Shown here: positions 1-64,000 of the stretch, in pieces
How the letters are laid out: every line of letters begins with the position of its first letter
Position numbering within the stretch: the first letter of the stretch is position 1
Assembly (NCBI GenBank): GCA_028874195.1
Contig: JAPPLM010000054.1
Span: 62,001 to 126,000, forward strand
From: Chloroflexota bacterium
Lineage (GTDB): Bacteria; Chloroflexota; UBA11872; VXOZ01
Length of the DNA stretch: 64,000 nucleotides
Reading direction: 5' to 3'
Translations under genes and position numbers: made by a program
The notes under the pieces: generated by a model
The model's input: only the letters and a program-made list of their open reading frames with translations
What the model was told of the DNA's origin: nothing
Databases searched by the model: none

Positions 1-1226
1 CCTCCAATGCGCTGCGCAACGCCGTGAAAGACCTGGACGGCATCGTGCGCGAAAAAGAGGACGCCATCGAGAGCCGCCAGTACGACGAGGCGGTGGGCCT
101 CGGCGAAAAAGAGGCTGAACTGCGCAAGAAGATCGAAGACCTCGAATCGGACTGGCCGAACAAGGAAGAAAAGTGGCCCGAGGTTACGAAAGAAGACGTG
201 GCGACGGTGGTCTCCATGTGGACGGGCATCCCGGTGACGCGCATTGCCCAGGAGGAATCGGAACGACTGCTCCACATGGAAGAGAACCTGCACGAGAAGG
301 TGGTGAGCCAGGAAGAAGCCATCAGCAACGTCTCCAAGGCCGTGCGGCGGGCGCGTGCCGGTCTCAAAGACCCCAAGCGGCCCATCGGTTCGTTCATCTT
401 TGTGGGCCCCACCGGCTCCGGCAAGACCTACCTCGCCCGGGCGCTGGCGGAGTTCATGTTTGGCAGCAGCGACGCCATGGTCCGGCTCGACATGTCGGAA
501 TACATGGAGAAGCACACGATCTCGCGCCTGGTCGGCGCGCCGCCGGGCTACGTGGGCTATGAAGAAGGCGGCCAACTCACCGAGGCGGTGCGGCGGCGCA
601 GCTACTCCGTGGTGCTCTTGGACGAGATTGAGAAGGCGCACCCCGACGTCTTCAACGTGCTGCTCCAGATCATGGAGGACGGTCGGCTCACCGACGGCAA
701 GGGCCGCACGGTGGACTTCCGCAATACGATCCTCATCATGACCTCGAACGTGGGCGCGCACCTCATCAAGCGCGACGCCGCCGTCGGCTTCCGGCTGGAG
801 GCGACCGACCTGCGCACCGAGGGGCAACTCTACAAAGAGATGCGGGAACGCGTGATGGCGGAAATCAAGAAGACGTTCCGGCCTGAGTTCCTCAATCGCG
901 TGGACAGCGTGGTGGTCTTCCGGCACTTGTCGAAAGAGGACATCATCAACATCGTTGACATTCAACTCGACGAAGTGCGGGCGCGCCTCACCGAGCAGGA
1001 GATTACGCTGGAAGTTACCGACGATGCGAAAGAACTGCTCGTGGAGCAAGGCTATGACCCCGATAACGGCGCCCGACCCCTGCGACGGGTAATCCAAAAC
1101 CTGATCGAGAATGAACTCGCGGAAGGCCTGCTGGCGGAGAAATTCCACGCCGGCGATACCATAACGGTAGAGCGCGACGGTGAGGAATTGCGGTTGGAAG
1201 TGCGGGTGCTGGTGGAGCAGACCTAG
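1..1226 (+). CDS. clpC: ClpC-type AAA+ unfoldase, C-terminal part (5' end outside window)
   Basis: This is the second half of a Hsp100/ClpC ATPase, which unfolds substrates and feeds them to the ClpP peptidase. The frame is open from the window edge, so the N-domain and first AAA+ module lie upstream. Visible in order: the end of the helical middle domain, the D2 Walker A GPTGSGKT (bases 405-428), a Walker B in [13 protein letters not shown] (about 609-645), the sensor-1 region ILIMTSN, and the D2-small domain with the GARPLRR arginine motif. The run [16 protein letters not shown] before Walker A is typical of ClpC rather than ClpB. The gene ends in TAG with no clear terminator after it. Confidence 0.93.
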
Positions 1227-1403
1227 TTCGGTCAGGGAACTATATGCTTAGCTAGCCAGCAGCACGTAGATATTGGGTCTATGTAAGTCATCTGGTTTGC
1301 AATACAGTTTGCATTCAGGCAAGCGGGTGATTTGCCTATTGGACCTAATAGAGACACCGCAGCCGAGTATGCTTTAGGAGTTGCCCATCGTGGCAGCAGC
1401 CCA

Positions 1404-2507
1404 ATGACTGCTAACGACGTTCGCGGCATCGTTCTTTCTTGGATACACGCCAACATTCCGGAGGTCAGCCTTGGCCTCCCCGAATTTGACGACCGGCTTG
1501 ACCAGTGGCGCATTGCTCTTCTTGCACCACATAACGGCAGAGACCCTGTTGGTGAGGTTCGCGTAGCAAATGGTCAAGTTGTGTTCTCAACGGATTTGGA
1601 TCTGGCCAAAGAGCGCTGCCGTCAACACTTGCCAGCCGAACTTGAAGCTCGGACAAAGCACCCGATCACCTTTCGTCCCATCCCATCCCGGATAGTGCTT
1701 GGGGATGCATCCGAAGCACTTGCGGACTACCCCCCAGGGACAGTGCAGTTGGTTTTCACCTCCCCGCCATACTTCAATGCCAAGCCGGAATATCACGAGA
1801 GCGCGGGCTATGGCGACTATCTTGACCTGCTTCGTGACATATTCTCCAAGTGCCACGACATGCTGTCAGAAGGACGGTTCTTAGTCGTAAACACAAGCCC
1901 TATACTTATTCGCCGGGCACATAGGAGCACCTCGAGTCGACGCTTGCCAATAACCTTTGACCTCCATGCCGTACTTGATGAATTAGGGTTTGAGTTCATT
2001 GACGACATAATCTGGCAAAAGCCTGAGGGTGCAGGCTGGCATTTGGGGAGAGGCCGCAGGTTTGCCGCAGACCGCCAGCCCTTGCAGTACAAGCCAGTTA
2101 CGGTTACAGAAAATGTGGTTGTATACCGCAAGCGAACAGACAAGCTAATTGACTGGAATCTACGCAACCACCCTGATCCAGATGCGATTCGGGCGTCCCT
2201 AATTGAGGATGGATACGAAAGAACCAATGTCTGGCAGCTTCAACCCGCACATCATAGGCAGCATCCCGCAGTTTTTCCCGAATCCTTAGCCGAAAGAGTA
2301 ATCCGCTACTACTCATTCATAGGGGATATGGTACTTGACCCATTTGCCGGAGTTGGCACAACAGGGCGCGTTGCTGGGCGACTAGGAAGGCGCTTCTTCA
2401 TGGTTGAGAAGAGTCTTGACTACTTTGAGCTTCAATGCATGGACATAGACATTCAGAGGTTCTTCCCCGACATACTAGACTTCGAGTTCTTCGCCGGATC
2501 GAGCTAG
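1404..2507 (+). CDS. Beta-class DNA methyltransferase (N4-cytosine or N6-adenine)
   Basis: A SAM-dependent DNA amino-methyltransferase of 367 residues from the ATG at 1404. Catalytic motif IV TSPPY is at about 119-123. SAM-binding motif I DPFAGVGTTG lies near the C-terminus (about 312-321). This IV-before-I order defines the beta class, and TSPPY is common in N4-cytosine enzymes. A possible recognition region lies between the motifs. The start is uncertain: an in-frame TTG at 1332 would add 24 residues and neither start has a good ribosome binding site. The next gene starts six bases after the stop, so this looks like the modification half of a type II restriction-modification operon. Its base composition is less GC-rich than its neighbours, which suggests transfer. 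Confidence 0.85.
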   Translation: MTANDVRGIVLSWIHANIPEVSLGLPEFDDRLDQWRIALLAPHNGRDPVGEVRVANGQVVFSTDLDLAKERCRQHLPAELEARTKHPITFRPIPSRIVLGDASEALADYPPGTVQLVFTSPPYFNAKPEYHESAGYGDYLDLLRDIFSKCHDMLSEGRFLVVNTSPILIRRAHRSTSSRRLPITFDLHAVLDELGFEFIDDIIWQKPEGAGWHLGRGRRFAADRQPLQYKPVTVTENVVVYRKRTDKLIDWNLRNHPDPDAIRASLIEDGYERTNVWQLQPAHHRQHPAVFPESLAERVIRYYSFIGDMVLDPFAGVGTTGRVAGRLGRRFFMVEKSLDYFELQCMDIDIQRFFPDILDFEFFAGSS

Positions 2508-2513
2508 TTAGCC

Positions 2514-3407
2514 ATGTCAAATAAACCGACTTGGGTTGACCCTTTCTCACCTCTTGGCACAAGAGAGGCAACTGCCAAGATTCTTACTGGCAGAAACTAG
2601 CGTCTATTCTATGAAGACGCAACCCGGAAAACTCTCATCGCAACTTACCAAGACCTAGCAAAACTGGCGCGTCTTCATCCACAGGATGATGCTACATGGA
2701 AGGCACACGTCCAAGAACTGATATCCACGAACAGCCTAGAAGATCGGCGGATGCGATTGTGGCTTATCGGTCTCACTAAGAAAACGGCCACTAACCTCGG
2801 CATCAGGGTGTCAGATTACCCGTCTGTTTTCAATGACGTTATGGCTGACATCGAGAGTGTTACTGCGGACGGCCAAGAGCGTCGCGAATTGGCGTTGCTG
2901 CTTTGGTGTGGCACAGCCACCTTGACCATACGAGGCTCGCAGAAGTCAAAGATTGGAAAGTCTTTAGAAGTGTCAATCGCACGAGCCGCGCTTACCTGTA
3001 TTGGCTTGAGGGAAGAGCGCGGTGACTTTCGTCTCAATGTCGAGGCGGATGAGGAAGTTGCACGGGAGACGGATGCGGAGGTTAAAACGCCACGGGGGTT
3101 TGTGCGAGTTGAGGTTGGGCTAATCGGAGTGGGCAACTCTGAGGTGATAGGTGACAAGGTAGGGCGCATGGATCGTAACGGCATCATCCTTATGGACATG
3201 ATTCCGGCAAAGAGCACTGCCTATAGGACAGCAGAGATTCGGGGTGTCCGATTAATTCAACTACGCAACAACCACTCCGTTGAAGAAGTTAGACAACACC
3301 TGTCCGGTTTACATGTGCCAGTGCAAGAAGAACCAATTGCACCAGCTCAAGTGGAACAACGAGTCTTAGACATGCCACTATCTGCATTCAAACGTGGAGA
3401 TTTGTAG
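2514..3407 (+). pseudogene. Probable partner restriction endonuclease, interrupted by TAG at codon 29
   Basis: From the ATG at 2514 the frame reads MSNKPTWVDPFSPLGTREAT up to a TAG at 2598-2600, then continues open without shift to 3407 (297 codons in all). The context AAC-TAG-CGT is explained by one C-to-T change of a CAG glutamine codon. The segment with DAEVKTPRGFVRVEVGLIG and GDKVGR (about codons 190-220) has acidic and lysine residues like a PD-(D/E)XK nuclease core, but I could not assign a family. Position directly after the methyltransferase supports a restriction role. The part after the stop could restart at the ATG at 2751 (218 aa) but would lack the N-terminus. Confidence 0.6.
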
Positions 3408-3527
3408 GCTGTCTTTGATTCGACACAGGCGTTCCTTCATGAAATCGTTCCTGGTAGGCATGAAAGGTAGGCAAGCCCCATGCCTAAATCGGTGCGAGAC
3501 TTCGATGAAGAGCTTCTCTTTATTGTG

Positions 3528-3977
3528 CTAGTCGACGTGTTGTGGTTCGGCTAAGTCAAGCGGCGTCATCGCTACTTCAGACCCCCCTGGACGTAGCCCT
3601 TTAGGGTCTCCAACCCAAACCCAAGTGCGGGGCCCTGCTTTTTCAATTGGTTCTCCTCGTTTAATTAGACCAAGTACCGCTCCGTCTACAGCAGAAGTTC
3701 GATCCTTTGCCCTTGATCCAGTAGACTCCCAATCAGCGTGAGCCGCAATTTCCCCTGAAGACATTGGATTGCCGGGGAACACCTGGAATACGTTGAATAC
3801 CGCATCACGGACAGAGATTACCCCGTTGGCCTCAGTGCTTTGAGACAGGATAAAGTCGAGCATGGCTTGCAAGCCGTCAACGTACAAGTCCAAGGCATCA
3901 CGTTTAGCTTCGGCTGCCGCCAGTTCTTCTCTTGCTAGTTTGATTTCCAAACGAAGTTCATTCGCATCTCTTTCCAC
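3528..3977 (-). CDS. Small protein: coiled coil plus winged-helix-like C-terminal part
   Basis: I do not recognise this 149-residue protein. The GTG at 3977 is chosen because AAGGAG lies eight bases upstream; a GTG at 3986 would overlap that site. The first 45 residues (ERDANELRLEIKLAREELAA onward) form a charged amphipathic helix suited to a coiled coil. Residues about 60-130 contain helices and a WVWVGDP hairpin like a winged-helix domain of the type that decides between site variants. It lies tail to tail with the broken restriction gene. Its upstream region overlaps a strong promoter pointing the other way. Confidence 0.55.
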   Translation of the reverse strand: MERDANELRLEIKLAREELAAAEAKRDALDLYVDGLQAMLDFILSQSTEANGVISVRDAVFNVFQVFPGNPMSSGEIAAHADWESTGSRAKDRTSAVDGAVLGLIKRGEPIEKAGPRTWVWVGDPKGLRPGGSEVAMTPLDLAEPQHVD

Positions 3978-3989
3978 GATAGTCACTCC

Positions 3990-4018
3990 TTGAGTGCTGA
4001 AACCGGCTTTGGTATAAT
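3990..4018 (+). promoter_or_regulatory. Sigma-70 type promoter for the structured RNA
   Basis: A -35 box TTGAGT (3990-3995) and a perfect -10 box TATAAT (4013-4018) are separated by exactly 17 bases. Transcription would start near 4025, at the 5' end of a hairpin-rich, gene-free segment. The -35 box overlaps the ribosome-binding region of the divergent gene. Confidence 0.75.
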
Positions 4019-4020
4019 AG

Positions 4021-4160
4021 ACACAGCACAAGAGACTAGTGGCTTTAGCGCTTCAGAAGCGACTAGTGGCGTTAGCTCTTGGCTGTGTTCGATAGAAGGG
4101 CGGCTAGGTAGTTCTCACTGGCTATGAGAGGGGCTACTTCGCTGCTCTTCTATCTTTTTA
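4021..4160 (+). ncRNA. Candidate structured small RNA with intrinsic terminator
   Basis: About 135 nt directly downstream of a consensus promoter. Stem A pairs 4021-4034 with 4076-4088 (13 base pairs, one bulged A at 4028). It encloses a 5-bp hairpin at 4049-4061 flanked by a near-perfect 16-base direct repeat (4034-4049 and 4061-4076). Stem B pairs 4091-4104 with 4141-4154 as 14 uninterrupted pairs including two G-U, with an inner arm 4108-4137, and is followed by TTTTT at 4155-4159, i.e. a rho-independent terminator. It does not match any riboswitch, 6S, SRP or tmRNA signature I can recognise. It could be an sRNA or an attenuator far ahead of radA. Confidence 0.6.
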
Positions 4161-4465
4161 TACTTTAGCAAACCGCATTCTCTTGTGTCAAATCTTGTTG
4201 TTGCCCTTTACCCCCTTGTGCTTCTCTCACGCTTGCTGCCTGACTAGGACTAGAATAGACTGCGTTTGGGCAGGCAAGCAGATTATTCCCTTCGATTAGT
4301 ACACCTTGATCGCAAAGTCTCAGCCCAGCGCAAGTTGGGCTGCTCGCGTTAAGGCAGCTGGGAGTGCAGCGGACGTGCTTTCGTTACAATGTACTAAAAG
4401 GTAGCACTCGTGGCGGACAGGGAATCTGTCGGCGCACAAAGCAAAAACCGGGGAGAAGGTTGCCG
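4161..4465. other. Gap with no recognised feature
   Basis: Between the RNA terminator and the radA start I see no coding frame with a convincing start and no recognised RNA or repeat. AGAAGG near the end (about 4454-4459) is the radA ribosome binding site. Confidence 0.5.
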
Positions 4466-5914
4466 GTGAGCAAGACCAAGAGCGTATTCGTCTGCCAGCA
4501 ATGCGAGTATGAATCCCCGAAGTGGGCCGGGCAATGCCCCTCCTGCGAGACGTGGAACAGCTTGGTGGAGAGTGTGCAGCGCGAGGGCGCGGCCGGCGCG
4601 GTGCGTTCAGGACAGCGCGCGGCTGCCGCCGTGCCGCAAGCGCAGAAGCTCCAAGACATCCCGCCCAGCGACCTCATGCGCATCGCGGTGCCCATTGGCG
4701 AACTCCACCGCGTCCTGGGCGGCGGCCTGGTGCCGGGGAGCGCGGTGCTCCTCTCCGGCGACCCCGGCATCGGCAAGTCCACGCTTCTGCTGCAATTTGC
4801 CATTGCCCTGGCGCACGCAGACCGGCCGGTGCTCTATGTATCGGGAGAGGAGAGCGCGGCGCAGATTCGCTTGCGGGCGACGCGGCTCGGTCTTGACCCG
4901 CAGGAACTCTATGTCCTCGCCGAGATCGGCTTGGAAGACATCCTGGATGCTATTGCGCAGGTGCGGCCCGGCCTCGTCATCATCGATTCGATTCAAACGC
5001 TCGTCAGTGCGGAACTCACCGGCGTGCCGGGCAGCATCGGGCAGGTGCGGGAGTGCGCTTCTCAGTTGGTGGCGCTGGCCAAGCAAACGGGGGTCACGCT
5101 CTTCATGGTCGGCCACGTCACGAAGGAAGGCACCGTGGCCGGGCCGAAGACGCTGGAACACATGGTGGATACGGTATTGGCGCTGGCCGGTGATCAGCAC
5201 CACAACTATCGCATTCTCAAAGCCACCAAGAACCGCTTTGGCTCCACGAACGAGGTAGGCATCTTCGCCATGCAGGAGCGGGGACTGGTAGAGGTGCCCA
5301 ATCCCTCGGCAGCCTTCCTGGCTGAGCGTGAGCCGATTCCGGGGTCGGCGATTGCCGTGCCGCTGGAGGGTTCACGGCCTCTCCTGGTCGAGGTGCAGGC
5401 GTTGGTGACCTACAGTCCCTTGGCGGTGCCGCGCCGCATGGCGAACGGCTTCGACCAGAGCCGTCTGCACATGCTGATCGCGGTACTCACCAAGCGGGCG
5501 GGTCTGCGCCTGGCCGACCAGGACGTCTACGTAAACGTGGTCGGCGGCTTAGAGTTGGACGAACCCGCGGTTGACCTCGCCGTCTGCTTGGCGATTGCGT
5601 CCAGCGTCGCGGATGTCGCGCTGCCGGGCGATCTGGTTGCGATTGGTGAAGTCGGTCTGGCTGGCGAGCTGCGCAGCGTCTTCAAGCTGGAAGAACGCCT
5701 TCAGGAGGCGGTACGTCGCGGGTACGACCGGGCCTTGCTGCCGCGTACGAGCAAGCTCGGCGCCCTTGGCGACGCCCGTCCCGATCTTTCCCGCGCGGAG
5801 AGCGTACGGCAGGCGATTCGCCTTGCCCTAGGCAAGACGCCAGCAACACATCGCAGAGGGCAAGACGAAGGAGCTCACGAAGGTGCTGAAGAAGCGGCAA
5901 CCCGCCGGAGATAA
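4466..5914 (+). CDS. radA: DNA repair protein RadA (Sms)
   Basis: A RecA-like ATPase that promotes branch migration and processing of recombination intermediates. The 482-residue frame starts at the GTG at 4466 with AGAAGG about seven bases upstream. Visible: an N-terminal zinc finger C10-x2-C13...C24-PS-C27, the Walker A SGDPGIGKST (about 97-106), the RadA-specific KNRFG motif (about 255-259), and a C-terminal Lon-protease-like domain (about 300-450) containing VNVVGGLELDEPAVDLAV. The C-terminal tail is slightly longer than usual and charged. It stands alone on this strand before the ispDF pair. Confidence 0.96.
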   Translation: MSKTKSVFVCQQCEYESPKWAGQCPSCETWNSLVESVQREGAAGAVRSGQRAAAAVPQAQKLQDIPPSDLMRIAVPIGELHRVLGGGLVPGSAVLLSGDPGIGKSTLLLQFAIALAHADRPVLYVSGEESAAQIRLRATRLGLDPQELYVLAEIGLEDILDAIAQVRPGLVIIDSIQTLVSAELTGVPGSIGQVRECASQLVALAKQTGVTLFMVGHVTKEGTVAGPKTLEHMVDTVLALAGDQHHNYRILKATKNRFGSTNEVGIFAMQERGLVEVPNPSAAFLAEREPIPGSAIAVPLEGSRPLLVEVQALVTYSPLAVPRRMANGFDQSRLHMLIAVLTKRAGLRLADQDVYVNVVGGLELDEPAVDLAVCLAIASSVADVALPGDLVAIGEVGLAGELRSVFKLEERLQEAVRRGYDRALLPRTSKLGALGDARPDLSRAESVRQAIRLALGKTPATHRRGQDEGAHEGAEEAATRRR

Positions 5915-5966
5915 GACTAAGCGTACTCTCTAATGGGAGCACTGGCGGAGCGGTTGCAACGTTGTA

Positions 5967-5996
5967 TGTCATTTCGAGCGCAGCGAGAAATCTAGG
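5967..5996. repeat. Dispersed repeat, TGTCATTCCGAGCG family
   Basis: One copy of an intergenic element that begins TGTCATTTCGAGCGCAGCG and ends AAATCTAGG. Further copies are at 11983, 16468, 26467 and 30432. It sits in the 304-base radA-ispD gap. Confidence 0.7.
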
Positions 5997-6055
5997 ACCG
6001 TCGCCTACCATGTCTTTGCTATTGCGATCTCTAGGTGCGCAGCCTGAGCCTATAC

Positions 6056-6086
6056 GAAGATGGATTCCCGCTTTCGCGGGAATGAC
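6056..6086. repeat. Dispersed palindromic repeat, GGATTCCCGC...GCGGGAAT family
   Basis: Inverted repeat ATTCCCGC / GCGGGAAT inside a longer shared unit beginning GAAGATGG and ending TGAC. Related copies are at 11832, 30599, 34843, 34937 and 44696. The ATTCCC-N8-GGGAAT core resembles the dRS3 type known from other bacteria. Confidence 0.75.
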
Positions 6087-6218
6087 AGACTCTGCGCTGG
6101 TTATTTTCGTAGCAATGACGGATCAATTTGCTGGCCGTTTTCAGTGCAAATGCGAACAGTCTCCTGAAGGTGTGGTGAAATCCAATAGAAGCTTTTGCGC
6201 TGGTGGGGGGCCGCGCCT

Positions 6219-6950
6219 GTGACAAACTCCGGTCTGGCGGCAATCATCGTCGGCGGCGGACGCAGCCGCCGCATGCACGGGCACGACAAGCTCTACGCGC
6301 CGCTGGGCGGGCGACCGGTCATTGCCGCGACCGTGGAAGCCTTCGAAGCAGCAGCTTCCGTAGATGCGGTTATTCTCGTCGTGGCGGACGACCGAGTTGC
6401 ACATTGCCAAGCGCTTGCCCGGGAACGCGGCTGGCCTAAGGTACGCGCCATCTGCGCGGGCGGCGCGAGCCGGAGCCACTCGGTAGCCAACGGTCTCCGC
6501 GCGCTGCAGAGTACTCCGGCGGCTTACGTAGCCGTGCACGATGCGGCGCGTCCCTTCGTATCCCCGGAGCTCATCGACAGCACCCTGGCCGCGGCCCAGC
6601 AACACGGCGCGGCAGTTCCCGGCATACCGATTGCCGATACCATCAGGCATGTTGACGGGAACGACCAAGCCTGCGAGACGCTGCCGCGCGACGCCTTGCG
6701 CGCCGTGCAGACTCCTCAGATATTCGCCCGTGCTCTGCTGGAGCAGGCGTACCGAGAGCAGCACGCGCGCCTCGCGTCCTTCACTGATGACGCCGCCGTA
6801 GTGGAGGCTACAGGCGCGCCGATCCATGTGGTGCCGGGAGATTATGGTAACATGAAAATTACCACGCCAACGGACTTGGCCTTTGCCCAGTGGCGAGCGC
6901 ACGAAGCTCACGCCAATGTGCGCTCGCAGCGGAGCGATGGAGACGCGTAA
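6219..6950 (+). CDS. ispD: 2-C-methyl-D-erythritol 4-phosphate cytidylyltransferase
   Basis: Transfers CMP from CTP to MEP in the non-mevalonate isoprenoid pathway. The 243-residue frame begins at the GTG at 6219. The nucleotide-binding loop VGGGRSRRM with the following DKLY lysine is at about 9-24. VHDAARPFV lies near the middle, and TTPTDLAFAQ near the C-terminus contains the conserved Thr-Asp. Its TAA overlaps the ATG of ispF as TAATG, which implies translational coupling of the two MEP-pathway steps. Confidence 0.95.
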   Translation: MTNSGLAAIIVGGGRSRRMHGHDKLYAPLGGRPVIAATVEAFEAAASVDAVILVVADDRVAHCQALARERGWPKVRAICAGGASRSHSVANGLRALQSTPAAYVAVHDAARPFVSPELIDSTLAAAQQHGAAVPGIPIADTIRHVDGNDQACETLPRDALRAVQTPQIFARALLEQAYREQHARLASFTDDAAVVEATGAPIHVVPGDYGNMKITTPTDLAFAQWRAHEAHANVRSQRSDGDA

Positions 6951-7540
6951 TGGAGGCAGCGCAGACCGAAGCACCGCCTGCCGCACAAGATGCAAGCGAA
7001 GCGACTGCCCGAGCCCCTGAATTGCCCCCGCTGCGTATCGGCATCGGCTACGACGTGCACCGCCTTGTCCCCGATCGGCCCCTCGTTCTTGGCGGCGTGC
7101 ACATACCGTACAAACAGGGGCTGGCGGGGCACTCCGACGCTGATGTTTTGCTGCATGCCATCATCGATGCCCTGCTCGGCGCCGCGGCTTTGCCCGACAT
7201 CGGTCGTCAATTTCCCGCGGACGATCCGCGGTACGCGGGTGCAAATAGCTTGCAATTGTTAGATAATGTGCTTAAGCTACTGGCTGAAAGGCAATGGCGC
7301 ATCGTCAACGTAGATAGTACAATCTTGGCAGAAGCGCCCAGACTCGCGAGCTTCATACCTGAAATGCAGGCTACCATTGCTCGCACGTTGGGGGTAGAAG
7401 CAATGAACATCGGCATTAAAGCCACTACCACGGAAGGACTGGACGCCATCGGCGCCGGTCGCGGCATCGCGGCGCACGCCGTGGCACTCCTCATGCACGA
7501 TCCCTCGCTGCAAGACTGCGCGTGTATCTCGCCCCGCTAG
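6950..7540 (+). CDS. ispF: 2-C-methyl-D-erythritol 2,4-cyclodiphosphate synthase
   Basis: Cyclises CDP-ME 2-phosphate to MEcPP with loss of CMP. It has 196 residues from the ATG at 6950, which overlaps the ispD stop. After a 25-residue Ala/Glu-rich leader not typical of the family, the core starts at RIGIGYDVHRL with zinc ligands Asp and His in DVH. GHSDADVLLHAIIDALLGA follows (third zinc ligand His), and the C-terminal TTTEGLDAIGAGRGIAAHA contributes to the substrate and trimer interface. A start closer to the core is possible, but the TAATG coupling favours the one given. Confidence 0.95.
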   Translation: MEAAQTEAPPAAQDASEATARAPELPPLRIGIGYDVHRLVPDRPLVLGGVHIPYKQGLAGHSDADVLLHAIIDALLGAAALPDIGRQFPADDPRYAGANSLQLLDNVLKLLAERQWRIVNVDSTILAEAPRLASFIPEMQATIARTLGVEAMNIGIKATTTEGLDAIGAGRGIAAHAVALLMHDPSLQDCACISPR

Positions 7541-7631
7541 GGGCTGTGGGTGATTGCGCAAGGCCGCCAGGCCCACAAAGCGCAATCCATTGATCACTGA
7601 TGCGCAGTGTTGTAACGAGGGAAGTTTTCTT

Positions 7632-8321
7632 ATGAGCATTCTCCGCGCGCTGCGGCAGGACATTCGCGTAACGCTCGAGCGTGACCCTGCCGCGCGCAAC
7701 GTAATCGAAATCATCTTGGCCTATCCGGGCGTGCACGCCATCTGGTTCTATCGGCTAACGCATGCCCTGTGGCAGGCGGACATTCCGGTTGTGCCGCGCT
7801 TTATCTCCCATATCGCCCGCTTCCTCACCGGCATTGAGATTCACCCGGCGGCAAAGCTCGGTCCGGGTCTCTTCATCGATCACGGCATGGGTGTCGTAAT
7901 CGGCGAGACCGCGGAAATCGGCGAGAACGTCACGCTCTATCAAGGCGTGACCTTAGGGGCGCAGACACTGCACACCGGCAAGCGCCATCCCACCATAGGT
8001 GACAACGTTGTGGTGGGCGCGGGCGCGAAAGTCCTGGGTCCTGTGACCATTGGCGAAGACTGCGTTATTGGCGCGGGGGCAGTCGTGGTGAACGACGTGC
8101 CGCCCCATGCCACGGTGGTAGGCGTGCCGGGTCACGTGGTGGCCATGCGCGACCCCCACACGGGAGAGAGCGCGCGCGTGGTGCAGCCCGACCCCATGGC
8201 CGAAGCGCTCTATGCCTTGCAGAAACGCGTCGTAGACTTGGAGGCGCGGTTGGCGCGCTTTGAGGAAGAGGGAACGCCGGCAGAGCGCGAGGAGACGCTG
8301 GAGCGGTGCCGTGACGCTTAG
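7632..8321 (+). CDS. cysE: Serine O-acetyltransferase
   Basis: Acetylates L-serine with acetyl-CoA to O-acetylserine, the first committed step of cysteine synthesis. It has 229 residues from the ATG at 7632, with GAGGGAAG upstream. The N-terminal helical part contains the [15 protein letters not shown] segment. The C-terminal left-handed beta-helix carries hexapeptide repeats (about 65-170), with [14 protein letters not shown] holding the catalytic His/Asp and [20 protein letters not shown] characteristic of CysE. A charged C-terminal helix follows. The stop lies 11 bases inside cysS, so the two cysteine genes form a coupled pair. Confidence 0.95.
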
Positions 8322-9726
8322 TATTTCCAATACGCTTGGCGGCCAACGCGAGCCGTTCACGCCCCTCGACGGCAAGCACGTCAAGATGTACGTCTGCGGC
8401 ATGACGCCAAAGCGCGAACCCCACATCGGCCACGCCCGCCTCTTCGTCGCCATGGACATGATCCGGCGCTATCTGACGTATCAAGGCTATGAAGTCCAGC
8501 ATGTGCAGAACATCACCGACGTGGACGACAAGATCATCGCGGCGGCGGAACGTGAGGGCGTTACGCCGGATGAAGTAGCGCAGATGTATACAGACGCCTA
8601 TGACGCGGTGATGGGCAATCTCAATGTCCTGCGGGCGCATGAATTCCCAAAGGTGACCGAGACCCTGCCCCAGATCATTGCCATGATAGAGGGACTGATC
8701 GAGAAGGGGGCAGCGTACGCGGCCGAGGAGGCGGTGTACTTCTCCGTTGCGGGCTTTCCGCAGTATGGGGCTCTCTCCACACGTACCGAAGAGAGCGGCA
8801 TTCAGGCAGGCGCCTCCGGGCGGGTGGACGACGAGCCCGGCAAACGCGATCCCCGCGACTTTGCCCTGTGGAAACCGGCGAAGCCCGGCGAACCCTGGTG
8901 GCAAAGCCCATGGGGAAGAGGGCGTCCCGGCTGGCACATCGAATGCAGCACGATGATCTATGAAACGCTGGGCGAGCAGATCGACATTCACGGCGGCGGC
9001 GCGGACCTCATCTTTCCCCACCATGAGAACGAGATTGCCCAGAGCGAGGCGTTTACGGACAAGATCCCTTTCACCAAGTACTGGCTGCACACCGGCTTGC
9101 TGACGATTAACGGCCAGAAGATGGCGCATTCGCTCGGCAACTTCATCACTATCGAGGACATACTGCAGGAGTACAGCGGGCCGGTAGTGCGGCTCTACTT
9201 GCTCTCCGTGCACTATCGTTCCCCGCTCACCTACACACCGGACAATCTCGCGCAGGCCCAGGCCGGCATGGCGCGCTTGACCGGCGCATTGCGCGTGCAA
9301 TCGGAGGGAGACGGGGTCACGGACGCTGCGCTTGTTCAGGCAACCGAGCAGGCAAGGACAGGCTTCTTCGCCGCCATGGATAGCGACTTCAACTCCGCCG
9401 GGGCCTTGGGGCAGCTCTACGAACTGGTGCGCGAGATCAACCGCCTGGGGGCAAACGCCGAACCTTCCACCTTGCAGGCCGCGCAGGAGACATTGGTCAC
9501 CTTGGCCGACATTCTGGGCATCGACCTGCAAGAAGTGCTGGAAGCGGAAATGGCGGCCGGTGACGGCGACACCGCCGGGTTCATCGACTTGCTCGTGGAA
9601 CTGCGGGCCGACCTCCGCAAGGAAAAGCAATTTGCCCTTGCCGACAAGGTGCGCGACGAGCTGGCAGCTTTGGGCATTGCCCTAGAAGATTCACCCGGCG
9701 GCACGGTCTGGCGGCGCAAGTCGTAG
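8311..9726 (+). CDS. cysS: Cysteinyl-tRNA synthetase
   Basis: Class I synthetase charging tRNA-Cys. The 471-residue frame starts at the GTG at 8311, overlapping the cysE end, with GGAG upstream. Signature HIGH is at 38-41, preceded by [11 protein letters not shown]; the zinc-binding Cys29 is present, but the usual CGPTVYDY sequence is altered to [14 protein letters not shown] zinc-ligand motif and [15 protein letters not shown] follow. The KMSKS loop is KMAHS (about 270-274) followed by LGNFITI. The C-terminal DALR-type helical domain is present. The altered loops are unusual but both catalytic signatures are intact. Confidence 0.94.
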
Positions 9727-9773
9727 CGGGGCCGCATGCGCAGAGGATTGGCGCGAACGCTGGTTAGAGGGGC

Positions 9774-9801
9774 GTAGGGGCACGATATATCGTGCCCCTA
9801 C
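9774..9801. repeat. 28-bp perfect palindrome, copy 1
   Basis: A perfect self-complementary 28-mer; its half-site is GTAGGGGCACGATA. Identical copies are at 40143, 45938 and 50210, all intergenic. It lies in the 351-base cysS-pafA gap together with two other repeat families. Confidence 0.92.
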
Positions 9802-9873
9802 CACGTATGACAAACAGAGTTGCGGCAATCTAGTTGCCGCAACCTAACGATTGCTTTCCGGCAGAAGATCGGA

Positions 9874-9897
9874 GCGGGGGACAAGCCCCCGCGCTAC
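9874..9897. repeat. 24-bp dispersed palindromic repeat (GCGGGGG-ACA family), copy 1
   Basis: Stem GCGGGGG / CCCCCGC around a short loop, with an asymmetric GCTAC end. Identical 24-base units, in either orientation, are at 14000, 45821, 60831 and 62247. Confidence 0.9.
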
Positions 9898-9982
9898 TAA
9901 GTCAGGCAAGGCTTCGCCCGCCGGTTCGACTTGGGCAAGAATAGCCCGCCCGTCCTCACTTGAGTTGGTTGCCTGCCAATGG

Positions 9983-10048
9983 CCTTGCCGTTCGTACTGA
10001 GCTTGCCTGTCCTGAGCTTGTCGAAGGGTCGAAGTATGAACGGCAAGG
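9983..10048. repeat. Imperfect inverted repeat containing CCTGAGCTTGTCGAAGG
   Basis: Arms 9983-9998 and 10033-10048 are complementary at 15 of 16 positions around a core with two GAGCTTG units. Related cores are at 14137, 21581 and 59742. Confidence 0.75.
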
Positions 10049-10077
10049 GCGCGAATGGCATAGAACGACCGCCGCGA

Positions 10078-11586
10078 TCAGTTTTCCGCCTCTTCCTCGA
10101 AGATGTCTGGAATGCTCTCCCCAAAGCGCTGCGCTTCGTCGTCGTAGGTGGCAAAGGGGTTTGGCATTTCCAGCACCCGGCCGTGGACGGCGATGGCTTT
10201 CCAGTCCAGCACGTAGGGTATGACATCCCAGCTACCGTTAGCGGCCACGTCCTGCCAGTCGTCCACGTAGTCATACGCCAGAAAGAAGTAGCGGCGGTCC
10301 CACATGAGATTCTCCAGATTTGATCGCAGGTCTTGCCAGGGAATGGCCGTATCCGCACCGGCGGCGGCCAGCGCGCGGAGCACCTGGCTGCGCCCGTGCG
10401 CGCGGGTATCGGGCGGCGCCTGCGTGGCGGCAGTGAAAACGGTGTCGCTATCCGCCCAGTAGAGATTGCGGTGCCGTTTTGCCAGCACGTCGAAGAGGCT
10501 GATCGATGGATCTATTTGGTGATAGGAGAGATCGAGCTTTATCAGATCCGGATCGGTCCACGCCTGATCGGCGCCGGCGTACCGCTTGATCTGCTCATGC
10601 TTCGTTACCCAATCCAAGTACCCGTCCAGACGCGCCGGATCGCTCTCCAGTTGCTCCAGCACCCATTCCCAGTTTTCCAGAGTCCATTCCGTATCCGCGT
10701 CACGCCCGCTAAAGCGGCGCTCGGCTTCGCGGTGGTAGCGGCGCTGCACCTCAATCGCGGGGATATATTCGTCATTTTCCGTCCCAACCGTCCACCTGCC
10801 GCCGGTGGTTGCCGCGATGCGGCGCAAGTCGCGCACGGGATCGGCGAGCGCAAGCTGCGGGCTCCACCCTTGCTCGAGCAGTTGAGCAACCAGCGCGGTC
10901 GTGCCGATCTTGAGCGCCGTAGTATATTCCGACCGGTTCACGTCACCGACAATGACGTGCAAACGGCGGTACTGCCGTTCGGCCAGCGGCTCGTCGCGCA
11001 GATTGATGATGGGCCTGCCGCCGAAGCGCACCCGGTGGCTGACGTCTATGGTCACGAACTGCGCGCGCTGTGAGAGCGCGAAGGCGGCCGGCGTATCGTC
11101 GCCGCGCGGGAGCAGGCAGCCGGCGCCCGTGTAAATCTGGCGGGTGACGAGAAAGGGCAGCATACCGTCCACCAGATGGCTGTCGTAGGGACTCTGCCGG
11201 ATGCAGTAGTTCTCATGGTAGCCAAACGTATGGCCGAAGTAGTCGGTATTGTTCTTGACGAAATAGGCTTGCGACTCTAACTCGGCGTCCTGCACAGCCT
11301 GGTTGACGATGGTCTCGCCGGCGCGCTCATGGGCAACAATGTCCGTGAGCGTGCGGCACTCGGCGGTGGCGTGCTCAAGATGGCCGAGATCCAGGTACAT
11401 GCGCCCGCCGTTGAAGAGAAAGCCGCCGTTGCCCGGCACTTCTCCCCATTCCCGCGGGGGCGGGTCTATGAGACCGTGGCGACACCCGCGAAAGATGGCG
11501 TCCTTTACCAAGAGGGCCGCCCGCACGGGCTGCATATCCCCCACGCAACCGTATTCGATTTCAGTGCCGAAAAGTGCGTCTTCCAT
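10078..11586 (-). CDS. pafA: PafA-like Pup ligase
   Basis: Member of the Dop/PafA carboxylate-amine ligase family. PafA phosphorylates the C-terminal glutamate of Pup with ATP and joins it to substrate lysines. It has 502 residues, about 50 longer than mycobacterial PafA because of an extended C-terminus. Visible: the nucleotide/magnesium motif GTEIEYG (7-13, catalytic-site Glu9), NGGRMYLDLGHLEHATAEC with Asp66 at the position of the catalytic Asp, KNNTDYFG and YHENY, LLPFLVTRQIYTGAG, and INLRDEPLAERQYRRLHVIVGD. There is no Dop-loop insertion, which favours ligase over depupylase. It is on the same strand as, and downstream of, dop and pup, separated by a repeat-rich 549 bases. The final 70 residues (from about 430) are unlike family members I know. 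Confidence 0.85.
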   Translation of the reverse strand: MEDALFGTEIEYGCVGDMQPVRAALLVKDAIFRGCRHGLIDPPPREWGEVPGNGGFLFNGGRMYLDLGHLEHATAECRTLTDIVAHERAGETIVNQAVQDAELESQAYFVKNNTDYFGHTFGYHENYCIRQSPYDSHLVDGMLPFLVTRQIYTGAGCLLPRGDDTPAAFALSQRAQFVTIDVSHRVRFGGRPIINLRDEPLAERQYRRLHVIVGDVNRSEYTTALKIGTTALVAQLLEQGWSPQLALADPVRDLRRIAATTGGRWTVGTENDEYIPAIEVQRRYHREAERRFSGRDADTEWTLENWEWVLEQLESDPARLDGYLDWVTKHEQIKRYAGADQAWTDPDLIKLDLSYHQIDPSISLFDVLAKRHRNLYWADSDTVFTAATQAPPDTRAHGRSQVLRALAAAGADTAIPWQDLRSNLENLMWDRRYFFLAYDYVDDWQDVAANGSWDVIPYVLDWKAIAVHGRVLEMPNPFATYDDEAQRFGESIPDIFEEEAEN

Positions 11587-11831
11587 GCCGCAATTCCAAA
11601 AGAATGGTGATAGTCTGCGCCAGCCAGGCGCTTAGGTATCGGAGGCTACGTCAGAGGTAATTACAGTCCCGGCACTCTTATCTAAGGGACGTATCCTTCG
11701 CTATGCTCACATGATAATCGATAGCGCGCGGACCAAAATCTTGGGTATTGATCAGACAGTATCCAAGGCCAGCGCCTCTGCGTTCATCGACCGGCCTGCA
11801 GTTCCTTACTAGGTTGTGTGGTCATTTTGCC

Positions 11832-11862
11832 GTCATTCCCGTGAAAACGGGAATCCATCTTC
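11832..11862. repeat. Dispersed palindromic repeat, GGATTCCCGC...GCGGGAAT family
   Basis: Copy in reverse orientation, with arms ATTCCCGT / ACGGGAAT. It is in the pafA-pup gap, which otherwise holds only the element at 11983 and no convincing gene. Confidence 0.75.
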
Positions 11863-11982
11863 ATCCGAAACCGGATCGTGCTACTACGCGGGGTGGCGAG
11901 CCGCCACATACGCAAGTATCAGATGTGTCAATTGCTTTCCTTGCCACTTTGCTCCGCAAAGTGAGAGACAATCCCGTTCAGT

Positions 11983-12030
11983 CGCTTGAGATTCCGCGAA
12001 CACTGTTCGACGCTTGCGCTCGGAATGACA
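11983..12030. repeat. Dispersed repeat, TGTCATTCCGAGCG family (reverse)
   Basis: Contains GATTCCGCGAACA, then TGTTCGACGC and CTCGGAATGACA, i.e. the complement of the form seen at 30432. Confidence 0.7.
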
Positions 12031-12135
12031 CTGAATGTCCGCAGAGCCTAGAGATTAATTGAAGAATACACCATGCAGTGCACTGCGGGTGACTCCGCCG
12101 CGTGCGTCGATGTTGCCGAATTGCGTGTACTTTGG

Positions 12136-12360
12136 CTATTCGCCACCCGGCTGCGGCGTGGGATCGGGCACCTCGCGGATGATGCGCTTGATCTCTTCGT
12201 CGAGATCGTCGGCTTCAGTCTTGTCCGGGGCCTCCGTGGGCGTCTCCGTCGGCGCTTCGGTTCCCGCTATGATTGAACGACGAGTGCTTGGAATGACTTG
12301 CTTCAATGCTGCACCTGTGGGACTGTCCGTCTGCGATTTCTTCTCAGCATACCACGTCAC
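12136..12360 (-). CDS. pup: Prokaryotic ubiquitin-like protein Pup (Gly-Gly-Glu end)
   Basis: A 74-residue, acidic, apparently disordered protein encoded directly after dop. It starts at a GTG that overlaps the dop stop as GTGA, with GAGGAGG seven to eight bases upstream. The C-terminus is GGE (72-74), the ligation-ready form with Glu encoded in the gene, so deamidation of a terminal Gln by Dop would not be needed. A helix-prone acidic segment DDLDEEIKRIIRE (51-63) precedes it, where mycobacterial Pup has its proteasome-ATPase-binding coiled coil. A short proline-rich spacer PDPTPQP before GGE and the Thr/Pro-rich stretch TEAPTETPTEAPDK (34-47) are unusual. Similarity is by position, size and ends, so identity rests mainly on context. 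Confidence 0.8.
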   Translation of the reverse strand: MTWYAEKKSQTDSPTGAALKQVIPSTRRSIIAGTEAPTETPTEAPDKTEADDLDEEIKRIIREVPDPTPQPGGE

Positions 12361-13871
12361 GCGCCACCTCCTCGTTGCACTGCTTGTGAAAGCTCGTCAA
12401 GGTTCTGACACGCGTCGATCAGTTGCATTTGCCTCTCCACTGTCGTCCCTGACAGTTCGGCAAGTTCGAGCGTAAAGGGCGTCCCGTTATGCTGGAATGT
12501 TACGGAGCCCCACTCCATCTCGGTAATGTGCGGCGCGAACTTCGCCAGGCAGGCGGCACGCACGGCGGCGCGCGTGCCGGTGGGCGCGGTAGTCTCTGCG
12601 CGTTCGATGGCTTCATCTGTGACGAAACGCCGCATGCGACCGCTGCGAACCAGCATCTGATAGAGACTTACAGCGGGGTCCACCATGTGGTAGGCAAGGT
12701 CTAGCCGCAGCACCGCCGGGTCGTTCCAATCTACGCTTGAGTCACCGCTGATTTGGGCGAAGAGCGCCAGCTTTGCCACCCAATCCAGGCGGTCACGCAG
12801 CTTCGTAACGTCCGAGTCGAGCAGGTCGAGCACAGTGTCCCACTCGTCCAGCACCCAGTCGGTCTCCGTGTCGCGGCCGCGGTAGCGCTGTGCCGCCTCC
12901 CAATACCGGCGCTGAACGTCAACGGCGCGTATCGTGCTGCCGTCAGCCAAAGCGATTGGCTGGGATAGCTTGAGGTCGCGGGAGATTGTCTGCAGGGCGT
13001 GCACAGGATGCCGCAGCCGCACCACCGGCACGGCGCGGTCCTCGACCAAGTCGAGCATCAAGGCCATGGTACCGACACGTAGGGCCGTGGCGTACTCGGA
13101 ACAGTTAGCATCGCCGATGATGACGTGCAGACGCCGGTATTTCTGCGGATTGGCGTGCGGTTCATCGCGCGTATTGAAGAGCGGACGCTGCGTGGTGGTA
13201 TTGATGCCCACTTCCGTTTCAAAGAAATCCGCGCGCTGGCTGATCTGAAAGCCGCCGGTACGGCTCGTTGCCGTCTCGTAGGCTGCTTTGCCTGCGCCGG
13301 CGTAGATCTGACGGGTAACGAAAAAGGGGATACAGGCCGCAGTCAGGTCGTTCAGCGGCACGGCGCGGCTCACGAGATAGTTCTCATGGCAACCGTAGCT
13401 GCGCCCGTGATAATCGGAGTTATTCTTGACCAATTGCACGTGGGTTGCCTGGCCGACGGCGGCATTCCGCGCCTGCTGCGCGCGAAACACAACCCGCTCG
13501 CCCGCTTTGTCATGCGCCACAAGGTCGTGGAGCGAAAGACACGCGTCGGTGCAGTATTCGGGATGATTGTGGTCGTTGTAGAGACGGGCGCCGTTGGCAA
13601 GCACGGTATCGGCGAGCAACTCCTCTCTGGAGAGATGCCTGCTCTTGGTGGTGTTGCCGCGCAGGTCGTGCGGGTCTTGATCCAAGCGCTTGACCCGCTT
13701 GCCGCGCAGGTCGACACGAGGGCTTTCCGCCGAATAGTCCCAGCCGCGAAAGCAGCCCGCCAAGGGAGCGCTGCGCACGAGCATGGCCGCCTCGTAGGCA
13801 AAGTCCACGTCCTGCGCTCCACTAGCGCAGAGCATGCCATATTCAGTCTCAATCCCTACCGGGCGATTCAT
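12357..13871 (-). CDS. dop: Dop: Pup deamidase/depupylase
   Basis: Hydrolyses the isopeptide bond between Pup and substrates, and in other species deamidates Pup-Gln to Pup-Glu. It has 504 residues from the ATG at 13871. Visible: GIETEYG (6-12), a Dop-type insertion between about 50 and 90 (ESPRVDLRGK...), NGARLYNDHNHPEY with Asp100 at the catalytic position, LVKNNSDYHG, GCHENYL, FFVTRQIYAGAGK and NTRDEPHANPQKYRRLHVIIGDAN. The C-terminal WGSVTFQHNG region parallels actinobacterial Dop. It overlaps pup by four bases, the dop-pup order known in actinobacteria. No prcA, prcB or Mpa/ARC ATPase lies on either side in the window. Confidence 0.92.
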   Translation of the reverse strand: MNRPVGIETEYGMLCASGAQDVDFAYEAAMLVRSAPLAGCFRGWDYSAESPRVDLRGKRVKRLDQDPHDLRGNTTKSRHLSREELLADTVLANGARLYNDHNHPEYCTDACLSLHDLVAHDKAGERVVFRAQQARNAAVGQATHVQLVKNNSDYHGRSYGCHENYLVSRAVPLNDLTAACIPFFVTRQIYAGAGKAAYETATSRTGGFQISQRADFFETEVGINTTTQRPLFNTRDEPHANPQKYRRLHVIIGDANCSEYATALRVGTMALMLDLVEDRAVPVVRLRHPVHALQTISRDLKLSQPIALADGSTIRAVDVQRRYWEAAQRYRGRDTETDWVLDEWDTVLDLLDSDVTKLRDRLDWVAKLALFAQISGDSSVDWNDPAVLRLDLAYHMVDPAVSLYQMLVRSGRMRRFVTDEAIERAETTAPTGTRAAVRAACLAKFAPHITEMEWGSVTFQHNGTPFTLELAELSGTTVERQMQLIDACQNLDELSQAVQRGGGA

Positions 13872-13999
13872 GGGGGTTTTCCTGCCTTTGCGACTGTGGC
13901 ATCTAGTATAGCAAGCGGCAGCGCGAGGAGAGGCAATAGCCGCGGGACCGTTCTGCGTCGGGAGTCCTTGCCTACTGTTGTAAGGGCGAGGCTCTTGAA

Positions 14000-14023
14000 G
14001 TAGCGCGGGGGCTTGTCCCCCGC
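14000..14023. repeat. 24-bp dispersed palindromic repeat, copy 2
   Basis: Same 24-base unit as at 9874, here beginning GTAGCGCGGGGGC. It is in the 496-base gap upstream of dop, which also holds the elements at 14103 and 14137. Confidence 0.9.
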
Positions 14024-14102
14024 CGGAGTAAGCAGCACAGGGCACATCTCCAACGTCGCCGCATGAGAGAGAAAGCACACAAGGATTGACCGTCCAGCAG
14101 AC

Positions 14103-14125
14103 GCAGGTTGCAAACCTGCGCTACC
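14103..14125. repeat. Palindromic repeat GCAGGTT...AACCTGC, copy 1
   Basis: Stem GCAGGTT / AACCTGC with a three-base centre, ending in GCTACC. Other copies are at 60915 and 62073. It shares the GTAGCG/CGCTAC end with the 24-bp family, so the two may be related. Confidence 0.8.
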
Positions 14126-14136
14126 GGGGACGAGAG

Positions 14137-14174
14137 GTGCCGTGAGCCTGTCCTGAGCTTGTCGAAGGGCGCCA
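14137..14174. repeat. CCTGAGCTTGTCGAAGG-type repeat
   Basis: Contains TGTCCTGAGCTTGTCGAAGG, shared with 10008-10027, flanked by GGTGCC and GGCGCC arms. Confidence 0.7.
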
Positions 14175-14367
14175 TGTTCCTCCCACAGTGGTTAATGCGA
14201 CAGCATTACCCCACATCCCGACCCTCCCCTACACAGACCGGAGACATAGGCAACAGTTGTTCGGAGAGATTCGATATACTGCCCGAAAAGCCTTGTTGCC
14301 GGTTGGCGGATTCACGCAGTTTGGCATCATTAGTTCAGGTACTGGGGAACTCGTTTCGAGAACGCGC

Positions 14368-15549
14368 ATGCGGACCCAATCCGACACGACGTACGACTTG
14401 GTAATCCACGCCGGACGCGTCCTTTGCCCCACGACAGGGCTGGACGGCCCCGGCGCCGTGGCGGTGCGCGGCGACCGCATTGCGGCGGTTTCGACTTCAT
14501 CACAAGTGCAGGACCGTGTGGAGAGCGCTGCGCCGCCGCTCGATTCAGCACGGCAGATTCTTTCTTTTCCCGATGGTATCCTGCTGCCCGGCATGGTAGA
14601 TGTGCACGCGCATCCGGCGCTGTCTGGCTCCAAGTACGGTATCGCTCCCGACGCACACATCCTGCCGTACGGCTCGACCACACTGCTTTCGCAAGGCGAT
14701 GCGGGGGCGCGGAACTGGCAACGATATAAGGCAGAGACCGTCGCCGGCAGCCGCACCCGTGTTCGCATGGCCCTCAACCTGTCCGCCTCCGGTGAATCCA
14801 ACGAGGCAGGCTGCTTTGCCGATCTGGCGGACGTCGACGTAGGCGCCTGCGTGGAAACCGTTCTTAGGGACCCCGAAAACATCTGGGGTATAGCGCTGAA
14901 CGTGGGGCCCGGCAACTGTCTTGAAAACGATCCTCGCGACATCATGGCGTGCGCTCTCGAGGCTGCCGAACGCACGGGCAAACCCCTCCTCGTCGGCCAG
15001 CGCCGCCACGATGACTGGTCGCTGGCAGAGCAGTTCGACTTGCTGCGCCCCGGCGACGTGGTGACGTACTGCTACCATGCCCGGCCCGGCGGCATTGTGG
15101 CTGATGGGCGCGTGCTCGACTGCGTCTGGGCCGCCCGCGAGCGCGGCATTCTCTTCGACCTCGGCCACGGCATGGATTCATTCAACTTTGCGGTCGCCAC
15201 GGTCGCAATTGCAGAGGGCTTCCTGCCGGATACGATCTCCAGCGATGTCTACGCCCGCCACGTGGATAGTGAACCGCGCCACCACCTGCCGCTCGTCATG
15301 TCCAAGCTCCGCGCCGCCGGCATGGATGAGGCCGACATCTGGCCCCGCGTGACTTCACGCCCCGCCGCGCTGCTCGGTATGGACAACGAGATTGGCGCTC
15401 TGACACCCGGCGCGTGCGCCGACCTGGCCGTGCTCCAATGGCACGACGCGCCGCAGACTCTCCGTGACGCTGTCGGCAACGAACGCAGCGGCGGGGTGTG
15501 GGAACCGGTGCTTACCATCCGCGGCGGCGAGATTGTCGGCACTGCGTGA
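14368..15549 (+). CDS. Amidohydrolase-superfamily metallohydrolase
   Basis: A 393-residue member of the dihydroorotase/deacetylase-like amidohydrolases. An N-terminal beta-sandwich (DLVIHAGRVL) leads into the metal motif VDVHAH (His80, His82), then YCYHARPGG, DLGHGMDSFNF and TISSDVYARHVD with the catalytic-type Asp, and closes with LGALTPGACADLAVL-like strands returning to the sandwich. No typical lysine for a carbamylated bimetal centre could be assigned by eye, and substrate specificity is unknown. The ATG at 14368 is chosen because homology begins just after it; an open frame extends upstream. The next methyltransferase gene starts 52 bases downstream. Confidence 0.8.
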   Translation: MRTQSDTTYDLVIHAGRVLCPTTGLDGPGAVAVRGDRIAAVSTSSQVQDRVESAAPPLDSARQILSFPDGILLPGMVDVHAHPALSGSKYGIAPDAHILPYGSTTLLSQGDAGARNWQRYKAETVAGSRTRVRMALNLSASGESNEAGCFADLADVDVGACVETVLRDPENIWGIALNVGPGNCLENDPRDIMACALEAAERTGKPLLVGQRRHDDWSLAEQFDLLRPGDVVTYCYHARPGGIVADGRVLDCVWAARERGILFDLGHGMDSFNFAVATVAIAEGFLPDTISSDVYARHVDSEPRHHLPLVMSKLRAAGMDEADIWPRVTSRPAALLGMDNEIGALTPGACADLAVLQWHDAPQTLRDAVGNERSGGVWEPVLTIRGGEIVGTA

Positions 15550-15601
15550 GGCTGCTCTTTGAGTGCGAGCAATGCCACGGAAGATCAGTGGAAGGCTACC
15601 T

Positions 15602-16399
15602 ATGGGATTTCGTAACACCTCTGATTACACGCCGATCGCGCCGCACTATGATGCGACGCGCAACATTCCTTACGGGCTCCTACAGACGTGTTTCAAGCGC
15701 ATTTTCGCGCAAGCTGGCTTCTACGCACGGGGCCGCATTCTCGACGCGGGCTGCGGCACGGCGCAGGTGTCCCTGCCTTTGATCAAGAACGGCCATAGTG
15801 TGGTTGGCGTTGACGTGTCTCCGGCCATGCTGGAGGTGGCGCGCAAGAAACTTGCTCCAGGCGATACGGCGGAGTTCAAGGTGGCCGACGTGCGGTCTCT
15901 CGAAGATCCTGATAGTTCTTACGACGGGGTCGTCGTATCCAAGCTCTTTCAGCATGTCGGCAATTGGCAGTCAGCCGTAGACGAACTGCTCCGGGTGACC
16001 AAGGACGGCGGCCTATTCATGCACATAAATGAGAGAGGGGCCTTCAAACACGCGGTGAGAAGGCAGTTTTCCGCGCGTTGTCAGGAGCAGGGTTATACCG
16101 ATCTCTACGTGGGCATCAAAGACCGTAGTCAACTTGCCGGACATCTCATGGAAAAGGGCGCGGCGCCACTTGCAATCGACATGCACGATCTGATTTGGGA
16201 GAAGACCATAACGTACGCAACTGCGCTTGAACACCTACGGCTCAAGCTCCATTCGGAGTTCTGGGCGGTCCCCGATGAAGTGTATGCCCACGTGCTAGAA
16301 GAAGTGAGGGCATGGGTGCGCGCACAGCCCGGAGGCGAGGATACGGTCGAAACGATGCGACCGTACTTGGTGGCCGAGGTCTTTACCGTAAGGAAGTGA
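15602..16399 (+). CDS. Class I SAM-dependent methyltransferase
   Basis: It has 265 residues from the ATG at 15602, with GGAAGG upstream. The Rossmann motif I LDAGCGTAQVSLPL is at about 47-60, motif II VVGVDVSPAML follows, then KVADVRSL with the adenine-contacting Asp, and the LLRVTKDGGLFMHIN strand. This resembles small-molecule methyltransferases of the UbiE/type-11 group; the acceptor cannot be inferred. It is probably co-transcribed with the amidohydrolase. Confidence 0.85.
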   Translation: MGFRNTSDYTPIAPHYDATRNIPYGLLQTCFKRIFAQAGFYARGRILDAGCGTAQVSLPLIKNGHSVVGVDVSPAMLEVARKKLAPGDTAEFKVADVRSLEDPDSSYDGVVVSKLFQHVGNWQSAVDELLRVTKDGGLFMHINERGAFKHAVRRQFSARCQEQGYTDLYVGIKDRSQLAGHLMEKGAAPLAIDMHDLIWEKTITYATALEHLRLKLHSEFWAVPDEVYAHVLEEVRAWVRAQPGGEDTVETMRPYLVAEVFTVRK

Positions 16400-16467
16400 C
16401 ACACGACCAGCGGTGACAGTTCTGACATAAGAGCAATGGATCGAGCGTCGTGATTGACCATTACACA

Positions 16468-16585
16468 TGTCATTCCGAACGGAGCGCAGCGGAGTGAGGA
16501 ATCTAGAGTGCTGAGGCTATTAGATTGCGTAGAGTATGGACCCTAGATTCCGCGAACCCTGTTCGATGCTTCGCTCGGAATGACA
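16468..16585. repeat. Inverted pair of TGTCATTCCGA-family elements
   Basis: A forward element (16468-16507) and a reverse element (16543-16585) face each other, giving a roughly 118-bp segment with complementary ends TGTCATTCCGA and TCGGAATGACA. This could fold as one long hairpin or behave like a miniature element. It occupies most of the 325-base gap between the methyltransferase and the ABC permease. Confidence 0.7.
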
Positions 16586-16724
16586 TGGGCTGTCAATACC
16601 GACTAGTGGACAGGAGATTCTGTCAACGAATTACCTGACACTTACAGGAATGACGACGTTCAGCTTTCTGTTCTCATAACAGTGTCGGATTCGGCGAGTT
16701 GTTGAAGCGACTTTCAACTTTGCG

Positions 16725-17486
16725 TCACACCCCGGCCTGGACCCAGGCGCAGAAGCGGCGGTCGAGAAACTCGATCACGGCGTAGAGGCTGAGTCCTAGC
16801 GCGGCCATGGCCACGATGCCGGCGTACATGGCGGGATAGTCCACCCGCCCCCACGACTGCACGATGATGAAGTACCCCAGGCCGTTGTGGGTAGCAAACG
16901 TCTCCGTGAAGAAGAGCACGGCAATAGCCGTGCCGCTGGTTATGCGTAGCGAGCTGAGGATCGAGGGCAACACCGCGGGAAAGTAGACGTACCGCAGCAG
17001 GTGGCGGCGGCGCGCGCCCAGCGAGCGCACGGAGAGGATGAGCTCCGGCCGCACGGCATAGGCGGCGTCGCGCGTGAGCACGAGGATCTGAAAGTAGAGG
17101 ATCAGGCTGATGATGAAGATCTTCGAGGCCTCGCCCACCCCCAGGAAGAGCATGATGATGGGCAGCAGCACGATCTTGGGCACGGGGTAAATGAGATAGA
17201 TGAGCGGGCTGGCAATGCGGTCGACCATCGGCGCTTGGCCGACTGCCATGCCCGCCGGTGCCGCTAATATCACGGCGATGATGATGCTCAACACCACGCG
17301 ATAAGCGCTATAGAGCACGTGCTCCCACAGACCGGACCACTCCCGCGCAAAGGCTTCCGCCACCACCCACGGCACGGGCAAGATGGGATTTCCCAGCGCC
17401 AGCGCCGCCAACGCCCAAACCGCCACCAATGCGACAACGGCGGCAAGTACAAACGGCGGCGTGACACGCGAACGCGGAGCGAGCAT
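16725..17486 (-). CDS. ABC transporter permease, nitrate/sulfonate/taurine type
   Basis: An inner-membrane permease of the SsuC/TauC/NrtB kind, 253 residues from the ATG at 17486. It has about six hydrophobic helices (first at about 12-32) and the EAA-type cytoplasmic loop SVRSLGARRRHLLRYVYFPAVLPSILSSLRI, which contacts the ATPase. No ATPase or binding-protein gene is adjacent, so it is an orphan here. Its start abuts the truncated HepT remnant, so upstream genes may have been lost when the neighbouring island formed. Confidence 0.85.
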   Translation of the reverse strand: MLAPRSRVTPPFVLAAVVALVAVWALAALALGNPILPVPWVVAEAFAREWSGLWEHVLYSAYRVVLSIIIAVILAAPAGMAVGQAPMVDRIASPLIYLIYPVPKIVLLPIIMLFLGVGEASKIFIISLILYFQILVLTRDAAYAVRPELILSVRSLGARRRHLLRYVYFPAVLPSILSSLRITSGTAIAVLFFTETFATHNGLGYFIIVQSWGRVDYPAMYAGIVAMAALGLSLYAVIEFLDRRFCAWVQAGV

Positions 17487-17499
17487 AACCACTAAATCC

Positions 17500-17595
17500 C
17501 TATCTGGCCTTAAGACTGTGACGGAAACGTTCTGCTCTCTGAATGATTGCCAGCATGTCTCGCAAAAACCGCTCTGCGTTTACTGCACTACTCAT
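17500..17595 (-). pseudogene. Truncated HepT-like (DUF86/HEPN) partner of the MNT gene
   Basis: A 31-codon frame overlaps the MNT stop as ATGA. It reads MSSAVNAERFLRDMLAIIQR and then AERFRHSLKAR before TAG at 17500. RFLRDMLAIIQRAERF fits the first helix of DUF86/HEPN RNases, normally about 110 residues, and the rest, including the RX4-6H active site, is missing. It was presumably lost by deletion at the junction with the ABC permease. Confidence 0.5.
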
Positions 17596-17924
17596 AAAAT
17601 CCGAACCTCCTCACGTATAATTCGGTCGCGTAAGCCTGGCTTGATCGCTGCATATTGTCCGAGATCAACGCGCCGCCCCAACACATCCTCCAATTCAAGC
17701 TTGATTCCGATGAAATCAAGCAAACTCGCCTGCTCATCCAACTCTACGAGAATATCGACATCACTCTCCGGCGTGGCCTCACCACGCACGACAGACCCAA
17801 AGATACCGGCGCGCGTGATACCGTGACGGCGCAGCACGGGCAGGATGGTCTGCTTAATCCCCTCAATAGCGGTCGATGACTTGCTACTTGATGCCGTCCT
17901 CATCGTTTCTTTCGCCTCGGACAT
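17592..17924 (-). CDS. MNT-type nucleotidyltransferase (HepT antitoxin family)
   Basis: A 110-residue minimal nucleotidyltransferase. The motif GIFGSVVRGEATPESDVDILVEL has the GSxxRG and DxD residues that bind nucleotide and metal. In characterised HepT/MntA pairs this protein AMPylates and silences the HEPN RNase. Here the partner is truncated, so it is a likely orphan antitoxin. The ATG at 17924 is preferred; a TTG nine bases upstream is possible. Its start lies about ten bases after the stop of the preceding nuclease-like gene. Confidence 0.85.
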   Translation of the reverse strand: MSEAKETMRTASSSKSSTAIEGIKQTILPVLRRHGITRAGIFGSVVRGEATPESDVDILVELDEQASLLDFIGIKLELEDVLGRRVDLGQYAAIKPGLRDRIIREEVRIL

Positions 17925-17933
17925 CTCTATCAA

Positions 17934-19101
17934 CTAAACTAAGTGCTTCCGAGCATTCTCTAATAGCAGTGCCCTTCGTCGCTCGTGCGCCGCTACGGCG
18001 TCGGATGCCATCCTCTTCCCGAAACTGTCCTTTTGTCGCTTGAGGCTATCTTGCAAAGACGATGCGATTCTGTCCATTAGTTGCTCGGCAAAGCCCAAAA
18101 GGTCGCTTGACCCCCTTACTTCATCGCACTCAACGTACTCAATTCGCCCATATCTTGAGCGATAGATCGCCAGCCGGTCAATCGGCCACGGCTCACCTAC
18201 CATTGCCGAAAACACATAGTAGCCTACCAATTGAGCAGCGTCCGCCCACATATAGCCCCACTTAACCGTTGTCTTTATATCAACAAGAGTAGTGCCCACT
18301 AGAAGGTCCGCATCGGCACCCCCCCACCATCATTGAGGCTTCCCCAAAGGTTGGATTATAGCTTACGGCTTCACTGCCGCTAAAGAAATCTCTGCGCCCC
18401 TCCAGCAGATGCCAATGGGCCTCCATGTCTTCCATCACCTCGTTTGGCGGCTCTTCCAGCGCGCCAGCAGGATCCATGCGCGGCCTATTGTGGAACTCGC
18501 TCATTGCGCCGCCTGCACGGAAGATGTCCTCGAGTTTCGCCAAGAACCAAACGTCAGCAATCATCTGTTGAGCATGTATCGAGTCACCTGAGATGAATTG
18601 CACCCATCGGTCATACACGCGCTCATAGTGCTCGCACAGCACTTGGCGTATCTCGATTTCCTCGGCTGTAAAGCCCACGGATTCATGGAGATGATCCGCT
18701 ATGTCATTCTTCTTTAGTTGGCCCAACTTTTGCGTTAGCCCCTCGGGATAAGGAAGCATCATTGGGCTGCCCTCTTCACCAAAAGAAGCAGTCAGCACGC
18801 ATTCCAACCCTTGCGTAGCTACCCACGGCACCGTTCGATCCCAGGAGTCCTCGTTCCACCGGGCTACTTGCGCTCGGAGCAAGTAGTCGAACGCCATGCC
18901 AATCAACGCCGACTCCGGCAATTGAAAGCGCCCCGGTGTCCTTGGTTCTGCTTTGGCAAAAGGCAGGTCTTGGGTCAGACTGCGGAACATCGTCTTAGGG
19001 GGAGCGATAGACTTGAACAGCTCCCGATGCTCTCTGCTGCCAATCATCGACATGAGGGACACCACAACCTCCTGGTCAACAAGCCATCTTTGCCACTGCA
19101 C
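17934..19101 (-). pseudogene. PD-(D/E)XK nuclease-like gene, frameshifted at a G7 tract
   Basis: Two abutting frames make one gene of about 390 codons. The first (19101 to about 18320) runs to GEASMMVGG, where a run of seven Cs on the + strand (18319-18325) shifts the frame. With six bases the product continues GADADLLVGTTLVDIKTT and then KWGYMWADAAQLVGYY to the stop at 17934. DADLL...VDIK has the D-x(n)-(D/E)xK spacing of PD-(D/E)XK nucleases, and the Trp/Tyr-rich helix after it fits that fold. The N-terminal 260 residues are unrecognised. The shift may be a real mutation or a homopolymer error. It lies between toxin-antitoxin genes. Confidence 0.55.
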
Positions 19102-19120
19102 CGGCCACTATCCGGCGCCT

Positions 19121-19537
19121 TCATTCAATAAGGATACGCAGGAAGTCCCGCGGGCTGACGATAGCCACTCCCTGATACTGGCCGAGCCCTTGGATATCCC
19201 TATCTCCAGTAACCAGGTAGTCAGCTCCGCCTTTCGCTGCGGTGGCAAGCACTTGGTCATCTTCCAGGTGGGCAGCTACACGGGGTACGCGTTCGGCTAC
19301 TGAGACCACCGTAGCGCAATTGAGGACGGCCGCCGTGTAGTCGGCAATTGCCTCGCGCGACAAGCGCTCCGCAAAGTACGGCTTCAGCAAGACGCGCTCT
19401 AGCTCGCCGAGAATGTACGGGGAGAGAACTACAAGAAACCCTCCAGCAAACCATGCTTCAATTACCTGCGCGATTGTGCTGTCCGAGGCAGTTGCGCCGG
19501 ACGCTAAGACATTGGTATCCAGCGTGACAGTGATCAC
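19121..19537 (-). CDS. PIN-domain toxin
   Basis: A putative toxin RNase of 138 residues. PIN acidic residues are visible in TLDTNVLASG (Asp7), in the ELERVLL segment, in HLEDDQVLATA and in TGDRDIQGL. The ending VSPRDFLRIL is typical of the COG1569-like group. It overlaps the upstream Phd antitoxin as ATGA, so the two are translated together. Confidence 0.88.
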   Translation of the reverse strand: MITVTLDTNVLASGATASDSTIAQVIEAWFAGGFLVVLSPYILGELERVLLKPYFAERLSREAIADYTAAVLNCATVVSVAERVPRVAAHLEDDQVLATAAKGGADYLVTGDRDIQGLGQYQGVAIVSPRDFLRILIE

Positions 19538-19851
19538 GTCGGTGTGTCAGCGTCTCGCGCGGCTCGATTCTCTCGGCGCACTTCCTCGATCGCACGAGCA
19601 ACCTCCCGCTCGATCTCCTCGCTTGGCACTCCTGTGAACGGCTCGCGCATTTGCGCAAGAATTCTAAACCGTTCCTGCCTCTCGGCTTCGATCCTCTCTA
19701 GATGTGCGAGGTCGGACGGAGAGACGAAAGCTGCAACGGGGATGCCACTGCGTTCGATTATCACACGGGTCTTCTTGTCGAAAACCTCATTGAGCAATCC
19801 GCTCAATTGCTGTCGCGCTTCCGATGCCTTCACCCTTCGCAGAAGTGTCAT
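19534..19851 (-). CDS. Phd/YefM-family antitoxin
   Basis: A 105-residue antitoxin. The N-terminal Phd fold MTLLRRVKASEARQQLSGLL and then VFDKKTRVIIERSGIPVAAFVS forms the DNA-binding dimer. The C-terminal 45 residues are acidic and helical and would wrap the PIN toxin. It is the first gene of the pair, just downstream of a palindromic operator at 19876-19899. Confidence 0.88.
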   Translation of the reverse strand: MTLLRRVKASEARQQLSGLLNEVFDKKTRVIIERSGIPVAAFVSPSDLAHLERIEAERQERFRILAQMREPFTGVPSEEIEREVARAIEEVRRENRAARDADTPT

Positions 19852-19875
19852 CAGTTACCTCCTTCTTTTGTTTTT

Positions 19876-19899
19876 GTACTATCTTGTACAGTATAGTAC
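19876..19899. promoter_or_regulatory. Palindromic operator of the Phd/PIN operon
   Basis: Arms GTACTAT (19876-19882) and ATAGTAC (19893-19899) are perfect complements around a centre containing TGTACA. It lies 25 bases upstream of the antitoxin start, as expected for autorepression by a Phd-type antitoxin. Confidence 0.65.
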
Positions 19900-19966
19900 A
19901 CGTCTGTTCGTTTGGCGATGACTGTGGTGGCCTAATCCTCCGTCGCTGCCCTGCGCGAGCAGTATC

Positions 19967-21388
19967 TTACTCGCCAAACACCTCCGGATTCTGGTTCGCG
20001 AAGTTCTGCGCCAATTTGACGGCGCTCTTCCTATCGTCTTGCGCCAGTTCGCCGTCGATCACCAGCTCCAGCAGATAATCCTTGATCGGCTTGATCCAGG
20101 GCCCGGGTCCGCGGTCGAACATGGTCATGAGGTCGTTGCCGTCCAGCGGGCTTTGCAGCTTCGCCACGTCCTCCTGGGCCTGGAGTTCACGGCAGCGGGC
20201 CTCCAGGTGATTGACGCGGGCCACGCCCGCCTCCACGCGGGAACGGCGGTAGCTGGTGATGTCGGCGCGGGAGAGGGCGAAGAGATCGTCCGTGATGCCC
20301 TCCGTCTCGCGCAAGAAGCGGCGCACCGCGCCGTCGGTCCATTCCGGCGTGTAGAGATTCGGACGCAGGTGTTCCGCTACCAAACGCTGAATACGCTCGC
20401 TGCTGTCCCGGTCGAAACGCAACCGCCGCAGGATCTTCCGCGCCATGCGCGCGCCCACCATTTCGTGACGGAAGAAGTGCACCTTGCCATCCTGGATCGT
20501 CTTCGTTCTCGGCTTGCCGATATCGTGCAGCAGCGCCGCCCAGCGCAATATGGGCGTCGCGGGCACGTTCTCCACCACCTTGAGCGTATGGCCGAACACG
20601 TCCTTGTGGCGTCCGTCCTGGCCGGTGCTGCGCAGCGGCAGCAGTTCCGGCATTACGTACGCCGCCAGCCCGGTGTCGCACAGGGCTTCGAGTCCCAGCG
20701 CCGGTTGGTCCGCCACGAGCAAGCGGGTCATCTCGGCGGCGATACGTTCCGTGCTCACGTGTTCGAGCGCGCCGGCCTGCAGCTCCAACGCCGCGCGCGT
20801 CGTCGGATCGATGCGAAAGCCGAGCTCGGCCGCAAAGCGCACGGCGCGCAGCATGCGCAACGGGTCTTCCCGAAACCGCTCGGCGGGATCGCCCACAGCC
20901 CGGATGAGCCCGCGTTGCAGGTCTTGCAGGCCGTGAAAGGGATCGAGCATGCCGCCGGTTGCCGGTTCTTGAGCGATAGCGTTGATGGTAAAGTCGCGGC
21001 GCGAGAGGTCTTCTTCCAGGCTCGTCCCGAAAGTCACGGCGGGTTTGCGGCTGGCAAAGGCATACTCTTCGCTGCGGTACGTCGTGACTTCCACCACCCA
21101 CTCGCCAAAGGTGGCGCCAATCGTGCCGAACTTCTCCCCCACGTCGTAGCGGGAATCCGGCCGCGCTTGTGCCAATAGCCGCTTGATTACGGGAGGATGC
21201 GCGTCGGTGGCCAGGTCAAGGTCATGGGTTGGACGGTGCAGCAGCGCATCCCGAACCGAACCGCCGACGAGGTATAGCTCGTAACCGGCCTCCGTAAAGT
21301 ACGCTGCCAAAGTGCGCAGTATCGGCGCAGCAACGAGGTTTTCCACTACGCTTGTACCGCGTGTGGTTACTTCCACACTCTTGCTCAT
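19967..21388 (-). CDS. cca: CCA tRNA nucleotidyltransferase / poly(A) polymerase family
   Basis: Class II nucleotidyltransferase that builds or repairs the tRNA CCA end. It has 474 residues from the ATG at 21388. The head domain has YLVGGSVRDALL and HDLDLAT (catalytic DxD). RRDFTINAIA, then RFREDPLRMLRAVRFAAELGF follow in the neck, and an HD domain WAALLHDIGKP lies in the C-terminal half (about 290). The C-terminal helices RGPGPWIKPIKDYLLELVIDG match the family. Full CCA addition versus A-adding only cannot be separated by eye. Confidence 0.9.
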   Translation of the reverse strand: MSKSVEVTTRGTSVVENLVAAPILRTLAAYFTEAGYELYLVGGSVRDALLHRPTHDLDLATDAHPPVIKRLLAQARPDSRYDVGEKFGTIGATFGEWVVEVTTYRSEEYAFASRKPAVTFGTSLEEDLSRRDFTINAIAQEPATGGMLDPFHGLQDLQRGLIRAVGDPAERFREDPLRMLRAVRFAAELGFRIDPTTRAALELQAGALEHVSTERIAAEMTRLLVADQPALGLEALCDTGLAAYVMPELLPLRSTGQDGRHKDVFGHTLKVVENVPATPILRWAALLHDIGKPRTKTIQDGKVHFFRHEMVGARMARKILRRLRFDRDSSERIQRLVAEHLRPNLYTPEWTDGAVRRFLRETEGITDDLFALSRADITSYRRSRVEAGVARVNHLEARCRELQAQEDVAKLQSPLDGNDLMTMFDRGPGPWIKPIKDYLLELVIDGELAQDDRKSAVKLAQNFANQNPEVFGE

Positions 21389-21896
21389 TGTCTCTACGGT
21401 ATTCCTTCGTTGCGTATTTTGGGCCGTAGTTCGGGGCCAAGCCGCGTCAATTACGCTATCCTCGCGGTAGCGGTTGCTTTCACGGCATCTACCCGGCGCC
21501 CGGGTGTCGGATGCTTTCCCTCGGGAACGGCCCGCGTCGGCTCCCATTCGCTAAATTGCCACATCCAACTCGTATCAGCGCCCTCCGTTCGTGCTGAGCG
21601 TGTCGAAGCATGAACGGAGGGCCCGCCGTAGCTAGATATCACTCATTCCCATGATAGCACGGGGTGAAACGCCCCCCGCGGCGGGGACGGCCATGCCGGC
21701 GTTTGCGTGTTTGCGGGTATCGCGGCGCGGCGTGCCGGGTTGCAGGCGCCACGCTTACACTGACAGCAATACGCTCTAGCAATCAATGTTGCCTAATCGC
21801 TCAGCGGCTCCCTGATTTGCGCAGGGCGATGCGGTCGCTACAATGGGAGTAGTCAGTATTTTGGGTGGACATGCAATGTGCGTTGAGGTCTAGGCA
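21389..21896. other. Gap with one inverted repeat
   Basis: This 508-base stretch holds a hairpin with perfect 10-base arms CCCTCCGTTC (21581-21590) and GAACGGAGGG (21612-21621) around a CTGAGCGTGTCGAAG core of the family seen at 9983. I see no gene or RNA in the rest; GAGG just before 21897 is the start signal of the next gene. Confidence 0.6.
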
Positions 21897-23909
21897 ATGC
21901 CGCGTGATTTGCCGGTAGGGAACGGTCGCCTGCTCGTCTGCTTCGATAGCGATTACCGCATCCGGGACGTCTACTATCCCCACGTCGGTCAAGAGGACCA
22001 TGCCCAGGGGCACCCGTTCCAGTTCGGCGTTTGGGTGGAGGGCCAGTTCGCCTGGATCCACGACAAGTCCTGGCAGAAGTCGCTGCGCTACAAGGAAGAT
22101 ACGCTTGTCACGCACGTCACAGCCCAGAACGACCGCTTGCGCGTGCGCCTTACGCTGAACGACGCGGTTGACTACAGCCGCAACGTCTTCCTAAGGCGGA
22201 TCGACGTTGAGAACCAGGCCGATTCCGAGAGAGAGGTCCGCCTGTTCTTTCATCACAACTTCTCCCTGGGCGGTATCAGCATTGGCGATACCGCCTACTA
22301 CGATCCGCGCCACCGCGCGCTGATCCACTACAAGGGAATGACCTTCTTCTGGATGAACGTGATGAACGGCCCTGAAATCGGACTGGACTCGTACGCCACG
22401 GGCACGAAGAACGTCGGAGGACTGGAAGGCACCTGGCGCGATGCCGAGGACGGCCGCCTGGAAGGCAACCCAATCGCGCAGGGCTCTGTGGATAGCACCG
22501 GGTCAGTCAGCGTTACGATTCCCGCCCGCGAGACCGCCACCGTCTACTACTGGATGGCTGTCGGCTCTGATGCCATGGAGGTGGAGGCGATAGAGCGGCA
22601 CATTCGCCAGGTAGGGCCGGCCGCGGTGCTCTTTCGGACGCAGGAGTACTGGCGTCATTGGGTACGCAAAGAGGGCTTTTCGCTCGCGGATCTACCGCCT
22701 GAGATCGGCGCGCTCTTCAATCGCAGCCTGCTCACCATCCAGACCCAGACCGACCACGAAGGGGCGATACTGGCGGCCAACGACAACGACATCGCGCAAT
22801 TCGGCCGCGACACCTACTCCTACATGTGGCCGCGCGACGGCGCCCTGGTTGCCTACGCCCTGAGCCGCGCCGGTTACGGCGAGATTTCGCGCCGCTTCTT
22901 CAGCTTCTGCCTGCGCACCATCACGCCCCAGGGCTACATGATGCACAAGTATAATCCGGACGGCTCCGTCGGATCGTCCTGGCACCCTTGGGCCGCGCCG
23001 GACGGCTCCCGCCAGCACCCCATTCAAGAAGACGAAACCGCCCTTGTCCTCTGGGCCCTGTGGCAGCACTTCGAGAAATACTGGGATATCGAGTTCATCA
23101 AGCCGTTCTACGCGTCCTTCATCAAGCCCGCCGCCCAGTTCATGAGCCTCTACCGCGACCTCACCACCGGCTTGCCGGTGCCGTCCTACGACCTCTGGGA
23201 AGAGCGCCACGGCATTCACGCGCACACGGTGGCGACGGTCTACGCCGGCCTGCGCGCAGCGGCGAATTTTACCGAGGCGTTTGGCGAAGACACGTACACA
23301 GAGAGCTACCGGCGCACGGCGGAAGAACTCAAGCAGGCGGCCCTCACCCACATGATCAACCCCGACACCGGGCTCTTCTCGCGCATGGTGACGCCGCAGC
23401 CGGACGGCACAGTGCGCCACGACCCTACCATCGACAGCGCGACGTATGCCCTCTGGTACTTCGGCATGCTGGAGCCCGGTGATCCTTTGGTGATCAAGAT
23501 GATGGAGACGGTCAGAGAGCGCCTCTGGGTGAAGACGGACGTTGGCGGGATCGCACGCTACGAAAACGACTACTACCACCAGATAAGCAATAACATTGCC
23601 GTCGTGCCCGGCAACCCCTGGTTCATCTGCACGCTGTGGCTCGCGGAGTGGCACATTGCCAAAGCGACCTCCCTTGAGGAACTGCAACCAGCTAAGGAAA
23701 TCCTCATTTGGGTGGAGCAGCGCCGCCTTGAGAGCGGCTGCCTAGCGGAGCAGGTGCATCCCTTTACCAACGCCCCGCTGAGCGTCTCGCCGCTTACGTG
23801 GAGTCACGCTACTGTTGTGATGACTGTCAATGCATATGTAGAGAAGTACCGGCACCTACAAGGGACTGAAAAGACTGCAATCCCCACCTCAGAATCCGTC
23901 CGATCCTAG
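21897..23909 (+). CDS. Glycoside hydrolase family 15 (glucoamylase/trehalase-like)
   Basis: It has 670 residues with no signal peptide, so cytoplasmic. The N-terminal beta-sandwich (MPRDLPVGNGRLLVCFDSDY to about 250) precedes an (alpha/alpha)6 barrel. In the barrel are RDTYSYMWPRDGALVAYAL, QEDETALVLWALW, and the general-acid region SYDLWEERHGIHAHT with Glu435/Glu436. The second catalytic glutamate is in CLAEQVHP (Glu618). Substrate could be starch-type glucans or trehalose, both known in GH15 enzymes of this architecture. It is monocistronic, with GAGG upstream of the ATG. Confidence 0.92.
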   Translation: MPRDLPVGNGRLLVCFDSDYRIRDVYYPHVGQEDHAQGHPFQFGVWVEGQFAWIHDKSWQKSLRYKEDTLVTHVTAQNDRLRVRLTLNDAVDYSRNVFLRRIDVENQADSEREVRLFFHHNFSLGGISIGDTAYYDPRHRALIHYKGMTFFWMNVMNGPEIGLDSYATGTKNVGGLEGTWRDAEDGRLEGNPIAQGSVDSTGSVSVTIPARETATVYYWMAVGSDAMEVEAIERHIRQVGPAAVLFRTQEYWRHWVRKEGFSLADLPPEIGALFNRSLLTIQTQTDHEGAILAANDNDIAQFGRDTYSYMWPRDGALVAYALSRAGYGEISRRFFSFCLRTITPQGYMMHKYNPDGSVGSSWHPWAAPDGSRQHPIQEDETALVLWALWQHFEKYWDIEFIKPFYASFIKPAAQFMSLYRDLTTGLPVPSYDLWEERHGIHAHTVATVYAGLRAAANFTEAFGEDTYTESYRRTAEELKQAALTHMINPDTGLFSRMVTPQPDGTVRHDPTIDSATYALWYFGMLEPGDPLVIKMMETVRERLWVKTDVGGIARYENDYYHQISNNIAVVPGNPWFICTLWLAEWHIAKATSLEELQPAKEILIWVEQRRLESGCLAEQVHPFTNAPLSVSPLTWSHATVVMTVNAYVEKYRHLQGTEKTAIPTSESVRS

Positions 23910-23929
23910 TGCGTATGGCGCGCGCTCGG

Positions 23930-24330
23930 AGTTCTTATCTACATAATCTTTCTGTCCGAAATCGATTCCATGGCTTTACGGTCAAGTAGCGCATTATGTG
24001 GATAACTAGCACTTATCCAGTGGATAAATTGCCCAAAATGGGGATATCCTAGGTCTGGAGCGGGATTTCCCGCCTTTTTCCAACTTGACCGTTTTGCTTG
24101 GATCGCTGTAATAACTGTGTCGATCCTGGGGAAAGCTATGTAGGCTCCAACGCCAGTCCATGGGGAGAAACTTCGCCCTTTTCCCCACCAGACATACGCC
24201 TCTGAGATTCTTGCCGATTCCAGGACTTATTTGGATGTTTTCAACACTCTTTCCCCTCAATTGTCCCCTGCTCAAGACCGCTCCAGAGCACTCGTTAGGG
24301 CACTTTTCCCCGTTATCTACAGCCCTGATG
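23930..24330. other. Cluster of DnaA-box-like sites; candidate replication origin
   Basis: Sites related to TTATCCACA lie at 23935-23943 (TTATCTACA), 23997-24005 (perfect, on the minus strand as TGTGGATAA), 24013-24021 (TTATCCAGT), 24019-24027 (AGTGGATAA, overlapping) and 24313-24321 (TTATCTACA). Several TTTTCCCC runs lie between. The stretch is the longest gene-free region (690 bases) and less GC-rich than its surroundings. No dnaA or dnaN is adjacent. The remainder, to 24599, shows nothing else. Confidence 0.4.
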
Positions 24331-24599
24331 ACGGTGATGATGACCGTTCTGAATTAAGACGTATCTTCCCAGACCGGAGACATGCGCATTTGTTCTCACA
24401 TGCTGGCTTAACCCCAAGTGATCATGTACGTTCACTTAATGATCCTCCTTTTCAGCTTAAGCGTTAACCAGGCCCGAGTCATAGCGCAGGCCTCTGTCAC
24501 GTATCGGGCAGAGTGTAGTCGAAGAATGCTAGCATGAGATGAGACTTGTGGTTGATGAATCACCTTAGCTGCTGATTTGGGTAGGCACGGAGGGCCTGC

Positions 24600-25718
24600 A
24601 TGGGAACGACAATTCGGGCGACTGAGGAAGGCAATCGCTGTAGATTAGCGCTGGTAGCTGCTGGCGAAGAGGTAGCGCGCTTGACCGTTGAGGAGCGGGA
24701 GATACGGATCGGCACGTCTTGGGTGCGGATGGGGGGAATAGCGAGCGTGCGTACCAGCCCGCGGCATCGGAATAAAGGGTACGGGCGCAAGCTGATGGAG
24801 GAGGCGCTGGACTACATGCGAGGTGAAGGGTATCTGGTGTCAATTTTGTTTGGCATCCCCGGCTTCTACCATCGTGTTGGCTACGCTACGGTTCTCTTGG
24901 CAAAGAGTGTTGTGCGCGTAAGAACAGAGGCGGCGGAATCCTTGTCGGCAGCGTGCCGGGTGCGGCCGGCAAGGACGGGTGAGGAAGAGGCGCTCCTAGG
25001 AATCTACCAGGAGGGGGTTGCCACACGAACAGGAACTGTGAAGCGGTCCAAGGCTGCGTTCGCACCTTGGTATGACGAGGCCGATGAATGGTTTCAAGAG
25101 CCGCGTAGGATACTCGTGGCGGAGGAAGGCGGAAGACCCGTCGCCTACACGCTCAGCGAGCAAGGATGGCTGAGCCATTCGGAGTGGCGTCCAGGGCCGT
25201 GCGAAATCGCAGTTCCGCCCAGCGTGGTTGCTACTGCGGGATCGAGCCTGCTGCGAGCGCTGGCGGCAGAGGCAAGCGAGCGGCGAGCGGAATGGCTGGA
25301 GCTTGAGTTGCTGCCGGACTCGCCGTTGCTGGCGGTGCTGCGCACTATCGGGTTTAGGCAGGAAACCGTGTACTCCCACAACCAGGGAGGCATGGGGCGC
25401 ATCGTAAACCTGAGCGGACTCGCCAGTGCCCTGGCGGATGCCGTCCGCGAGCGAGCAGAGGCATGGGATTTGGACGAGCGGGTTGGCAGAATCGCATTCA
25501 TCTGTGGCACTGAACAGGCGGAAATCGAAATCGGCGCTGGGCGGACGCTTGCCATCACCCTACCGCAGCAAAACCTGCTGCAACTCCTGATGGGTTACCG
25601 CAGCATTGCGGAACTCCGCCTGGATTTCCCGGCGTGTGTCGCGGAGGAAGACGTTGCTGCTGTCGAAGCGCTATTTCCAAGGGGACATCCCTATATGTGG
25701 AACCTTGACCACTTCTAA
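24600..25718 (+). CDS. Eis-like GNAT acetyltransferase with C-terminal SCP2-type domain
   Basis: It has 372 residues. The N-terminal GNAT domain has the acetyl-CoA loop VRTSPRHRNKGYGRKLMEEAL (about 50-70) and the FYHRVGYA motif. A second GNAT-like half spans about 110-270, and a C-terminal SCP2-like domain covers about 290-372, where LAITLPQQNLLQLLMGYRS fits that fold. The C-terminal Phe of the protein resembles the carboxylate-terminal catalytic end of Eis enzymes. Eis proteins acetylate aminoglycosides and other amines; the substrate here is unknown. The HAD gene starts seven bases after its stop. Confidence 0.85.
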   Translation: MGTTIRATEEGNRCRLALVAAGEEVARLTVEEREIRIGTSWVRMGGIASVRTSPRHRNKGYGRKLMEEALDYMRGEGYLVSILFGIPGFYHRVGYATVLLAKSVVRVRTEAAESLSAACRVRPARTGEEEALLGIYQEGVATRTGTVKRSKAAFAPWYDEADEWFQEPRRILVAEEGGRPVAYTLSEQGWLSHSEWRPGPCEIAVPPSVVATAGSSLLRALAAEASERRAEWLELELLPDSPLLAVLRTIGFRQETVYSHNQGGMGRIVNLSGLASALADAVRERAEAWDLDERVGRIAFICGTEQAEIEIGAGRTLAITLPQQNLLQLLMGYRSIAELRLDFPACVAEEDVAAVEALFPRGHPYMWNLDHF

Positions 25719-25725
25719 GCCGCAG

Positions 25726-26379
25726 ATGCGTATCGCTGCCGCAATCTTCGACGTGGACGGTCTCATGGCCGACAGCGAGCCGCTGCACCGGGCCGCCTGG
25801 CACGAGCTCGGGCGGCAGTGTGGCTTTCCCACCTATCCTACCGACGCGGCGGAGAGCCTGGGACAGCGGGTGATAGAGAACCTGCGTTTGCGCCATGCCC
25901 AAGGCCGCTTTCACCAGGACCCGGTCGTCCTGCTAGACCGGTACCATGAGATTCTCATCAAGCTGATACGGGAGCGACTGCAGCCGAAGCCGGGACTGAG
26001 AGAGGCGCTGGCATTCGTGCACAGCCGGGGGTGGGGATGCGCAGCGGCCTCTTCCGGGGACAGGGTGTATATCGACGTGGTGCTGGATGTGCTCGGGGTA
26101 CGCTCCTTCTTTCAGGCGGTGGCGACGGGGGATGAGGTCGCAGAGGGCAAGCCGGATCCGGCGCTCTATCTCCTGGCAGCGGCGCGGCTGGGCGTAGCGC
26201 CCGCAGAATGTGTGGCGCTGGAAGATAGCCCCCGCGGCGTGCAGTCGGCAAAAGCAGCCGGCATGCGCTGTATCGCCGTGCCGGAAGAGGCTGCGGACGT
26301 GTCTGCCGCTGACGCGGTGTGCGAATCGCTCTTCACGGCGGTAGACGTATTGCAGCGGTGGAGCGCAGGGCAAGACTGA
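25726..26379 (+). CDS. HAD-superfamily phosphatase / phosphomutase-like
   Basis: It has 217 residues from the ATG at 25726. Motif I is IFDVDGLMADSEPLH (Asp9 nucleophile, Asp11). The helical cap is of the beta-phosphoglucomutase type. Motif II Ser is in CAAASSGD, motif III Lys in EGKPDPALYL, and motif IV in VALEDSPRGVQSAKAAGM. It is probably co-transcribed with the acetyltransferase. The substrate is undetermined. Confidence 0.9.
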   Translation: MRIAAAIFDVDGLMADSEPLHRAAWHELGRQCGFPTYPTDAAESLGQRVIENLRLRHAQGRFHQDPVVLLDRYHEILIKLIRERLQPKPGLREALAFVHSRGWGCAAASSGDRVYIDVVLDVLGVRSFFQAVATGDEVAEGKPDPALYLLAAARLGVAPAECVALEDSPRGVQSAKAAGMRCIAVPEEAADVSAADAVCESLFTAVDVLQRWSAGQD

Positions 26380-26466
26380 ACAAGCGGTCGAGCTCCGCAC
26401 TGGCGCAGGATAAACGGATCTCGCGCGGGTTCTGCTACACTGCTTCTAGGGTGTGTTTATCCTTTA

Positions 26467-26500
26467 TGTCATTCCGAGCGAACGCGAGGAATCTCAAGCG
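26467..26500. repeat. Dispersed repeat, TGTCATTCCGAGCG family
   Basis: Copy reading TGTCATTCCGAGCGAACGCG and then AGGAATCTCAAGCG, in the gap before the DUF1445 gene. Confidence 0.7.
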
Positions 26501-26592
26501 GTTTGTGCAGGATTCTCACGCTTGGTTACGCAGAGTGAGCAGAAGGGCCGTTGGCAAAGGTGCCGCCAGACGGCAGATTGAAGGAAAAAGAT

Positions 26593-27387
26593 ATGGATAG
26601 GGCAACGTTACCAACGCATCCCAGCGACCTGCGGGCGCTCATACGCGCCGGAGAATGGCAGACGACAACCGAGGGCCTCGCGCCCGGTTTCGTGCAGGCG
26701 AATCTCGCCATTGTGCCCAAGGACCTGGCGTTTGACTTTCTCCTCTTCTGCCAGCGCAATCCCCAGCCATGTCCGGTGCTTGAGGTCATGGAGCCGGGTT
26801 CATATGAGCCCCGCGAGACCGCGCCCGGCGGGGACATTCGCACGGACATCCCGCGCTACCGCATTTACGAGCATGGAGAACTGGTGGGTGAAGTCACCGA
26901 CATCACCAGCCGCTGGCAGGACGACTTTGTTTCGTTCCTGCTGGGATGCAGCTTTAGCTTTGAGTCCGCCATGCTCGCGGCAGGTATTCCGCTGCGCCAC
27001 TTAGAGGCGGGGAACGACGTGCCGGTCTACGTCACAAGTAGAGACACAGCGCCTGCGGGAGCCTTTTCAGGGCCGCTGGTGGTCAGTATGCGGCCCATTC
27101 ACCATACGCAGGTAGTGCGGGCGGTGCAGACGACCTCCCGCTTTCCGGGCGTCCACGGCGCGCCGGTGCACATCGGCGACCCTGAAGAGATCGGCGTTAC
27201 GGACCTCGATAATCCGCAGTGGGGTGCGCGCACCGACGTGCGCGACGGCGAGGTACCCGTCTTCTGGGCCTGCGGCGTGACCCCGCAAGCGGTGGCGCTG
27301 GCGAGCAAACCGCCCCTGATGATCACCCACGCCGCCGGCCACATGTTCCTCACCGACCTGCAGGACGCCCATCTCGCGGTGCTCTAG
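26593..27387 (+). CDS. DUF1445 family protein (D-glutamate cyclase-like hydro-lyase)
   Basis: It has 264 residues from the ATG at 26593, with AAGGA upstream. It matches the D-glutamate cyclase/putative hydro-lyase family (UPF0317). Features are LAPGFVQANLAIVPKDLAFD near the N-terminus, FLLGCSFSFESAML at about 115-130, and the C-terminal WACGVTPQAVALASKPPLMI with ITHAAGHMF. The mammalian relative converts D-glutamate to 5-oxo-D-proline; the bacterial function is less certain. It is followed after 66 bases by a nitrilase-family gene on the same strand. Confidence 0.85.
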   Translation: MDRATLPTHPSDLRALIRAGEWQTTTEGLAPGFVQANLAIVPKDLAFDFLLFCQRNPQPCPVLEVMEPGSYEPRETAPGGDIRTDIPRYRIYEHGELVGEVTDITSRWQDDFVSFLLGCSFSFESAMLAAGIPLRHLEAGNDVPVYVTSRDTAPAGAFSGPLVVSMRPIHHTQVVRAVQTTSRFPGVHGAPVHIGDPEEIGVTDLDNPQWGARTDVRDGEVPVFWACGVTPQAVALASKPPLMITHAAGHMFLTDLQDAHLAVL

Positions 27388-27453
27388 AGTGCCTAGAGGC
27401 TGCAAGCGCGTCAGCATACTGGGGAGTTCGGTACGTAGTAAAGAGAGGGAGTC

Positions 27454-28389
27454 ATGCCACGGCGCGTGAGAATCGCGACAGTATCCTTTCTCCTTGGCAG
27501 TGGATTGGTAACACGAGCTGCCCGCTACGACCAGGCGTTTCGCTACCTGGAAGCGGCGCTTGCGGATAGACCGGACGTCATCCTCCTGCCGGAGATGTTC
27601 GAGATGATGGGCTGTGTGGAATGGCAGCGGATTCAGCAGCTAGATGACCCGGAGGCGCGGTTTGCGGCCGCACTGGAATTCGCCATGACGGAAGACGATT
27701 CGGCCGCGGAGCGTTTCCGGCAGTTTGCCGGCCGCCATGATGTCACTGTGGTCTCAAACAACCTGACGCGAGATAGCGGCGACCTTTACAACCAGGCGAC
27801 GTTCTACGGGAGGCAAGGCGAGATTGTCGGTCGCTACCGCAAGGTGCAACCCACGGAGAACGAGTATGAAGTGACGGGGATCACGCCCGGCGACGAGATC
27901 GAACCCATCGAGGTAGACGGTGTACGCTACGGTGTCTTCATTTGCAACGACCAGGCGTTTCCGGAGATTTGCCAGCTCTACGGTTTGCAGGGGACGGACG
28001 TGCTCTTGCATCCCACGCAGGCCGCTGGACCGACTGAGACCATCCGCTCGGAGATGCTACGCACGCGTGCCCACGACACCTCCTGCTTTCTCGTCACGTC
28101 GACGTTTCTCCAGGATAAGCCGCTGGGATGGCAGTACCGCCAGAGCCATGCTACGATCTACGACTTCAACGGCTATACCCTGGCTGAGAGCGGTCATCGC
28201 GACGGCCACGTGACCGCAACACTCGACTTGGACGAAGAACGCTGGACAAGCTGGTGCACGAAATACGATCACCGACGAACGATTCTGCGGCAACATCGCA
28301 CAGAATTCTATGCTCGCGCTTACGCTAGGCTGGCACCGCACAAGGAGAATATGATTCCAACGCGGGAACCGAGCGTGGTTGAATCCTAG
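27454..28389 (+). CDS. Carbon-nitrogen hydrolase (nitrilase superfamily)
   Basis: It has 311 residues with the Glu-Lys-Cys triad: Glu in VILLPEMFEM, Lys in GRYRKVQPTENE and Cys in VFICNDQAFPEI. The last is a variant of the usual CYDxRFPE. LHPTQAAGPTE then follows. It is likely an amidase or carbamoylase acting on a small amide. The start has GAGGGAG upstream. Confidence 0.9.
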   Translation: MPRRVRIATVSFLLGSGLVTRAARYDQAFRYLEAALADRPDVILLPEMFEMMGCVEWQRIQQLDDPEARFAAALEFAMTEDDSAAERFRQFAGRHDVTVVSNNLTRDSGDLYNQATFYGRQGEIVGRYRKVQPTENEYEVTGITPGDEIEPIEVDGVRYGVFICNDQAFPEICQLYGLQGTDVLLHPTQAAGPTETIRSEMLRTRAHDTSCFLVTSTFLQDKPLGWQYRQSHATIYDFNGYTLAESGHRDGHVTATLDLDEERWTSWCTKYDHRRTILRQHRTEFYARAYARLAPHKENMIPTREPSVVES

Positions 28390-28494
28390 CGTGCTCTAAG
28401 CGAGGCGTTTGTGCCTCCGCAGAGGTGCAGAGGAAGCCGACCCCGCGCGGCAATGAAAAGAAGTGTGCGGACCAGAGAGCGCTCTCGTCCGGTT

Positions 28495-28528
28495 CCCTCT
28501 CCCAGGGGGAGAGGGTTAGGGTGAGGGG
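28495..28528. repeat. CCCTCTCCC...GGGAGAGGG dispersed repeat
   Basis: Hairpin CCCTCTCCC / GGGAGAGGG followed by TTAGGGTGAGGGG. A second copy is at 47887-47921 and a looser one near 44767-44830. Confidence 0.65.
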
Positions 28529-28536
28529 ACCTCGGC

Positions 28537-29034
28537 TTAGCTGGTGCTGGCGCTCGCGCCGTCGGCGCCGGGCGAGATGCCTTCCACCCATACCTCGCCG
28601 TCGGCGTAGGCCTCTTTCTTCCAGATGGGTACCGTCTCTTTCAGCCGATTGATGGCAAATTCGCAGGCTTCGAATGACTCCTTGCGATGGGGCGTTGCCA
28701 CCGCGATGGCCACGGAGACCTCGCCAATCTCCAGCTTGCCGATGCGGTGCAGCATGGCCACTTGGCAGTCCGGCCAGCGTGCATAGACCTCATGCGCGAT
28801 CTTGCGCATCTCAGCCTCCGCCATCTCCGGGTAGGCCTCGTAGGTGAGGCCGGTGACCTGCTTGCCGCGCGCGTGGTTGCGCACCGTGCCGGAAAACGTA
28901 GCAACCGCGCCGTACGCGTCCGTGAGCACGTGCGGGATCAATTCGTCGGCCGTAATCGGGCGCTCCAGAATGCGGAAGTGGCCGGCTTCGACTTTCTCCG
29001 CTGAGGTCTTAGCCATAGTCCTTGCAATAGTCAT
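28537..29034 (-). CDS. moaE: Molybdopterin synthase catalytic subunit MoaE
   Basis: Large subunit that moves sulfur from MoaD-thiocarboxylate onto precursor Z. It has 165 residues; an ATG at 29016 is an alternative start. Recognisable are GAVATFSGTVRNHARGK, LTYEAYPEMAEAEM, RIGKLEIGEVSVAIAVATPH, and the catalytic-site EACEFAINRLKETVPIWKKE with its Lys. It lies 58 bases downstream of moaD on the same strand. Confidence 0.93.
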   Translation of the reverse strand: MTIARTMAKTSAEKVEAGHFRILERPITADELIPHVLTDAYGAVATFSGTVRNHARGKQVTGLTYEAYPEMAEAEMRKIAHEVYARWPDCQVAMLHRIGKLEIGEVSVAIAVATPHRKESFEACEFAINRLKETVPIWKKEAYADGEVWVEGISPGADGASASTS

Positions 29035-29057
29035 TGCTTAGCTGCTCCATGCCTATA

Positions 29058-29098
29058 GGTGTAACCCATCAACCCGAACAAGTGTTACCTATCAACCC
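29058..29098. repeat. Short tandem repeat shared with 50330
   Basis: Two near-identical units, GTGTAACCCATCAACCCG and GTGTTACCTATCAACCCG, in tandem. CCGAACAAGTGTTACC recurs at about 50333-50348. The moaD stop codon lies inside it. It may be a remnant of a mobile-element end. Confidence 0.45.
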
Positions 29099-29454
29099 GG
29101 TCTGTACCCTCCAGGGAGAGGGAGCTTTTCTCGCTTTTCAATGGAGGCATACAGAGCATGCCCCCGATACATGGGATCTCCTGCATATACAAGAGGCCCG
29201 CCGCCGCTCACCGGCGGGATGAAGGCCACCTCGTCGCCGGCGTGGAGCACCGTATCGGCTGACGCGTACGAGCGGTTGACCGAAAACGATACCGCCGCTC
29301 TGGTGCCTGCCAGCGCCGCATTCTCGGCAATGAGCCGGTCAAGCACCTCACCTACGGTCGTGCCGGCGGGCACTTCTTGTGTGAGCGTGCCGCTGCCCAA
29401 GGTTTCGCGAAAGACCGCAAAGAGCCGCAAGGTGATTGATACGGTCTCTGCCAT
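29092..29454 (-). CDS. moaD: MoaD-like sulfur carrier with C-terminal extension
   Basis: Beta-grasp small subunit of molybdopterin synthase, 120 residues from the ATG at 29454. The core ITLRLFAVFRETLG ... HAGDEVAFIPPVSGG is normal for MoaD, whose chain must end in Gly-Gly for adenylation and thiocarboxylation. Here the frame runs 36 residues past the double glycine (GPLVYAGDPMYRGHALY...) and stops inside a repeat. Either the original stop was lost or the tail is removed proteolytically. moaE follows. Confidence 0.85.
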   Translation of the reverse strand: MAETVSITLRLFAVFRETLGSGTLTQEVPAGTTVGEVLDRLIAENAALAGTRAAVSFSVNRSYASADTVLHAGDEVAFIPPVSGGGPLVYAGDPMYRGHALYASIEKREKLPLPGGYRPG

Positions 29455-29579
29455 TGCGCGCCGTCCTCCCGTGCCGCGTCTTTTTCTCAGTATACCAAAG
29501 CGCATTCCGGTCACCGCACCGAGTAGGCTTGACAGACGTAAGAGCCCCCGCAATACTACGCGAGAAGGAGGATGGCGCT

Positions 29580-30401
29580 ATGGCGAACCGGGCGGCCCTT
29601 GCCCAACCAGCCCTGAGCGACGAACAGATAGCGTCCTACAACGAGAACGGCTATCTGGTGCTCCCCAACGCGCTGACTCCGGAGGAATTGGCGGCGCTGC
29701 GGGCGGCTGCGGATGCGCTGGACGAGGAGCGGCTGAAGCGCGGCGGCGCGGAGCGTACCGTTGCCATTCATGACGTCATATTCATGCAGGAAGCCTTCAT
29801 GGAGGCCGCGCATCATCCGGCGCTCATTGGGGCGTCGGTGCAGCTTATCGGCGAAAACCTGCATCTGATTCAAGCGCGGGTCCACTGGAAGCCCATCGCC
29901 AAGGGCGAAGGCGCCGTGGCCTGGCATCAGGACTACCCTTTTCACCCACTCACCAATTACGACGTGCTGGCGGTGACGTTCCTGCTCGACGACACAATGG
30001 TGCGTAACGGCGCGTTGCAGGCCATTCCGGGCAGCCACAAGCGCGGGCCGCTCAATCACCATGACGCGGACGGCGCGTTCGTGGGCCGCTGCACGAATCC
30101 AGAAGACTACGCCGCCGATGTCGCCGATGGCAATGTCTTCGACTTGGTAGGACCCGCCGGCAGCATGACCATTCACCATGCGAACCTATTGCATTACACC
30201 CATCCCAATAACAGCGATACGCCGCGGCGGGCGCTGGTCTACCAGATTGCGGCGGGCGACGCGGCGCTGCTTGGCGGCAACTTCTTCAAAGTCTGGCCGG
30301 TCTACCTCCACGGCAGCGATCCTCTGGTGGCCCGTTTTGAAGACGGCACGGTGCGACGCTTGCCGCAGCCGTTTCGCAACCTGGGAGGGCTGGACTCGTA
30401 G
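29580..30401 (+). CDS. Phytanoyl-CoA dioxygenase (PhyH) family protein
   Basis: A non-haem Fe(II)/2-oxoglutarate dioxygenase of 273 residues from the ATG at 29580, with GAAGGAGG upstream. The facial triad begins with AWHQDYPFH (His116, Asp118). The distal His is in SMTIHHANLLHYTHPN, and RRALVYQI supplies the 2-oxoglutarate-binding Arg. The N-terminal SDEQIASYNENGYLVLPNAL is typical. The substrate is unknown. Confidence 0.92.
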   Translation: MANRAALAQPALSDEQIASYNENGYLVLPNALTPEELAALRAAADALDEERLKRGGAERTVAIHDVIFMQEAFMEAAHHPALIGASVQLIGENLHLIQARVHWKPIAKGEGAVAWHQDYPFHPLTNYDVLAVTFLLDDTMVRNGALQAIPGSHKRGPLNHHDADGAFVGRCTNPEDYAADVADGNVFDLVGPAGSMTIHHANLLHYTHPNNSDTPRRALVYQIAAGDAALLGGNFFKVWPVYLHGSDPLVARFEDGTVRRLPQPFRNLGGLDS

Positions 30402-30431
30402 ATCGGTGACTAGGCTCTGTTGACATTTGAT

Positions 30432-30479
30432 GTCATTCCGAGCGAAAGCGTCGAACAATGTTCGCGGAATCTCAAGCGT
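30432..30479. repeat. Dispersed repeat, TGTCATTCCGAGCG family
   Basis: Longest form of the element, with an internal TCGAACA / TGTTCGCG inverted repeat and ending GAATCTCAAGCGT. It lies with the element at 30599 in the 383-base gap before the MerR gene. Confidence 0.7.
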
Positions 30480-30598
30480 TTGTGCGGGATTCACTGTTAT
30501 TTTGCTCGTCGGGGTGACAGGAAAAGCCTTAGACAAAGACAATACTTGCGCGTGAGATCACTTGCTACCCCTCGCAGAAGGACAATCTGGCGCAGCGT

Positions 30599-30629
30599 GA
30601 AGATGGATTCCCGCGCAAGCGGGAATGAC
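30599..30629. repeat. Dispersed palindromic repeat, GGATTCCCGC...GCGGGAAT family
   Basis: Arms ATTCCCGC / GCGGGAAT around GCAA, with the GAAGATGG flank shared with 6056. Confidence 0.75.
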
Positions 30630-30784
30630 GGGAAAATGTCCACACAGCCTAGTCTTTGACTTTAACGGAAACTGCGCCCTATGATTAATGCGCAACCAAA
30701 AACGTCGCGCGGCGCAACCTACAGAGGTGTGCGGCGCGAACAGATTTGGTGCGAACGTTTTGGGGGAACCGCTAAGGATTGACT

Positions 30785-31252
30785 ATGTCTGCGGAACGCT
30801 ATCTTCAAATCGGCGAGGTAGCGGAGCAACTCGGCCTTACGCCGCGCACGCTCCGGTACTACGAGGAGATCGGCTTGCTGGAGCCGCCCTCGCGCATGGA
30901 AGGCGGCTTCCGGCTGTACTCGGCGACGGACATCGACCGGCTTGAGAATATCGTGCAGCTCAAGCGCTTGCTCGGCTTCTCGCTGCGCGAAATCAAGCAA
31001 GTGGTGGAGGCCATGGAGTCCCTCAAGCTCCTGCGGCAGGAGAGTAAGCAGGCCTCCGACCTGGAAACCAAACGGGATTCGCTGCGCAAGGGGTTGGAAA
31101 TCCTGGAGCGGCAGGTGGAGGTGCTGGACGGCCGCATGCGCCAGGTGGCGGAACTCCGCGACCAATTCAACGAGCGCTCTCAGCGCGTCCGCGAACGGCT
31201 GCAGCAGATTGAGGCCGAACTCCAAGCCGTGGCGGTGAATACGCCTTCTTGA
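30785..31252 (+). CDS. MerR-family transcriptional regulator
   Basis: It has 155 residues. The N-terminal winged helix YLQIGEVAEQLGLTPRTLRYYEEIGLL and the FRLYSATDIDRL wing are typical MerR. A long dimerising coiled coil fills the rest (about 75-150). No cysteine cluster for metal sensing is visible, so the effector is unknown. It lies 146 bases upstream of a PLP enzyme gene it might control. Confidence 0.9.
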   Translation: MSAERYLQIGEVAEQLGLTPRTLRYYEEIGLLEPPSRMEGGFRLYSATDIDRLENIVQLKRLLGFSLREIKQVVEAMESLKLLRQESKQASDLETKRDSLRKGLEILERQVEVLDGRMRQVAELRDQFNERSQRVRERLQQIEAELQAVAVNTPS

Positions 31253-31398
31253 GGGATACGCGAGGAATCTTGCTCCACGGGCCGCTCGAGTAGGTCCGTC
31301 TTTCCGGCGGAAGCGCGCCCCCGCGCGGGGCGAGGAATCCAGCGGGTTGTGGGCAAGAAGGCTGTCCCGAATCCTTTTGCGTAGGGAGGCGGTAAAGA

Positions 31399-32442
31399 AT
31401 GGCGGTGCGGGACCGGTCGACGATTACGGTGGAGAGCTTCCGCGAGGTGCTAGACGCCCTGCCGCGCGCGCAGTTGGCGAATCTTCCCACGCCGCTCGAC
31501 TATTGCCCGCGCTTCACGGCGCATCTCGGCGGCCCCGACATCTACATCAAGCGCGACGACCTCACCGGTTTGGCGCTGGGCGGCAACAAGACCCGCAATT
31601 TGGAATTCCTCTTTGGCGAGGCTATCGCCCAGGGCGCGGACTGCATCATCACCGGCGCGTACCCGCAATCGAACCAGTGCCGCCAGACGGCGGCGGCCGC
31701 GGCGAAACTGGGGCTGGAGTGCTACTTGGTGCTGGGCGCACTGCGCCACCGGGCGGAGGTGCAGGGCAACCTGCTCCTGGACCACCTCTTTGGCGCGCAC
31801 GTGGAGATTGCGCCGGACGCCGACGACGTGGGCGTGCAGGGAATTATCGACGAGCGCGTGGCGGCGCTCAAGGCCGAGGGCAAGCGGCCCTACCGCTTCA
31901 CGAACAAGTACCCCGCACTGGCCGTCAAGTCAGTGGCGGGCTACCTGAGCGGCATGCTGGAACTGCACGCGCAACTGCGGGAACTGCCGGAACAGCCGAC
32001 AACCATTGTCGTCACCTCCGGTTCCGGCTCGACGCACACGGGCATTGCCGCTACCGTCAAAGCGCTGGACTTGCCGTATCACGTCACCGGTATCTCCATC
32101 CGTCCGCAGAATCCACCGCAGCGCGAGCGCATTGCCTCCCTATCGCAGAGCGCGGCTAAGAACTATGGCATCCCCTGCGCTTTGACACCTGACGAAGTTG
32201 ACGTGCGTGAAGAGTATTTCGGCGCGGGGCACGGCGTCACCACCGCCGCGGGCCGGGAGGCCGTCCTCACCGTCGCGCGCACGGAAGGCATCCTGCTCGA
32301 CCTGACGTACACCGGCAAGGCGATGTCGGGTCTCATCGATCTCGTGCGCACAGACACATTCAAGCGAGACGAGCGCGTAGTATTCGTCCACACCGGCGGC
32401 ATCCCATCGCTGTTCGCCCACGCTGATGAGGTGCTGTCGTAG
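31399..32442 (+). CDS. D-cysteine desulfhydrase / ACC deaminase family PLP enzyme
   Basis: A fold-type II PLP enzyme, 347 residues. LANLPTPLDYCPRF and IKRDDLTGLALGGNKTRNLEFL contain the PLP lysine in GGNK. TGAYPQSNQCRQTAAAAAKLGL, VVTSGSGSTHTGI and FVHTGGIPSLFA (phosphate and C-terminal loops) follow. These features match DcyD-like enzymes that degrade D-cysteine or similar beta-substituted D-amino acids. ACC deamination is less likely without its specific tyrosines, which I cannot verify by eye. Confidence 0.85.
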   Translation: MAVRDRSTITVESFREVLDALPRAQLANLPTPLDYCPRFTAHLGGPDIYIKRDDLTGLALGGNKTRNLEFLFGEAIAQGADCIITGAYPQSNQCRQTAAAAAKLGLECYLVLGALRHRAEVQGNLLLDHLFGAHVEIAPDADDVGVQGIIDERVAALKAEGKRPYRFTNKYPALAVKSVAGYLSGMLELHAQLRELPEQPTTIVVTSGSGSTHTGIAATVKALDLPYHVTGISIRPQNPPQRERIASLSQSAAKNYGIPCALTPDEVDVREEYFGAGHGVTTAAGREAVLTVARTEGILLDLTYTGKAMSGLIDLVRTDTFKRDERVVFVHTGGIPSLFAHADEVLS

Positions 32443-32517
32443 GATGGGGATCAGTGCTGAAGGTCACTCTAGACCCCGCACGCAACGGAACCACTTGCAT
32501 CTACGGAGGAAAACGCA

Positions 32518-34701
32518 ATGAACGGCGGCGTGGATGTTGCAACTTTCCGGTCAATGTGGAAGTTCACCAACAATGCGCCTGTGGCGCTTTCGCCAGATGG
32601 GACCCTGGCCGCTTACGGCACCATACCGGTGCAGCGCAAACTGCCGGACTCATCTTCAGGGATCCTTCCTTCAGGAGCAAAAAACTATGTAATTGGCACC
32701 AGGCTGTGGATCGTCAATCTAGCCGACGGCACCACCACAGCACTTGCATCCGGCGCCGAGAGTTGCTGGGGACCGCGCTGGTCGCCTGATGGGCAGTGGC
32801 TTGCGTATTACTCCGATCGCAACGGGTTGGCACAGGTCTGGCTTTGGGACCGCAGAACTGGGGAGACCCAAACCGCGTGCGATGATGCGGTTTGCATGAC
32901 GGTTGAGTTCGAACAACTGCACTGGCTGCCCGACAGCACGCATCTGGTGGCAAAGCTGCGCGCGCCGGGCTGGGATCCACCCCAAGCAAGTGAGGAGGAA
33001 GAACCAAGAAGCGCTAGAGACGTTTGGGAGTCGCCTCCCCCTGAGGTCGAGCAGCGCACCTCTGACAAGGAGGGGTGGAGCTGGTTCGATAGCAGTCGCG
33101 GCGATCTTGGCGTGATCAACATAGAGTCCGGAACTGCGCGAAGCCTGGGAACAGGCTTTATCCCTTACAGGTTTGCGCCGTCACCTGATGGGCGTTTTGT
33201 CGCCGCGATGTGCATTGCAGAATACCAAGAATTCGATCTGCATCTCTTTGCCGTGGATGGCTCCAGCCATGATGTTCTCGCGCGGGGCGTGCCGATGTCG
33301 TGGGGGGCCTTTAGCTGGTCACCGGCCGGAGACGCGATTGCGTATTCCACCTACAGCGAAGAAGGGGAACCGGGGCAGCTAGTCGTCGTTTCGCTCTCCG
33401 GGGAGCAGCGCGTGCTCCACGACGGCAGTGACGTCAGCTTCGCCAGTGAGGAGCCGTACCCGCCGCCGCTCTGGTCTCCTGATGGAGATACGGTCTACTG
33501 TTGGGCGAACCGGTCGATCTACGCCGTGACTCTCGCCACCGGCGTTATGGAGAACATCACTGAGGGACTGAAGCGCCACCGCTTTTGGGGTTTCATTAGC
33601 TCTTTGGGCAATAACACCGTCAATGACGGCGGCAAGCCCGGCACATTCCTTGTTTTGGCGTCCCACTGGCAAAGCAACCGTTATGGGATATTCAGGATCG
33701 GCAACGGTCAACCGGAAGTGGTACTGCCCGAACAGCAGCGTCATCTGATTAATCTGATGCTCTACGGTGATAGCAACCGGGAAAAGATTGTCGGCCCGAT
33801 AGAGTCCGGTTCGCACCCTGCCGATCTCTTTCGCATTGACATTGCAACCGGTGAGGAGAAACGGGTTACGCGGCTCAATCCGGCGCTGGAAGAAGTGTCG
33901 TGGGGCTCGGCGCGGCTGCTTGAGCACAAGGGCGTGGACGATGAGGCGCTACGAGGAGCGGTCCTATTGCCAGCCGGGTATCGGGAGGGCGTGCGTTATC
34001 CCACGATTCTTAGCTTGGGCCTTGGCACAGGTGGCACCGGTTTTGTCAATTACTTTGAATGGGACAGCCTGGGCTTCATTGAGTTGCACGCATTTACGAC
34101 CCGCGGCTACGTGGTGGTAGAACCGGGCATGCCGCGCCGCTGGCCCAATGTAGCTGACGAAGTCACCACGCTAGCCCAGAACGCCCTCGATGCGGCGGTC
34201 GCGGCCGGGTACTCCGATCCGGAACGGGTGGGTGTGATGGGACATAGTCGCGGCGGCTATAGCGCGTGTAGTGTGATCACCCGTACCGATAGCTTCCGCG
34301 CCGCTGTTGCCGGTGCGCCGGTCACGAATTTCACCAGTTTTGGCTTGTACGTCTCAGGCAATGAAATGGGTAACTGGGAGCAGGCAACCGGGTACGTCTT
34401 TCACTTGCGCAACACCCTGTGGGAAGCGCGGGAACAGTGGGTGGAAAATTCGCCGGCGCTCTATTGCGACCAGGTCAACACTCCGTTGCTTCTCCTCTGC
34501 GGTACCGCTGACAAGGACTGTATGGCACAGGCGGAAGAGATGTACGGCGGACTGCGCCAGCTCGGCAAGCGGGCTACGCTCGTGCGCTATCACGGCGAGG
34601 GACATGCAGTAGGTTTGTGGTCTACCGAGAACGCGCAGGACTGCTGGGACCGCATCATCGGCTGGTTCGATCGCTACGTGAAGGGTGACGGGGTGGACTA
34701 G
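32518..34701 (+). CDS. S9-family serine peptidase (prolyl oligopeptidase type)
   Basis: It has 727 residues with no signal peptide. An N-terminal beta-propeller built of WSPDG-type repeats (for example RWSPDGQWLAYYSD and WSPDGDTVYCWAN) covers about 1-440. An alpha/beta hydrolase domain follows, with the nucleophile GHSRGG (Ser577), an acid in CGTADKDCM (about 661) and His in YHGEGHAVGLW. It resembles acylaminoacyl-peptidase/DPP-like enzymes. GGAGGAAAA precedes the ATG. Confidence 0.9.
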   Translation: MNGGVDVATFRSMWKFTNNAPVALSPDGTLAAYGTIPVQRKLPDSSSGILPSGAKNYVIGTRLWIVNLADGTTTALASGAESCWGPRWSPDGQWLAYYSDRNGLAQVWLWDRRTGETQTACDDAVCMTVEFEQLHWLPDSTHLVAKLRAPGWDPPQASEEEEPRSARDVWESPPPEVEQRTSDKEGWSWFDSSRGDLGVINIESGTARSLGTGFIPYRFAPSPDGRFVAAMCIAEYQEFDLHLFAVDGSSHDVLARGVPMSWGAFSWSPAGDAIAYSTYSEEGEPGQLVVVSLSGEQRVLHDGSDVSFASEEPYPPPLWSPDGDTVYCWANRSIYAVTLATGVMENITEGLKRHRFWGFISSLGNNTVNDGGKPGTFLVLASHWQSNRYGIFRIGNGQPEVVLPEQQRHLINLMLYGDSNREKIVGPIESGSHPADLFRIDIATGEEKRVTRLNPALEEVSWGSARLLEHKGVDDEALRGAVLLPAGYREGVRYPTILSLGLGTGGTGFVNYFEWDSLGFIELHAFTTRGYVVVEPGMPRRWPNVADEVTTLAQNALDAAVAAGYSDPERVGVMGHSRGGYSACSVITRTDSFRAAVAGAPVTNFTSFGLYVSGNEMGNWEQATGYVFHLRNTLWEAREQWVENSPALYCDQVNTPLLLLCGTADKDCMAQAEEMYGGLRQLGKRATLVRYHGEGHAVGLWSTENAQDCWDRIIGWFDRYVKGDGVD

Positions 34702-34842
34702 GCGTTTGTAGCACGATCCTCTTCCTCTCCTGTAGTGCGTTCCTCTTCCTGTCCGTCACTCCGGCGGAAGCTGGAGTCCAGGGATGGCGCGGGTGGAGTG
34801 ACGTGTGAACGAGTGATCGGGTGCTGTCTTGATGTCAAGAGA

Positions 34843-34872
34843 AAGATGGATTCCCGCGTGCGCGGGAATGAC
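34843..34872. repeat. Dispersed palindromic repeat, GGATTCCCGC...GCGGGAAT family
   Basis: Copy with arms GATTCCCGCG / CGCGGGAAT. Confidence 0.75.
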
Positions 34873-34936
34873 GGAATGAGTTGCGGGGGAATGCCAGGCT
34901 GTGGGGATAGCGCGATTCACTGTCGCGATTGTAAGC

Positions 34937-34967
34937 GTCACTCCCGCGAAAGTGGGATTCCATCTTC
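34937..34967. repeat. Dispersed palindromic repeat, reverse orientation
   Basis: Copy reading GTCACTCCCGCGAAAGTGGG and then ATTCCATCTTC, the complement of the copy about 95 bases upstream. Confidence 0.7.
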
Positions 34968-35315
34968 TCCACTTCCTGGCGCATCGCGAGGTTGCGGCAC
35001 GCTAGGAATTGACCGGCAGCGCGCTCTTTGCGGCATTGCCTTTACCTCCTACTGAAAGACGTTATGCGTTATGGCAAGGTGCGACGACAGCATTGCCAAC
35101 ACGTACGGGATTGCCCCATGTGCCAACTCGCCTCTGACGAAAAGGTTGCCCCTCCATTCACGGTGGGAAAAAGGGCAAGGCACTCGAAAGTAACCCCGCA
35201 GTGTTACCATACGGACTGACCGGTTGCGCAACGGGCAAGGGGTTTTGGGTGAGTCGGGTGGAGTGCGACCCGGTCTTTGGAACACGATCCAAGCAGCTAT
35301 GAGGGAAGAAGTCAC

Positions 35316-36635
35316 ATGACATCGGTGTCTGAAGCGAGCGCCTTGCAGCAGGAACTCTTGGCGAGTAGCCGTGAGCTCTTTCCCGGAGGCAGTTCCGGGT
35401 TGTGGCGGCTGCCGGATGAGTATCAGATCGTGGTCACCCACGGGCGCGGCAGCCGGGTGTGGGACATGACCGGACGCGAGTACATCGACTGCATCCTGGG
35501 GTCGGGGCCGGTTGTCATCGGCCACGCGCATCCGGCGGTGGTCACGGCGGTGCAGGCGCAAGTCGCCCAAGGGGCTACATATTTCCTCCTCAACGAACCG
35601 GCCATTCGCCTGGCCGAGCAGGTGGTGGACGCCGTCCCCTGCGCCGAGCAAATCCGCTTTGTGAGCACCGGCACCGAGGCCACCTTCTACGCCGTGCGCA
35701 TCGCGCGGGCCTACACCGGCCGCAACAAGGTGCTGAAGTTCGAGGGCGCGCTGCACGGCGGCAATGATTACGCCACCCTGAGCACCGTGCCGCCGCACAC
35801 CAGCGACTACCCCCACGGCATCCCAGACAGCAGCGGCATCCCGACGCAGGTGCAGGAGCAGGTGCTCATATCGGAGTTCAACAATCTCGACCTCACCCGC
35901 GACCTGGTGCACCAACACGGTGACGACCTGGCGGCCATCATCATGGAGCCACTGCAGCGGGCGCTCAATCCGGAGCCGGGTTTCCTGGCAGCCGTGCGCG
36001 ACCTGGCCCACGAGGTGGGGGCGCTACTCATCTTCGACGAAATTGTCACCTGCTTCCGGCTGGCCTGGGGCGGCGCGCAAGAGTATTACGGCGTGGAGCC
36101 GGACCTTGCCGTGCTCGGCAAGGCGCTGGGCGGCGGCTACTCGCAGGCCGCGGTGGCGGGGCCCGCCGAGATCATGGAGGTGGTGTCGTCGGCAATCCGC
36201 GGCACGCCGCGCTACGTCTGGATGGGCGGCACCTTTAGCGGCAATCCCCTCAGCGCCGTGGCCGGTCTGGCGACCCTGAGCGTGTTGCAGGAAGAGGGCA
36301 GCTTTGCGCGCCTGAACGAAATCGGTGACAACGTGCGCGCCGGGCTTGAAGACCTCGGCCGGGAGTTCGGCGAACCGCTCCAAGCCATCGGCGCGGGACC
36401 GCTGCTGCAGGTCTTCTTTGGCGAGGGCACGCTGCGCAGCTATAGCGACTGCCTGCAAACCGACAACGATAAACGCATCGCCTTCGCTCAAGAACTGCTC
36501 CGCGCCGGCATCCTCACCAACCCCGGCGAAAAGCTCTACTTCTCCCTGGCCCACACCGATGAGGACATCGGGGAGATTCTCGACATCGCCCGTGCGGCCT
36601 TGAAAACGGTGCAGGAGCAAGATACGGCCAGCTAG
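35316..36635 (+). CDS. Class-III aminotransferase (glutamate-1-semialdehyde aminomutase-like)
   Basis: It has 439 residues from the ATG at 35316, with GAGGGAAGAAG upstream. Features are FPGGSSG, GPVVIGHAHPAVVTAV, VSTGTEATFYAVRIARAYTGRNK, LIFDEIVTCFRLAWGG with the PLP-binding Asp, and the Schiff-base lysine in LGKALGGGYS (Lys269). The N-terminal layout resembles HemL and other class-III transaminases. Isolated context, with no other haem genes nearby, makes an amino-acid or amine transaminase more likely than true HemL. Confidence 0.88.
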   Translation: MTSVSEASALQQELLASSRELFPGGSSGLWRLPDEYQIVVTHGRGSRVWDMTGREYIDCILGSGPVVIGHAHPAVVTAVQAQVAQGATYFLLNEPAIRLAEQVVDAVPCAEQIRFVSTGTEATFYAVRIARAYTGRNKVLKFEGALHGGNDYATLSTVPPHTSDYPHGIPDSSGIPTQVQEQVLISEFNNLDLTRDLVHQHGDDLAAIIMEPLQRALNPEPGFLAAVRDLAHEVGALLIFDEIVTCFRLAWGGAQEYYGVEPDLAVLGKALGGGYSQAAVAGPAEIMEVVSSAIRGTPRYVWMGGTFSGNPLSAVAGLATLSVLQEEGSFARLNEIGDNVRAGLEDLGREFGEPLQAIGAGPLLQVFFGEGTLRSYSDCLQTDNDKRIAFAQELLRAGILTNPGEKLYFSLAHTDEDIGEILDIARAALKTVQEQDTAS

Positions 36636-36656
36636 GAGCGTTGCTGCAATCCTGGC

Positions 36657-37139
36657 CTAGAAGAGACGCGGTTTCTGGACACGTGGCTCGCAAACTTTGA
36701 TCCCAAGATGATCTGAATAGGCCCAAAGCGCTTTGTCATATGTGTGGGCCTCGCTTACCTTCATGTACTTAGCGGTCGCAAGATGTATGCAGTCGCGTGG
36801 ATCTCGCTTAAGGCTGTTCTCCAGACCAATTCTCATTATTTCGCGGGCTTGTTTCGCGATGAATGGGCTAAACTCTACTAGCAACACTACACTGCTATCA
36901 TTGAAGAGATGATCAATCTTATTGAGAGTCGACTCGTCGAGTGTTCGGTTTATCAGTTCTTGTCCCGAGTGAGCCACCTCTACTAATGACAACATAGAGG
37001 TGACAATCTTGCGCTTCCCCTCGCTCTGCTCGACCTCACTCAAAACCCCCTGCAACGTGTTGACATACTCTGGCGTTTCATTGATGTAGTGCAAGAAACA
37101 GTTGGCATCCCAGTATATATAGTTGGGAAGATCAGGCAT
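36657..37139 (-). CDS. PIN-domain protein
   Basis: A putative RNase of 160 residues. YIYWDANCFLHYI holds the first acidic residue (Asp11), SLVEVAHS the second, and KRDPRDCIHLATAKYMK the third and fourth. It is preceded by eight bases and a larger unknown gene on the same strand, so the pair is an atypical toxin-antitoxin candidate. Lower GC content than the neighbours suggests acquisition. Confidence 0.82.
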   Translation of the reverse strand: MPDLPNYIYWDANCFLHYINETPEYVNTLQGVLSEVEQSEGKRKIVTSMLSLVEVAHSGQELINRTLDESTLNKIDHLFNDSSVVLLVEFSPFIAKQAREIMRIGLENSLKRDPRDCIHLATAKYMKVSEAHTYDKALWAYSDHLGIKVCEPRVQKPRLF

Positions 37140-37147
37140 TGTGACCC

Positions 37148-37870
37148 CTACGAATTTGCGATGTTTCGCAGGGCGCCGCGCGCCTCACGGTAAGAGCCAG
37201 GATTGGAAGAAGGTAACTCACTGATTGCTCTGATTTTCCTGATTTGCATTGGGATGCCGGTCTTTGGGTTGCGCCGAATCAACCCCTCGACGACTACCCG
37301 CTTGCGCCAGAGCCGAGCTGCCTCATCGGCATTATCGAGAGAAAGGTAACAGATTACGGGGGCATCAAATAGGTTGTCATACAGCGTGAATTTCAGGCTC
37401 TGACGGTCAGACAGCGTCCGTATTCGCCCTTCGATAGTGCCAAATGCATCAACGGTAACTGGCTTTTCTTCGCGCTTGGGAGGTTTCCGTACAATGTGCA
37501 GCGCTCGCGGGGTGCCAAAGTGGATAGCAGTAATCTCGCCGTTAACCAGAGATGCAATTGAACGGGCGTGACGGCGAATTTCCTCGGAGTATGGAATTTC
37601 AGAGTTATCCTCAAGAGCTTGGCCCACGGTGGAGTAAGCCGTCAATATCGACGGAACGTCCTTTGGGTCATCGGAAGTTCCCTGAATAGTCGTCGCCGCA
37701 CTTGAAGCAGATAGCTCGACGACTTTCCACTGTACCGTAGCAGCACTGCCTGTAATCTCAGAACAAAGAGACTTCAGCAACTCGTTAAGTTCACTGATAG
37801 CCGTCGCGAAGTCTGGGAATGGCACCACGCCGTCTAGTTTCAATGTGACATTATCGTTTTTCGCCGACAT
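37148..37870 (-). CDS. Unknown protein paired with the PIN gene
   Basis: I do not recognise this 240-residue soluble protein. The N-terminal half (DGVVPFPDFATAISELNELL, ending near HARSIASLVN) looks helical with beta strands. The C-terminal half, VDAFGTIEGRIRTLSDRQSL and LYDNLFDAPVICYLSLD, is beta-rich and may be a small barrel; it ends with RRNPKTGIPMQIRKI. It is upstream of and nearly touching the PIN gene, the position of an antitoxin, but much larger than known PIN antitoxins and without an evident DNA-binding motif. Confidence 0.6.
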   Translation of the reverse strand: MSAKNDNVTLKLDGVVPFPDFATAISELNELLKSLCSEITGSAATVQWKVVELSASSAATTIQGTSDDPKDVPSILTAYSTVGQALEDNSEIPYSEEIRRHARSIASLVNGEITAIHFGTPRALHIVRKPPKREEKPVTVDAFGTIEGRIRTLSDRQSLKFTLYDNLFDAPVICYLSLDNADEAARLWRKRVVVEGLIRRNPKTGIPMQIRKIRAISELPSSNPGSYREARGALRNIANS

Positions 37871-38019
37871 CTCACGCCTTTGTGCTGCACAGTGTGAGTC
37901 CTACATATATGATATCGCAGGTTCATGCCTATTTCCCACGCACCCGGCACTACTCCTTAAATTCAGGATCGCCCCAAATCGACAACTGGTGCTTTTCGGC
38001 CTATAGGCAATCTGCTCCC

Positions 38020-38583
38020 CTATTGCTTAGGGAGGCTCTCACAAGCGACGCCGTCGTCGTTACTATCAAGCCTGTTTGGGTCCGATGGATCCGCTTCCAA
38101 CACCGCTTGTGCCTGCCACTGGTAGTCGAAGTGACTGCAGTTGTAGGCGTTCCCCTTGCCAATGTATTGTTGTGGGTCGAAGTCACTATGCGGCGTTGCG
38201 GTGGGCGCTGGTATTGGTGAAGGAGTGGCGGTGAGTGTGGGAGTTGGAGAAGGGGATGGCGACGGGATAGCGGTAGGTTTAGGGGAGGGAGAGGATGTTG
38301 GCAAAGGAGTGGCAGTTGCTGGAGGTGTAGCTAGTGGGGTAGGAACAAGCGTTGCTGTTGGATCCAATGTTGCGGTTACTGTAGAAATCAGCAATGGTGT
38401 AGCCGTAGCTTCCATGTTGGCGGTAGTAGGCGTAGCGGCAGTTTCAGATTCTCCGTCCCCGCTCCCTCCACTGGCGACCACACCGATGCAGGAGCCAATC
38501 AGCAGAAGATAAATGAGACAAGCAACAATCTGCTTCCAGCGCGTGCCGGAACGGAATCCGGGAATCCTGCGTAACATGCCCAT
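38020..38583 (-). CDS. Membrane-anchored protein with C-terminal Excalibur domain
   Basis: It has 187 residues. A transmembrane or signal-anchor helix lies at about 18-40, followed by a low-complexity Pro/Thr/Ser/Ala linker (about 48-130, many PTPTAT-like units). It ends in a 45-residue Excalibur-type calcium-binding domain: [20 protein letters not shown], then [13 protein letters not shown], with the paired Cys and DxNxDGxxC. It is exported and cell-surface. Ligand and role are unknown. Confidence 0.82.
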
Positions 38584-38721
38584 GTGCTTTACTTGCTCTC
38601 ACGACCTAGCCGCCAAGTTGCCATATTGCTTTCGATACCCCTAAGCAAAGATCGAATCTTTGCGAAACCCACGCCAATAGACAGGGTGTGGGTTGATTGG
38701 CACGGACAACGCTAGTCATCC

Positions 38722-38865
38722 CTACCGCAGCGTCTTGCGCATGGCGCGGCCGGCCGCTTTCCCTGCCACGCGGCGCACGATGCGCTGTCTGACACGCCCC
38801 CTGCGCACGGCGTTCACGTCGCCGAGCAGCCGCGCCAGTCAGTAAAGCAATGATCGCACGCTCAT
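38722..38865 (-). pseudogene. Small basic protein frame interrupted by TGA at codon 9
   Basis: From the ATG at 38865 (AAGGGGG upstream) the frame reads MSVRSLLY, TGA (38839-38841), then LARLLGDVNAVRRGRVRQRI and VRRVAGKAAGRAMRKTLR to TAG at 38722 (48 codons). A Trp (TGG) at the TGA position would give an amphipathic, highly basic 47-residue protein. Small basic proteins of this appearance are common, but I cannot name a family. It follows a SelA-like gene by 73 bases. Selenocysteine insertion is not supported. Confidence 0.45.
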
Positions 38866-38938
38866 CCGGGCCCCCTTGATCTCAGTTTTTCCCAGCCGCC
38901 AGCGTACCACAATCGCTTGTACAGACAAGGACGTGCGC

Positions 38939-40069
38939 TTATCCTGCCGGTGCGCCGACCGGCTGCAGGAGATCCTGCAAGCGGGCGATCACTGTCGGCA
39001 CGTCCTCGGGACGCAGGGTGATGGGATCGATGAAGAGGAAGCCCTCCTCGGCATAGTGGTCGCGCACGTAAATGGGCGGCGTACCGTTTTCCATTGCCTG
39101 GCACACGGCCACGGCATCCATGCCCGCGACCTCGGGATCCACCACGATCTTGGTGCGGGTCTGCGGATTGCCGGTGAGGTCGCGCTCGGCGAAGACTCTC
39201 GCGCCCGGTAGACCCTGCAGGGCCGCCACCATCACGTCCACCTTGGCGTTTTGCTCAGCTTCCCACGCGGCATAGTCAAGGTCTGCGAGCCATTCCATGC
39301 GCTCGATAACGCTTACCACGCCTTCTTTTGACGGTTTCATGGCGCGGCCGATGCCCTTGCCGTTCAGGGCTGCGGCTGCGACGATGTCGCGCTTGCCGGC
39401 AATCACGCCCGACGTAAAGCCGCAGAGGTGCTTGTGGCCGCTGAAACAAACGGCGTCCGCGCCTTCGGCCAAAAGGCGATGTGCAAACAACGCCCCGGCG
39501 GCGGCATCTACGATCACAGGAATGTTGTGACGGTGGGCGATCTCGGCGAAGTCGGGCAGCGCGAGTTGTCCGCTGGTAGCCGTCATGTGAGAGACAACGT
39601 AGAGGGCCGCTGCGGTCTGGTCGGTGATTGCGTATTCCATCTGCTCCGGCAGCGCGCGGTTGGCCTCGCCAAACTCAACTGATTTGGCGCCGCTCAGGTG
39701 AATCATCTGCGTCACCGGCGCGCCAAAGCCCACCGTATGCCGCTTTTGGATGATGACTTCGTTCTCCATGCGGCTGGTATCGGGCAGGGCCAACACCTTG
39801 CCGAGATGCGTGCCGGTCATGGCTCCGGCGCAAAGGACCGTTATGGCTGAAGCGGCGCAATGGGTCACGGTGCCCGCTTCCGCGCCGGTGGCGTGGGCAA
39901 TGGCCGCGTCGGCAGCCGCGAGCAACTCCGTCATGCGCGCGAATTCAGGCGCCGCTTCCACGACCCGCTCCACCACTTCCGGCGGCACCGCGGACGCGCC
40001 TAGCGTGGTCTGCGTTCCAGCGGTGTTGATAATGGGCGTCAGGCCGTAGCGCTCGTGATACCTGGACAT
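38939..40069 (-). CDS. SelA-like PLP-dependent aminotransferase-fold enzyme
   Basis: It has 376 residues of the class-V/SelA-like fold-type I group that includes D-glucosaminate-6-phosphate ammonia-lyase. Features are YGLTPIINTAGTQTTLGASA at the N-terminus, GTVTHCAASAITVLCAGAMTG, the PLP Asp in IPVIVDAAAG, and the Schiff-base lysine in FSGHKHLCGFTSG (Lys213). True SelA is longer and binds tRNA-Sec, so this is probably a lyase or racemase on a small amino acid or amino sugar. Confidence 0.82.
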   Translation of the reverse strand: MSRYHERYGLTPIINTAGTQTTLGASAVPPEVVERVVEAAPEFARMTELLAAADAAIAHATGAEAGTVTHCAASAITVLCAGAMTGTHLGKVLALPDTSRMENEVIIQKRHTVGFGAPVTQMIHLSGAKSVEFGEANRALPEQMEYAITDQTAAALYVVSHMTATSGQLALPDFAEIAHRHNIPVIVDAAAGALFAHRLLAEGADAVCFSGHKHLCGFTSGVIAGKRDIVAAAALNGKGIGRAMKPSKEGVVSVIERMEWLADLDYAAWEAEQNAKVDVMVAALQGLPGARVFAERDLTGNPQTRTKIVVDPEVAGMDAVAVCQAMENGTPPIYVRDHYAEEGFLFIDPITLRPEDVPTVIARLQDLLQPVGAPAG

Positions 40070-40142
40070 AAGAGACAGTCTCCTCTCCCCTGCAACTCAC
40101 ATTAGGTCGAAATCTTAGCGTCCAACACTCCCTTTAACGTGC

Positions 40143-40170
40143 GTAGGGGCACGATATATCGTGCCCCTAC
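40143..40170. repeat. 28-bp perfect palindrome, copy 2
   Basis: Identical to the copy at 9774. Lies between the SelA-like gene and the binding-protein gene. Confidence 0.92.
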
Positions 40171-40269
40171 ATTCTATATCAGTGCCTCAAGCCAGGTTAG
40201 GCGAGCGGTCGCGCCCACCCCAAGCCTTTCCAATGGCACTTCGACCAAGGGATATGAGATCTGCTTGAT

Positions 40270-41697
40270 CTATCCTTTGTACTTCTCCTCCGTATCGTCG
40301 AGGATGGCCTGGATCTGCGGCTTCAGCGCCAGCAGGCCGGCTTCCACGTCCGCTGTGCCTTCATAGACCGCCTTGAGCCAGTCCTTCACCTCAGCGGAGC
40401 CGCTGAACGCGAAGTTCGGCACCACCCAGCCGGGATCGTAGCCGCCGGGGTGATCGAGGACGTTGATGATGACTTCGAGCCGGACCTTATCCTTCAGGTC
40501 GGGGAAGGTCTCGTTAGCCCACTGCTCCATCAGGTCGGCGCGCATCGGGATTGTGCCTTTGCCCACGGCCCAGTTCAGGGTACTGCCCTGCCACGCCACG
40601 TACTGCCAGGCTTCTTCAGGGTGCTTGGCATTGGTCACGACGCCGTTGGCGTCCGTCCATTGGAACGAGGCCGTGGTTTGCACCGTCGGCAAGGGCGCGA
40701 AGTCGATGGGCAGGTCTTCGTCACGGATGCGCTGCATCATATCGCCAAACGTACCGCTGGAAAGCGTATTCAGGAAGGCCAACTTGCCTTGGTAGAAGAG
40801 TTTGACGATGCTGCTCTCGCCGAACAGGTCCCCGCCCTGGCCCGGCTTCAGCATGGCGCCGTGCTCGTGCACCATCGAGAAATAATCACTGTAGCACGCC
40901 ATCGTCTCCGGGCTGTCGCAAACGGCCGTGCGGCGGTCATCGGAAACCCACTGGCCGCCCCACAGGAAGGGCAGGTTGCCTACGAGCGCGCCGGTGCCCA
41001 TGTTGGAGGCGCCCATAGTCGTAATGCTGCCACCCTCAGTGATTGTGGTCTTCTTCGCCATGTCGATGTAAGCGTCCCAGTTCCACTCCGGGTCGCCCCA
41101 GGTGGCGGACGGCTCATTGAGACCGGCCTTCTCGATGATTTCCCGGTTGTACGGCAGCGCCATCATGTTGCCGCCAGTCTGGTTGGGGAGACTGACGATC
41201 TCATTGCGAATGCGGCTGATCGAATTGAAGATATGCTGCGGATAGTGGCTCAGATCGAAGTTGTCCCGCTTGATATAGTCGGCGAGATCAACAAAGTACC
41301 CCAGCAGATAGGTCGCGTTATCCCCCTCCCAGGCGGCATCGGGTTGCTCGCCGGCCGCGAACGCCGTGCGGAACGACTCCTGGTAGGCGTGCATGTTGTG
41401 GATGACTTCCACCGTAACGCCGGGATGCAACTCTTCGAACGGCGCTACCAAAGTTTCCGGATAGTTCTCGAGCTGACGGGCGTTGAGCCAGGTGCCGTAA
41501 CGGATGTGTACGGCCTCCTTCTCGGGAGCCTTTTCTTCCGCCTTCGGCTTGGCTTCCTCTTTCATCTCCTCTTTGGGAGCTTCAGGTTCCGCCATCGAAG
41601 CCTGCCCGCAAGCGGCCAACACTACGCCCGCACCGGCCACGCCGAAACCGGCGAGAATGCCGCGTCGGGTCAATTGCAACTCATCACGCGTAGACAT
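40270..41697 (-). CDS. Tat-exported sugar-type ABC substrate-binding lipoprotein
   Basis: It has 475 residues from the ATG at 41697, with AGGAGG upstream. A twin-arginine motif LTRRGILAG (Arg11-Arg12) leads to a lipobox LAAC with Cys30, so it is a Tat-exported lipoprotein. A Lys/Glu-rich linker (about 38-62) precedes an extracellular solute-binding family 1 domain (IRYGTWLNARQLENYPETLV onward), with conserved FYQGKLAF and APLPT. The ligand is likely a sugar or polyol. No permease or ATPase genes are adjacent. Confidence 0.9.
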   Translation of the reverse strand: MSTRDELQLTRRGILAGFGVAGAGVVLAACGQASMAEPEAPKEEMKEEAKPKAEEKAPEKEAVHIRYGTWLNARQLENYPETLVAPFEELHPGVTVEVIHNMHAYQESFRTAFAAGEQPDAAWEGDNATYLLGYFVDLADYIKRDNFDLSHYPQHIFNSISRIRNEIVSLPNQTGGNMMALPYNREIIEKAGLNEPSATWGDPEWNWDAYIDMAKKTTITEGGSITTMGASNMGTGALVGNLPFLWGGQWVSDDRRTAVCDSPETMACYSDYFSMVHEHGAMLKPGQGGDLFGESSIVKLFYQGKLAFLNTLSSGTFGDMMQRIRDEDLPIDFAPLPTVQTTASFQWTDANGVVTNAKHPEEAWQYVAWQGSTLNWAVGKGTIPMRADLMEQWANETFPDLKDKVRLEVIINVLDHPGGYDPGWVVPNFAFSGSAEVKDWLKAVYEGTADVEAGLLALKPQIQAILDDTEEKYKG

Positions 41698-41944
41698 CTC
41701 TTTGCCTCCTGGTACTGCGGTCGAAACCACACACTACAAGTGCGCGCTCTTGGGGCGAATGCCTGAGTCGCGAACGCGGGACGCGCTCCGACTGCAACAA
41801 GAATTCGCCACTACGACGCGCTGTGTCTACAATCTACTGCCAATGGCGAAATTCTGTCAAGACTGAAACGCGAGGCGCGAGCGCAATTTTGGCACGTAGA
41901 TGGACGAAAGAAACTACCGTGAAGACTCTAGGAGAACGGGAAGA

Positions 41945-42076
41945 ATGAGGTTCGATTTGAGCTTGCTTGAGGGGACCGCTAAGAAAGCTGCACGCGTCGC
42001 GAAACTGGCCAGGACTCTAGTGAGAGACGCCCACACGTGGTTGAGGATGACCGTTAGCGTGTCGCTGGAGGAATAG
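41945..42076 (+). CDS. Possible small protein (43 aa)
   Basis: Short frame MRFDLSLLEGTAKKAARVAK continuing to SVSLEE, preceded by AGGAG and GGGAAG. It is basic and amphipathic and lies in an otherwise empty 446-base gap. It is supported only by the ribosome binding site and an intact frame. Confidence 0.25.
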   Translation: MRFDLSLLEGTAKKAARVAKLARTLVRDAHTWLRMTVSVSLEE

Positions 42077-42143
42077 CGCAGGGAATGATGTACCAGGGCG
42101 TGATTCGAAGGTTCGCGACCAAGTGAGGAATATTCTACGTATT

Positions 42144-42449
42144 TCAGCCGCCGAATGGCAGCAGTTGAGCCAGACTTGAGAGCGCGACCACGGCGGCACC
42201 GACGGATACAAGCCACCACTTTATGCCACGAACGTCGCCGCGCAGCCCACCAATCTCACCGTCAAGCCTGCCAATTTCGCCTATGAGATCGGCTTCAACG
42301 CGTGCAAGATCAGCCTTCAGTTCGGCCTTCATCTGCGCAAGTTCGGCCTCGACTCGCGCAAGATCCGCCTTGGTTGCCAGGTGCTCGTAACCGCCTTCGA
42401 TCCGGCTTACCCGTTCGCCGAGGGAAGTAGTTTGCTCCGCAGTCGCCAC
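42144..42449 (-). CDS. Small coiled-coil protein with C-terminal membrane helix (paralogue 2)
   Basis: It has 101 residues from the GTG at 42449, with AGGAG eight bases upstream. It shares the N-terminal ERVSRIEGGYEHLATKADLA with the next upstream gene, then an extended heptad coiled coil (AELAQMKAELKADLARVEAD), and ends with a membrane helix (GIKWWLVSVGAAVVALSSLA) and a short LLPFGG tail. Function unknown; C-terminally anchored with the coiled coil in the cytoplasm. Confidence 0.7.
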   Translation of the reverse strand: MATAEQTTSLGERVSRIEGGYEHLATKADLARVEAELAQMKAELKADLARVEADLIGEIGRLDGEIGGLRGDVRGIKWWLVSVGAAVVALSSLAQLLPFGG

Positions 42450-42522
42450 GTGTGGTCTCCTAAATAGCTCCCCGCTACTTCCTCTTTGTGCCACTTCAGC
42501 CAGTGCTCAGTCGTTTTGAATT

Positions 42523-42774
42523 TCAGCCACCGAGCGGCAGCAATTCAATGATGCTAGAGAGAGCTATGATGGCTGCGCCGACGGAGAGGATCCACCACTT
42601 GATGCCGCGAATCTGACCGTCCTGTCTTGCAATGTCAGCCTTTAGTTCGGCTCTCATCTCGGCAAGACTGGTCTCAACTCGAGCAAGGTCGGCCTTTGTT
42701 GCCAAGTGCTCGTAGCCGCCTTCGATACGGCTTACTCGTTCACCAAGTGGGCTTGTTTGCTCGGCGGTCGCCAA
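42523..42774 (-). CDS. Small coiled-coil protein with C-terminal membrane helix (paralogue 1)
   Basis: It has 83 residues starting at a TTG (42774) with GGAG eight bases upstream. It has the same layout as its downstream paralogue but a shorter coiled coil. It ends in GIKWWILSVGAAIIALSSII and LLPLGG. The pair arose by tandem duplication. Confidence 0.68.
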   Translation of the reverse strand: MATAEQTSPLGERVSRIEGGYEHLATKADLARVETSLAEMRAELKADIARQDGQIRGIKWWILSVGAAIIALSSIIELLPLGG

Positions 42775-42944
42775 CGAGCATTCTCCATGATTGCTTGATC
42801 TTGTCTCTCTTTATACTACATATGTGTTATATACACAAGAGACACATACTCTTGGAACGAGAAGTATTATACGGAACATCGTACGCAGCCTCCAATATTC
42901 TAGGTGCGTAGTCGATATGCAGCGAGTGTAATTGGAGCTTGCGG

Positions 42945-43883
42945 CTAGTTCGTCTGGTAGCCGCGCTTGGCATCCGGCAGGCCTACCGGCTTGCCGAGGG
43001 CTTCCGCCATAGCGCGGACGTGGTAGGGCAGGGCGCCGCAGCACGCGCCGATGAACTCAATGCCGATGCCCTCCGCCTCCTTGGCGTACTCGGCCATGAC
43101 GAAACGGCTCAGCACGCGAGGTTCCACGCTCGGGTAAAGGCTGCCGCGACTGATGGCTTGAGTGAAGACCTCGCCGGGTTCGAGTTGATACGCCGTCGGC
43201 TGCACGCATATCGGCACGGAGACCGCCGCCCGGATGCGCCGCGCCATTTCGTTCATCGTCTGCCAAGGGCGCATGCAGTTTAAGCCCACCACGTCGGCGC
43301 CGTTGTCCACGAGGCGCTTGGCCGCCTCCACCGGATCGTAGCCGTCGCGCGTGAACTCGCTATCGCGGAACGTCAGGGTGACTACCGCCGGGACGCCCGC
43401 CTCTTTGACGAAGGGAATGGCGATACTTGCTTCTTCCACGGAGTAGAAGGTCTCGACGATGAATACATCCACCTCGGGGTCCATCTGCTCCGAGACCCGT
43501 CGGGCGAAAAACTCCCGCGCTCGCTTGCGATCATCGGCATCGAGCGGCTCCCATTTGGACGAGCCGGAGTAGATGAACTGGCTGATGGTGCCGGCTACGT
43601 AGCGGTCCGGCCCCGCGGCCTCCCGCGCCAACTCCACTGCCACCTTGTGCAATTCCTTCTCCCGTCCAAAGGGCCGTACACCCCAGGACATGGCCTGCAA
43701 GAGCTCAGCACCCGCCCGGGCAAACTCATGGTGCATCTCCAGCACGCCTTCAGGATGGTCCAAGACCGCCATGGGGATGTGGGAAGCATAGCTGCCGATT
43801 ACGCGCCGTTCCAGCTCCAGGTAGTACGCGCCGTCACCCAGCAGCGGCCCCTGCGCGAGACGCTCGAGAAAATCCGCTTTCAC
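42945..43883 (-). CDS. Homocysteine S-methyltransferase family protein
   Basis: A 312-residue TIM barrel of the zinc-dependent homocysteine methyltransferase domain family (BHMT/MmuM/MetH N-terminal). Features are LLGDGAYYLELERRV, FIVETFYSVEEA, VVGLNCMRP with the first zinc Cys, and FIGACCGALPYHVRA with the Cys-Cys pair. The methyl donor could be betaine or S-methylmethionine, or something else. It is not adjacent to other methionine genes but lies within 5 kb of the SAM-riboswitch operon. Confidence 0.88.
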   Translation of the reverse strand: MKADFLERLAQGPLLGDGAYYLELERRVIGSYASHIPMAVLDHPEGVLEMHHEFARAGAELLQAMSWGVRPFGREKELHKVAVELAREAAGPDRYVAGTISQFIYSGSSKWEPLDADDRKRAREFFARRVSEQMDPEVDVFIVETFYSVEEASIAIPFVKEAGVPAVVTLTFRDSEFTRDGYDPVEAAKRLVDNGADVVGLNCMRPWQTMNEMARRIRAAVSVPICVQPTAYQLEPGEVFTQAISRGSLYPSVEPRVLSRFVMAEYAKEAEGIGIEFIGACCGALPYHVRAMAEALGKPVGLPDAKRGYQTN

Positions 43884-44069
43884 CGGCCTGCTCCTTGTGA
43901 TTGCTCTTGTTCATGTCCCTATCATACTGGAATGAGCGTATGGCATTGGCTCGTTCTCGTGCGAAACGCGCCAATCAGAGTGAGCAAACTGTGGGGCGAA
44001 TGGTGCTTGGAAAAGAAATGCTCGCGCGGTCTCTTGGCAGCTTGACAGCGGTCGCCGCCCGCGCACCTA

Positions 44070-44098
44070 TTGAGGAGAGGCGAGATTCCTGATAGAAT
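44070..44098 (+). promoter_or_regulatory. Promoter of tRNA-Pro
   Basis: TTGAGG (44070-44075) and TAGAAT (44093-44098) with a 17-base spacer, 11 bases upstream of the mature tRNA 5' end. Confidence 0.65.
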
Positions 44099-44109
44099 GG
44101 CTTCGTAAC

Positions 44110-44186
44110 CGGGGCGTGGCTCAGCCTGGTAGAGCGCAGCGTTCGGGACGCTGAGGCCGGCGGTTCAAATCCGCCCGCCCCGACCA
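44110..44186 (+). tRNA. tRNA-Pro (anticodon CGG)
   Basis: Acceptor arms CGGGGCG (44110-44116) and CGCCCCG (44176-44182) pair perfectly, with discriminator A and an encoded CCA (44184-44186). The anticodon stem-loop contains TTCGGGA, giving anticodon CGG, which reads CCG. The T-loop GGTTCAAATCC is normal. The total is 77 nt. Confidence 0.96.
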
Positions 44187-44339
44187 AGCCCTAAGACAAG
44201 GATGTCGGTTTACCCGCATCGTTTATCCTCACTCACGCCTACCGTCTGCGCGACGGCTATGCATCACGCGCACAAAGACGTGCGCGGTGAGCGAGTGACA
44301 GGATAGCCGTTGCGGCCAATGGACATTTGGAGGAATGGA

Positions 44340-44651
44340 ATGCAACAACAGCCGCAACAGCCGGCAGTTGACAAACTGATCATTGCCGTGGTGCGCAACG
44401 ATGACGCCAACACTATTGTGGACGAACTCGTCAAGCGCCGCATCGGCAATACGCGTATCAATACCGCGGGGGGCGTCCTCCGGCGCGGCAACGTGACTCT
44501 GCTCGTAGGCGTACCCGCCAGCCAGGTGGATGAAACTCTTGACGTGATCCGCGAAAACGTGAGCGGACAACCGCTGACAGGCAAAGGGCAAACGGGCGAA
44601 AACCGCGGCGTTGCCTTCGTCATCGATGCCGGCCGCTACGTGCGGGTCTAG
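44340..44651 (+). CDS. darA: Cyclic-di-AMP receptor (DarA/PstA, PII-like)
   Basis: It has 103 residues from the ATG at 44340 after GGAGG. It forms a trimeric PII-like fold that binds c-di-AMP. Visible are LIIAVVRNDDANTIVDELVK, INTAGGVLRRGNVTLLVGV (the GGFL-type nucleotide loop, here GGVLRRGN) and VDETLDVIRENV. The short loops relative to true PII are typical. Its partner in the cell is unknown. Confidence 0.88.
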   Translation: MQQQPQQPAVDKLIIAVVRNDDANTIVDELVKRRIGNTRINTAGGVLRRGNVTLLVGVPASQVDETLDVIRENVSGQPLTGKGQTGENRGVAFVIDAGRYVRV

Positions 44652-44695
44652 GGTTGGAAGAGTCCCTCTCCCACCGGAAACCTTTGCATAACTCC

Positions 44696-44720
44696 GTCAT
44701 TCCGGCGAAAGCCGGAATCC
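44696..44720. repeat. Dispersed palindromic repeat, CATTCCGGC variant
   Basis: Arms ATTCCGGC / GCCGGAAT. A further long hairpin-like C-rich/G-rich segment of the CCCTCTCCC type follows to about 44830. Confidence 0.6.
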
Positions 44721-44842
44721 AGAGGCGCTTGTATGTCTTGAAATAGCTTAACGTCAATCATTTTCACCCCCATCCCGGCCTTCCCCCGTCAAGGGGGAAG
44801 GGGTTTCGCAAAGGTCTCCAGTGGGAGAGGGGGAATCTCGCC

Positions 44843-45634
44843 TCATACACCCTTCGCGGTCAGGAACTCCAAGCTCGATCGCAGGCAGTCAAAGGGGTCC
44901 CGGCGGCAGGTATCCTGCTCTACGGCATACCATTCCACGCCCGCTTGATCGCCGGCCGCGATAATGCCGTCCCAGTCCAGGTTACCCTCGCCCACCGGGC
45001 ACATGACCGGCCCCTCTGCGGCATCCACCTCTTTATCCTTGGCGTGGATTACCGGTACCCGCCCGGACGCCTGTTCCAAGAGCTTTGCCGGATTGGCGCC
45101 GGCGTGGGCGACCCAGTAGACGTCGAATTCTAGCGTGAAGTCCGGCCCGCCTTCCTCGATGAAGATGTCAATAAGGGTCTTGGGTCCGGGCGCGATGCGC
45201 TCGAACTCGTGTGCATGGTTGTGGTAGCCGAATGTCAGCCCGCCGGCCTTGAGCTTCTGGATTACCGGCAGCGCTACCGCAAGGAAATCACGGTAGCCTT
45301 GCTCGCCCTGGCTGCGATAGGGCTGGGGAATGCCGCCGATGGCCACGTAGTCGCAGTCCAGCACGCCATGGAAGTCGATTTCGGCCTGTGTGTTGTTGGC
45401 CAGTTCATTCCAATCGCGGTGGGTGGCAATGCAGCGAATGCCGTTGTCGTCGAGCATCTGTTTGGCTTCCTGCACCGTAATCTCCGGATCGGCGCCCTCC
45501 AACGCGCCAACGGCAGAGAACTGTGCGGCCTCGTAGCCTATCCGGCTGACCTTCCGCAGCGATTCGGCTAAGTCCTTGCGGGTCTTCGTGTGGTCCCGTA
45601 CCGTGTACATCTGTGCCGCCACTTTGCTCGGCAT
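44843..45634 (-). CDS. Sugar phosphate isomerase/epimerase (AP-endonuclease-2-like TIM barrel)
   Basis: A 263-residue xylose-isomerase-like TIM barrel. Metal ligands are likely in the segments FGYHNHAHEFERI (His/Glu), LEFDVYWVAHAGANP (Asp/His), VIHAKDKEV and PVGEGNLDWDGII. It resembles IolE/IolI-type and DUF6807-like proteins of sugar and inositol catabolism. The substrate is unknown. Confidence 0.87.
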   Translation of the reverse strand: MPSKVAAQMYTVRDHTKTRKDLAESLRKVSRIGYEAAQFSAVGALEGADPEITVQEAKQMLDDNGIRCIATHRDWNELANNTQAEIDFHGVLDCDYVAIGGIPQPYRSQGEQGYRDFLAVALPVIQKLKAGGLTFGYHNHAHEFERIAPGPKTLIDIFIEEGGPDFTLEFDVYWVAHAGANPAKLLEQASGRVPVIHAKDKEVDAAEGPVMCPVGEGNLDWDGIIAAGDQAGVEWYAVEQDTCRRDPFDCLRSSLEFLTAKGV

Positions 45635-45820
45635 TGGTCTCTCCTTGTGCCTAAATCATCGTCTGTTAGGGTCGCTTTCACGTGATTATATACCGTTTGT
45701 CGGCGGCCCCGTAGCTTTGACGCTGAATGGATTAGGGGACGTTGGGGGCTGCCCTTTTAGTCTTGTCTATAAGATCAATGACCTAAGACAATAGCGGGAT
45801 TCCCTTTAGGGACATCTTCC

Positions 45821-45844
45821 GTAGCGCGGGGGCTTGTCCCCCGC
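45821..45844. repeat. 24-bp dispersed palindromic repeat, copy 3
   Basis: Same unit as 14000. It lies with a degenerate GATGGATTCC element (near 45880) and the 28-bp palindrome at 45938 in the same 442-base gap. Confidence 0.9.
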
Positions 45845-45937
45845 TTCGTATGCGGTACTGCATGACTTGCACAAGATGAAGATGGATTCCGCGCCCCCGC
45901 CCGTGGGCGAGCCTTTGCGGGAATGGCCAACTCCGTA

Positions 45938-45965
45938 GTAGGGGCACGATATATCGTGCCCCTAC
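45938..45965. repeat. 28-bp perfect palindrome, copy 3
   Basis: Identical to 9774. It lies about 110 bases downstream of the sulfur-carrier gene and could also act as a bidirectional terminator stem. Confidence 0.92.
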
Positions 45966-46076
45966 ATCTCCTTGGCGAATGGGTTACTGACGTTTAAATC
46001 TTCAGCGGCGCGCAACCAATCGTCGCACGCCGCTGATTCGTAGCCCCAACCAAGAAATGGCCTGACCGCAATTGGT

Positions 46077-46361
46077 CTACGCCACGCCGCCTGAGACGGC
46101 CGGCACGATGGACACCTCATCGCCGTCGCCGAGGGAGGTTGCCAGGCCGTCCATGAAGCGGATGTCCTCGCCGCGCACGTAGATGTTGATGAAACGGCGC
46201 AATTCGCCGTCCTCGTCGCACATGCGGTCTTTGAAGCCCGCGTGGGCCTCATCGAGCTTCGTAATCAGTTCTTCGATGGTGCTCGCGTCCTCCACGGTAA
46301 CCTCGGCCTTGCCGCCGGCCAGGGGACGGAGCGGGGTGGGAATCTTTACGGCATTTGCCAT
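46077..46361 (-). CDS. MoaD/CysO-type sulfur carrier protein ending GGVA
   Basis: A 94-residue ubiquitin-fold protein from the ATG at 46361, with GAAGGA upstream and 25 bases after the threonine-synthase-like gene. VKIPTPLRPLAGGKAEVTVE, FINIYVRGEDIRF and GDEVSIVPAVSGG are typical of CysO/MoaD sulfur carriers. The chain ends Gly-Gly-Val-Ala, so two residues follow the reactive diglycine and must be removed before adenylation. Comparable extra residues in QbsE are cut by a JAMM protease. No such protease or ThiF/MoeB-type activator is in the window. Confidence 0.88.
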   Translation of the reverse strand: MANAVKIPTPLRPLAGGKAEVTVEDASTIEELITKLDEAHAGFKDRMCDEDGELRRFINIYVRGEDIRFMDGLATSLGDGDEVSIVPAVSGGVA

Positions 46362-46386
46362 GGTGTTGTCCTTCGTCTCCTTATGC

Positions 46387-47649
46387 TTACACGGTAACAG
46401 GGGTGCGTTCCAGACCGCGCACCGCTGCTTCGAATGACTCTACGTGCGGCTCGACTTGGATGGTCAGGTCGAGCGAATCGGAAACCGCCTCTTGCGCCTT
46501 GAGGCCGTTGCCCGTGACGTAGGCCACCGTGACCTCGTCACGCGCGATTTGTCCGCTTTCGACCAGCTTCTTAAGCGTCGCGATGGTCACGCCGCCCGCG
46601 GGCTCGGTGAATACGCCCTCCGTCGAGGCCAGCAGTTGGATCGCATCCACCACCTCTTCGTCGGTGACGGACTCGATGACGCCGCCGGTATCTTGCGCAA
46701 TTTTCACGGCATAGTAGCCGTCAGCAGGATTACCGATGGCGAGCGAGTGGGCAATCGTCGTCGGCAGCTTCACCGGGCGGATGGCCGTGGTATTGGCGGC
46801 GTAGGCCTGTGCCACCGGACTGCACCCTTCACCCTGCGCGCCGGAGATGCGCGTGTGCGGCGTGCCGTCCAGCAAGCCCACTTTATACAGCTCGTTTAGG
46901 CCTTTATGGACCTTGGTATAGAGCGAGCCGGAAGCGATGGGCGCCACAATGTGGTCCGGCGCGCGCCAGCCAAGCTGCTCAACTACCTCGTACGCCAGCG
47001 TCTTCGAGCCCTCCGAGTAGAAGGGCCGAATGTTGATGTTCACAAACGCCCAAGAGTAGCGGTCGGCGAGTTCGCTGCACAGACGGTTCAGCTCGTCGTA
47101 AGTGCCTTCTACAGAAACAAGGGTCGCGCCGTACACCGCCGCGTTCACCACCTTGCCGTGCTCCACGGTGTGGGGCAGGAAGACGAACGTGCGCAGGCCG
47201 TTGCGCACACCGGCGGCCGCGGTCGCGCTCGCCAGGTTGCCGGTAGAGGCGCAGGCAAACGTGTCGAACCCAAACTCCTTCGCCTTCGCCACCGCCACCG
47301 AGACCACGCGGTCCTTGAAAGAGAAGGTCGGGTTCACGCTATCGTTCTTGACGTAGAGCTCCTTCAGGCCAAGGGCCTTGCCCAGGTTGTGGGCTGGCTG
47401 CAGGGGGGTGAAGCCCACGCGCCAATTCAGGTCCTCGCCGTGCTCTACGGGGAGCAGGTCTTTATACCGCCACAGCGAGACCGGCCCCTGCGCGATCTTT
47501 TCGCGACTGGTGACCTCGCGAATGGCGTCGTAATCGTACTCGACCTCCAAAGGGCCGAAACAGAAGGAACAGACGTGCGTCGGCTCCACGGGATAGCGCT
47601 CATCGCACTCCCGACACTTCAGCCCTCTAATGCGTTCTACTTCACTCAT
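46387..47649 (-). CDS. Threonine synthase-like PLP enzyme (possible O-phosphohomoserine sulfhydrylase)
   Basis: It has 420 residues from the ATG at 47649. The N-terminal zinc ribbon has C12-x2-C15...C27-x2-C30. The fold-type II core has the PLP lysine in NPTFSFKDRVV (Lys112), the STGNLASATAAAG loop, and GSLYTKVHKG. It matches threonine synthases, which act on O-phosphohomoserine. The context argues for another job: it sits 3' of a SAM-I riboswitch and directly before a sulfur-carrier gene. By analogy with CysM, which uses O-phosphoserine and CysO-thiocarboxylate, it may make homocysteine. The fold assignment is firm; the function is inferred. Confidence 0.9.
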   Translation of the reverse strand: MSEVERIRGLKCRECDERYPVEPTHVCSFCFGPLEVEYDYDAIREVTSREKIAQGPVSLWRYKDLLPVEHGEDLNWRVGFTPLQPAHNLGKALGLKELYVKNDSVNPTFSFKDRVVSVAVAKAKEFGFDTFACASTGNLASATAAAGVRNGLRTFVFLPHTVEHGKVVNAAVYGATLVSVEGTYDELNRLCSELADRYSWAFVNINIRPFYSEGSKTLAYEVVEQLGWRAPDHIVAPIASGSLYTKVHKGLNELYKVGLLDGTPHTRISGAQGEGCSPVAQAYAANTTAIRPVKLPTTIAHSLAIGNPADGYYAVKIAQDTGGVIESVTDEEVVDAIQLLASTEGVFTEPAGGVTIATLKKLVESGQIARDEVTVAYVTGNGLKAQEAVSDSLDLTIQVEPHVESFEAAVRGLERTPVTV

Positions 47650-47960
47650 AGTTCCGTGTCTCTCTTGCTTTGTCTCGTTCAAATCAGTTACTGCGACTCT
47701 TGCGGATCAGTTACTTCACCTTGCTCAGGTCCGTTGCTTCGCCTAACTCAGAGTTGTTTCTGCTGCTTGCGCTCTCCTCGTCCGACGCTGTTTCTTCTCT
47801 CTCCCCATCTGCCGCTGTTCTTTCTCTCCGTCTCCCCGTATGCTGCTATTCTTTCCGCCCTGTTGCTCCGCCTGATGTTTTTCTTTCCCCCTCTCCCTTT
47901 GGGAGAGAGTCGGGGTGAGGGTCTTGAAGCTCAACTGTGCGCCGTCGTCGGGTTCAGAAA
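47650..47960 (-). other. Purine-rich leader between small ORF and threonine-synthase-like gene
   Basis: On the coding (minus) strand this 311-base stretch is strongly A/G-biased and contains a direct repeat of GTAACTGAT (near 47690 and 47712). It also contains the CCCTCTCCC-type repeat at 47887-47921. No gene is seen in it. Confidence 0.5.
47887..47921. repeat. CCCTCTCCC...GGGAGAG dispersed repeat
   Basis: Second copy of the element at 28495, with the same GGGGTGAGGG tail. Confidence 0.6.
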
Positions 47961-47961
47961 C

Positions 47962-48147
47962 TTAAAGGAGATGTTCGTCAATAATACGCCCGCAGCCGGG
48001 CATGCGCGGCAAACCGCCAACGTCGGTCGTTGTCACACGTTTCCCCTTAGCGCGTGGATCCAAGGCTGCTACTTCAGCAACGCTTGCGCAGCCCAAGAGG
48101 CGAACAGCCGCCATGGGTTCGAATCTCTGCGTTCGTGAATTCCTCAT
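47962..48147 (-). CDS. Doubtful small ORF directly after the SAM riboswitch
   Basis: A 61-residue frame beginning MRNSRTQRFEP and ending GCGRIIDEHLL, with two cysteines. It is the first frame after the riboswitch terminator but has no ribosome binding site and no family I recognise. It may be a gene fragment left when the operon was rearranged, or non-coding leader. Confidence 0.25.
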   Translation of the reverse strand: MRNSRTQRFEPMAAVRLLGCASVAEVAALDPRAKGKRVTTTDVGGLPRMPGCGRIIDEHLL

Positions 48148-48153
48148 TAAATA

Positions 48154-48190
48154 AGAACAACCCCTTTCTCTTTCCTTATAGAGAGGGGTC
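48154..48190 (-). terminator. Expression platform of the SAM-I riboswitch
   Basis: On the minus strand CCCCT (around 48188-48184) can pair with AGGGG (48165-48161), extended by TCT/AGA, followed by the T-rich run TTGTTCTT. It lies 18 bases after the aptamer's closing helix, as expected for a SAM-dependent terminator. Confidence 0.6.
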
Positions 48191-48207
48191 GTATGTCGCA
48201 ATACTTC

Positions 48208-48322
48208 CCTTATCTTGCCCCAATGCGCATGGGGCCGGAATTGGCACCCTGTCGTGGTCGCTATGCGTCCACCGGGATGCCGGGCTTCATAGGGCCGTCT
48301 CCCTCCACCTCTCTTGATAAGG
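48208..48322 (-). promoter_or_regulatory. SAM-I (S-box) riboswitch aptamer
   Basis: Read on the minus strand, P1 is CCTTATC (48322-48316) pairing with GATAAGG (48214-48208). The strand continues AAGAGAGGTGGAGGGA, then GGCCCTATGAAGCCCGGCA, then GGGTGCCAATTCC, and a GCCCCATGCGCATTGGGGC hairpin (P4), ending GCAAGATAAGG. These are the hallmark conserved blocks of SAM-I, including the kink-turn GA pairs and the GGTGCCAA segment. It binds S-adenosylmethionine and shuts off downstream sulfur/methionine genes. Here those are the threonine-synthase-like gene and sulfur carrier. Confidence 0.95.
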
Positions 48323-48595
48323 CAACGGTTATTCACTTGTTAATGCTGGCAGGCACCAGCGCTCGCGCCTCGTCCCTGCGCCTACGCAACGAGTATGCTA
48401 ACATAGGCCCGCAACCTCGTCAAACCCTATTGTGCCGCTTTGCCTGCTTCGGCAAACCAAGGCGTAAACCCTATACAATCAGGTTAGCGCATTCCCGGTG
48501 AAAGCGTGCACCGGTCCGTGTGAATTGCGAATTAGCTAATCGCTGTGTCGTTTCAGTGCAATAGGCACACCGAGAATTGGAGAGAGTTCAAAATC

Positions 48596-48895
48596 ATGGC
48601 AACTGATCAACTACCGCCCGGTCTGATTCCCGCCAGCCACTCGCTCACTTTCACGGCAGATACCGTGCCGGCTCCCCTACAGCAGGAGCACGCCCTGGGG
48701 CCCGGGCACTGGGGCGTCTTGCGCATCCTTGAGGGCAGCGTGTGCTTCGTGAATCTCGCCACCGGTGAGGAAACTGAGAAGACCGCTCCAGGCGAGGTCA
48801 TCATTGAACCGGGCGTACCCCACAAACTGCGCCTCACCGGCCCCCTGCGCTGCCGTATCGACTTCTTCCGAGAGCCGGACGATGAGACCAAATAG
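48596..48895 (+). CDS. DUF1971 cupin-like small protein
   Basis: It has 99 residues from the ATG at 48596, with GGAGAGAG upstream. It has the FTADTVPAPLQQEHALGPGHW opening, GVLRILEGSVCFV, APGEVIIEPGVPHKLR and RCRIDFFREP of the DUF1971 family, small cupins also found fused to tellurite-resistance methyltransferase TehB. Specific function is unknown. It is divergent from the riboswitch operon. Confidence 0.85.
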   Translation: MATDQLPPGLIPASHSLTFTADTVPAPLQQEHALGPGHWGVLRILEGSVCFVNLATGEETEKTAPGEVIIEPGVPHKLRLTGPLRCRIDFFREPDDETK

Positions 48896-49068
48896 CACGG
48901 GCCGTAATTCTCTATTGACGAAAGGGCGCGGCAGCGTTTCGAAGGCCGTTTGCCATTCCACGAAGTGCTACGATCTCTTTATCGAACGGGAATAGCCAGC
49001 CAAAAAGCACTTGTCTATGCTAGTATATGGTATCCATTAGCGAGTATCGTAGGAGGCATTGGCATCCC

Positions 49069-50142
49069 ATGCAGGTGCAGATTACGGTGCCGATACATGG
49101 CGCGGTGCTTAACCGGCACGACGGGCGGCAGGACGATGACGGCTTGCACATCACCGTGCAGGGTGTGGTGAGCGAGGCCGACGCGGTGACGGTGAACGGG
49201 GTGACCGCACGGATTATCGGCGCGACCTTCACGACGGAATACACCCTGGACGCCCACGAGACCGTAATTACCGCCGTGGCCGAACGCGGCGGCGAGACGC
49301 TCTCCCACGCCGTCACGGTGCTCTGGGACCGCAATTCGTTCCCACGCTACCGCTTCTCGCTGGATGACGACATCTACTTCCTGCGCGACATTGCCGTGGA
49401 GAAGCCGAAGTCAATTTTCGACACCTATTATCTCGGCTTCATGCGGGATCTGCGGGACCGCTACGGCGCCAAGACCCACATCAACATCTACTACGCCTGC
49501 GAGGACTTCGATTTGCGCCAGATGCCGGACACGTACAAGTCCGAGTGGCGCGATAACGCCGACTGGCTGCAGCTTTCGTTCCATGCCCGCGCCGACCAGC
49601 CGCGCGAACCCTATAAGGAAGCCTCGGCGGAAAAGCTGCTCACCGACTACCGCCAGGTGCGGGACGAGACGCTGCGTTTCGCGGGCGAGGAGAGCTGGTC
49701 GCACTTCACCACGCTGCACTGGGGCGAGGGCACGCGCCTAGGCTGCCGCGCGCTGCGAGAAGAAGGCATCTGGGGCTTGGCGGGCTACTTCATTCCCGCG
49801 CCGGCCCTGCGCGTCAACTACTACCTGGACGCCGCCACCACCGCATATTTGAATACCCACGACTACTGGAAAGACTACAGCGAGGATTTGCTGTTCGTCA
49901 CCCACGACCAGGTGATAAACACCATCAAGACGCCGGAAGCGGTCGTGGCCCATCTGGAAGTCGTCGCGAAAGACCCCCACCGCAGCGAGATTATGGAACT
50001 GATGGTCCACGAACAATACTTCCGCAAGCACCTGCCGCACTACCAGCCCAACGTGCCCGCCAAAGTGGAAGCCGCCATCCGCTGGGCAACGGAACACGGC
50101 TACAAATCGGTCTTGTATGAAGAGGGCTTCCTGGGGGCGTAA
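49069..50142 (+). CDS. Protein with N-terminal beta domain and NodB-like barrel
   Basis: It has 357 residues from the ATG at 49069, with GGAGG 12 bases upstream. The first 95 residues (VQITVPIHGAVLNRHDGRQD, then VVSEADAVTVNGVTARI) form a beta-sandwich like a carbohydrate- or Ig-type domain. Residues about 105-355 (FPRYRFSLDDDIYFLRDIA, LQLSFHARAD, TTLHWGEGTRLG, LFVTHDQVIN) look like a polysaccharide-deacetylase or similar (beta/alpha) barrel with SLDDD and SFHARAD as possible metal ligands. No signal peptide is present. Enzyme activity is not certain. Confidence 0.65.
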   Translation: MQVQITVPIHGAVLNRHDGRQDDDGLHITVQGVVSEADAVTVNGVTARIIGATFTTEYTLDAHETVITAVAERGGETLSHAVTVLWDRNSFPRYRFSLDDDIYFLRDIAVEKPKSIFDTYYLGFMRDLRDRYGAKTHINIYYACEDFDLRQMPDTYKSEWRDNADWLQLSFHARADQPREPYKEASAEKLLTDYRQVRDETLRFAGEESWSHFTTLHWGEGTRLGCRALREEGIWGLAGYFIPAPALRVNYYLDAATTAYLNTHDYWKDYSEDLLFVTHDQVINTIKTPEAVVAHLEVVAKDPHRSEIMELMVHEQYFRKHLPHYQPNVPAKVEAAIRWATEHGYKSVLYEEGFLGA

Positions 50143-50209
50143 AGGAACCGCGAGAGGGGCAGCCGAGCCCAGGGCATAGCGCAGGTCCTCGCGACGTTGC
50201 CACACCTAA

Positions 50210-50237
50210 GTAGGGGCACGATATATCGTGCCCCTAC
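50210..50237. repeat. 28-bp perfect palindrome, copy 4
   Basis: Identical to 9774. It lies between two convergent genes, where it could serve as a terminator stem for both. Confidence 0.92.
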
Positions 50238-50356
50238 ATGTCAATCCTGCGGTTGAGACGGGCTGCTTCAGGTTTTGGTCGAGCCCGAAATCATGAACTC
50301 GTAGGCCGGCTCAATTCGCGGCCCTCATCCCGAACAAGTGTTACCCAGCGCGCTCG

Positions 50357-51250
50357 TCAGGCTCTGCCGGAGTCTTCTTCGTCGATTAGGGCGCTGAGGG
50401 TGGTATCGAGGGCGGCGGCGATTCTCGCCGCGGTGCCGATGGTGATATTCTGTTTGCCCTTTTCTACGGTGCTCAGGTAAGCGCGGTCGAGACCGGCCTT
50501 CGTGGCGAGTTGCTGTTGGCTCCAGCCGCGCTCCTTGCGCAGTTGCTGCACGCGGCGCCCCAAGACTGCCAGGTAGTCCGCAGCGGATTTTGGCTCCTCG
50601 CGCACGCTCATCAGGCGATTGGCGACGCTGATTGCCTCCAGAGGATCGGCGGAAATGAGGTCGGCCGAGACTGCGGCGCGCAGTGCGGGGTCGGTGAGTC
50701 CCACACCCCCCACGAACACCAACGGCGCGCTGTCGAGAGACTTGAGTGTGCGGCACGCCTCCGTAGCGACGGCAATGCGATCGCGCTGCGAGAGTGAGAG
50801 TATGACCAGGTCCGGTTTGCGCTCGCGTACCCAGTCCACCAGGTCAGTGGTGGGCGTATTCTGTCCTAAGTACGCCACGTCCCACCCCTCCAAATAGAAG
50901 AGGTCGGCAATGAGGCGCGCGCCCACCGCGTGCATCTCTCCTTCCACCGCCGTAATGACGGCCTCGGCCCCGATAGGCTTGCGCCGCCGCGCGAAGCCCC
51001 GGATGTATGCACTCTGCTGAAGAGTGATTTGAATGGCAAGGTGTTCGCCGGCAATGTTCAGTTCGCCGCGGTGCCAGGCATTCCCCACCTCGGTCAAAGC
51101 GGGCGTGATGACCTCGGTGTAGATCACAAGCGGATCGATCCCGCGCTCCAGGGTGTCCTTGATGACGCGGAGCGCCTCTTCTTGGTCGCCAGCCAGCAAA
51201 GCGGCGGCGTAACGGTCTTTCAGGATGTCTAGCTCGCGCTTGTCTTCCAT
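50357..51250 (-). CDS. CarH-like B12-binding sensor with C-terminal XRE helix-turn-helix
   Basis: It has 297 residues. A four-helix B12-binding cap (about 8-85) contains W59-x9-EH (Glu69, His70 in AWHRGELNIAGEH), the signature CarH uses to hold adenosylcobalamin. The Rossmann cobalamin domain (about 95-215) contains GEMHAVG, with His107 as probable lower axial ligand, AYLGQNTPTTDLV and LVFVGGVGLTDP. Instead of the N-terminal MerR domain of CarH/LitR, the DNA-binding unit is a C-terminal Cro/C1-type HTH (about 226-290: LRKERGWSQQQLATKAGLDR, YLSTVEKGKQNITI). It is divergent from the FAS1 gene and probably regulates it. Confidence 0.88.
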   Translation of the reverse strand: MEDKRELDILKDRYAAALLAGDQEEALRVIKDTLERGIDPLVIYTEVITPALTEVGNAWHRGELNIAGEHLAIQITLQQSAYIRGFARRRKPIGAEAVITAVEGEMHAVGARLIADLFYLEGWDVAYLGQNTPTTDLVDWVRERKPDLVILSLSQRDRIAVATEACRTLKSLDSAPLVFVGGVGLTDPALRAAVSADLISADPLEAISVANRLMSVREEPKSAADYLAVLGRRVQQLRKERGWSQQQLATKAGLDRAYLSTVEKGKQNITIGTAARIAAALDTTLSALIDEEDSGRA

Positions 51251-51293
51251 CAGTCCCTCAAGGAGAGATTCCAGGAAAGCGTGTTGACTATAG

Positions 51294-51322
51294 TTGACAC
51301 TGTGTGGTGTATATTATATACT
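51294..51322 (+). promoter_or_regulatory. Consensus promoter with overlapping palindromic operator
   Basis: TTGACA (51294-51299) and TATACT (51317-51322) with a 17-base spacer. GTATATTATATAC (51309-51321) is a palindrome that overlaps the -10 box. A second GTTGAC lies 10 bases upstream of the first (direct repeat). Start codons on both sides suit a divergent, repressible promoter controlled by the adjacent B12-binding regulator. Confidence 0.75.
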
Positions 51323-51413
51323 GCACTTGTTGGACATATGCCTCACCCGGGTAAGCGTATGCTAGGCATATCACGCAGATTCGTCAAGAACCTGAGCAGA
51401 AAAGGAGTTTCCA

Positions 51414-52403
51414 ATGCTTAGGAACGTAGTGAGATCAACCATCGGACGTGGTGCTGTATGGAGGCAACACTTCCGCACACTCGGGGTAGTTGCCGCGTTC
51501 GGCACCGCCCTGCTGCTGCTCGCTGCCTGTGGCTCCGCTGCGGGGTCCACCCCGGCGGCGGAGCCTGAGGCGCAGCCCGGCACCATCGTCGACATCGCCG
51601 TCGCTGACGGCAGGTTCCAGACCCTCGTCGCCGCCCTGCAGGCGGCCGGTCTGGTGGAGACGCTGCAGGGTGAAGGCCCCTTCACGGTCTTCGCTCCCAC
51701 AGACGATGCCTTCGCCAAGCTCCCCGCGGGTACGGTGGATGCGCTCTTGAAGGATGTCCCCACCTTGACCGATATCCTCTTGTACCACGTAGTTTCCGGT
51801 AACGTCAAGGCTGCCGACGTCATAAAGCTCGACATGGCGACCACGGCGCAGGGTGAGGCAGTATCGATCACCGTTGACGGTGACACGGTGCGCATCAATG
51901 ACGCCCAGGTCATCATCAGCGACATCGAGGCCGCCAACGGCACTATTCACGTGATCGATACCGTGCTGCTGCCGCCTGAGCCGGAGTCAGAGCTTGGCAC
52001 TATCGTTGACATCGCCGTCGGTGACGGCAGGTTCCAGACCCTCGTTGCCGCTTTGCAGGCGGCCGGTCTGGTGGAGACGCTGCAGGGTGAGGGCCCCTTC
52101 ACGGTCTTCGCTCCCACAGACGACGCCTTCGCCAAACTGCCGGAGGGTACGGTGGACGCGCTCTTGAAGGACATTCCCGCGCTCACCGACATTCTCCTGT
52201 ACCACGTGGTACAGGGAAGCGTGATGGCGGCTGATGTCGTGAAACTCGACGCAGCCACCACCGTGCAGGGTGGCGCGGTAACGGTTACGGTTGATGGTGA
52301 CACCGTGCGCATCAACGAGGCCCAGGTCGTCATCACCGACATCGCAGCCTCGAATGGCGTTATCCACGTCATTGATACCGTGCTGGTGCCGCCGCAGAAC
52401 TAA
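51414..52403 (+). CDS. Lipoprotein with two FAS1 (fasciclin) domains
   Basis: It has 329 residues. A hydrophobic signal is followed by lipobox LAAC with Cys39. FAS1 domain 1 spans about 57-193 and domain 2 about 200-327. Both contain [42 protein letters not shown] and VIDTVL, and the two halves are nearly identical, so the duplication is recent. FAS1 proteins mediate adhesion or matrix contacts. GAAAAGGAG lies upstream. It is expressed from the promoter at 51294. Confidence 0.93.
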
Positions 52404-52472
52404 GGAAAAGCAGAGGAGACTAGCAGAGAAAGACCTCTACCAAGCGGGCATTTCCACGGTCACCCTGCTCGC

Positions 52473-52521
52473 GCAGACTAGGGCAGTATTCGTCGCACAT
52501 CCTGCGCTCGCCCTAGTCTGC
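52473..52521. other. 12-bp perfect inverted repeat
   Basis: GCAGACTAGGGC (52473-52484) and GCCCTAGTCTGC (52510-52521) with a 25-base loop. It has no T-run directly after, so it is a processing or rho-assisted end rather than a classical terminator. It is in the 385-base FAS1-DUF378 gap, where I see nothing else. Confidence 0.6.
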
Positions 52522-52788
52522 ACGCGGCAAGACGCGCGCTTTTAGCATTGACTTGACACCTAAGTGAAGAGTCTTTAGGCTACGCAGAGAAGACAGCATA
52601 TGCAAAGACTTAGGCTGTCTAGCAGTTTGAAAGCAACGGCCCGGCCACCAAGGCAGCCACGTCGCTCTCAGGAAGCGATCGGGTTACGCGGGGCAGTGGG
52701 CAGCTTTCACGTGCCGGCCGCGTCGGCGGAAGGAGGAGATGAGCGGCTGTAGAGTGCTTTTTCACGTTAGAACCGAAGGAGAAGACGC

Positions 52789-53004
52789 ATGGAAATCGTT
52801 GAAGTCATTGTCTTGATCGTTGCCGCCGTGGGCGCCATAAACTGGGGCCTCGTGGGCTTGGCGAAATTCGATCTCGTAGCCCTCATCGCGGGCGGCCTAA
52901 AGTTCGGCGACATCAACACTATTTCGCGCGTTTTGTATATCGTTGTTGGTATTTGCGGCCTTGCCGCTCTCTATTTCGGACTTCTCGCTGGCAACGGCGC
53001 GTAG
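52789..53004 (+). CDS. DUF378 membrane protein
   Basis: It has 71 residues with two transmembrane helices: VEVIVLIVAAVGAINWGLVG with the family's INWGL motif, and VLYIVVGICGLAALYFGLL. It matches the DUF378 (YuzA-like) family of unknown function. GAAGGAGAAG precedes the ATG. It is probably part of the same stress- or light-linked set as the FAS1 lipoprotein. Confidence 0.9.
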   Translation: MEIVEVIVLIVAAVGAINWGLVGLAKFDLVALIAGGLKFGDINTISRVLYIVVGICGLAALYFGLLAGNGA

Positions 53005-53087
53005 TGTTTCTGTGAATGAAGAAGTGCTGCCGCCGTTTGCTTTGAGACGGTTGCAGCCAGCTTGTCGATAGAACAGGCCAAAGGAAG

Positions 53088-53132
53088 AAGCGAGGTCGCA
53101 CGGTAGTTCGTGTGCCCTCGCTTCAGGTTTTT
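53088..53132 (+). terminator. Intrinsic terminator after DUF378
   Basis: AAGCGAGG (53088-53095) pairs with CCTCGCTT (53116-53123), extended inside by CGCAC/GTGTG pairing, and is followed by a five-T run (53128-53132). Confidence 0.75.
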
Positions 53133-53321
53133 AGCTCTCTTGTCGCTTTAGCGTAACCCAGCCAAGCAGTTGGCATCGAACTGGACCAACGCCGTTTCCC
53201 CCTCCCCCCAGAAGAGGATATTCTTTTGCCACCGTCCGAGATTATACAAAGGTATCCCCAGGAAGAGGGGGTCTCTTTGGCTGCCAGCGGGGAGATAAAA
53301 GCCGGACAGGGGAAGCGGGCC

Positions 53322-54047
53322 TTACGTACACTGCCAGGCCGGGTCGATATTGACCGCGCCAATGTCCCAATTCCGCATGCTCCAGGCATCACCGTCACGC
53401 ACAAAGGTGTACTGCTCGCCGGGGTAGGTGACAGTTTCGCGCGAGGTTTGTTCAGCATCGGTTGCCGTGCAGCTCAGGACCGCATCATAGGTCCACACCT
53501 CTTCGGTTTCCACCACTACCTCATTTGCGTCTGCGGAGACGCTCTGCACGATGCAGTTATTCACCAGAGGCACTATGGCCGTGATGCGGACGACACTGTA
53601 GGCATCGGTCTGTTTGTCGAGCAGCGACTGGGCGGCTGACTGCGCGCGCGCCGCCATGACGCCCCACGCGGCGCTGAGTTGGGCGGCCTCCAGTTCACCC
53701 CGCATAAACGCGGACTGGCTCGCGTTTGCCGCGGCAATGGCAGTGCTGAGTTCAGACGTGCAGGGGTCGCCCGCGGCCAGGGCCGGTATTGGCGTAGCTT
53801 CCGGGGCCGCCGTCGGCGCCGGCGGCGGTGTAGCGATAGGGGTCGGCGTTGGCGTCGTTGCTTCCGGCATGGGCGTAATCACGGATGCCGGCGTCGGTGC
53901 TGCTTCCGTCGCCTGCGGCATCGGCGTTGCCTCCGCCACCTCTTCCGTGCCGGGATCCGTGAGCCGCAGTGCTACGACTGTGCCGGCGACCACAAGCAGA
54001 ACCACCACCAGTATGATGAGCATTCGGACGACCCACGACCAACGCAT
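53322..54047 (-). CDS. Membrane-anchored protein with Pro/Thr linker and IMS-like domain
   Basis: It has 241 residues from the ATG at 54047. An N-terminal transmembrane helix (about 8-28) precedes a low-complexity TPMP/TPTP linker (about 38-90). An extracytoplasmic domain of about 140 residues follows. Its second half, VSADANEVVVETEEVWTYDA to YTFVRDGDAWSMRNWDIG, resembles ARC6-IMS/NTF2-like folds. Four cysteines in the domain may form disulfides. It is convergent with the DUF378 gene and divergent from nusA. Confidence 0.7.
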   Translation of the reverse strand: MRWSWVVRMLIILVVVLLVVAGTVVALRLTDPGTEEVAEATPMPQATEAAPTPASVITPMPEATTPTPTPIATPPPAPTAAPEATPIPALAAGDPCTSELSTAIAAANASQSAFMRGELEAAQLSAAWGVMAARAQSAAQSLLDKQTDAYSVVRITAIVPLVNNCIVQSVSADANEVVVETEEVWTYDAVLSCTATDAEQTSRETVTYPGEQYTFVRDGDAWSMRNWDIGAVNIDPAWQCT

Positions 54048-54141
54048 GTTCACACTCCTATACGCTACTGCTTGGTTCCATACTACCCTTAATCCATGCG
54101 CATTGCACGTTAAGCGCAGCAACACTGTGAGAGCAAGGTGC

Positions 54142-54205
54142 TATAATGAAGGTGTTTGCGGAAGTGGGCACGGCCCACGCGGAAGTGGGGGAAGCCCACT
54201 TTTCT
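54142..54205 (+). promoter_or_regulatory. nusA promoter -10 and attenuator-like leader hairpins
   Basis: TATAAT (54142-54147) precedes two related hairpins. The first is GTGGGC (54164-54169) with GCCCAC (54173-54178). The second is AAGTGGG (54183-54189) with CCCACTT (54195-54201), followed by TTTC. Because the arms are interchangeable (first GTGGGC with last GCCCAC), alternative structures are possible. This suggests a terminator/antiterminator leader for the nusA operon. No -35 box is obvious. Confidence 0.6.
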
Positions 54206-54260
54206 TAATTCCTGGCGGCTGCCTCAGGAAACGGCCGGTCAGGAGGGGAAGGTATCGCGC

Positions 54261-55445
54261 ATGAAGAGCGATTTTGTGTCTGCGATTGCGCAGATTGCAA
54301 GTGAAAAAGGTTTAGACCAAGAAGACGTCATCAACGCGCTAGAGACTGCGATCCTCTCCGCATACCGCAAAGTCAGCGGCGACCCGGTGCCGAACGCTGT
54401 TGCGTATTTCGACGCCCAGTCCGGCGAATCGAAGATATACGTGCCCAAACTGGTTGTGGAAGAGGTTTCGGATACCGAGGCCGAGATCAGCCTCGCTGAC
54501 GCGCAGGCAATTGACTCTGAGGCGGAAACCGGTGACGAGATAGAGGTGGAGATCACGCCTCCCAACGTAGGCCGCATTGCCGCGCAGGCCGCGCGGCAAG
54601 TGCTGTTGCAGTCGTTGCGCGAGAAAGAACGCGACCACGTCTACGATGATTTCATCGACCGTGTGGGCGAGATCGTGAGCGGACGGGTGCAGCGGGTTGA
54701 CAGCCGGGGTGTGGTGCTGGACTTCGGCCGCGCCGAAGCGCTGATGTCATCCGCGGACATGGTACCCGGCGAGCGCGATCGGTATCGCCTGGGCCAGCGC
54801 CTGCGCGCGTACATTGCGGAGGTGCGAAAAGACCTAAAGGGACCCGTGGTGCGCGTTTCCCGCGCGCATAAGGACTTCATCCGGCGTCTTATCGAGCAGG
54901 AAGTCCCTGAAGTGCAGACCGGAACGGTGGAGATCAAAGAGATCGCCCGCGACCCGGGCTCGCGCACCAAGGTGGCCGTGGCCGCCAAGCAAGAGGGACT
55001 GGACCCGGTGGGGTCGTGCGTCGGTATGCGCGGCACGCGCATTCAGAACGTGCTGCGAGAGCTCGGCAACGAGAAGGTAGAGATCATCGAGTGGAGCGAC
55101 GACACTGCCACGTTTATCAAGAATGCGCTCTCCCCGGCGGAAATCCAACGGGTGGAGCTTATCGAGGTTGACGAACAGCAGGTAGCGTCGGTGCACGTGG
55201 ACGCGGACATGGTGTCGCTGGCCATTGGCCGCGATGGGCAAAACACCCGGCTCGCCAACCGGCTCACCGGATGGAAGATCAACATCCGGTCGCTGGAGGA
55301 TGAGCAAGACGATGCCGACGTTCCGCCCGCGGACACGGCGGACGCCTCAGCCGGGGCTGAAGATGCCGCGGCGCAGGAACCGGCGGAACAACAGGCCGCG
55401 GCTGAGTCCTTGACAGCAGAGGAGTCCACGAGTAGCACCGGCTAA
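54261..55445 (+). CDS. nusA: Transcription termination/antitermination factor NusA
   Basis: It has 394 residues from the ATG at 54261, with GAGGGGAAGG upstream. The N-terminal RNA-polymerase-binding domain (MKSDFVSAIAQIASEKGLDQ, ALETAILSAYRK) is followed by S1 (GEIVSGRVQRVDSRGVVLDF) and KH1/KH2 (VGMRGTRIQNVLRELGNEKV, IGRDGQNTRLANRLTGWKI). An acidic Ala/Glu-rich tail of about 55 residues replaces the C-terminal acidic repeats of E. coli. Usually rimP precedes nusA; here it does not. Confidence 0.96.
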   Translation: MKSDFVSAIAQIASEKGLDQEDVINALETAILSAYRKVSGDPVPNAVAYFDAQSGESKIYVPKLVVEEVSDTEAEISLADAQAIDSEAETGDEIEVEITPPNVGRIAAQAARQVLLQSLREKERDHVYDDFIDRVGEIVSGRVQRVDSRGVVLDFGRAEALMSSADMVPGERDRYRLGQRLRAYIAEVRKDLKGPVVRVSRAHKDFIRRLIEQEVPEVQTGTVEIKEIARDPGSRTKVAVAAKQEGLDPVGSCVGMRGTRIQNVLRELGNEKVEIIEWSDDTATFIKNALSPAEIQRVELIEVDEQQVASVHVDADMVSLAIGRDGQNTRLANRLTGWKINIRSLEDEQDDADVPPADTADASAGAEDAAAQEPAEQQAAAESLTAEESTSSTG

Positions 55446-55560
55446 GTCAACCGCCGGTCTCATGTGGGTTCCACCCTTCGCTGCAGTCTCTGCGCATGGG
55501 ATTGTGGCAGGCACGCGCGGTGGATTGAAAGAGAGAAGGGAGTCTCGGAGGGAGGGAGTG

Positions 55561-55878
55561 GTGACGCAGGCAGCCGCGCCACAAGGAAAGCACATACCGC
55601 AGCGGACGTGCCTAGGCTGCCGGACGGCCAAGCCCAAACGGGCACTGGCCCGCATCGTGCGCACGACGGATGGGCGCGTGGCGGTCGATACCACGGGCAA
55701 AGCACGTGGGCGTGGCGCTTATCTCTGTCCGAATGCCGACTGCGCAAGACGTGCGCTCAAGGCGGGTACCCTAAACCGAGCGCTACGAGTGACCATAGAC
55801 GATGCGGCGCTCGCGGAACTGCGGGCATGGGCCGAGCGCTTCGCGGAGACGGCCCCGGCACCCGCCCAGGCGCCTTAG
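55561..55878 (+). CDS. ylxR: YlxR (DUF448) RNA-binding protein
   Basis: It has 105 residues from a GTG at 55561, with CGGAGGGA upstream. It has the family signature PQRTCLGCRTAKPKRALARI and RGRGAYLCPNADCARRAL, with two CxxC-like pairs. It is located between nusA and infB as in most bacteria. It binds RNA or regulates transcription in the operon; the exact role is unsettled. Confidence 0.93.
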   Translation: MTQAAAPQGKHIPQRTCLGCRTAKPKRALARIVRTTDGRVAVDTTGKARGRGAYLCPNADCARRALKAGTLNRALRVTIDDAALAELRAWAERFAETAPAPAQAP

Positions 55879-55903
55879 GCCAGGCTTCCTCCCCAGGCCC
55901 ATC

Positions 55904-55959
55904 GCAGTAGGGGCCTACTGCAAGCAGTGGGAGCCCACTGTAAGTGGGAGGATTCTCCC
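55904..55959 (+). promoter_or_regulatory. Three tandem hairpins before infB
   Basis: GCAGTAG (55904-55910) pairs with CTACTGC (55915-55921). CAGTGG (55925-55930) pairs with CCACTG (55935-55940). GGGAG (55946-55950) pairs with CTCCC (55955-55959). The infB ribosome binding site GAGGAGGG follows at once, so the structures could modulate infB translation or mRNA processing. Confidence 0.6.
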
Positions 55960-55977
55960 CCGAGAGGAGGGACAATT

Positions 55978-57873
55978 ATGAGAACAGGACCAAGATCGGG
56001 CGGCGCGCGCACGCGGCGACGTTCCTCCAGGCGTGCGCCGTCCAACCAACAAGACCGCAACGCGACCGCTTCACACGGGCTGGTTGACGGCAGAACGGCG
56101 CCGTCACGGAAGATCAAGCTTCCGCCAGACATTACCGTCGCCCAACTCGCTGAGCGGCTAGAGGTTAGCCCGACAGCTATTATCAAAGAACTCTTTACGC
56201 GCGGTACCGCGGTCACCATTAACCAAACGCTCGATTACGCCACCGCAACGCTCGTCGTCGAGGCGTTGGGCCATACCGTAGTGAAAGAGGAAACCAAACC
56301 GGCGGCAACGAAACAGAAAGAAGATGTAGTCCTCGAAGTTGCGAAGCAGACGGGCACGACCGCGCGCCGACGACGGCGCTTTGAGAAACGGTCTCCCGTG
56401 ATTACGGTGATGGGTCACGTCGACCACGGCAAGACCTCACTCCTGGACGCCCTGCGCGAGACCAACGTGGCCGAGGGCGAATCCGGCGGCATTACCCAGC
56501 GCATCGGCGCCTATCAAGTAACCCACAACGGCGCTACCGTCACCTTCATCGACACGCCGGGCCATGAGGCCTTCACCGCCATGCGCGCGCGGGGCGCCAA
56601 GGTCACCGACCTGGCAGTCATCGTCGTCGCGGCTGACGACGGCGTGATGCCGCAGACCATCGAGGCCATCAATCACGCACGGGCGGCGAAGGTGCCGCTC
56701 TTGGTCGCGCTCAACAAGATCGACCTGCCGAGCGCCAACCCGGACCGCGTCAAGCAGCAGCTTACGGAACACGACATCCTCGTGGAGGAGTACGGCGGCG
56801 AGACCGTGCTGGTGGAGGTCTCGGCTGAAACCAAAGAGGGTCTGGACGACCTCCTGGAAATGATCTCGCTGCTTTCCGAACTCGAGGGAGTGCGTGCCGA
56901 TCCCCGTATCCCGGCGCGCGGCGTCGTGATCGAGAGCAACATGGACAAGAGCCGCGGACCCGTGGCAACCGTCCTCGTGCAGGAGGGCACACTCCGCGTG
57001 GGCGACACGGTGGTGTGCGGTAAGACATCCGGCCGCGTGCGCGCGCTCTTCAGTGATATTGGCGCGCCCATGGCCGAGGCGGGCCCCTCTGTGCCTGCGG
57101 AGATTCTCGGACTGGGCGCGCTGCCGGCGCCGGGAGAGACGCTCATCGTCGTGGTGGATGAAAAGGCCGCCAAGGTCTTGCTCCAGGAACTCACCGAGCG
57201 CGAACGCGAAGAGACGGAACGCATGTCGCTGGATACGCTCAGCGCTACGGCCGGAGAGGGCGTGGAAGAACTGGACGTCATTGTAAAAGCCGATATTCGC
57301 GGCTCTGTTGAAGCGATTCAGCAGGCGTTAGAGCAGCTCTCCACTGATGAAACCCGCGTCCGCGTCATCTATAGCGGCGTGGGCCCCGTGAGCGAATCGG
57401 ACGTGCAACTGGCTATTGCCGGAAACGCATTGATTACGGCCTTCAACGTGCGCTCCGATGCCGCCGCTCGTTCCCTTGCGGAGACGGAAAACGTCGAAAT
57501 TCGTAACTATGACGTGATCTACACCCTCATCGATGAGATGCAGAAGGCCCTGCTCGGCTTGTTGGATCCTGAATTCATCGAGGTCATGGATGCCCAGGCG
57601 GAAGTGCGGGCGGTGTTCAATCAAGTACGCGGACAGAGCGTGCTCGGCGCCATCGTCCGCGACGGCACAATGCGTCGCGGCGCCCAAGTGCGTGTGCTGC
57701 GCAACAAGAAACAACTCCTCAAGACCACCGTCACGAGTTTGCGCCGCTTCAAAGACGCCGTGCGCGAGGTGACCAGCGGCTATGAGTGCGGCATTGGCGT
57801 CGGCGAAATCTATGACGCCCGCGAGGGCGATATCCTCGAGACGTTCCATATCGAAGAAAAGCCGCGCTTCTAG
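55978..57873 (+). CDS. infB: Translation initiation factor IF-2
   Basis: A GTPase that places fMet-tRNA on the 30S subunit. It has 631 residues from the ATG at 55978, a short form with only a small basic Arg-rich N-terminus. The IF2_N domain is [20 protein letters not shown]. The G domain has GHVDHGKT (146-153), [12 protein letters not shown] and SAETKEG. Domains II, III (IF-2 specific) and IV follow, with [14 protein letters not shown] typical of domain III. GAGGAGGG precedes the start. Confidence 0.97.
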
Positions 57874-58085
57874 CGCCATTGAGAATACTGCTTGGTCTGC
57901 GCGCGGAGCAAGCCAAGAGCTGTGGGCCTTGCGGCCCGCAGCTTTACGTTTCGTAGCGGTAAGCGACCCTCATCACACTCAGCATTGACCGCACCCGGAG
58001 TGTCGTGACTGTGCATCGAGTTGGAGGTGATGCACGAAAGCGACCGTCATTGGGAAGTCTTGGAGGCACGTGAAGGGAGCAGGGT

Positions 58086-58574
58086 ATGGACTTGCGCAAA
58101 TTGGAAAGGTCGACTGCGCTTCTGCGTGAGGAGTTGACCGATATCCTGCGTTCGGAAGTGCGCGATCCCCGGTTGCACACGGTAACGGTCACGTCGGTGC
58201 GGCTTTCCCGTGATCGGCGGTATGCCCGCGTGTACGTAGACCTGTTGGAACAGGAGCAGGAAGAAGAGCAGGCTATCCTCGCCGCGTTGCGCCGCGCGGC
58301 CGGGTTTGTGCGCCGCTGCTTGGCGCAACGGCTGACGTGGTACAAAGCCCCGGAGATCTCGTTTCAGCTTGACGAGGGGATGAAGCAGGGCGACCGCGTC
58401 CTTGAGCTCTTTCGGGACCTCGAGTTAGAGGACCGTCCGCAGGAAGACGTGGGTGAGTCTACTGCTGAGGATGCCGGCATGCCTGCCGAAGATGCTGGCA
58501 TGTCTGCCGAAGATGGCGGCACATCTGCCGAAGATGCCGGCGCTCCACGTGCGGAGGAGCAATCTTCCCGGTGA
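58086..58574 (+). CDS. rbfA: Ribosome-binding factor A with repetitive acidic tail
   Basis: It has 162 residues from the ATG at 58086. The KH-type core (1-115) contains RSEVRDPRLHTVTVTSVRLS, YARVYVDLLEQE and the C-terminal ISFQLDEGM of RbfA, a 30S maturation factor. The last 45 residues consist of a 7-residue unit A-E-D-A-G-M-x repeated nearly four times, encoded by 21-base tandem repeats (58464-58541). Its TGA overlaps a possible GTG start of the next gene. Confidence 0.92.
   Translation: MDLRKLERSTALLREELTDILRSEVRDPRLHTVTVTSVRLSRDRRYARVYVDLLEQEQEEEQAILAALRRAAGFVRRCLAQRLTWYKAPEISFQLDEGMKQGDRVLELFRDLELEDRPQEDVGESTAEDAGMPAEDAGMSAEDGGTSAEDAGAPRAEEQSSR
58464..58541 (+). repeat. 21-bp tandem repeat inside rbfA
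   Basis: Three full units and one partial unit of about GCCGAAGATGCCGGCATGTCT. In-frame repeat length suggests variable numbers between strains. Confidence 0.85.
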
Positions 58575-58666
58575 CAAGTGCGAAGTCGATGTCTATGACA
58601 CGGTCAAAGTCTACGACTCTGTCGAAACCTGCGACCGACCCTGCGACTACGCAAGGGAATCGGGCT

Positions 58667-59665
58667 ATGGCAATCCCCACCGCTGAATGGGAGAAGGCGT
58701 GTGCGCTGGTGTCAGCTTCGCGACGCGTTGTCCTCGCGACCCACGCGGGCCCCGACGGCGACGGCATCGGAAGCATGGTTGGGCTTTCCCTAGCGCTGCG
58801 CGCATTGGGCAAGACGGTGGCAATGGTCTGCGCCGATCCTGTGCCGCCAGACCTGACGTTCGTGCCGCACGCGGACGAAATCCAGGTTCTGCCTCAACTC
58901 GCAGCGCTGCCCTTCGCGCCTGATCTTATCATTGTGTGTGACTCCGCCAGTCTGGAGCGTCTTGGCGCGGTGCATGGCGAAAGTCAGTCCGCCTTCGCGG
59001 CGCTGCCCATTCTCAACCTCGATCACCACCGGACGAATGAGCGCTTCGGACGGGTCAACCTCGTAGACGCCACCGCTGCTGCCACCGTCGAGATTGTTCA
59101 TGAGTTGCTGGAGCGGCTGCGCGTAGAACCTACGCAGGAAGCCGCCACGGCGCTGATGACGGGCCTCGTTACCGACACCGTGGGATTCCGCACGGAAAGC
59201 GTTACACCGCGAACGCTTACCCTGGCCGCGCAACTGCTGGAACGCGGCGCGCCGCTGGAAGAGATCAATTACCGTGTTTTCCGCGCCACGCGCTATGCAA
59301 AGCTCAAGCTGTGGGGATACGGCCTGTCCAACCTGCAACGCAGCGAGGACGGTCGCATTGTGTGGACGACACTGCCGCGCGAAGTGCGCATGGAACTTGG
59401 GGCCAAGGAGACTGACTTGATGGGGCTGGCATCATTGATCGAGGGAATCGAGGGCGCGGACATTGTCATTCTCGCTTGGGACAAGAGGAAAGACCCATTG
59501 CGCACGGGTATTTCTCTCCGGTCGCGCACCGCAAATGTGGCTGCCGTTGCGCAGACGCTGGGCGGTGGCGGTCATGCCGGCGCCGCCGGCGTACTCCTTA
59601 CCAATACGCCTCTGAGCGAAGGTCTGCGCAAGGCGGTAGAAGCGGCGAAGGCTCACCTCGACTGA
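58667..59665 (+). CDS. nrnA: DHH-family phosphoesterase (NrnA-like nanoRNase/pAp phosphatase)
   Basis: It has 332 residues from the ATG at 58667, with AAGGGAA upstream. A GTG at 58571 overlapping the rbfA stop would add 32 low-complexity residues. Features are LATHAGPDGDGIGSMVGLSL, VCDSASLERLG, NLDHHRTNERFG (the DHH signature) and the C-terminal DHHA1 glycine motif TLGGGGHAGAAGV. It degrades short oligoribonucleotides and pAp. The rbfA-nrnA-truB-ribF order is common in Gram-positive-type operons. Confidence 0.92.
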   Translation: MAIPTAEWEKACALVSASRRVVLATHAGPDGDGIGSMVGLSLALRALGKTVAMVCADPVPPDLTFVPHADEIQVLPQLAALPFAPDLIIVCDSASLERLGAVHGESQSAFAALPILNLDHHRTNERFGRVNLVDATAAATVEIVHELLERLRVEPTQEAATALMTGLVTDTVGFRTESVTPRTLTLAAQLLERGAPLEEINYRVFRATRYAKLKLWGYGLSNLQRSEDGRIVWTTLPREVRMELGAKETDLMGLASLIEGIEGADIVILAWDKRKDPLRTGISLRSRTANVAAVAQTLGGGGHAGAAGVLLTNTPLSEGLRKAVEAAKAHLD

Positions 59666-59741
59666 CCGACGCGAGACCAACACCGGCCTACTCGGGTCTA
59701 TCTCTACGTGCGTGTCCGCAAAGGGGCATAGGGCAAGTCAT

Positions 59742-59770
59742 CCGTTCGCACTGAGCTTGTCGCAGTGCAC
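59742..59770. repeat. Partial CTGAGCTTGTCG-type repeat
   Basis: Contains CACTGAGCTTGTCGCAGTG with GCACTG / CAGTGC arms; a short relative of the elements at 9983, 14137 and 21581. Confidence 0.55.
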
Positions 59771-59864
59771 TCCGCAAACAGCTCTTGCGAGTTCGAGACT
59801 TCCTCTAGTACAATTCTGAGACTTTCGCGGCATCCTCCAAACCGCTAGAGACGGACAATGCGCC

Positions 59865-60758
59865 GTGCGCCACGGCTTCCTCAACATCGATAAACCCACC
59901 GCCTGCACCTCCCACGACGTGGTGAACATCGTGCGTCGTCTCTTGGGTCAGCGCCGCGTGGGGCACGCCGGTACACTGGATCCGCTCGCTACGGGTGTCT
60001 TGGTACTTGGCGTCGGGCACGGCACGCGGCTCATCGAGTACCTTGCCGCCACGCGCAAGACGTACCGCGCGGGCGTTCTCCTCGGCCGCACCACAACCAC
60101 CGACGATAGCGCAGGCGACCCGGTGCAGGACCGGCCCGTGAACGTGGATTCTTCAACCGTGCGGTCTGCCCTGGAGAAATTCATGGGTACGACCGCGCAG
60201 GTGCCGCCCGCCTTTGCCGCCGTACACGTGCAGGGCACGCGCGCCTACGTGCGGGCGCGGCGCGGTGAAAACGTAACTCTTGAGCCGCGACAGGTAACGA
60301 TCCATCGTCTTGAAATCTTGGAGATGCAGCTTCCGCGGCTCACCCTTGAAGTGGAGTGCTCAACCGGCACGTACATCCGCGCGTTGGCGCGGGACCTCGG
60401 CGAGGCGCTTGGCTGCGGCGCGCATTTGGAAGCGCTCACGCGCACCCGCGTGGGCGCTTTCTCGCTGGAAGACGCGGCGCCTGTGCAAGAGCTTGAGCAG
60501 CGTATCGTGGACCAAGGTTGGCAAGAAACGCTGCTTCCCTTGGACCTGCCTTTGCGTCACTGGCCCGCCCGCCACTTGAGCGTTGCAGAAACAACTCAGG
60601 TCATGAACGGCATGCGCGTTGTGGCGGACAGCGCGGTTTCCCCAGGACAATGCGCGCGCGCCTATGACCCGGAGGGACGCTTGATTGCCGTGCTGGAGGC
60701 GGCGGCAACCACGCCACCGCTCTGGCAGCCGGTGAAAGTCTTTCGCTATAATCCATGA
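59865..60758 (+). CDS. truB: tRNA pseudouridine-55 synthase
   Basis: Converts U55 of the tRNA T-loop to pseudouridine. It has 297 residues from the GTG at 59865. The N-terminal GFLNIDKPTACTSHDVV and the catalytic GHAGTLDPLATGVL with Asp39 are clear. Then KTYRAGVLLG, VPPAFAAVHVQGTRAYVRAR and CSTGTYIRALARDLGEALGC follow. A PUA-like C-terminal part is short. Confidence 0.96.
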   Translation: MRHGFLNIDKPTACTSHDVVNIVRRLLGQRRVGHAGTLDPLATGVLVLGVGHGTRLIEYLAATRKTYRAGVLLGRTTTTDDSAGDPVQDRPVNVDSSTVRSALEKFMGTTAQVPPAFAAVHVQGTRAYVRARRGENVTLEPRQVTIHRLEILEMQLPRLTLEVECSTGTYIRALARDLGEALGCGAHLEALTRTRVGAFSLEDAAPVQELEQRIVDQGWQETLLPLDLPLRHWPARHLSVAETTQVMNGMRVVADSAVSPGQCARAYDPEGRLIAVLEAAATTPPLWQPVKVFRYNP

Positions 60759-60830
60759 TGATACACGTAGTGACGGCGAGTACTCCAACATGTTTGCTGA
60801 GCGAGAGCGACGGTAGTACAGGACGCAGAG

Positions 60831-60854
60831 GCGGGGGACAAGCCCCCGCGCTAC
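60831..60854. repeat. 24-bp dispersed palindromic repeat, copy 4
   Basis: Same unit as at 9874, same orientation. It lies in the 290-base truB-ribF gap. Confidence 0.9.
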
Positions 60855-60914
60855 GTTTCGGCCTGCGGTGTGCAGACGGCGTCACGAGGAAACAGGCGCC
60901 TTGCCATGCATCCG

Positions 60915-60938
60915 GTAGCGCAGGTTTGTAACCTGCGC
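60915..60938. repeat. Palindromic repeat GCAGGTT...AACCTGC, copy 2
   Basis: Begins GTAGCGCAGGTTTGTAACCT; arms GCGCAGGTT / AACCTGCGC are perfect. Confidence 0.85.
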
Positions 60939-61048
60939 CGTATCGCAGTGTTGTCGGGGTAGCGCGCCAGTACAGCTACTTCTCAAGACGCAGATGTTGC
61001 ACCATTAGTCGCGCGATTGTTCAGGCAGGGTAAGGATAGGCAACCGCA

Positions 61049-62008
61049 GTGGAGGTATTTCGTCGAGACCCAGAGTCTCTTGAGCCTGACCGCCCCACCG
61101 TGCTCACAATCGGCAAATTCGACGGTATCCACCGCGGGCATCGGCATATTCTGGAGGTGGTTGCGGCGCGTGCCCGCGCCCCTAGCTGGCAGTCCGCCGT
61201 CATCATCCTCTGGCCGCCGCCGCCGGAAGTGCTGCGACCCGGCGCGCAGATACCCCGCCTCTCCACGCTGGCGGAACGGGAGGCAGCCCTTGCCGCCAGC
61301 GGGATAGACGTGCTGATTCTCTGGCCGTTCACGCTGGAACTCTCTCGCCTCTCGCCGCGTGAATTCATGCTGCGGTTGCGTCGCCACCTCAATCTGCGCG
61401 TGCTCGTCATCGGCAGCGACTTTGCCCTGGGCCACAAGCGCAGCGGCACAGCGGAGGTGCTGCAGGAATTGGGCAGGGAACTGGGCTTTGAAGTAGTCGT
61501 TGCGCCGCCCTACGTGCACGAGGGGCAGGCCGTAAGCAGTTCGCGCATTCGCGAGCACCTATCCGCAGGTCACGTGACGCAGGCGGCGCGTCTCTTGGGT
61601 CGCTGGCCGACGCTCACCGGCACCGTGGTGCGCGGCGCCGGACGCGGCAAAGACCTCGGTTTTCCGACGGCCAATCTCCACCTGGACGAGCCGCTCGCCG
61701 TGCCCGGCCACGGTATCTACGCCACCTTTGCGACGTTTGGGGCGGAAGACGACCCCGCTGTGCACCAGGCGGTCACCAGCATCGGCGTGCGCCCTACTTT
61801 CGAGGATGCAAACGAACAGACCATCGAGACTTTTCTACTGCACTTCGACGCCGACCTCTACGACCAAACTCTCCGCCTGCACTTCGTGGAGAAACTCCGC
61901 GACGAGTTGAAGTTCGACTCTGTCGAGGCCTTGATCGCGCAGATGAAGCGGGACGTCACCGACGCCCGCGCCGCGCTTGCCTCACACGAGTTGCCGGCTG
62001 AATCCTGA
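61049..62008 (+). CDS. ribF: Bifunctional riboflavin kinase / FAD synthetase
   Basis: Makes FMN and then FAD. It has 319 residues from the GTG at 61049, with AAGGAT upstream. The FAD-synthetase module has TIGKFDGIHRGHRHIL (nucleotidyl-transfer HxGH), LVIGSDFALGHKRSG and VSSSRIREHLSAG. The kinase module has VVRGAGRGKDLGFPTANL (the GxxxGFPTAN signature) and IGVRPTFEDANEQTIETFLL. It ends the translation-linked operon. Confidence 0.95.
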   Translation: MEVFRRDPESLEPDRPTVLTIGKFDGIHRGHRHILEVVAARARAPSWQSAVIILWPPPPEVLRPGAQIPRLSTLAEREAALAASGIDVLILWPFTLELSRLSPREFMLRLRRHLNLRVLVIGSDFALGHKRSGTAEVLQELGRELGFEVVVAPPYVHEGQAVSSSRIREHLSAGHVTQAARLLGRWPTLTGTVVRGAGRGKDLGFPTANLHLDEPLAVPGHGIYATFATFGAEDDPAVHQAVTSIGVRPTFEDANEQTIETFLLHFDADLYDQTLRLHFVEKLRDELKFDSVEALIAQMKRDVTDARAALASHELPAES

Positions 62009-62072
62009 CTACAAACTAAGAGTCCAACTGCATTGTGATGATGGTAGGTGTAGCCAGCGGGGCGGGGAGATT

Positions 62073-62096
62073 GCGCAGGTTACAAACCTACGCTAC
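62073..62096. repeat. Palindromic repeat GCAGGTT...AACCTNC, copy 3
   Basis: GCGCAGGTTACAAACCTACG, with one mismatch in the right arm, ending CTAC. It is in the 379-base ribF-APH gap. Confidence 0.75.
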
Positions 62097-62246
62097 CCAA
62101 AAATCCAAAACGGTTGGGCCACTAGACCTTGACAGCACTTTCAGTGTTGCCGCGCGGGCAGCGGCCCCGTACTTCGCAGGGGGAGAGATCGAAAGCGAAA
62201 ACCCTCGCTTCTTTGCCATTTTGCTTCTCAAAACTACGGCCAAAGC

Positions 62247-62270
62247 GTAGCGCGGGGGCTTGTCCCCCGC
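62247..62270. repeat. 24-bp dispersed palindromic repeat, copy 5
   Basis: Same unit as 14000, same orientation. The rest of the gap shows nothing recognisable. Confidence 0.9.
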
Positions 62271-62387
62271 TTCTAATTGCCGTTGCGTTAGGGTTAGCGA
62301 ATTGTACAGATCAAGAACGTACGTATTCAGATCCGCTCTGCCGCCGACACACCATATTGCTCTTTTCCACAGAAGGCAGATTCGTTA

Positions 62388-63215
62388 GTGAGTCAGTCAA
62401 GGGATAGCGACCGAATCGACAACATGGTTGCCAGAGTCTTGGCAACGGTTCCTCACTCGTTGCAACCATACGTCAATGAATGTCGTTGGACTCGCATCAC
62501 AATTGGCAAGTCACCGGCGGCCACGTTCCGTTTGGATCAAGCCGGACATGCAGCACTGTATCTCAAAGTCTCACCGATGAGCCATCGGAGGGAACTGCTC
62601 CGGGAAAGCGAGAGAGTCACCTGGCTACAGGGTAAACTACCCGTGCCCGAGGTCATTCACTACGACGCGGACGACCGGAACGAGTTTCTGCTGCTGACGG
62701 CTCTGCCAGGGCGTGATGCAGCTAGCCTGATCGAAGATAGGCCTAACGAGACCATCGTCAGGCTATTGGCGACCGGACTGCGCAGGATCCACACGGTATC
62801 TATCGAGAATTGTCCTTTCGACATGACACTTGAAGGGTTGATTGAAGAGGCCAGATTCAATGTCGCGAATAACCTCGTCAACGAAGCCGACTTTGACGAA
62901 ATACGTTTGGGTCGCTCTGCCGCGGAGATATTCGAGGAGTTGCAGTCCAAGCGGCCGGCCGATGAAGATTTGGTATTCACGCACGGCGACTACTGCCTGC
63001 CGAACGTGATTATTGACGGTGAAAATGTCGCGGGGTTCGTCGACTGGGGCAGCGCGGGAGTCGCGGACCGCTATAGGGACATCGCGCTTGTCGTCAGAAG
63101 CTTGGCGCGCAATACGGGCGAAGATCTTGCGAGGAGTTTCTACACGGCATACGGACTTTCGAGGCCGGATACCGAAAAGGTCACATACTACCAGCTCCTC
63201 GACGAATTCTGGTAG
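62388..63215 (+). CDS. Aminoglycoside O-phosphotransferase (APH(3')-like)
   Basis: It has 275 residues from the GTG at 62388. A kinase-like fold with ALYLKVSPMSHRRELLRESE (ATP-site Lys and Glu) is followed by VTWLQGKLPVPEVIHYD, LLTALPGRDAASL and the catalytic loop HGDYCLPN (His199, Asp201, Asn206). Metal Asp219 is in FVDWGSAGVADRYRDIAL, and the APH(3')-type end YYQLLDEFW is present. Sequence features are closest to aminoglycoside 3'-phosphotransferases; whether it confers resistance is unknown. It is a single gene in a repeat-flanked setting. Confidence 0.88.
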   Translation: MSQSRDSDRIDNMVARVLATVPHSLQPYVNECRWTRITIGKSPAATFRLDQAGHAALYLKVSPMSHRRELLRESERVTWLQGKLPVPEVIHYDADDRNEFLLLTALPGRDAASLIEDRPNETIVRLLATGLRRIHTVSIENCPFDMTLEGLIEEARFNVANNLVNEADFDEIRLGRSAAEIFEELQSKRPADEDLVFTHGDYCLPNVIIDGENVAGFVDWGSAGVADRYRDIALVVRSLARNTGEDLARSFYTAYGLSRPDTEKVTYYQLLDEFW

Positions 63216-63279
63216 GTCGGGAACTGCCGCCATCTGTAGAAAGCGCTAAGCGGATCATTAGGGACTGCATAGGGCTCGT

Positions 63280-64000
63280 CTACTTGCCGGCGAATTGTTC
63301 TGAGCCTTCAAGCCCAGGCGGCCTTTTGCCGCCCGGTCTGCGCCCACGGCCAAACGGCGGCGGCCGGTCGGAATCGGCGGCATCTTCCGCCTGCGGTGCT
63401 TCCGGCTCCGTGCGGAACTGAATGCTGTGCAGTTTGGCGTAGAGGCCGCCCTTTGCCAGCAGTTCCTCGTGGGTGCCGGATTCGACGGCGTGGCCCTCAT
63501 CGAGCACCAGGATGCGGTCGGCGGCGCGCACAGTGGAAAGCCGGTGGGCAATCACGAAGCTCGTGCGGCCCCGCAGCAAGGCGTTCAGCGCCTGCTGAAT
63601 CAATTCCTCTGACTGGGAATCAAGCGATGAGGTAGCCTCGTCCAGGATGATAATACGCGGGTTCTTCAGGAAGACGCGGGCGATGGCCACGCGCTGCTTC
63701 TCGCCGCCGGAGAGCCGGAAGCCGCGCTCACCCACCACGGTCTCATACTTTTCGGGCAGGCCTGTGATGAATTCGTGGATCTGCGCGGCTTTGGCGGCCT
63801 CTATCAAATCCGCTTCAGTCGCTTCCGGATTCGCGTAGAGCAGGTTCTCCCGGAGTGACGTGTGGAACAAGAACGGCTCCTGCGTCACCACGCCCACGTG
63901 CCGCATGAGCGACAGGTATTGCAGGTCGCGCAGGTCGTAATCATCGAGTCGCACCTGGCCGTTCACCGGATCGTACAGGCGGGGGATGAGATAGGTCAGC
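63280..64000 (-). CDS. ABC exporter, ATP-binding domain (N-terminal part outside window)
   Basis: C-terminal part of a fused permease-ATPase exporter (MsbA/LmrA type). The frame is open to the window end; its edge reads [20 protein letters not shown]. Visible are the Q-loop [17 protein letters not shown], the ABC signature [15 protein letters not shown], Walker [13 protein letters not shown], the H-loop [10 protein letters not shown] and D-loop context. The Walker A and membrane domain lie beyond 64000. The C-terminus adds a 40-residue Arg/Gly/Pro-rich tail. Confidence 0.93.

Follow-up and report, generated by a model that had tools for sequence, protein, structure and literature searches.

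The small protein tags Pup and UBact are usually regarded as arms of the bacterial proteasome. PafA phosphorylates the C-terminal Glu of the tag and joins the tag to a lysine, and Dop deamidates tags ending in GGQ and also removes the tag (PMC2588565, PMC7947786). A UBact conjugation–proteasome system is attributed to Nitrospirota and other Gram-negative phyla by Lehmann et al. 2017, as that work is cited in PMC12751074. A non-degradative role of pupylation is known from C. glutamicum, which keeps ARC (PMC12288473). Pup–PafA neighbourhoods without linked proteasome genes were described in Plesiocystis and Rhodopirellula (Iyer et al. 2008, PMC2588565), and a related enzyme from Planctomycetes has been described as a single-copy homologue of Dop/PafA (PMC7947786).

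The locus described here lies in a 64-kb window, the whole stretch of DNA that was analysed, and its genome probably falls within an uncultured class of Chloroflexota to which the MAG UBA2235 also belongs and which corresponds to the class-level lineage UBA2235/UBA11872 (PMC10608941). It was compared with those of 40 relatives from the same class and with the Nitrospirota loci, in which the genes follow the order ARC-Dop-tag-PrcB-PrcA-PafA; nearly all genomes used are MAGs. The tags of Nitrospirota are of two types, Pup (..YVQKGGE) and UBact (..YRQRTGE), and several of these genomes carry four PF03136 genes, belonging to one Pup-type and one UBact-type locus each.

Organization of the dop-tag-pafA locus

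The genes are found on the minus strand of the window in the order dop, tag, pafA, at the positions that the initial annotation had given correctly:

12357..13871, minus strand: dop, deamidase/depupylase homologue, 504 aa (PF03136, E 6.5e-154; TIGR03688, 438 bits)
12367..12373, minus strand: ribosome-binding site of the tag, GAGGAGG, within the 3' end of dop (sequence)
12357-12360, minus strand: GTGA overlap of the tag start and the dop stop (sequence)
12136..12360, minus strand: Pup/UBact-like tag of 74 aa with a GTG start (in 38 of 41 class genomes, a single strong copy situated between dop and pafA)
12139..12186, minus strand: C-terminal 16 codons of the tag, RIIREVPDPTPQPGGE, near-invariant and the putative site of conjugation, with E or Q as the final residue depending on the species (alignment)
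11587..12135: spacer from tag to pafA that contains a copy of a palindromic intergenic repeat at 11835-11856
10078..11586, minus strand: pafA-like gene for a putative tag ligase, 502 aa, UBact-type (PF03136, E 2.4e-110; TIGR03686, 300 bits; tree)

The proposal that the small GGE-ended protein is translationally coupled to dop is borne out by the GTGA overlap and by a ribosome-binding site of its own, and the six genomes of the window genus all retain the GGAGG motif together with a GTG or ATG start codon. While the tag is coupled to dop, pafA follows it only after 549 nt; judging by the operon coordinates, most other class genomes have a much shorter spacer here. The Dop/PafA pair is present in 39 of the 41 class genomes versus none of the 359 other Chloroflexota sampled, and is missing from G020 (1.9 Mb, 93% completeness) and G007 (76%). 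Of the 39 genomes that bear the pair, 38 have the tag placed between the two enzyme genes, far above chance. In G009, the only genome with the pair and no tag, the end of dop contains undetermined residues.

The two enzymes and their tag

Both enzymes belong to the Pup_ligase family (PF03136), with full-length matches, the GhExE motif and the catalytic Asp. In Dop the metal/ATP motif reads GIETE, Asp100 aligns with the catalytic Asp of known Dops, and the Dop-loop region is present between the first strand and Asp100; the protein aligns end to end with the solved Dop structure 5lrt (E 2.2e-107). In the PafA-like enzyme the motif reads GTEIE, and Asp66 aligns with the catalytic Asp64 of C. glutamicum PafA. 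Its AlphaFold model (pLDDT 84) has as its best PDB matches the PafA-Pup complex 4bjr and Dop 7oxy, with TM about 0.76, and a weaker resemblance to YbdK-type carboxylate-amine ligases. The Glu and Asp residues of the catalytic sites, which had been noted as kept in the window, are invariant throughout the class except for gaps or one masked X, as are E8, E10, D100 and H162 of Dop in the 39 class genomes. Within the genus, Dop has a dN/dS of 0.07-0.12 and PafA one of 0.03-0.11. The NCBIfam ranking places the first enzyme nearest to Dop and the second nearest to PafA, with scores below the equivalog cut-offs (438 bits against 492 for TIGR03688, and 300 against 551 for TIGR03686), and by these models both class as relatives rather than equivalogs.

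In a maximum-likelihood tree, which is unrooted, samples actinobacteria with few rows, has no Verrucomicrobia or Armatimonadota, and places two single-copy relatives on long branches, PafA of the class groups with UBact-type PafA (100/99, starred) and Dop of the class with UBact-type Dop (90/87, not starred), while the actinobacterial and Pup-type enzymes form separate sets. Transfer of the two enzymes from actinobacteria, which the initial annotation had proposed to examine by phylogeny, is rejected on this grouping with the UBact-type enzymes of Nitrospirota. The class operon corresponds to the Nitrospirota operon minus arc, prcB and prcA.

The tag consists of a Pro/Thr/Glu-rich N-terminal part, a short, likely helix, and the C terminus RIIREVPDPTPQPGGE, so that the protein in the window ends in ...PDPTPQPGGE. 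The ending RIIREIPDPTPQPGG[E/Q] is near-invariant in the class, and a small ORF ending in PQPGG[E/Q], with either GGE or GGQ, adjoins the Dop gene at 38 of the 39 loci. In 38 genomes, a whole-genome profile search recovered a single strong copy, always at the locus, and it gave no convincing extra copies elsewhere. In the genus, dN/dS is 0-0.02 for the last 28 codons and 0.1-0.4 for the entire tag; the C terminus is under very strong purifying selection. Along the class tree the final residue has changed between E and Q at least three times, and Dop retains its catalytic Asp throughout.

The initial annotation had named this gene pup. A small GGE-ended tag is indeed encoded at the locus, but it is not a recognisable Pup: the class tag has no match to the Pup models PF05639/TIGR03687, which control Pups match at 64-106 bits, and none to the UBact models PF20513/NF033388, against which Nitrospirota UBact scores 71-80 bits. 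Identification through Pfam, NCBIfam and profile-profile comparison likewise gave no significant match. Pup and UBact also fail to match each other in profile comparison. Sequence comparison cannot demonstrate that the tag is homologous to Pup or UBact, and at that level it is a third tag type distinct from both; its kinship with them is suggested by where it lies, by its size and GG[E/Q] end, and by the enzymes that go with it.

The system most similar to that of the class is UBact, with which it shares the enzyme branch, the placement of the tag directly after dop, and a small G[E/Q]-ended tag. Unlike UBact, the class has no arc, prcB or prcA detected in the locus, genome or class, and its tag ends in PDPTPQPGG[E/Q] rather than YRQRTG[E/Q]. 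The actinobacterial Pup-proteasome system has in common with it the enzyme family, fold and catalytic residues, as well as the Dop-loop region, whereas the class enzymes fall outside the actinobacterial and Pup-type clades. Plesiocystis and Rhodopirellula resemble the class in having Pup-like and PafA-like genes to which proteasome genes are not linked, but the class has two separate enzymes, fixed class-wide.

Proteasome, ARC and the fate of tagged proteins

Profile searches found no prcA, prcB, HslV or ARC gene flanking the locus or elsewhere in the window genome, and no convincing homologue of the 20S proteasome, HslV or ARC/Mpa in any of the 41 class genomes. The model PF00227, which covers HslV as well, has no match in the window genome (G000) and three weak, unlinked matches in the class; two of the f2 genomes contain a 247-aa ORF with scores of 41 and 38 bits, and the one weakly matching ORF that was examined matches no NCBIfam model at 1e-10. 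PF16450, for the OB domain of ARC, gives only two marginal 22-bit matches in the class, and TIGR03689 (ARC) finds only other AAA+ proteins in the window genome, the best being FtsH (147 bits). As positive controls, PF00227 recovered the proteasome subunits of a Nitrospira genome and PF16450 the ARC of all six Nitrospirota and of C. glutamicum. The single-contig class genome G019 (3.0 Mb) contains the cassette and no match to proteasome or ARC. The initial description, of a full set of Dop, tag and PafA that lacks proteasome and ARC, can be extended in this way to the whole genome and 40 relatives, and proteasome genes forming a distant operon are ruled out there within the reach of sequence models. 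A proteasome or ARC of very high divergence could escape profile searches.

An analogy with corynebacteria, drawn in the initial annotation, agrees with these results in part. C. glutamicum has enzymes for conjugation and removal and no 20S proteasome core, as does the class, but its ARC disassembles tagged ferritin (PMC12288473), whereas ARC is missing from the class too. The linked ARC and 20S proteasome of UBact systems have no counterpart here.

The locus probably encodes a module for reversible protein tagging, of the Pup/UBact kind, which operates without the proteasome and without an ARC/Mpa unfoldase. With neither of these found, the effect of the tag is most likely non-degradative, or else exerted via a putative reader. 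By analogy with the characterised families, PafA would activate the C-terminal Glu of the tag with ATP and link it to lysines of substrates, and Dop would deamidate GGQ in the species that have it and remove the tag. The activity, partners or assembly of a tagged protein might be altered and the change reversed by Dop, although this step is less certain; a candidate reader may recognise the conserved, EAPTKPAETPTE-like Pro/Thr/Glu stretch in the N-terminal part. The repeated switch between GGE and GGQ with Dop intact is what would be expected if Dop were needed for removal besides deamidation, and the strong constraint on the Dop kept by GGE species suggests that tag removal is important. The module and its proposed function are described here from sequence and models.

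The main rival, possible but doubtful, is hand-over to Clp, Lon or FtsH: the tag would still be a degradation signal, and an ordinary AAA+ protease (ClpCP, ClpXP, Lon, FtsH) would have replaced ARC and the proteasome. FtsH-family and Clp-type ATPases are present in the window genome (Lon-like ORFs were recognised by eye only), and the Pro/Thr/Glu-rich, probably disordered end of the tag could start threading. In the window genus, about 9 kb separate pafA from a gene for ClpC, and the ORF at 24-1226, the ClpC noticed earlier at the start of the window, is the C-terminal part of this type of ATPase; in family f3, a different Clp-type ATPase is located about 5 kb from dop. However, the two ATPases share only about 45% identity and are located one on each side of the cassette, the ClpC of f1 is part of a clpC-radA-isp-cysS housekeeping block that adjoins the cassette in the window genus only, and no ClpC occurs within the stretches read in f2, f4 and f5. 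No neighbouring gene is conserved around the cassette class-wide, so the locus offers no further hint on function, and the link to ClpC that had been put forward as speculation finds no support across the class. ClpC was set aside as the linked protease on the same grounds. An IetA/IteA-like stand-alone AAA ATPase (G000:C63) was considered as a substitute for ARC and rejected, as strong matches occur in just 5-6 of the 41 genomes.

The glutamine synthetase fold, in the wider sense, includes amino-acid ligases. It is rather improbable that the likeness to pupylation is superficial and that the enzymes serve another end, such as modification of a small molecule or of one dedicated partner: such a role would be in keeping with this fold, with the YbdK-type resemblance of the class PafA and with the single-copy PafA/Dop relatives of Planctomycetes (PMC7947786), but the separate matches to PafA and Dop, the constant presence between their genes of a small protein ending in GG[E/Q], and the retained Dop loop region and Asp argue for tagging. 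That a proteasome and ARC are present and were missed through MAG gaps or extreme divergence is very improbable; most of the genomes are incomplete drafts and the two 247-aa ORFs of f2 gave weak scores, but none of the 24 class genomes that are ≥90% complete and ≤5% contaminated, nor the single-contig one, has a convincing match, the positive controls were detected, and weak matches arose in just 3 of 41 genomes.

For the tagging module without proteasome and ARC, we lean, on balance, towards a broader reading, in which a third prokaryotic ubiquitin-like tag with its own ligase and hydrolase provides reversible, proteasome- and ARC-independent modification throughout a bacterial class. The well-studied exception to the proteasomal role, C. 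glutamicum, retains ARC, whereas the class cassette occurs without both, and would amount to a natural experiment in which modification is separated from degradation, making the effect of tagging alone a testable question. A third tag, distinct in sequence and accompanied by its two cognate enzymes, is also useful for learning which features of a tag the enzymes read.

Distribution and descent

On the class tree, Dop and PafA of each taxonomic family form one clade, and descent within the class looks vertical for this reason. Since the tree that includes the Nitrospirota enzymes is unrooted, loss of arc, prcB and prcA is not distinguishable from their never having joined, and the cassette could represent a state preceding union with the proteasome instead of a loss. 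A phage or viral origin was considered as well; of 45 pattern matches in viral contigs, none was confirmed. A scan of GTDB 220, with one genome per species, for class-specific PafA motifs yielded 36 loci, comprising 34 in Chloroflexota, one in Nitrospira and one in Woesearchaeota. Chloroflexota of UBA2235 that live in association with sponges have been reported (PMC8163846).

Repeats around the dop-tag-pafA cassette

Two exact repeats lie on both sides of the cassette:

10005-10028 and 14146-14169, direct repeat, 24 nt
9874-9898 and 13999-14023, inverted repeat, 25 nt

Both are probably intergenic repeat elements rather than the ends of the cassette, since the five congeners, compared at the cassette locus, lack the direct repeat's 19-nt core there. 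Another intergenic element, palindromic and ATTCCCGCGAAAGCGGGAATCC-like, is present in the window in six copies (at 6062, 11835, 30607, 34848, 34940, and 44699), where none would be expected by chance.

DNA methylase and restriction endonuclase genes and a stand-alone ATPase

Two further features were located in the same genome:

window 1332-3407, N4/N6 DNA methylase and CfrBI-type restriction endonuclase, between clpC and radA
G000:C63:49740-50504 (stretch L134), IteA-like stand-alone AAA ATPase

No such methylase and endonuclase pair was detected between clpC and radA in the remaining genomes of this genus. The IteA-like ATPase, found in five to six of the 41 genomes of the class, is possibly an anti-phage system.

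Related genes in other genomes

A third, stand-alone protein of the Pup_ligase family (PF03136) is encoded in one genome of the class (L050:9153-10613, contig G030:C77); it forms a long branch near the PafA proteins of the class in the tree, and no convincing candidate for a tag gene was found beside its gene. In one Nitrospira, the dop-UBact-prcBA-pafA operon includes an extra methyltransferase-like ORF (L114:2862-3629), positioned after dop and before the gene of the UBact tag. A contig of a Woesearchaeota archaeon encodes a single PafA/Dop-like protein (L116:5455-7044), 28% identical to the PafA of the window by tblastn, and proteasome-family matches are also present in the genome of this archaeon.
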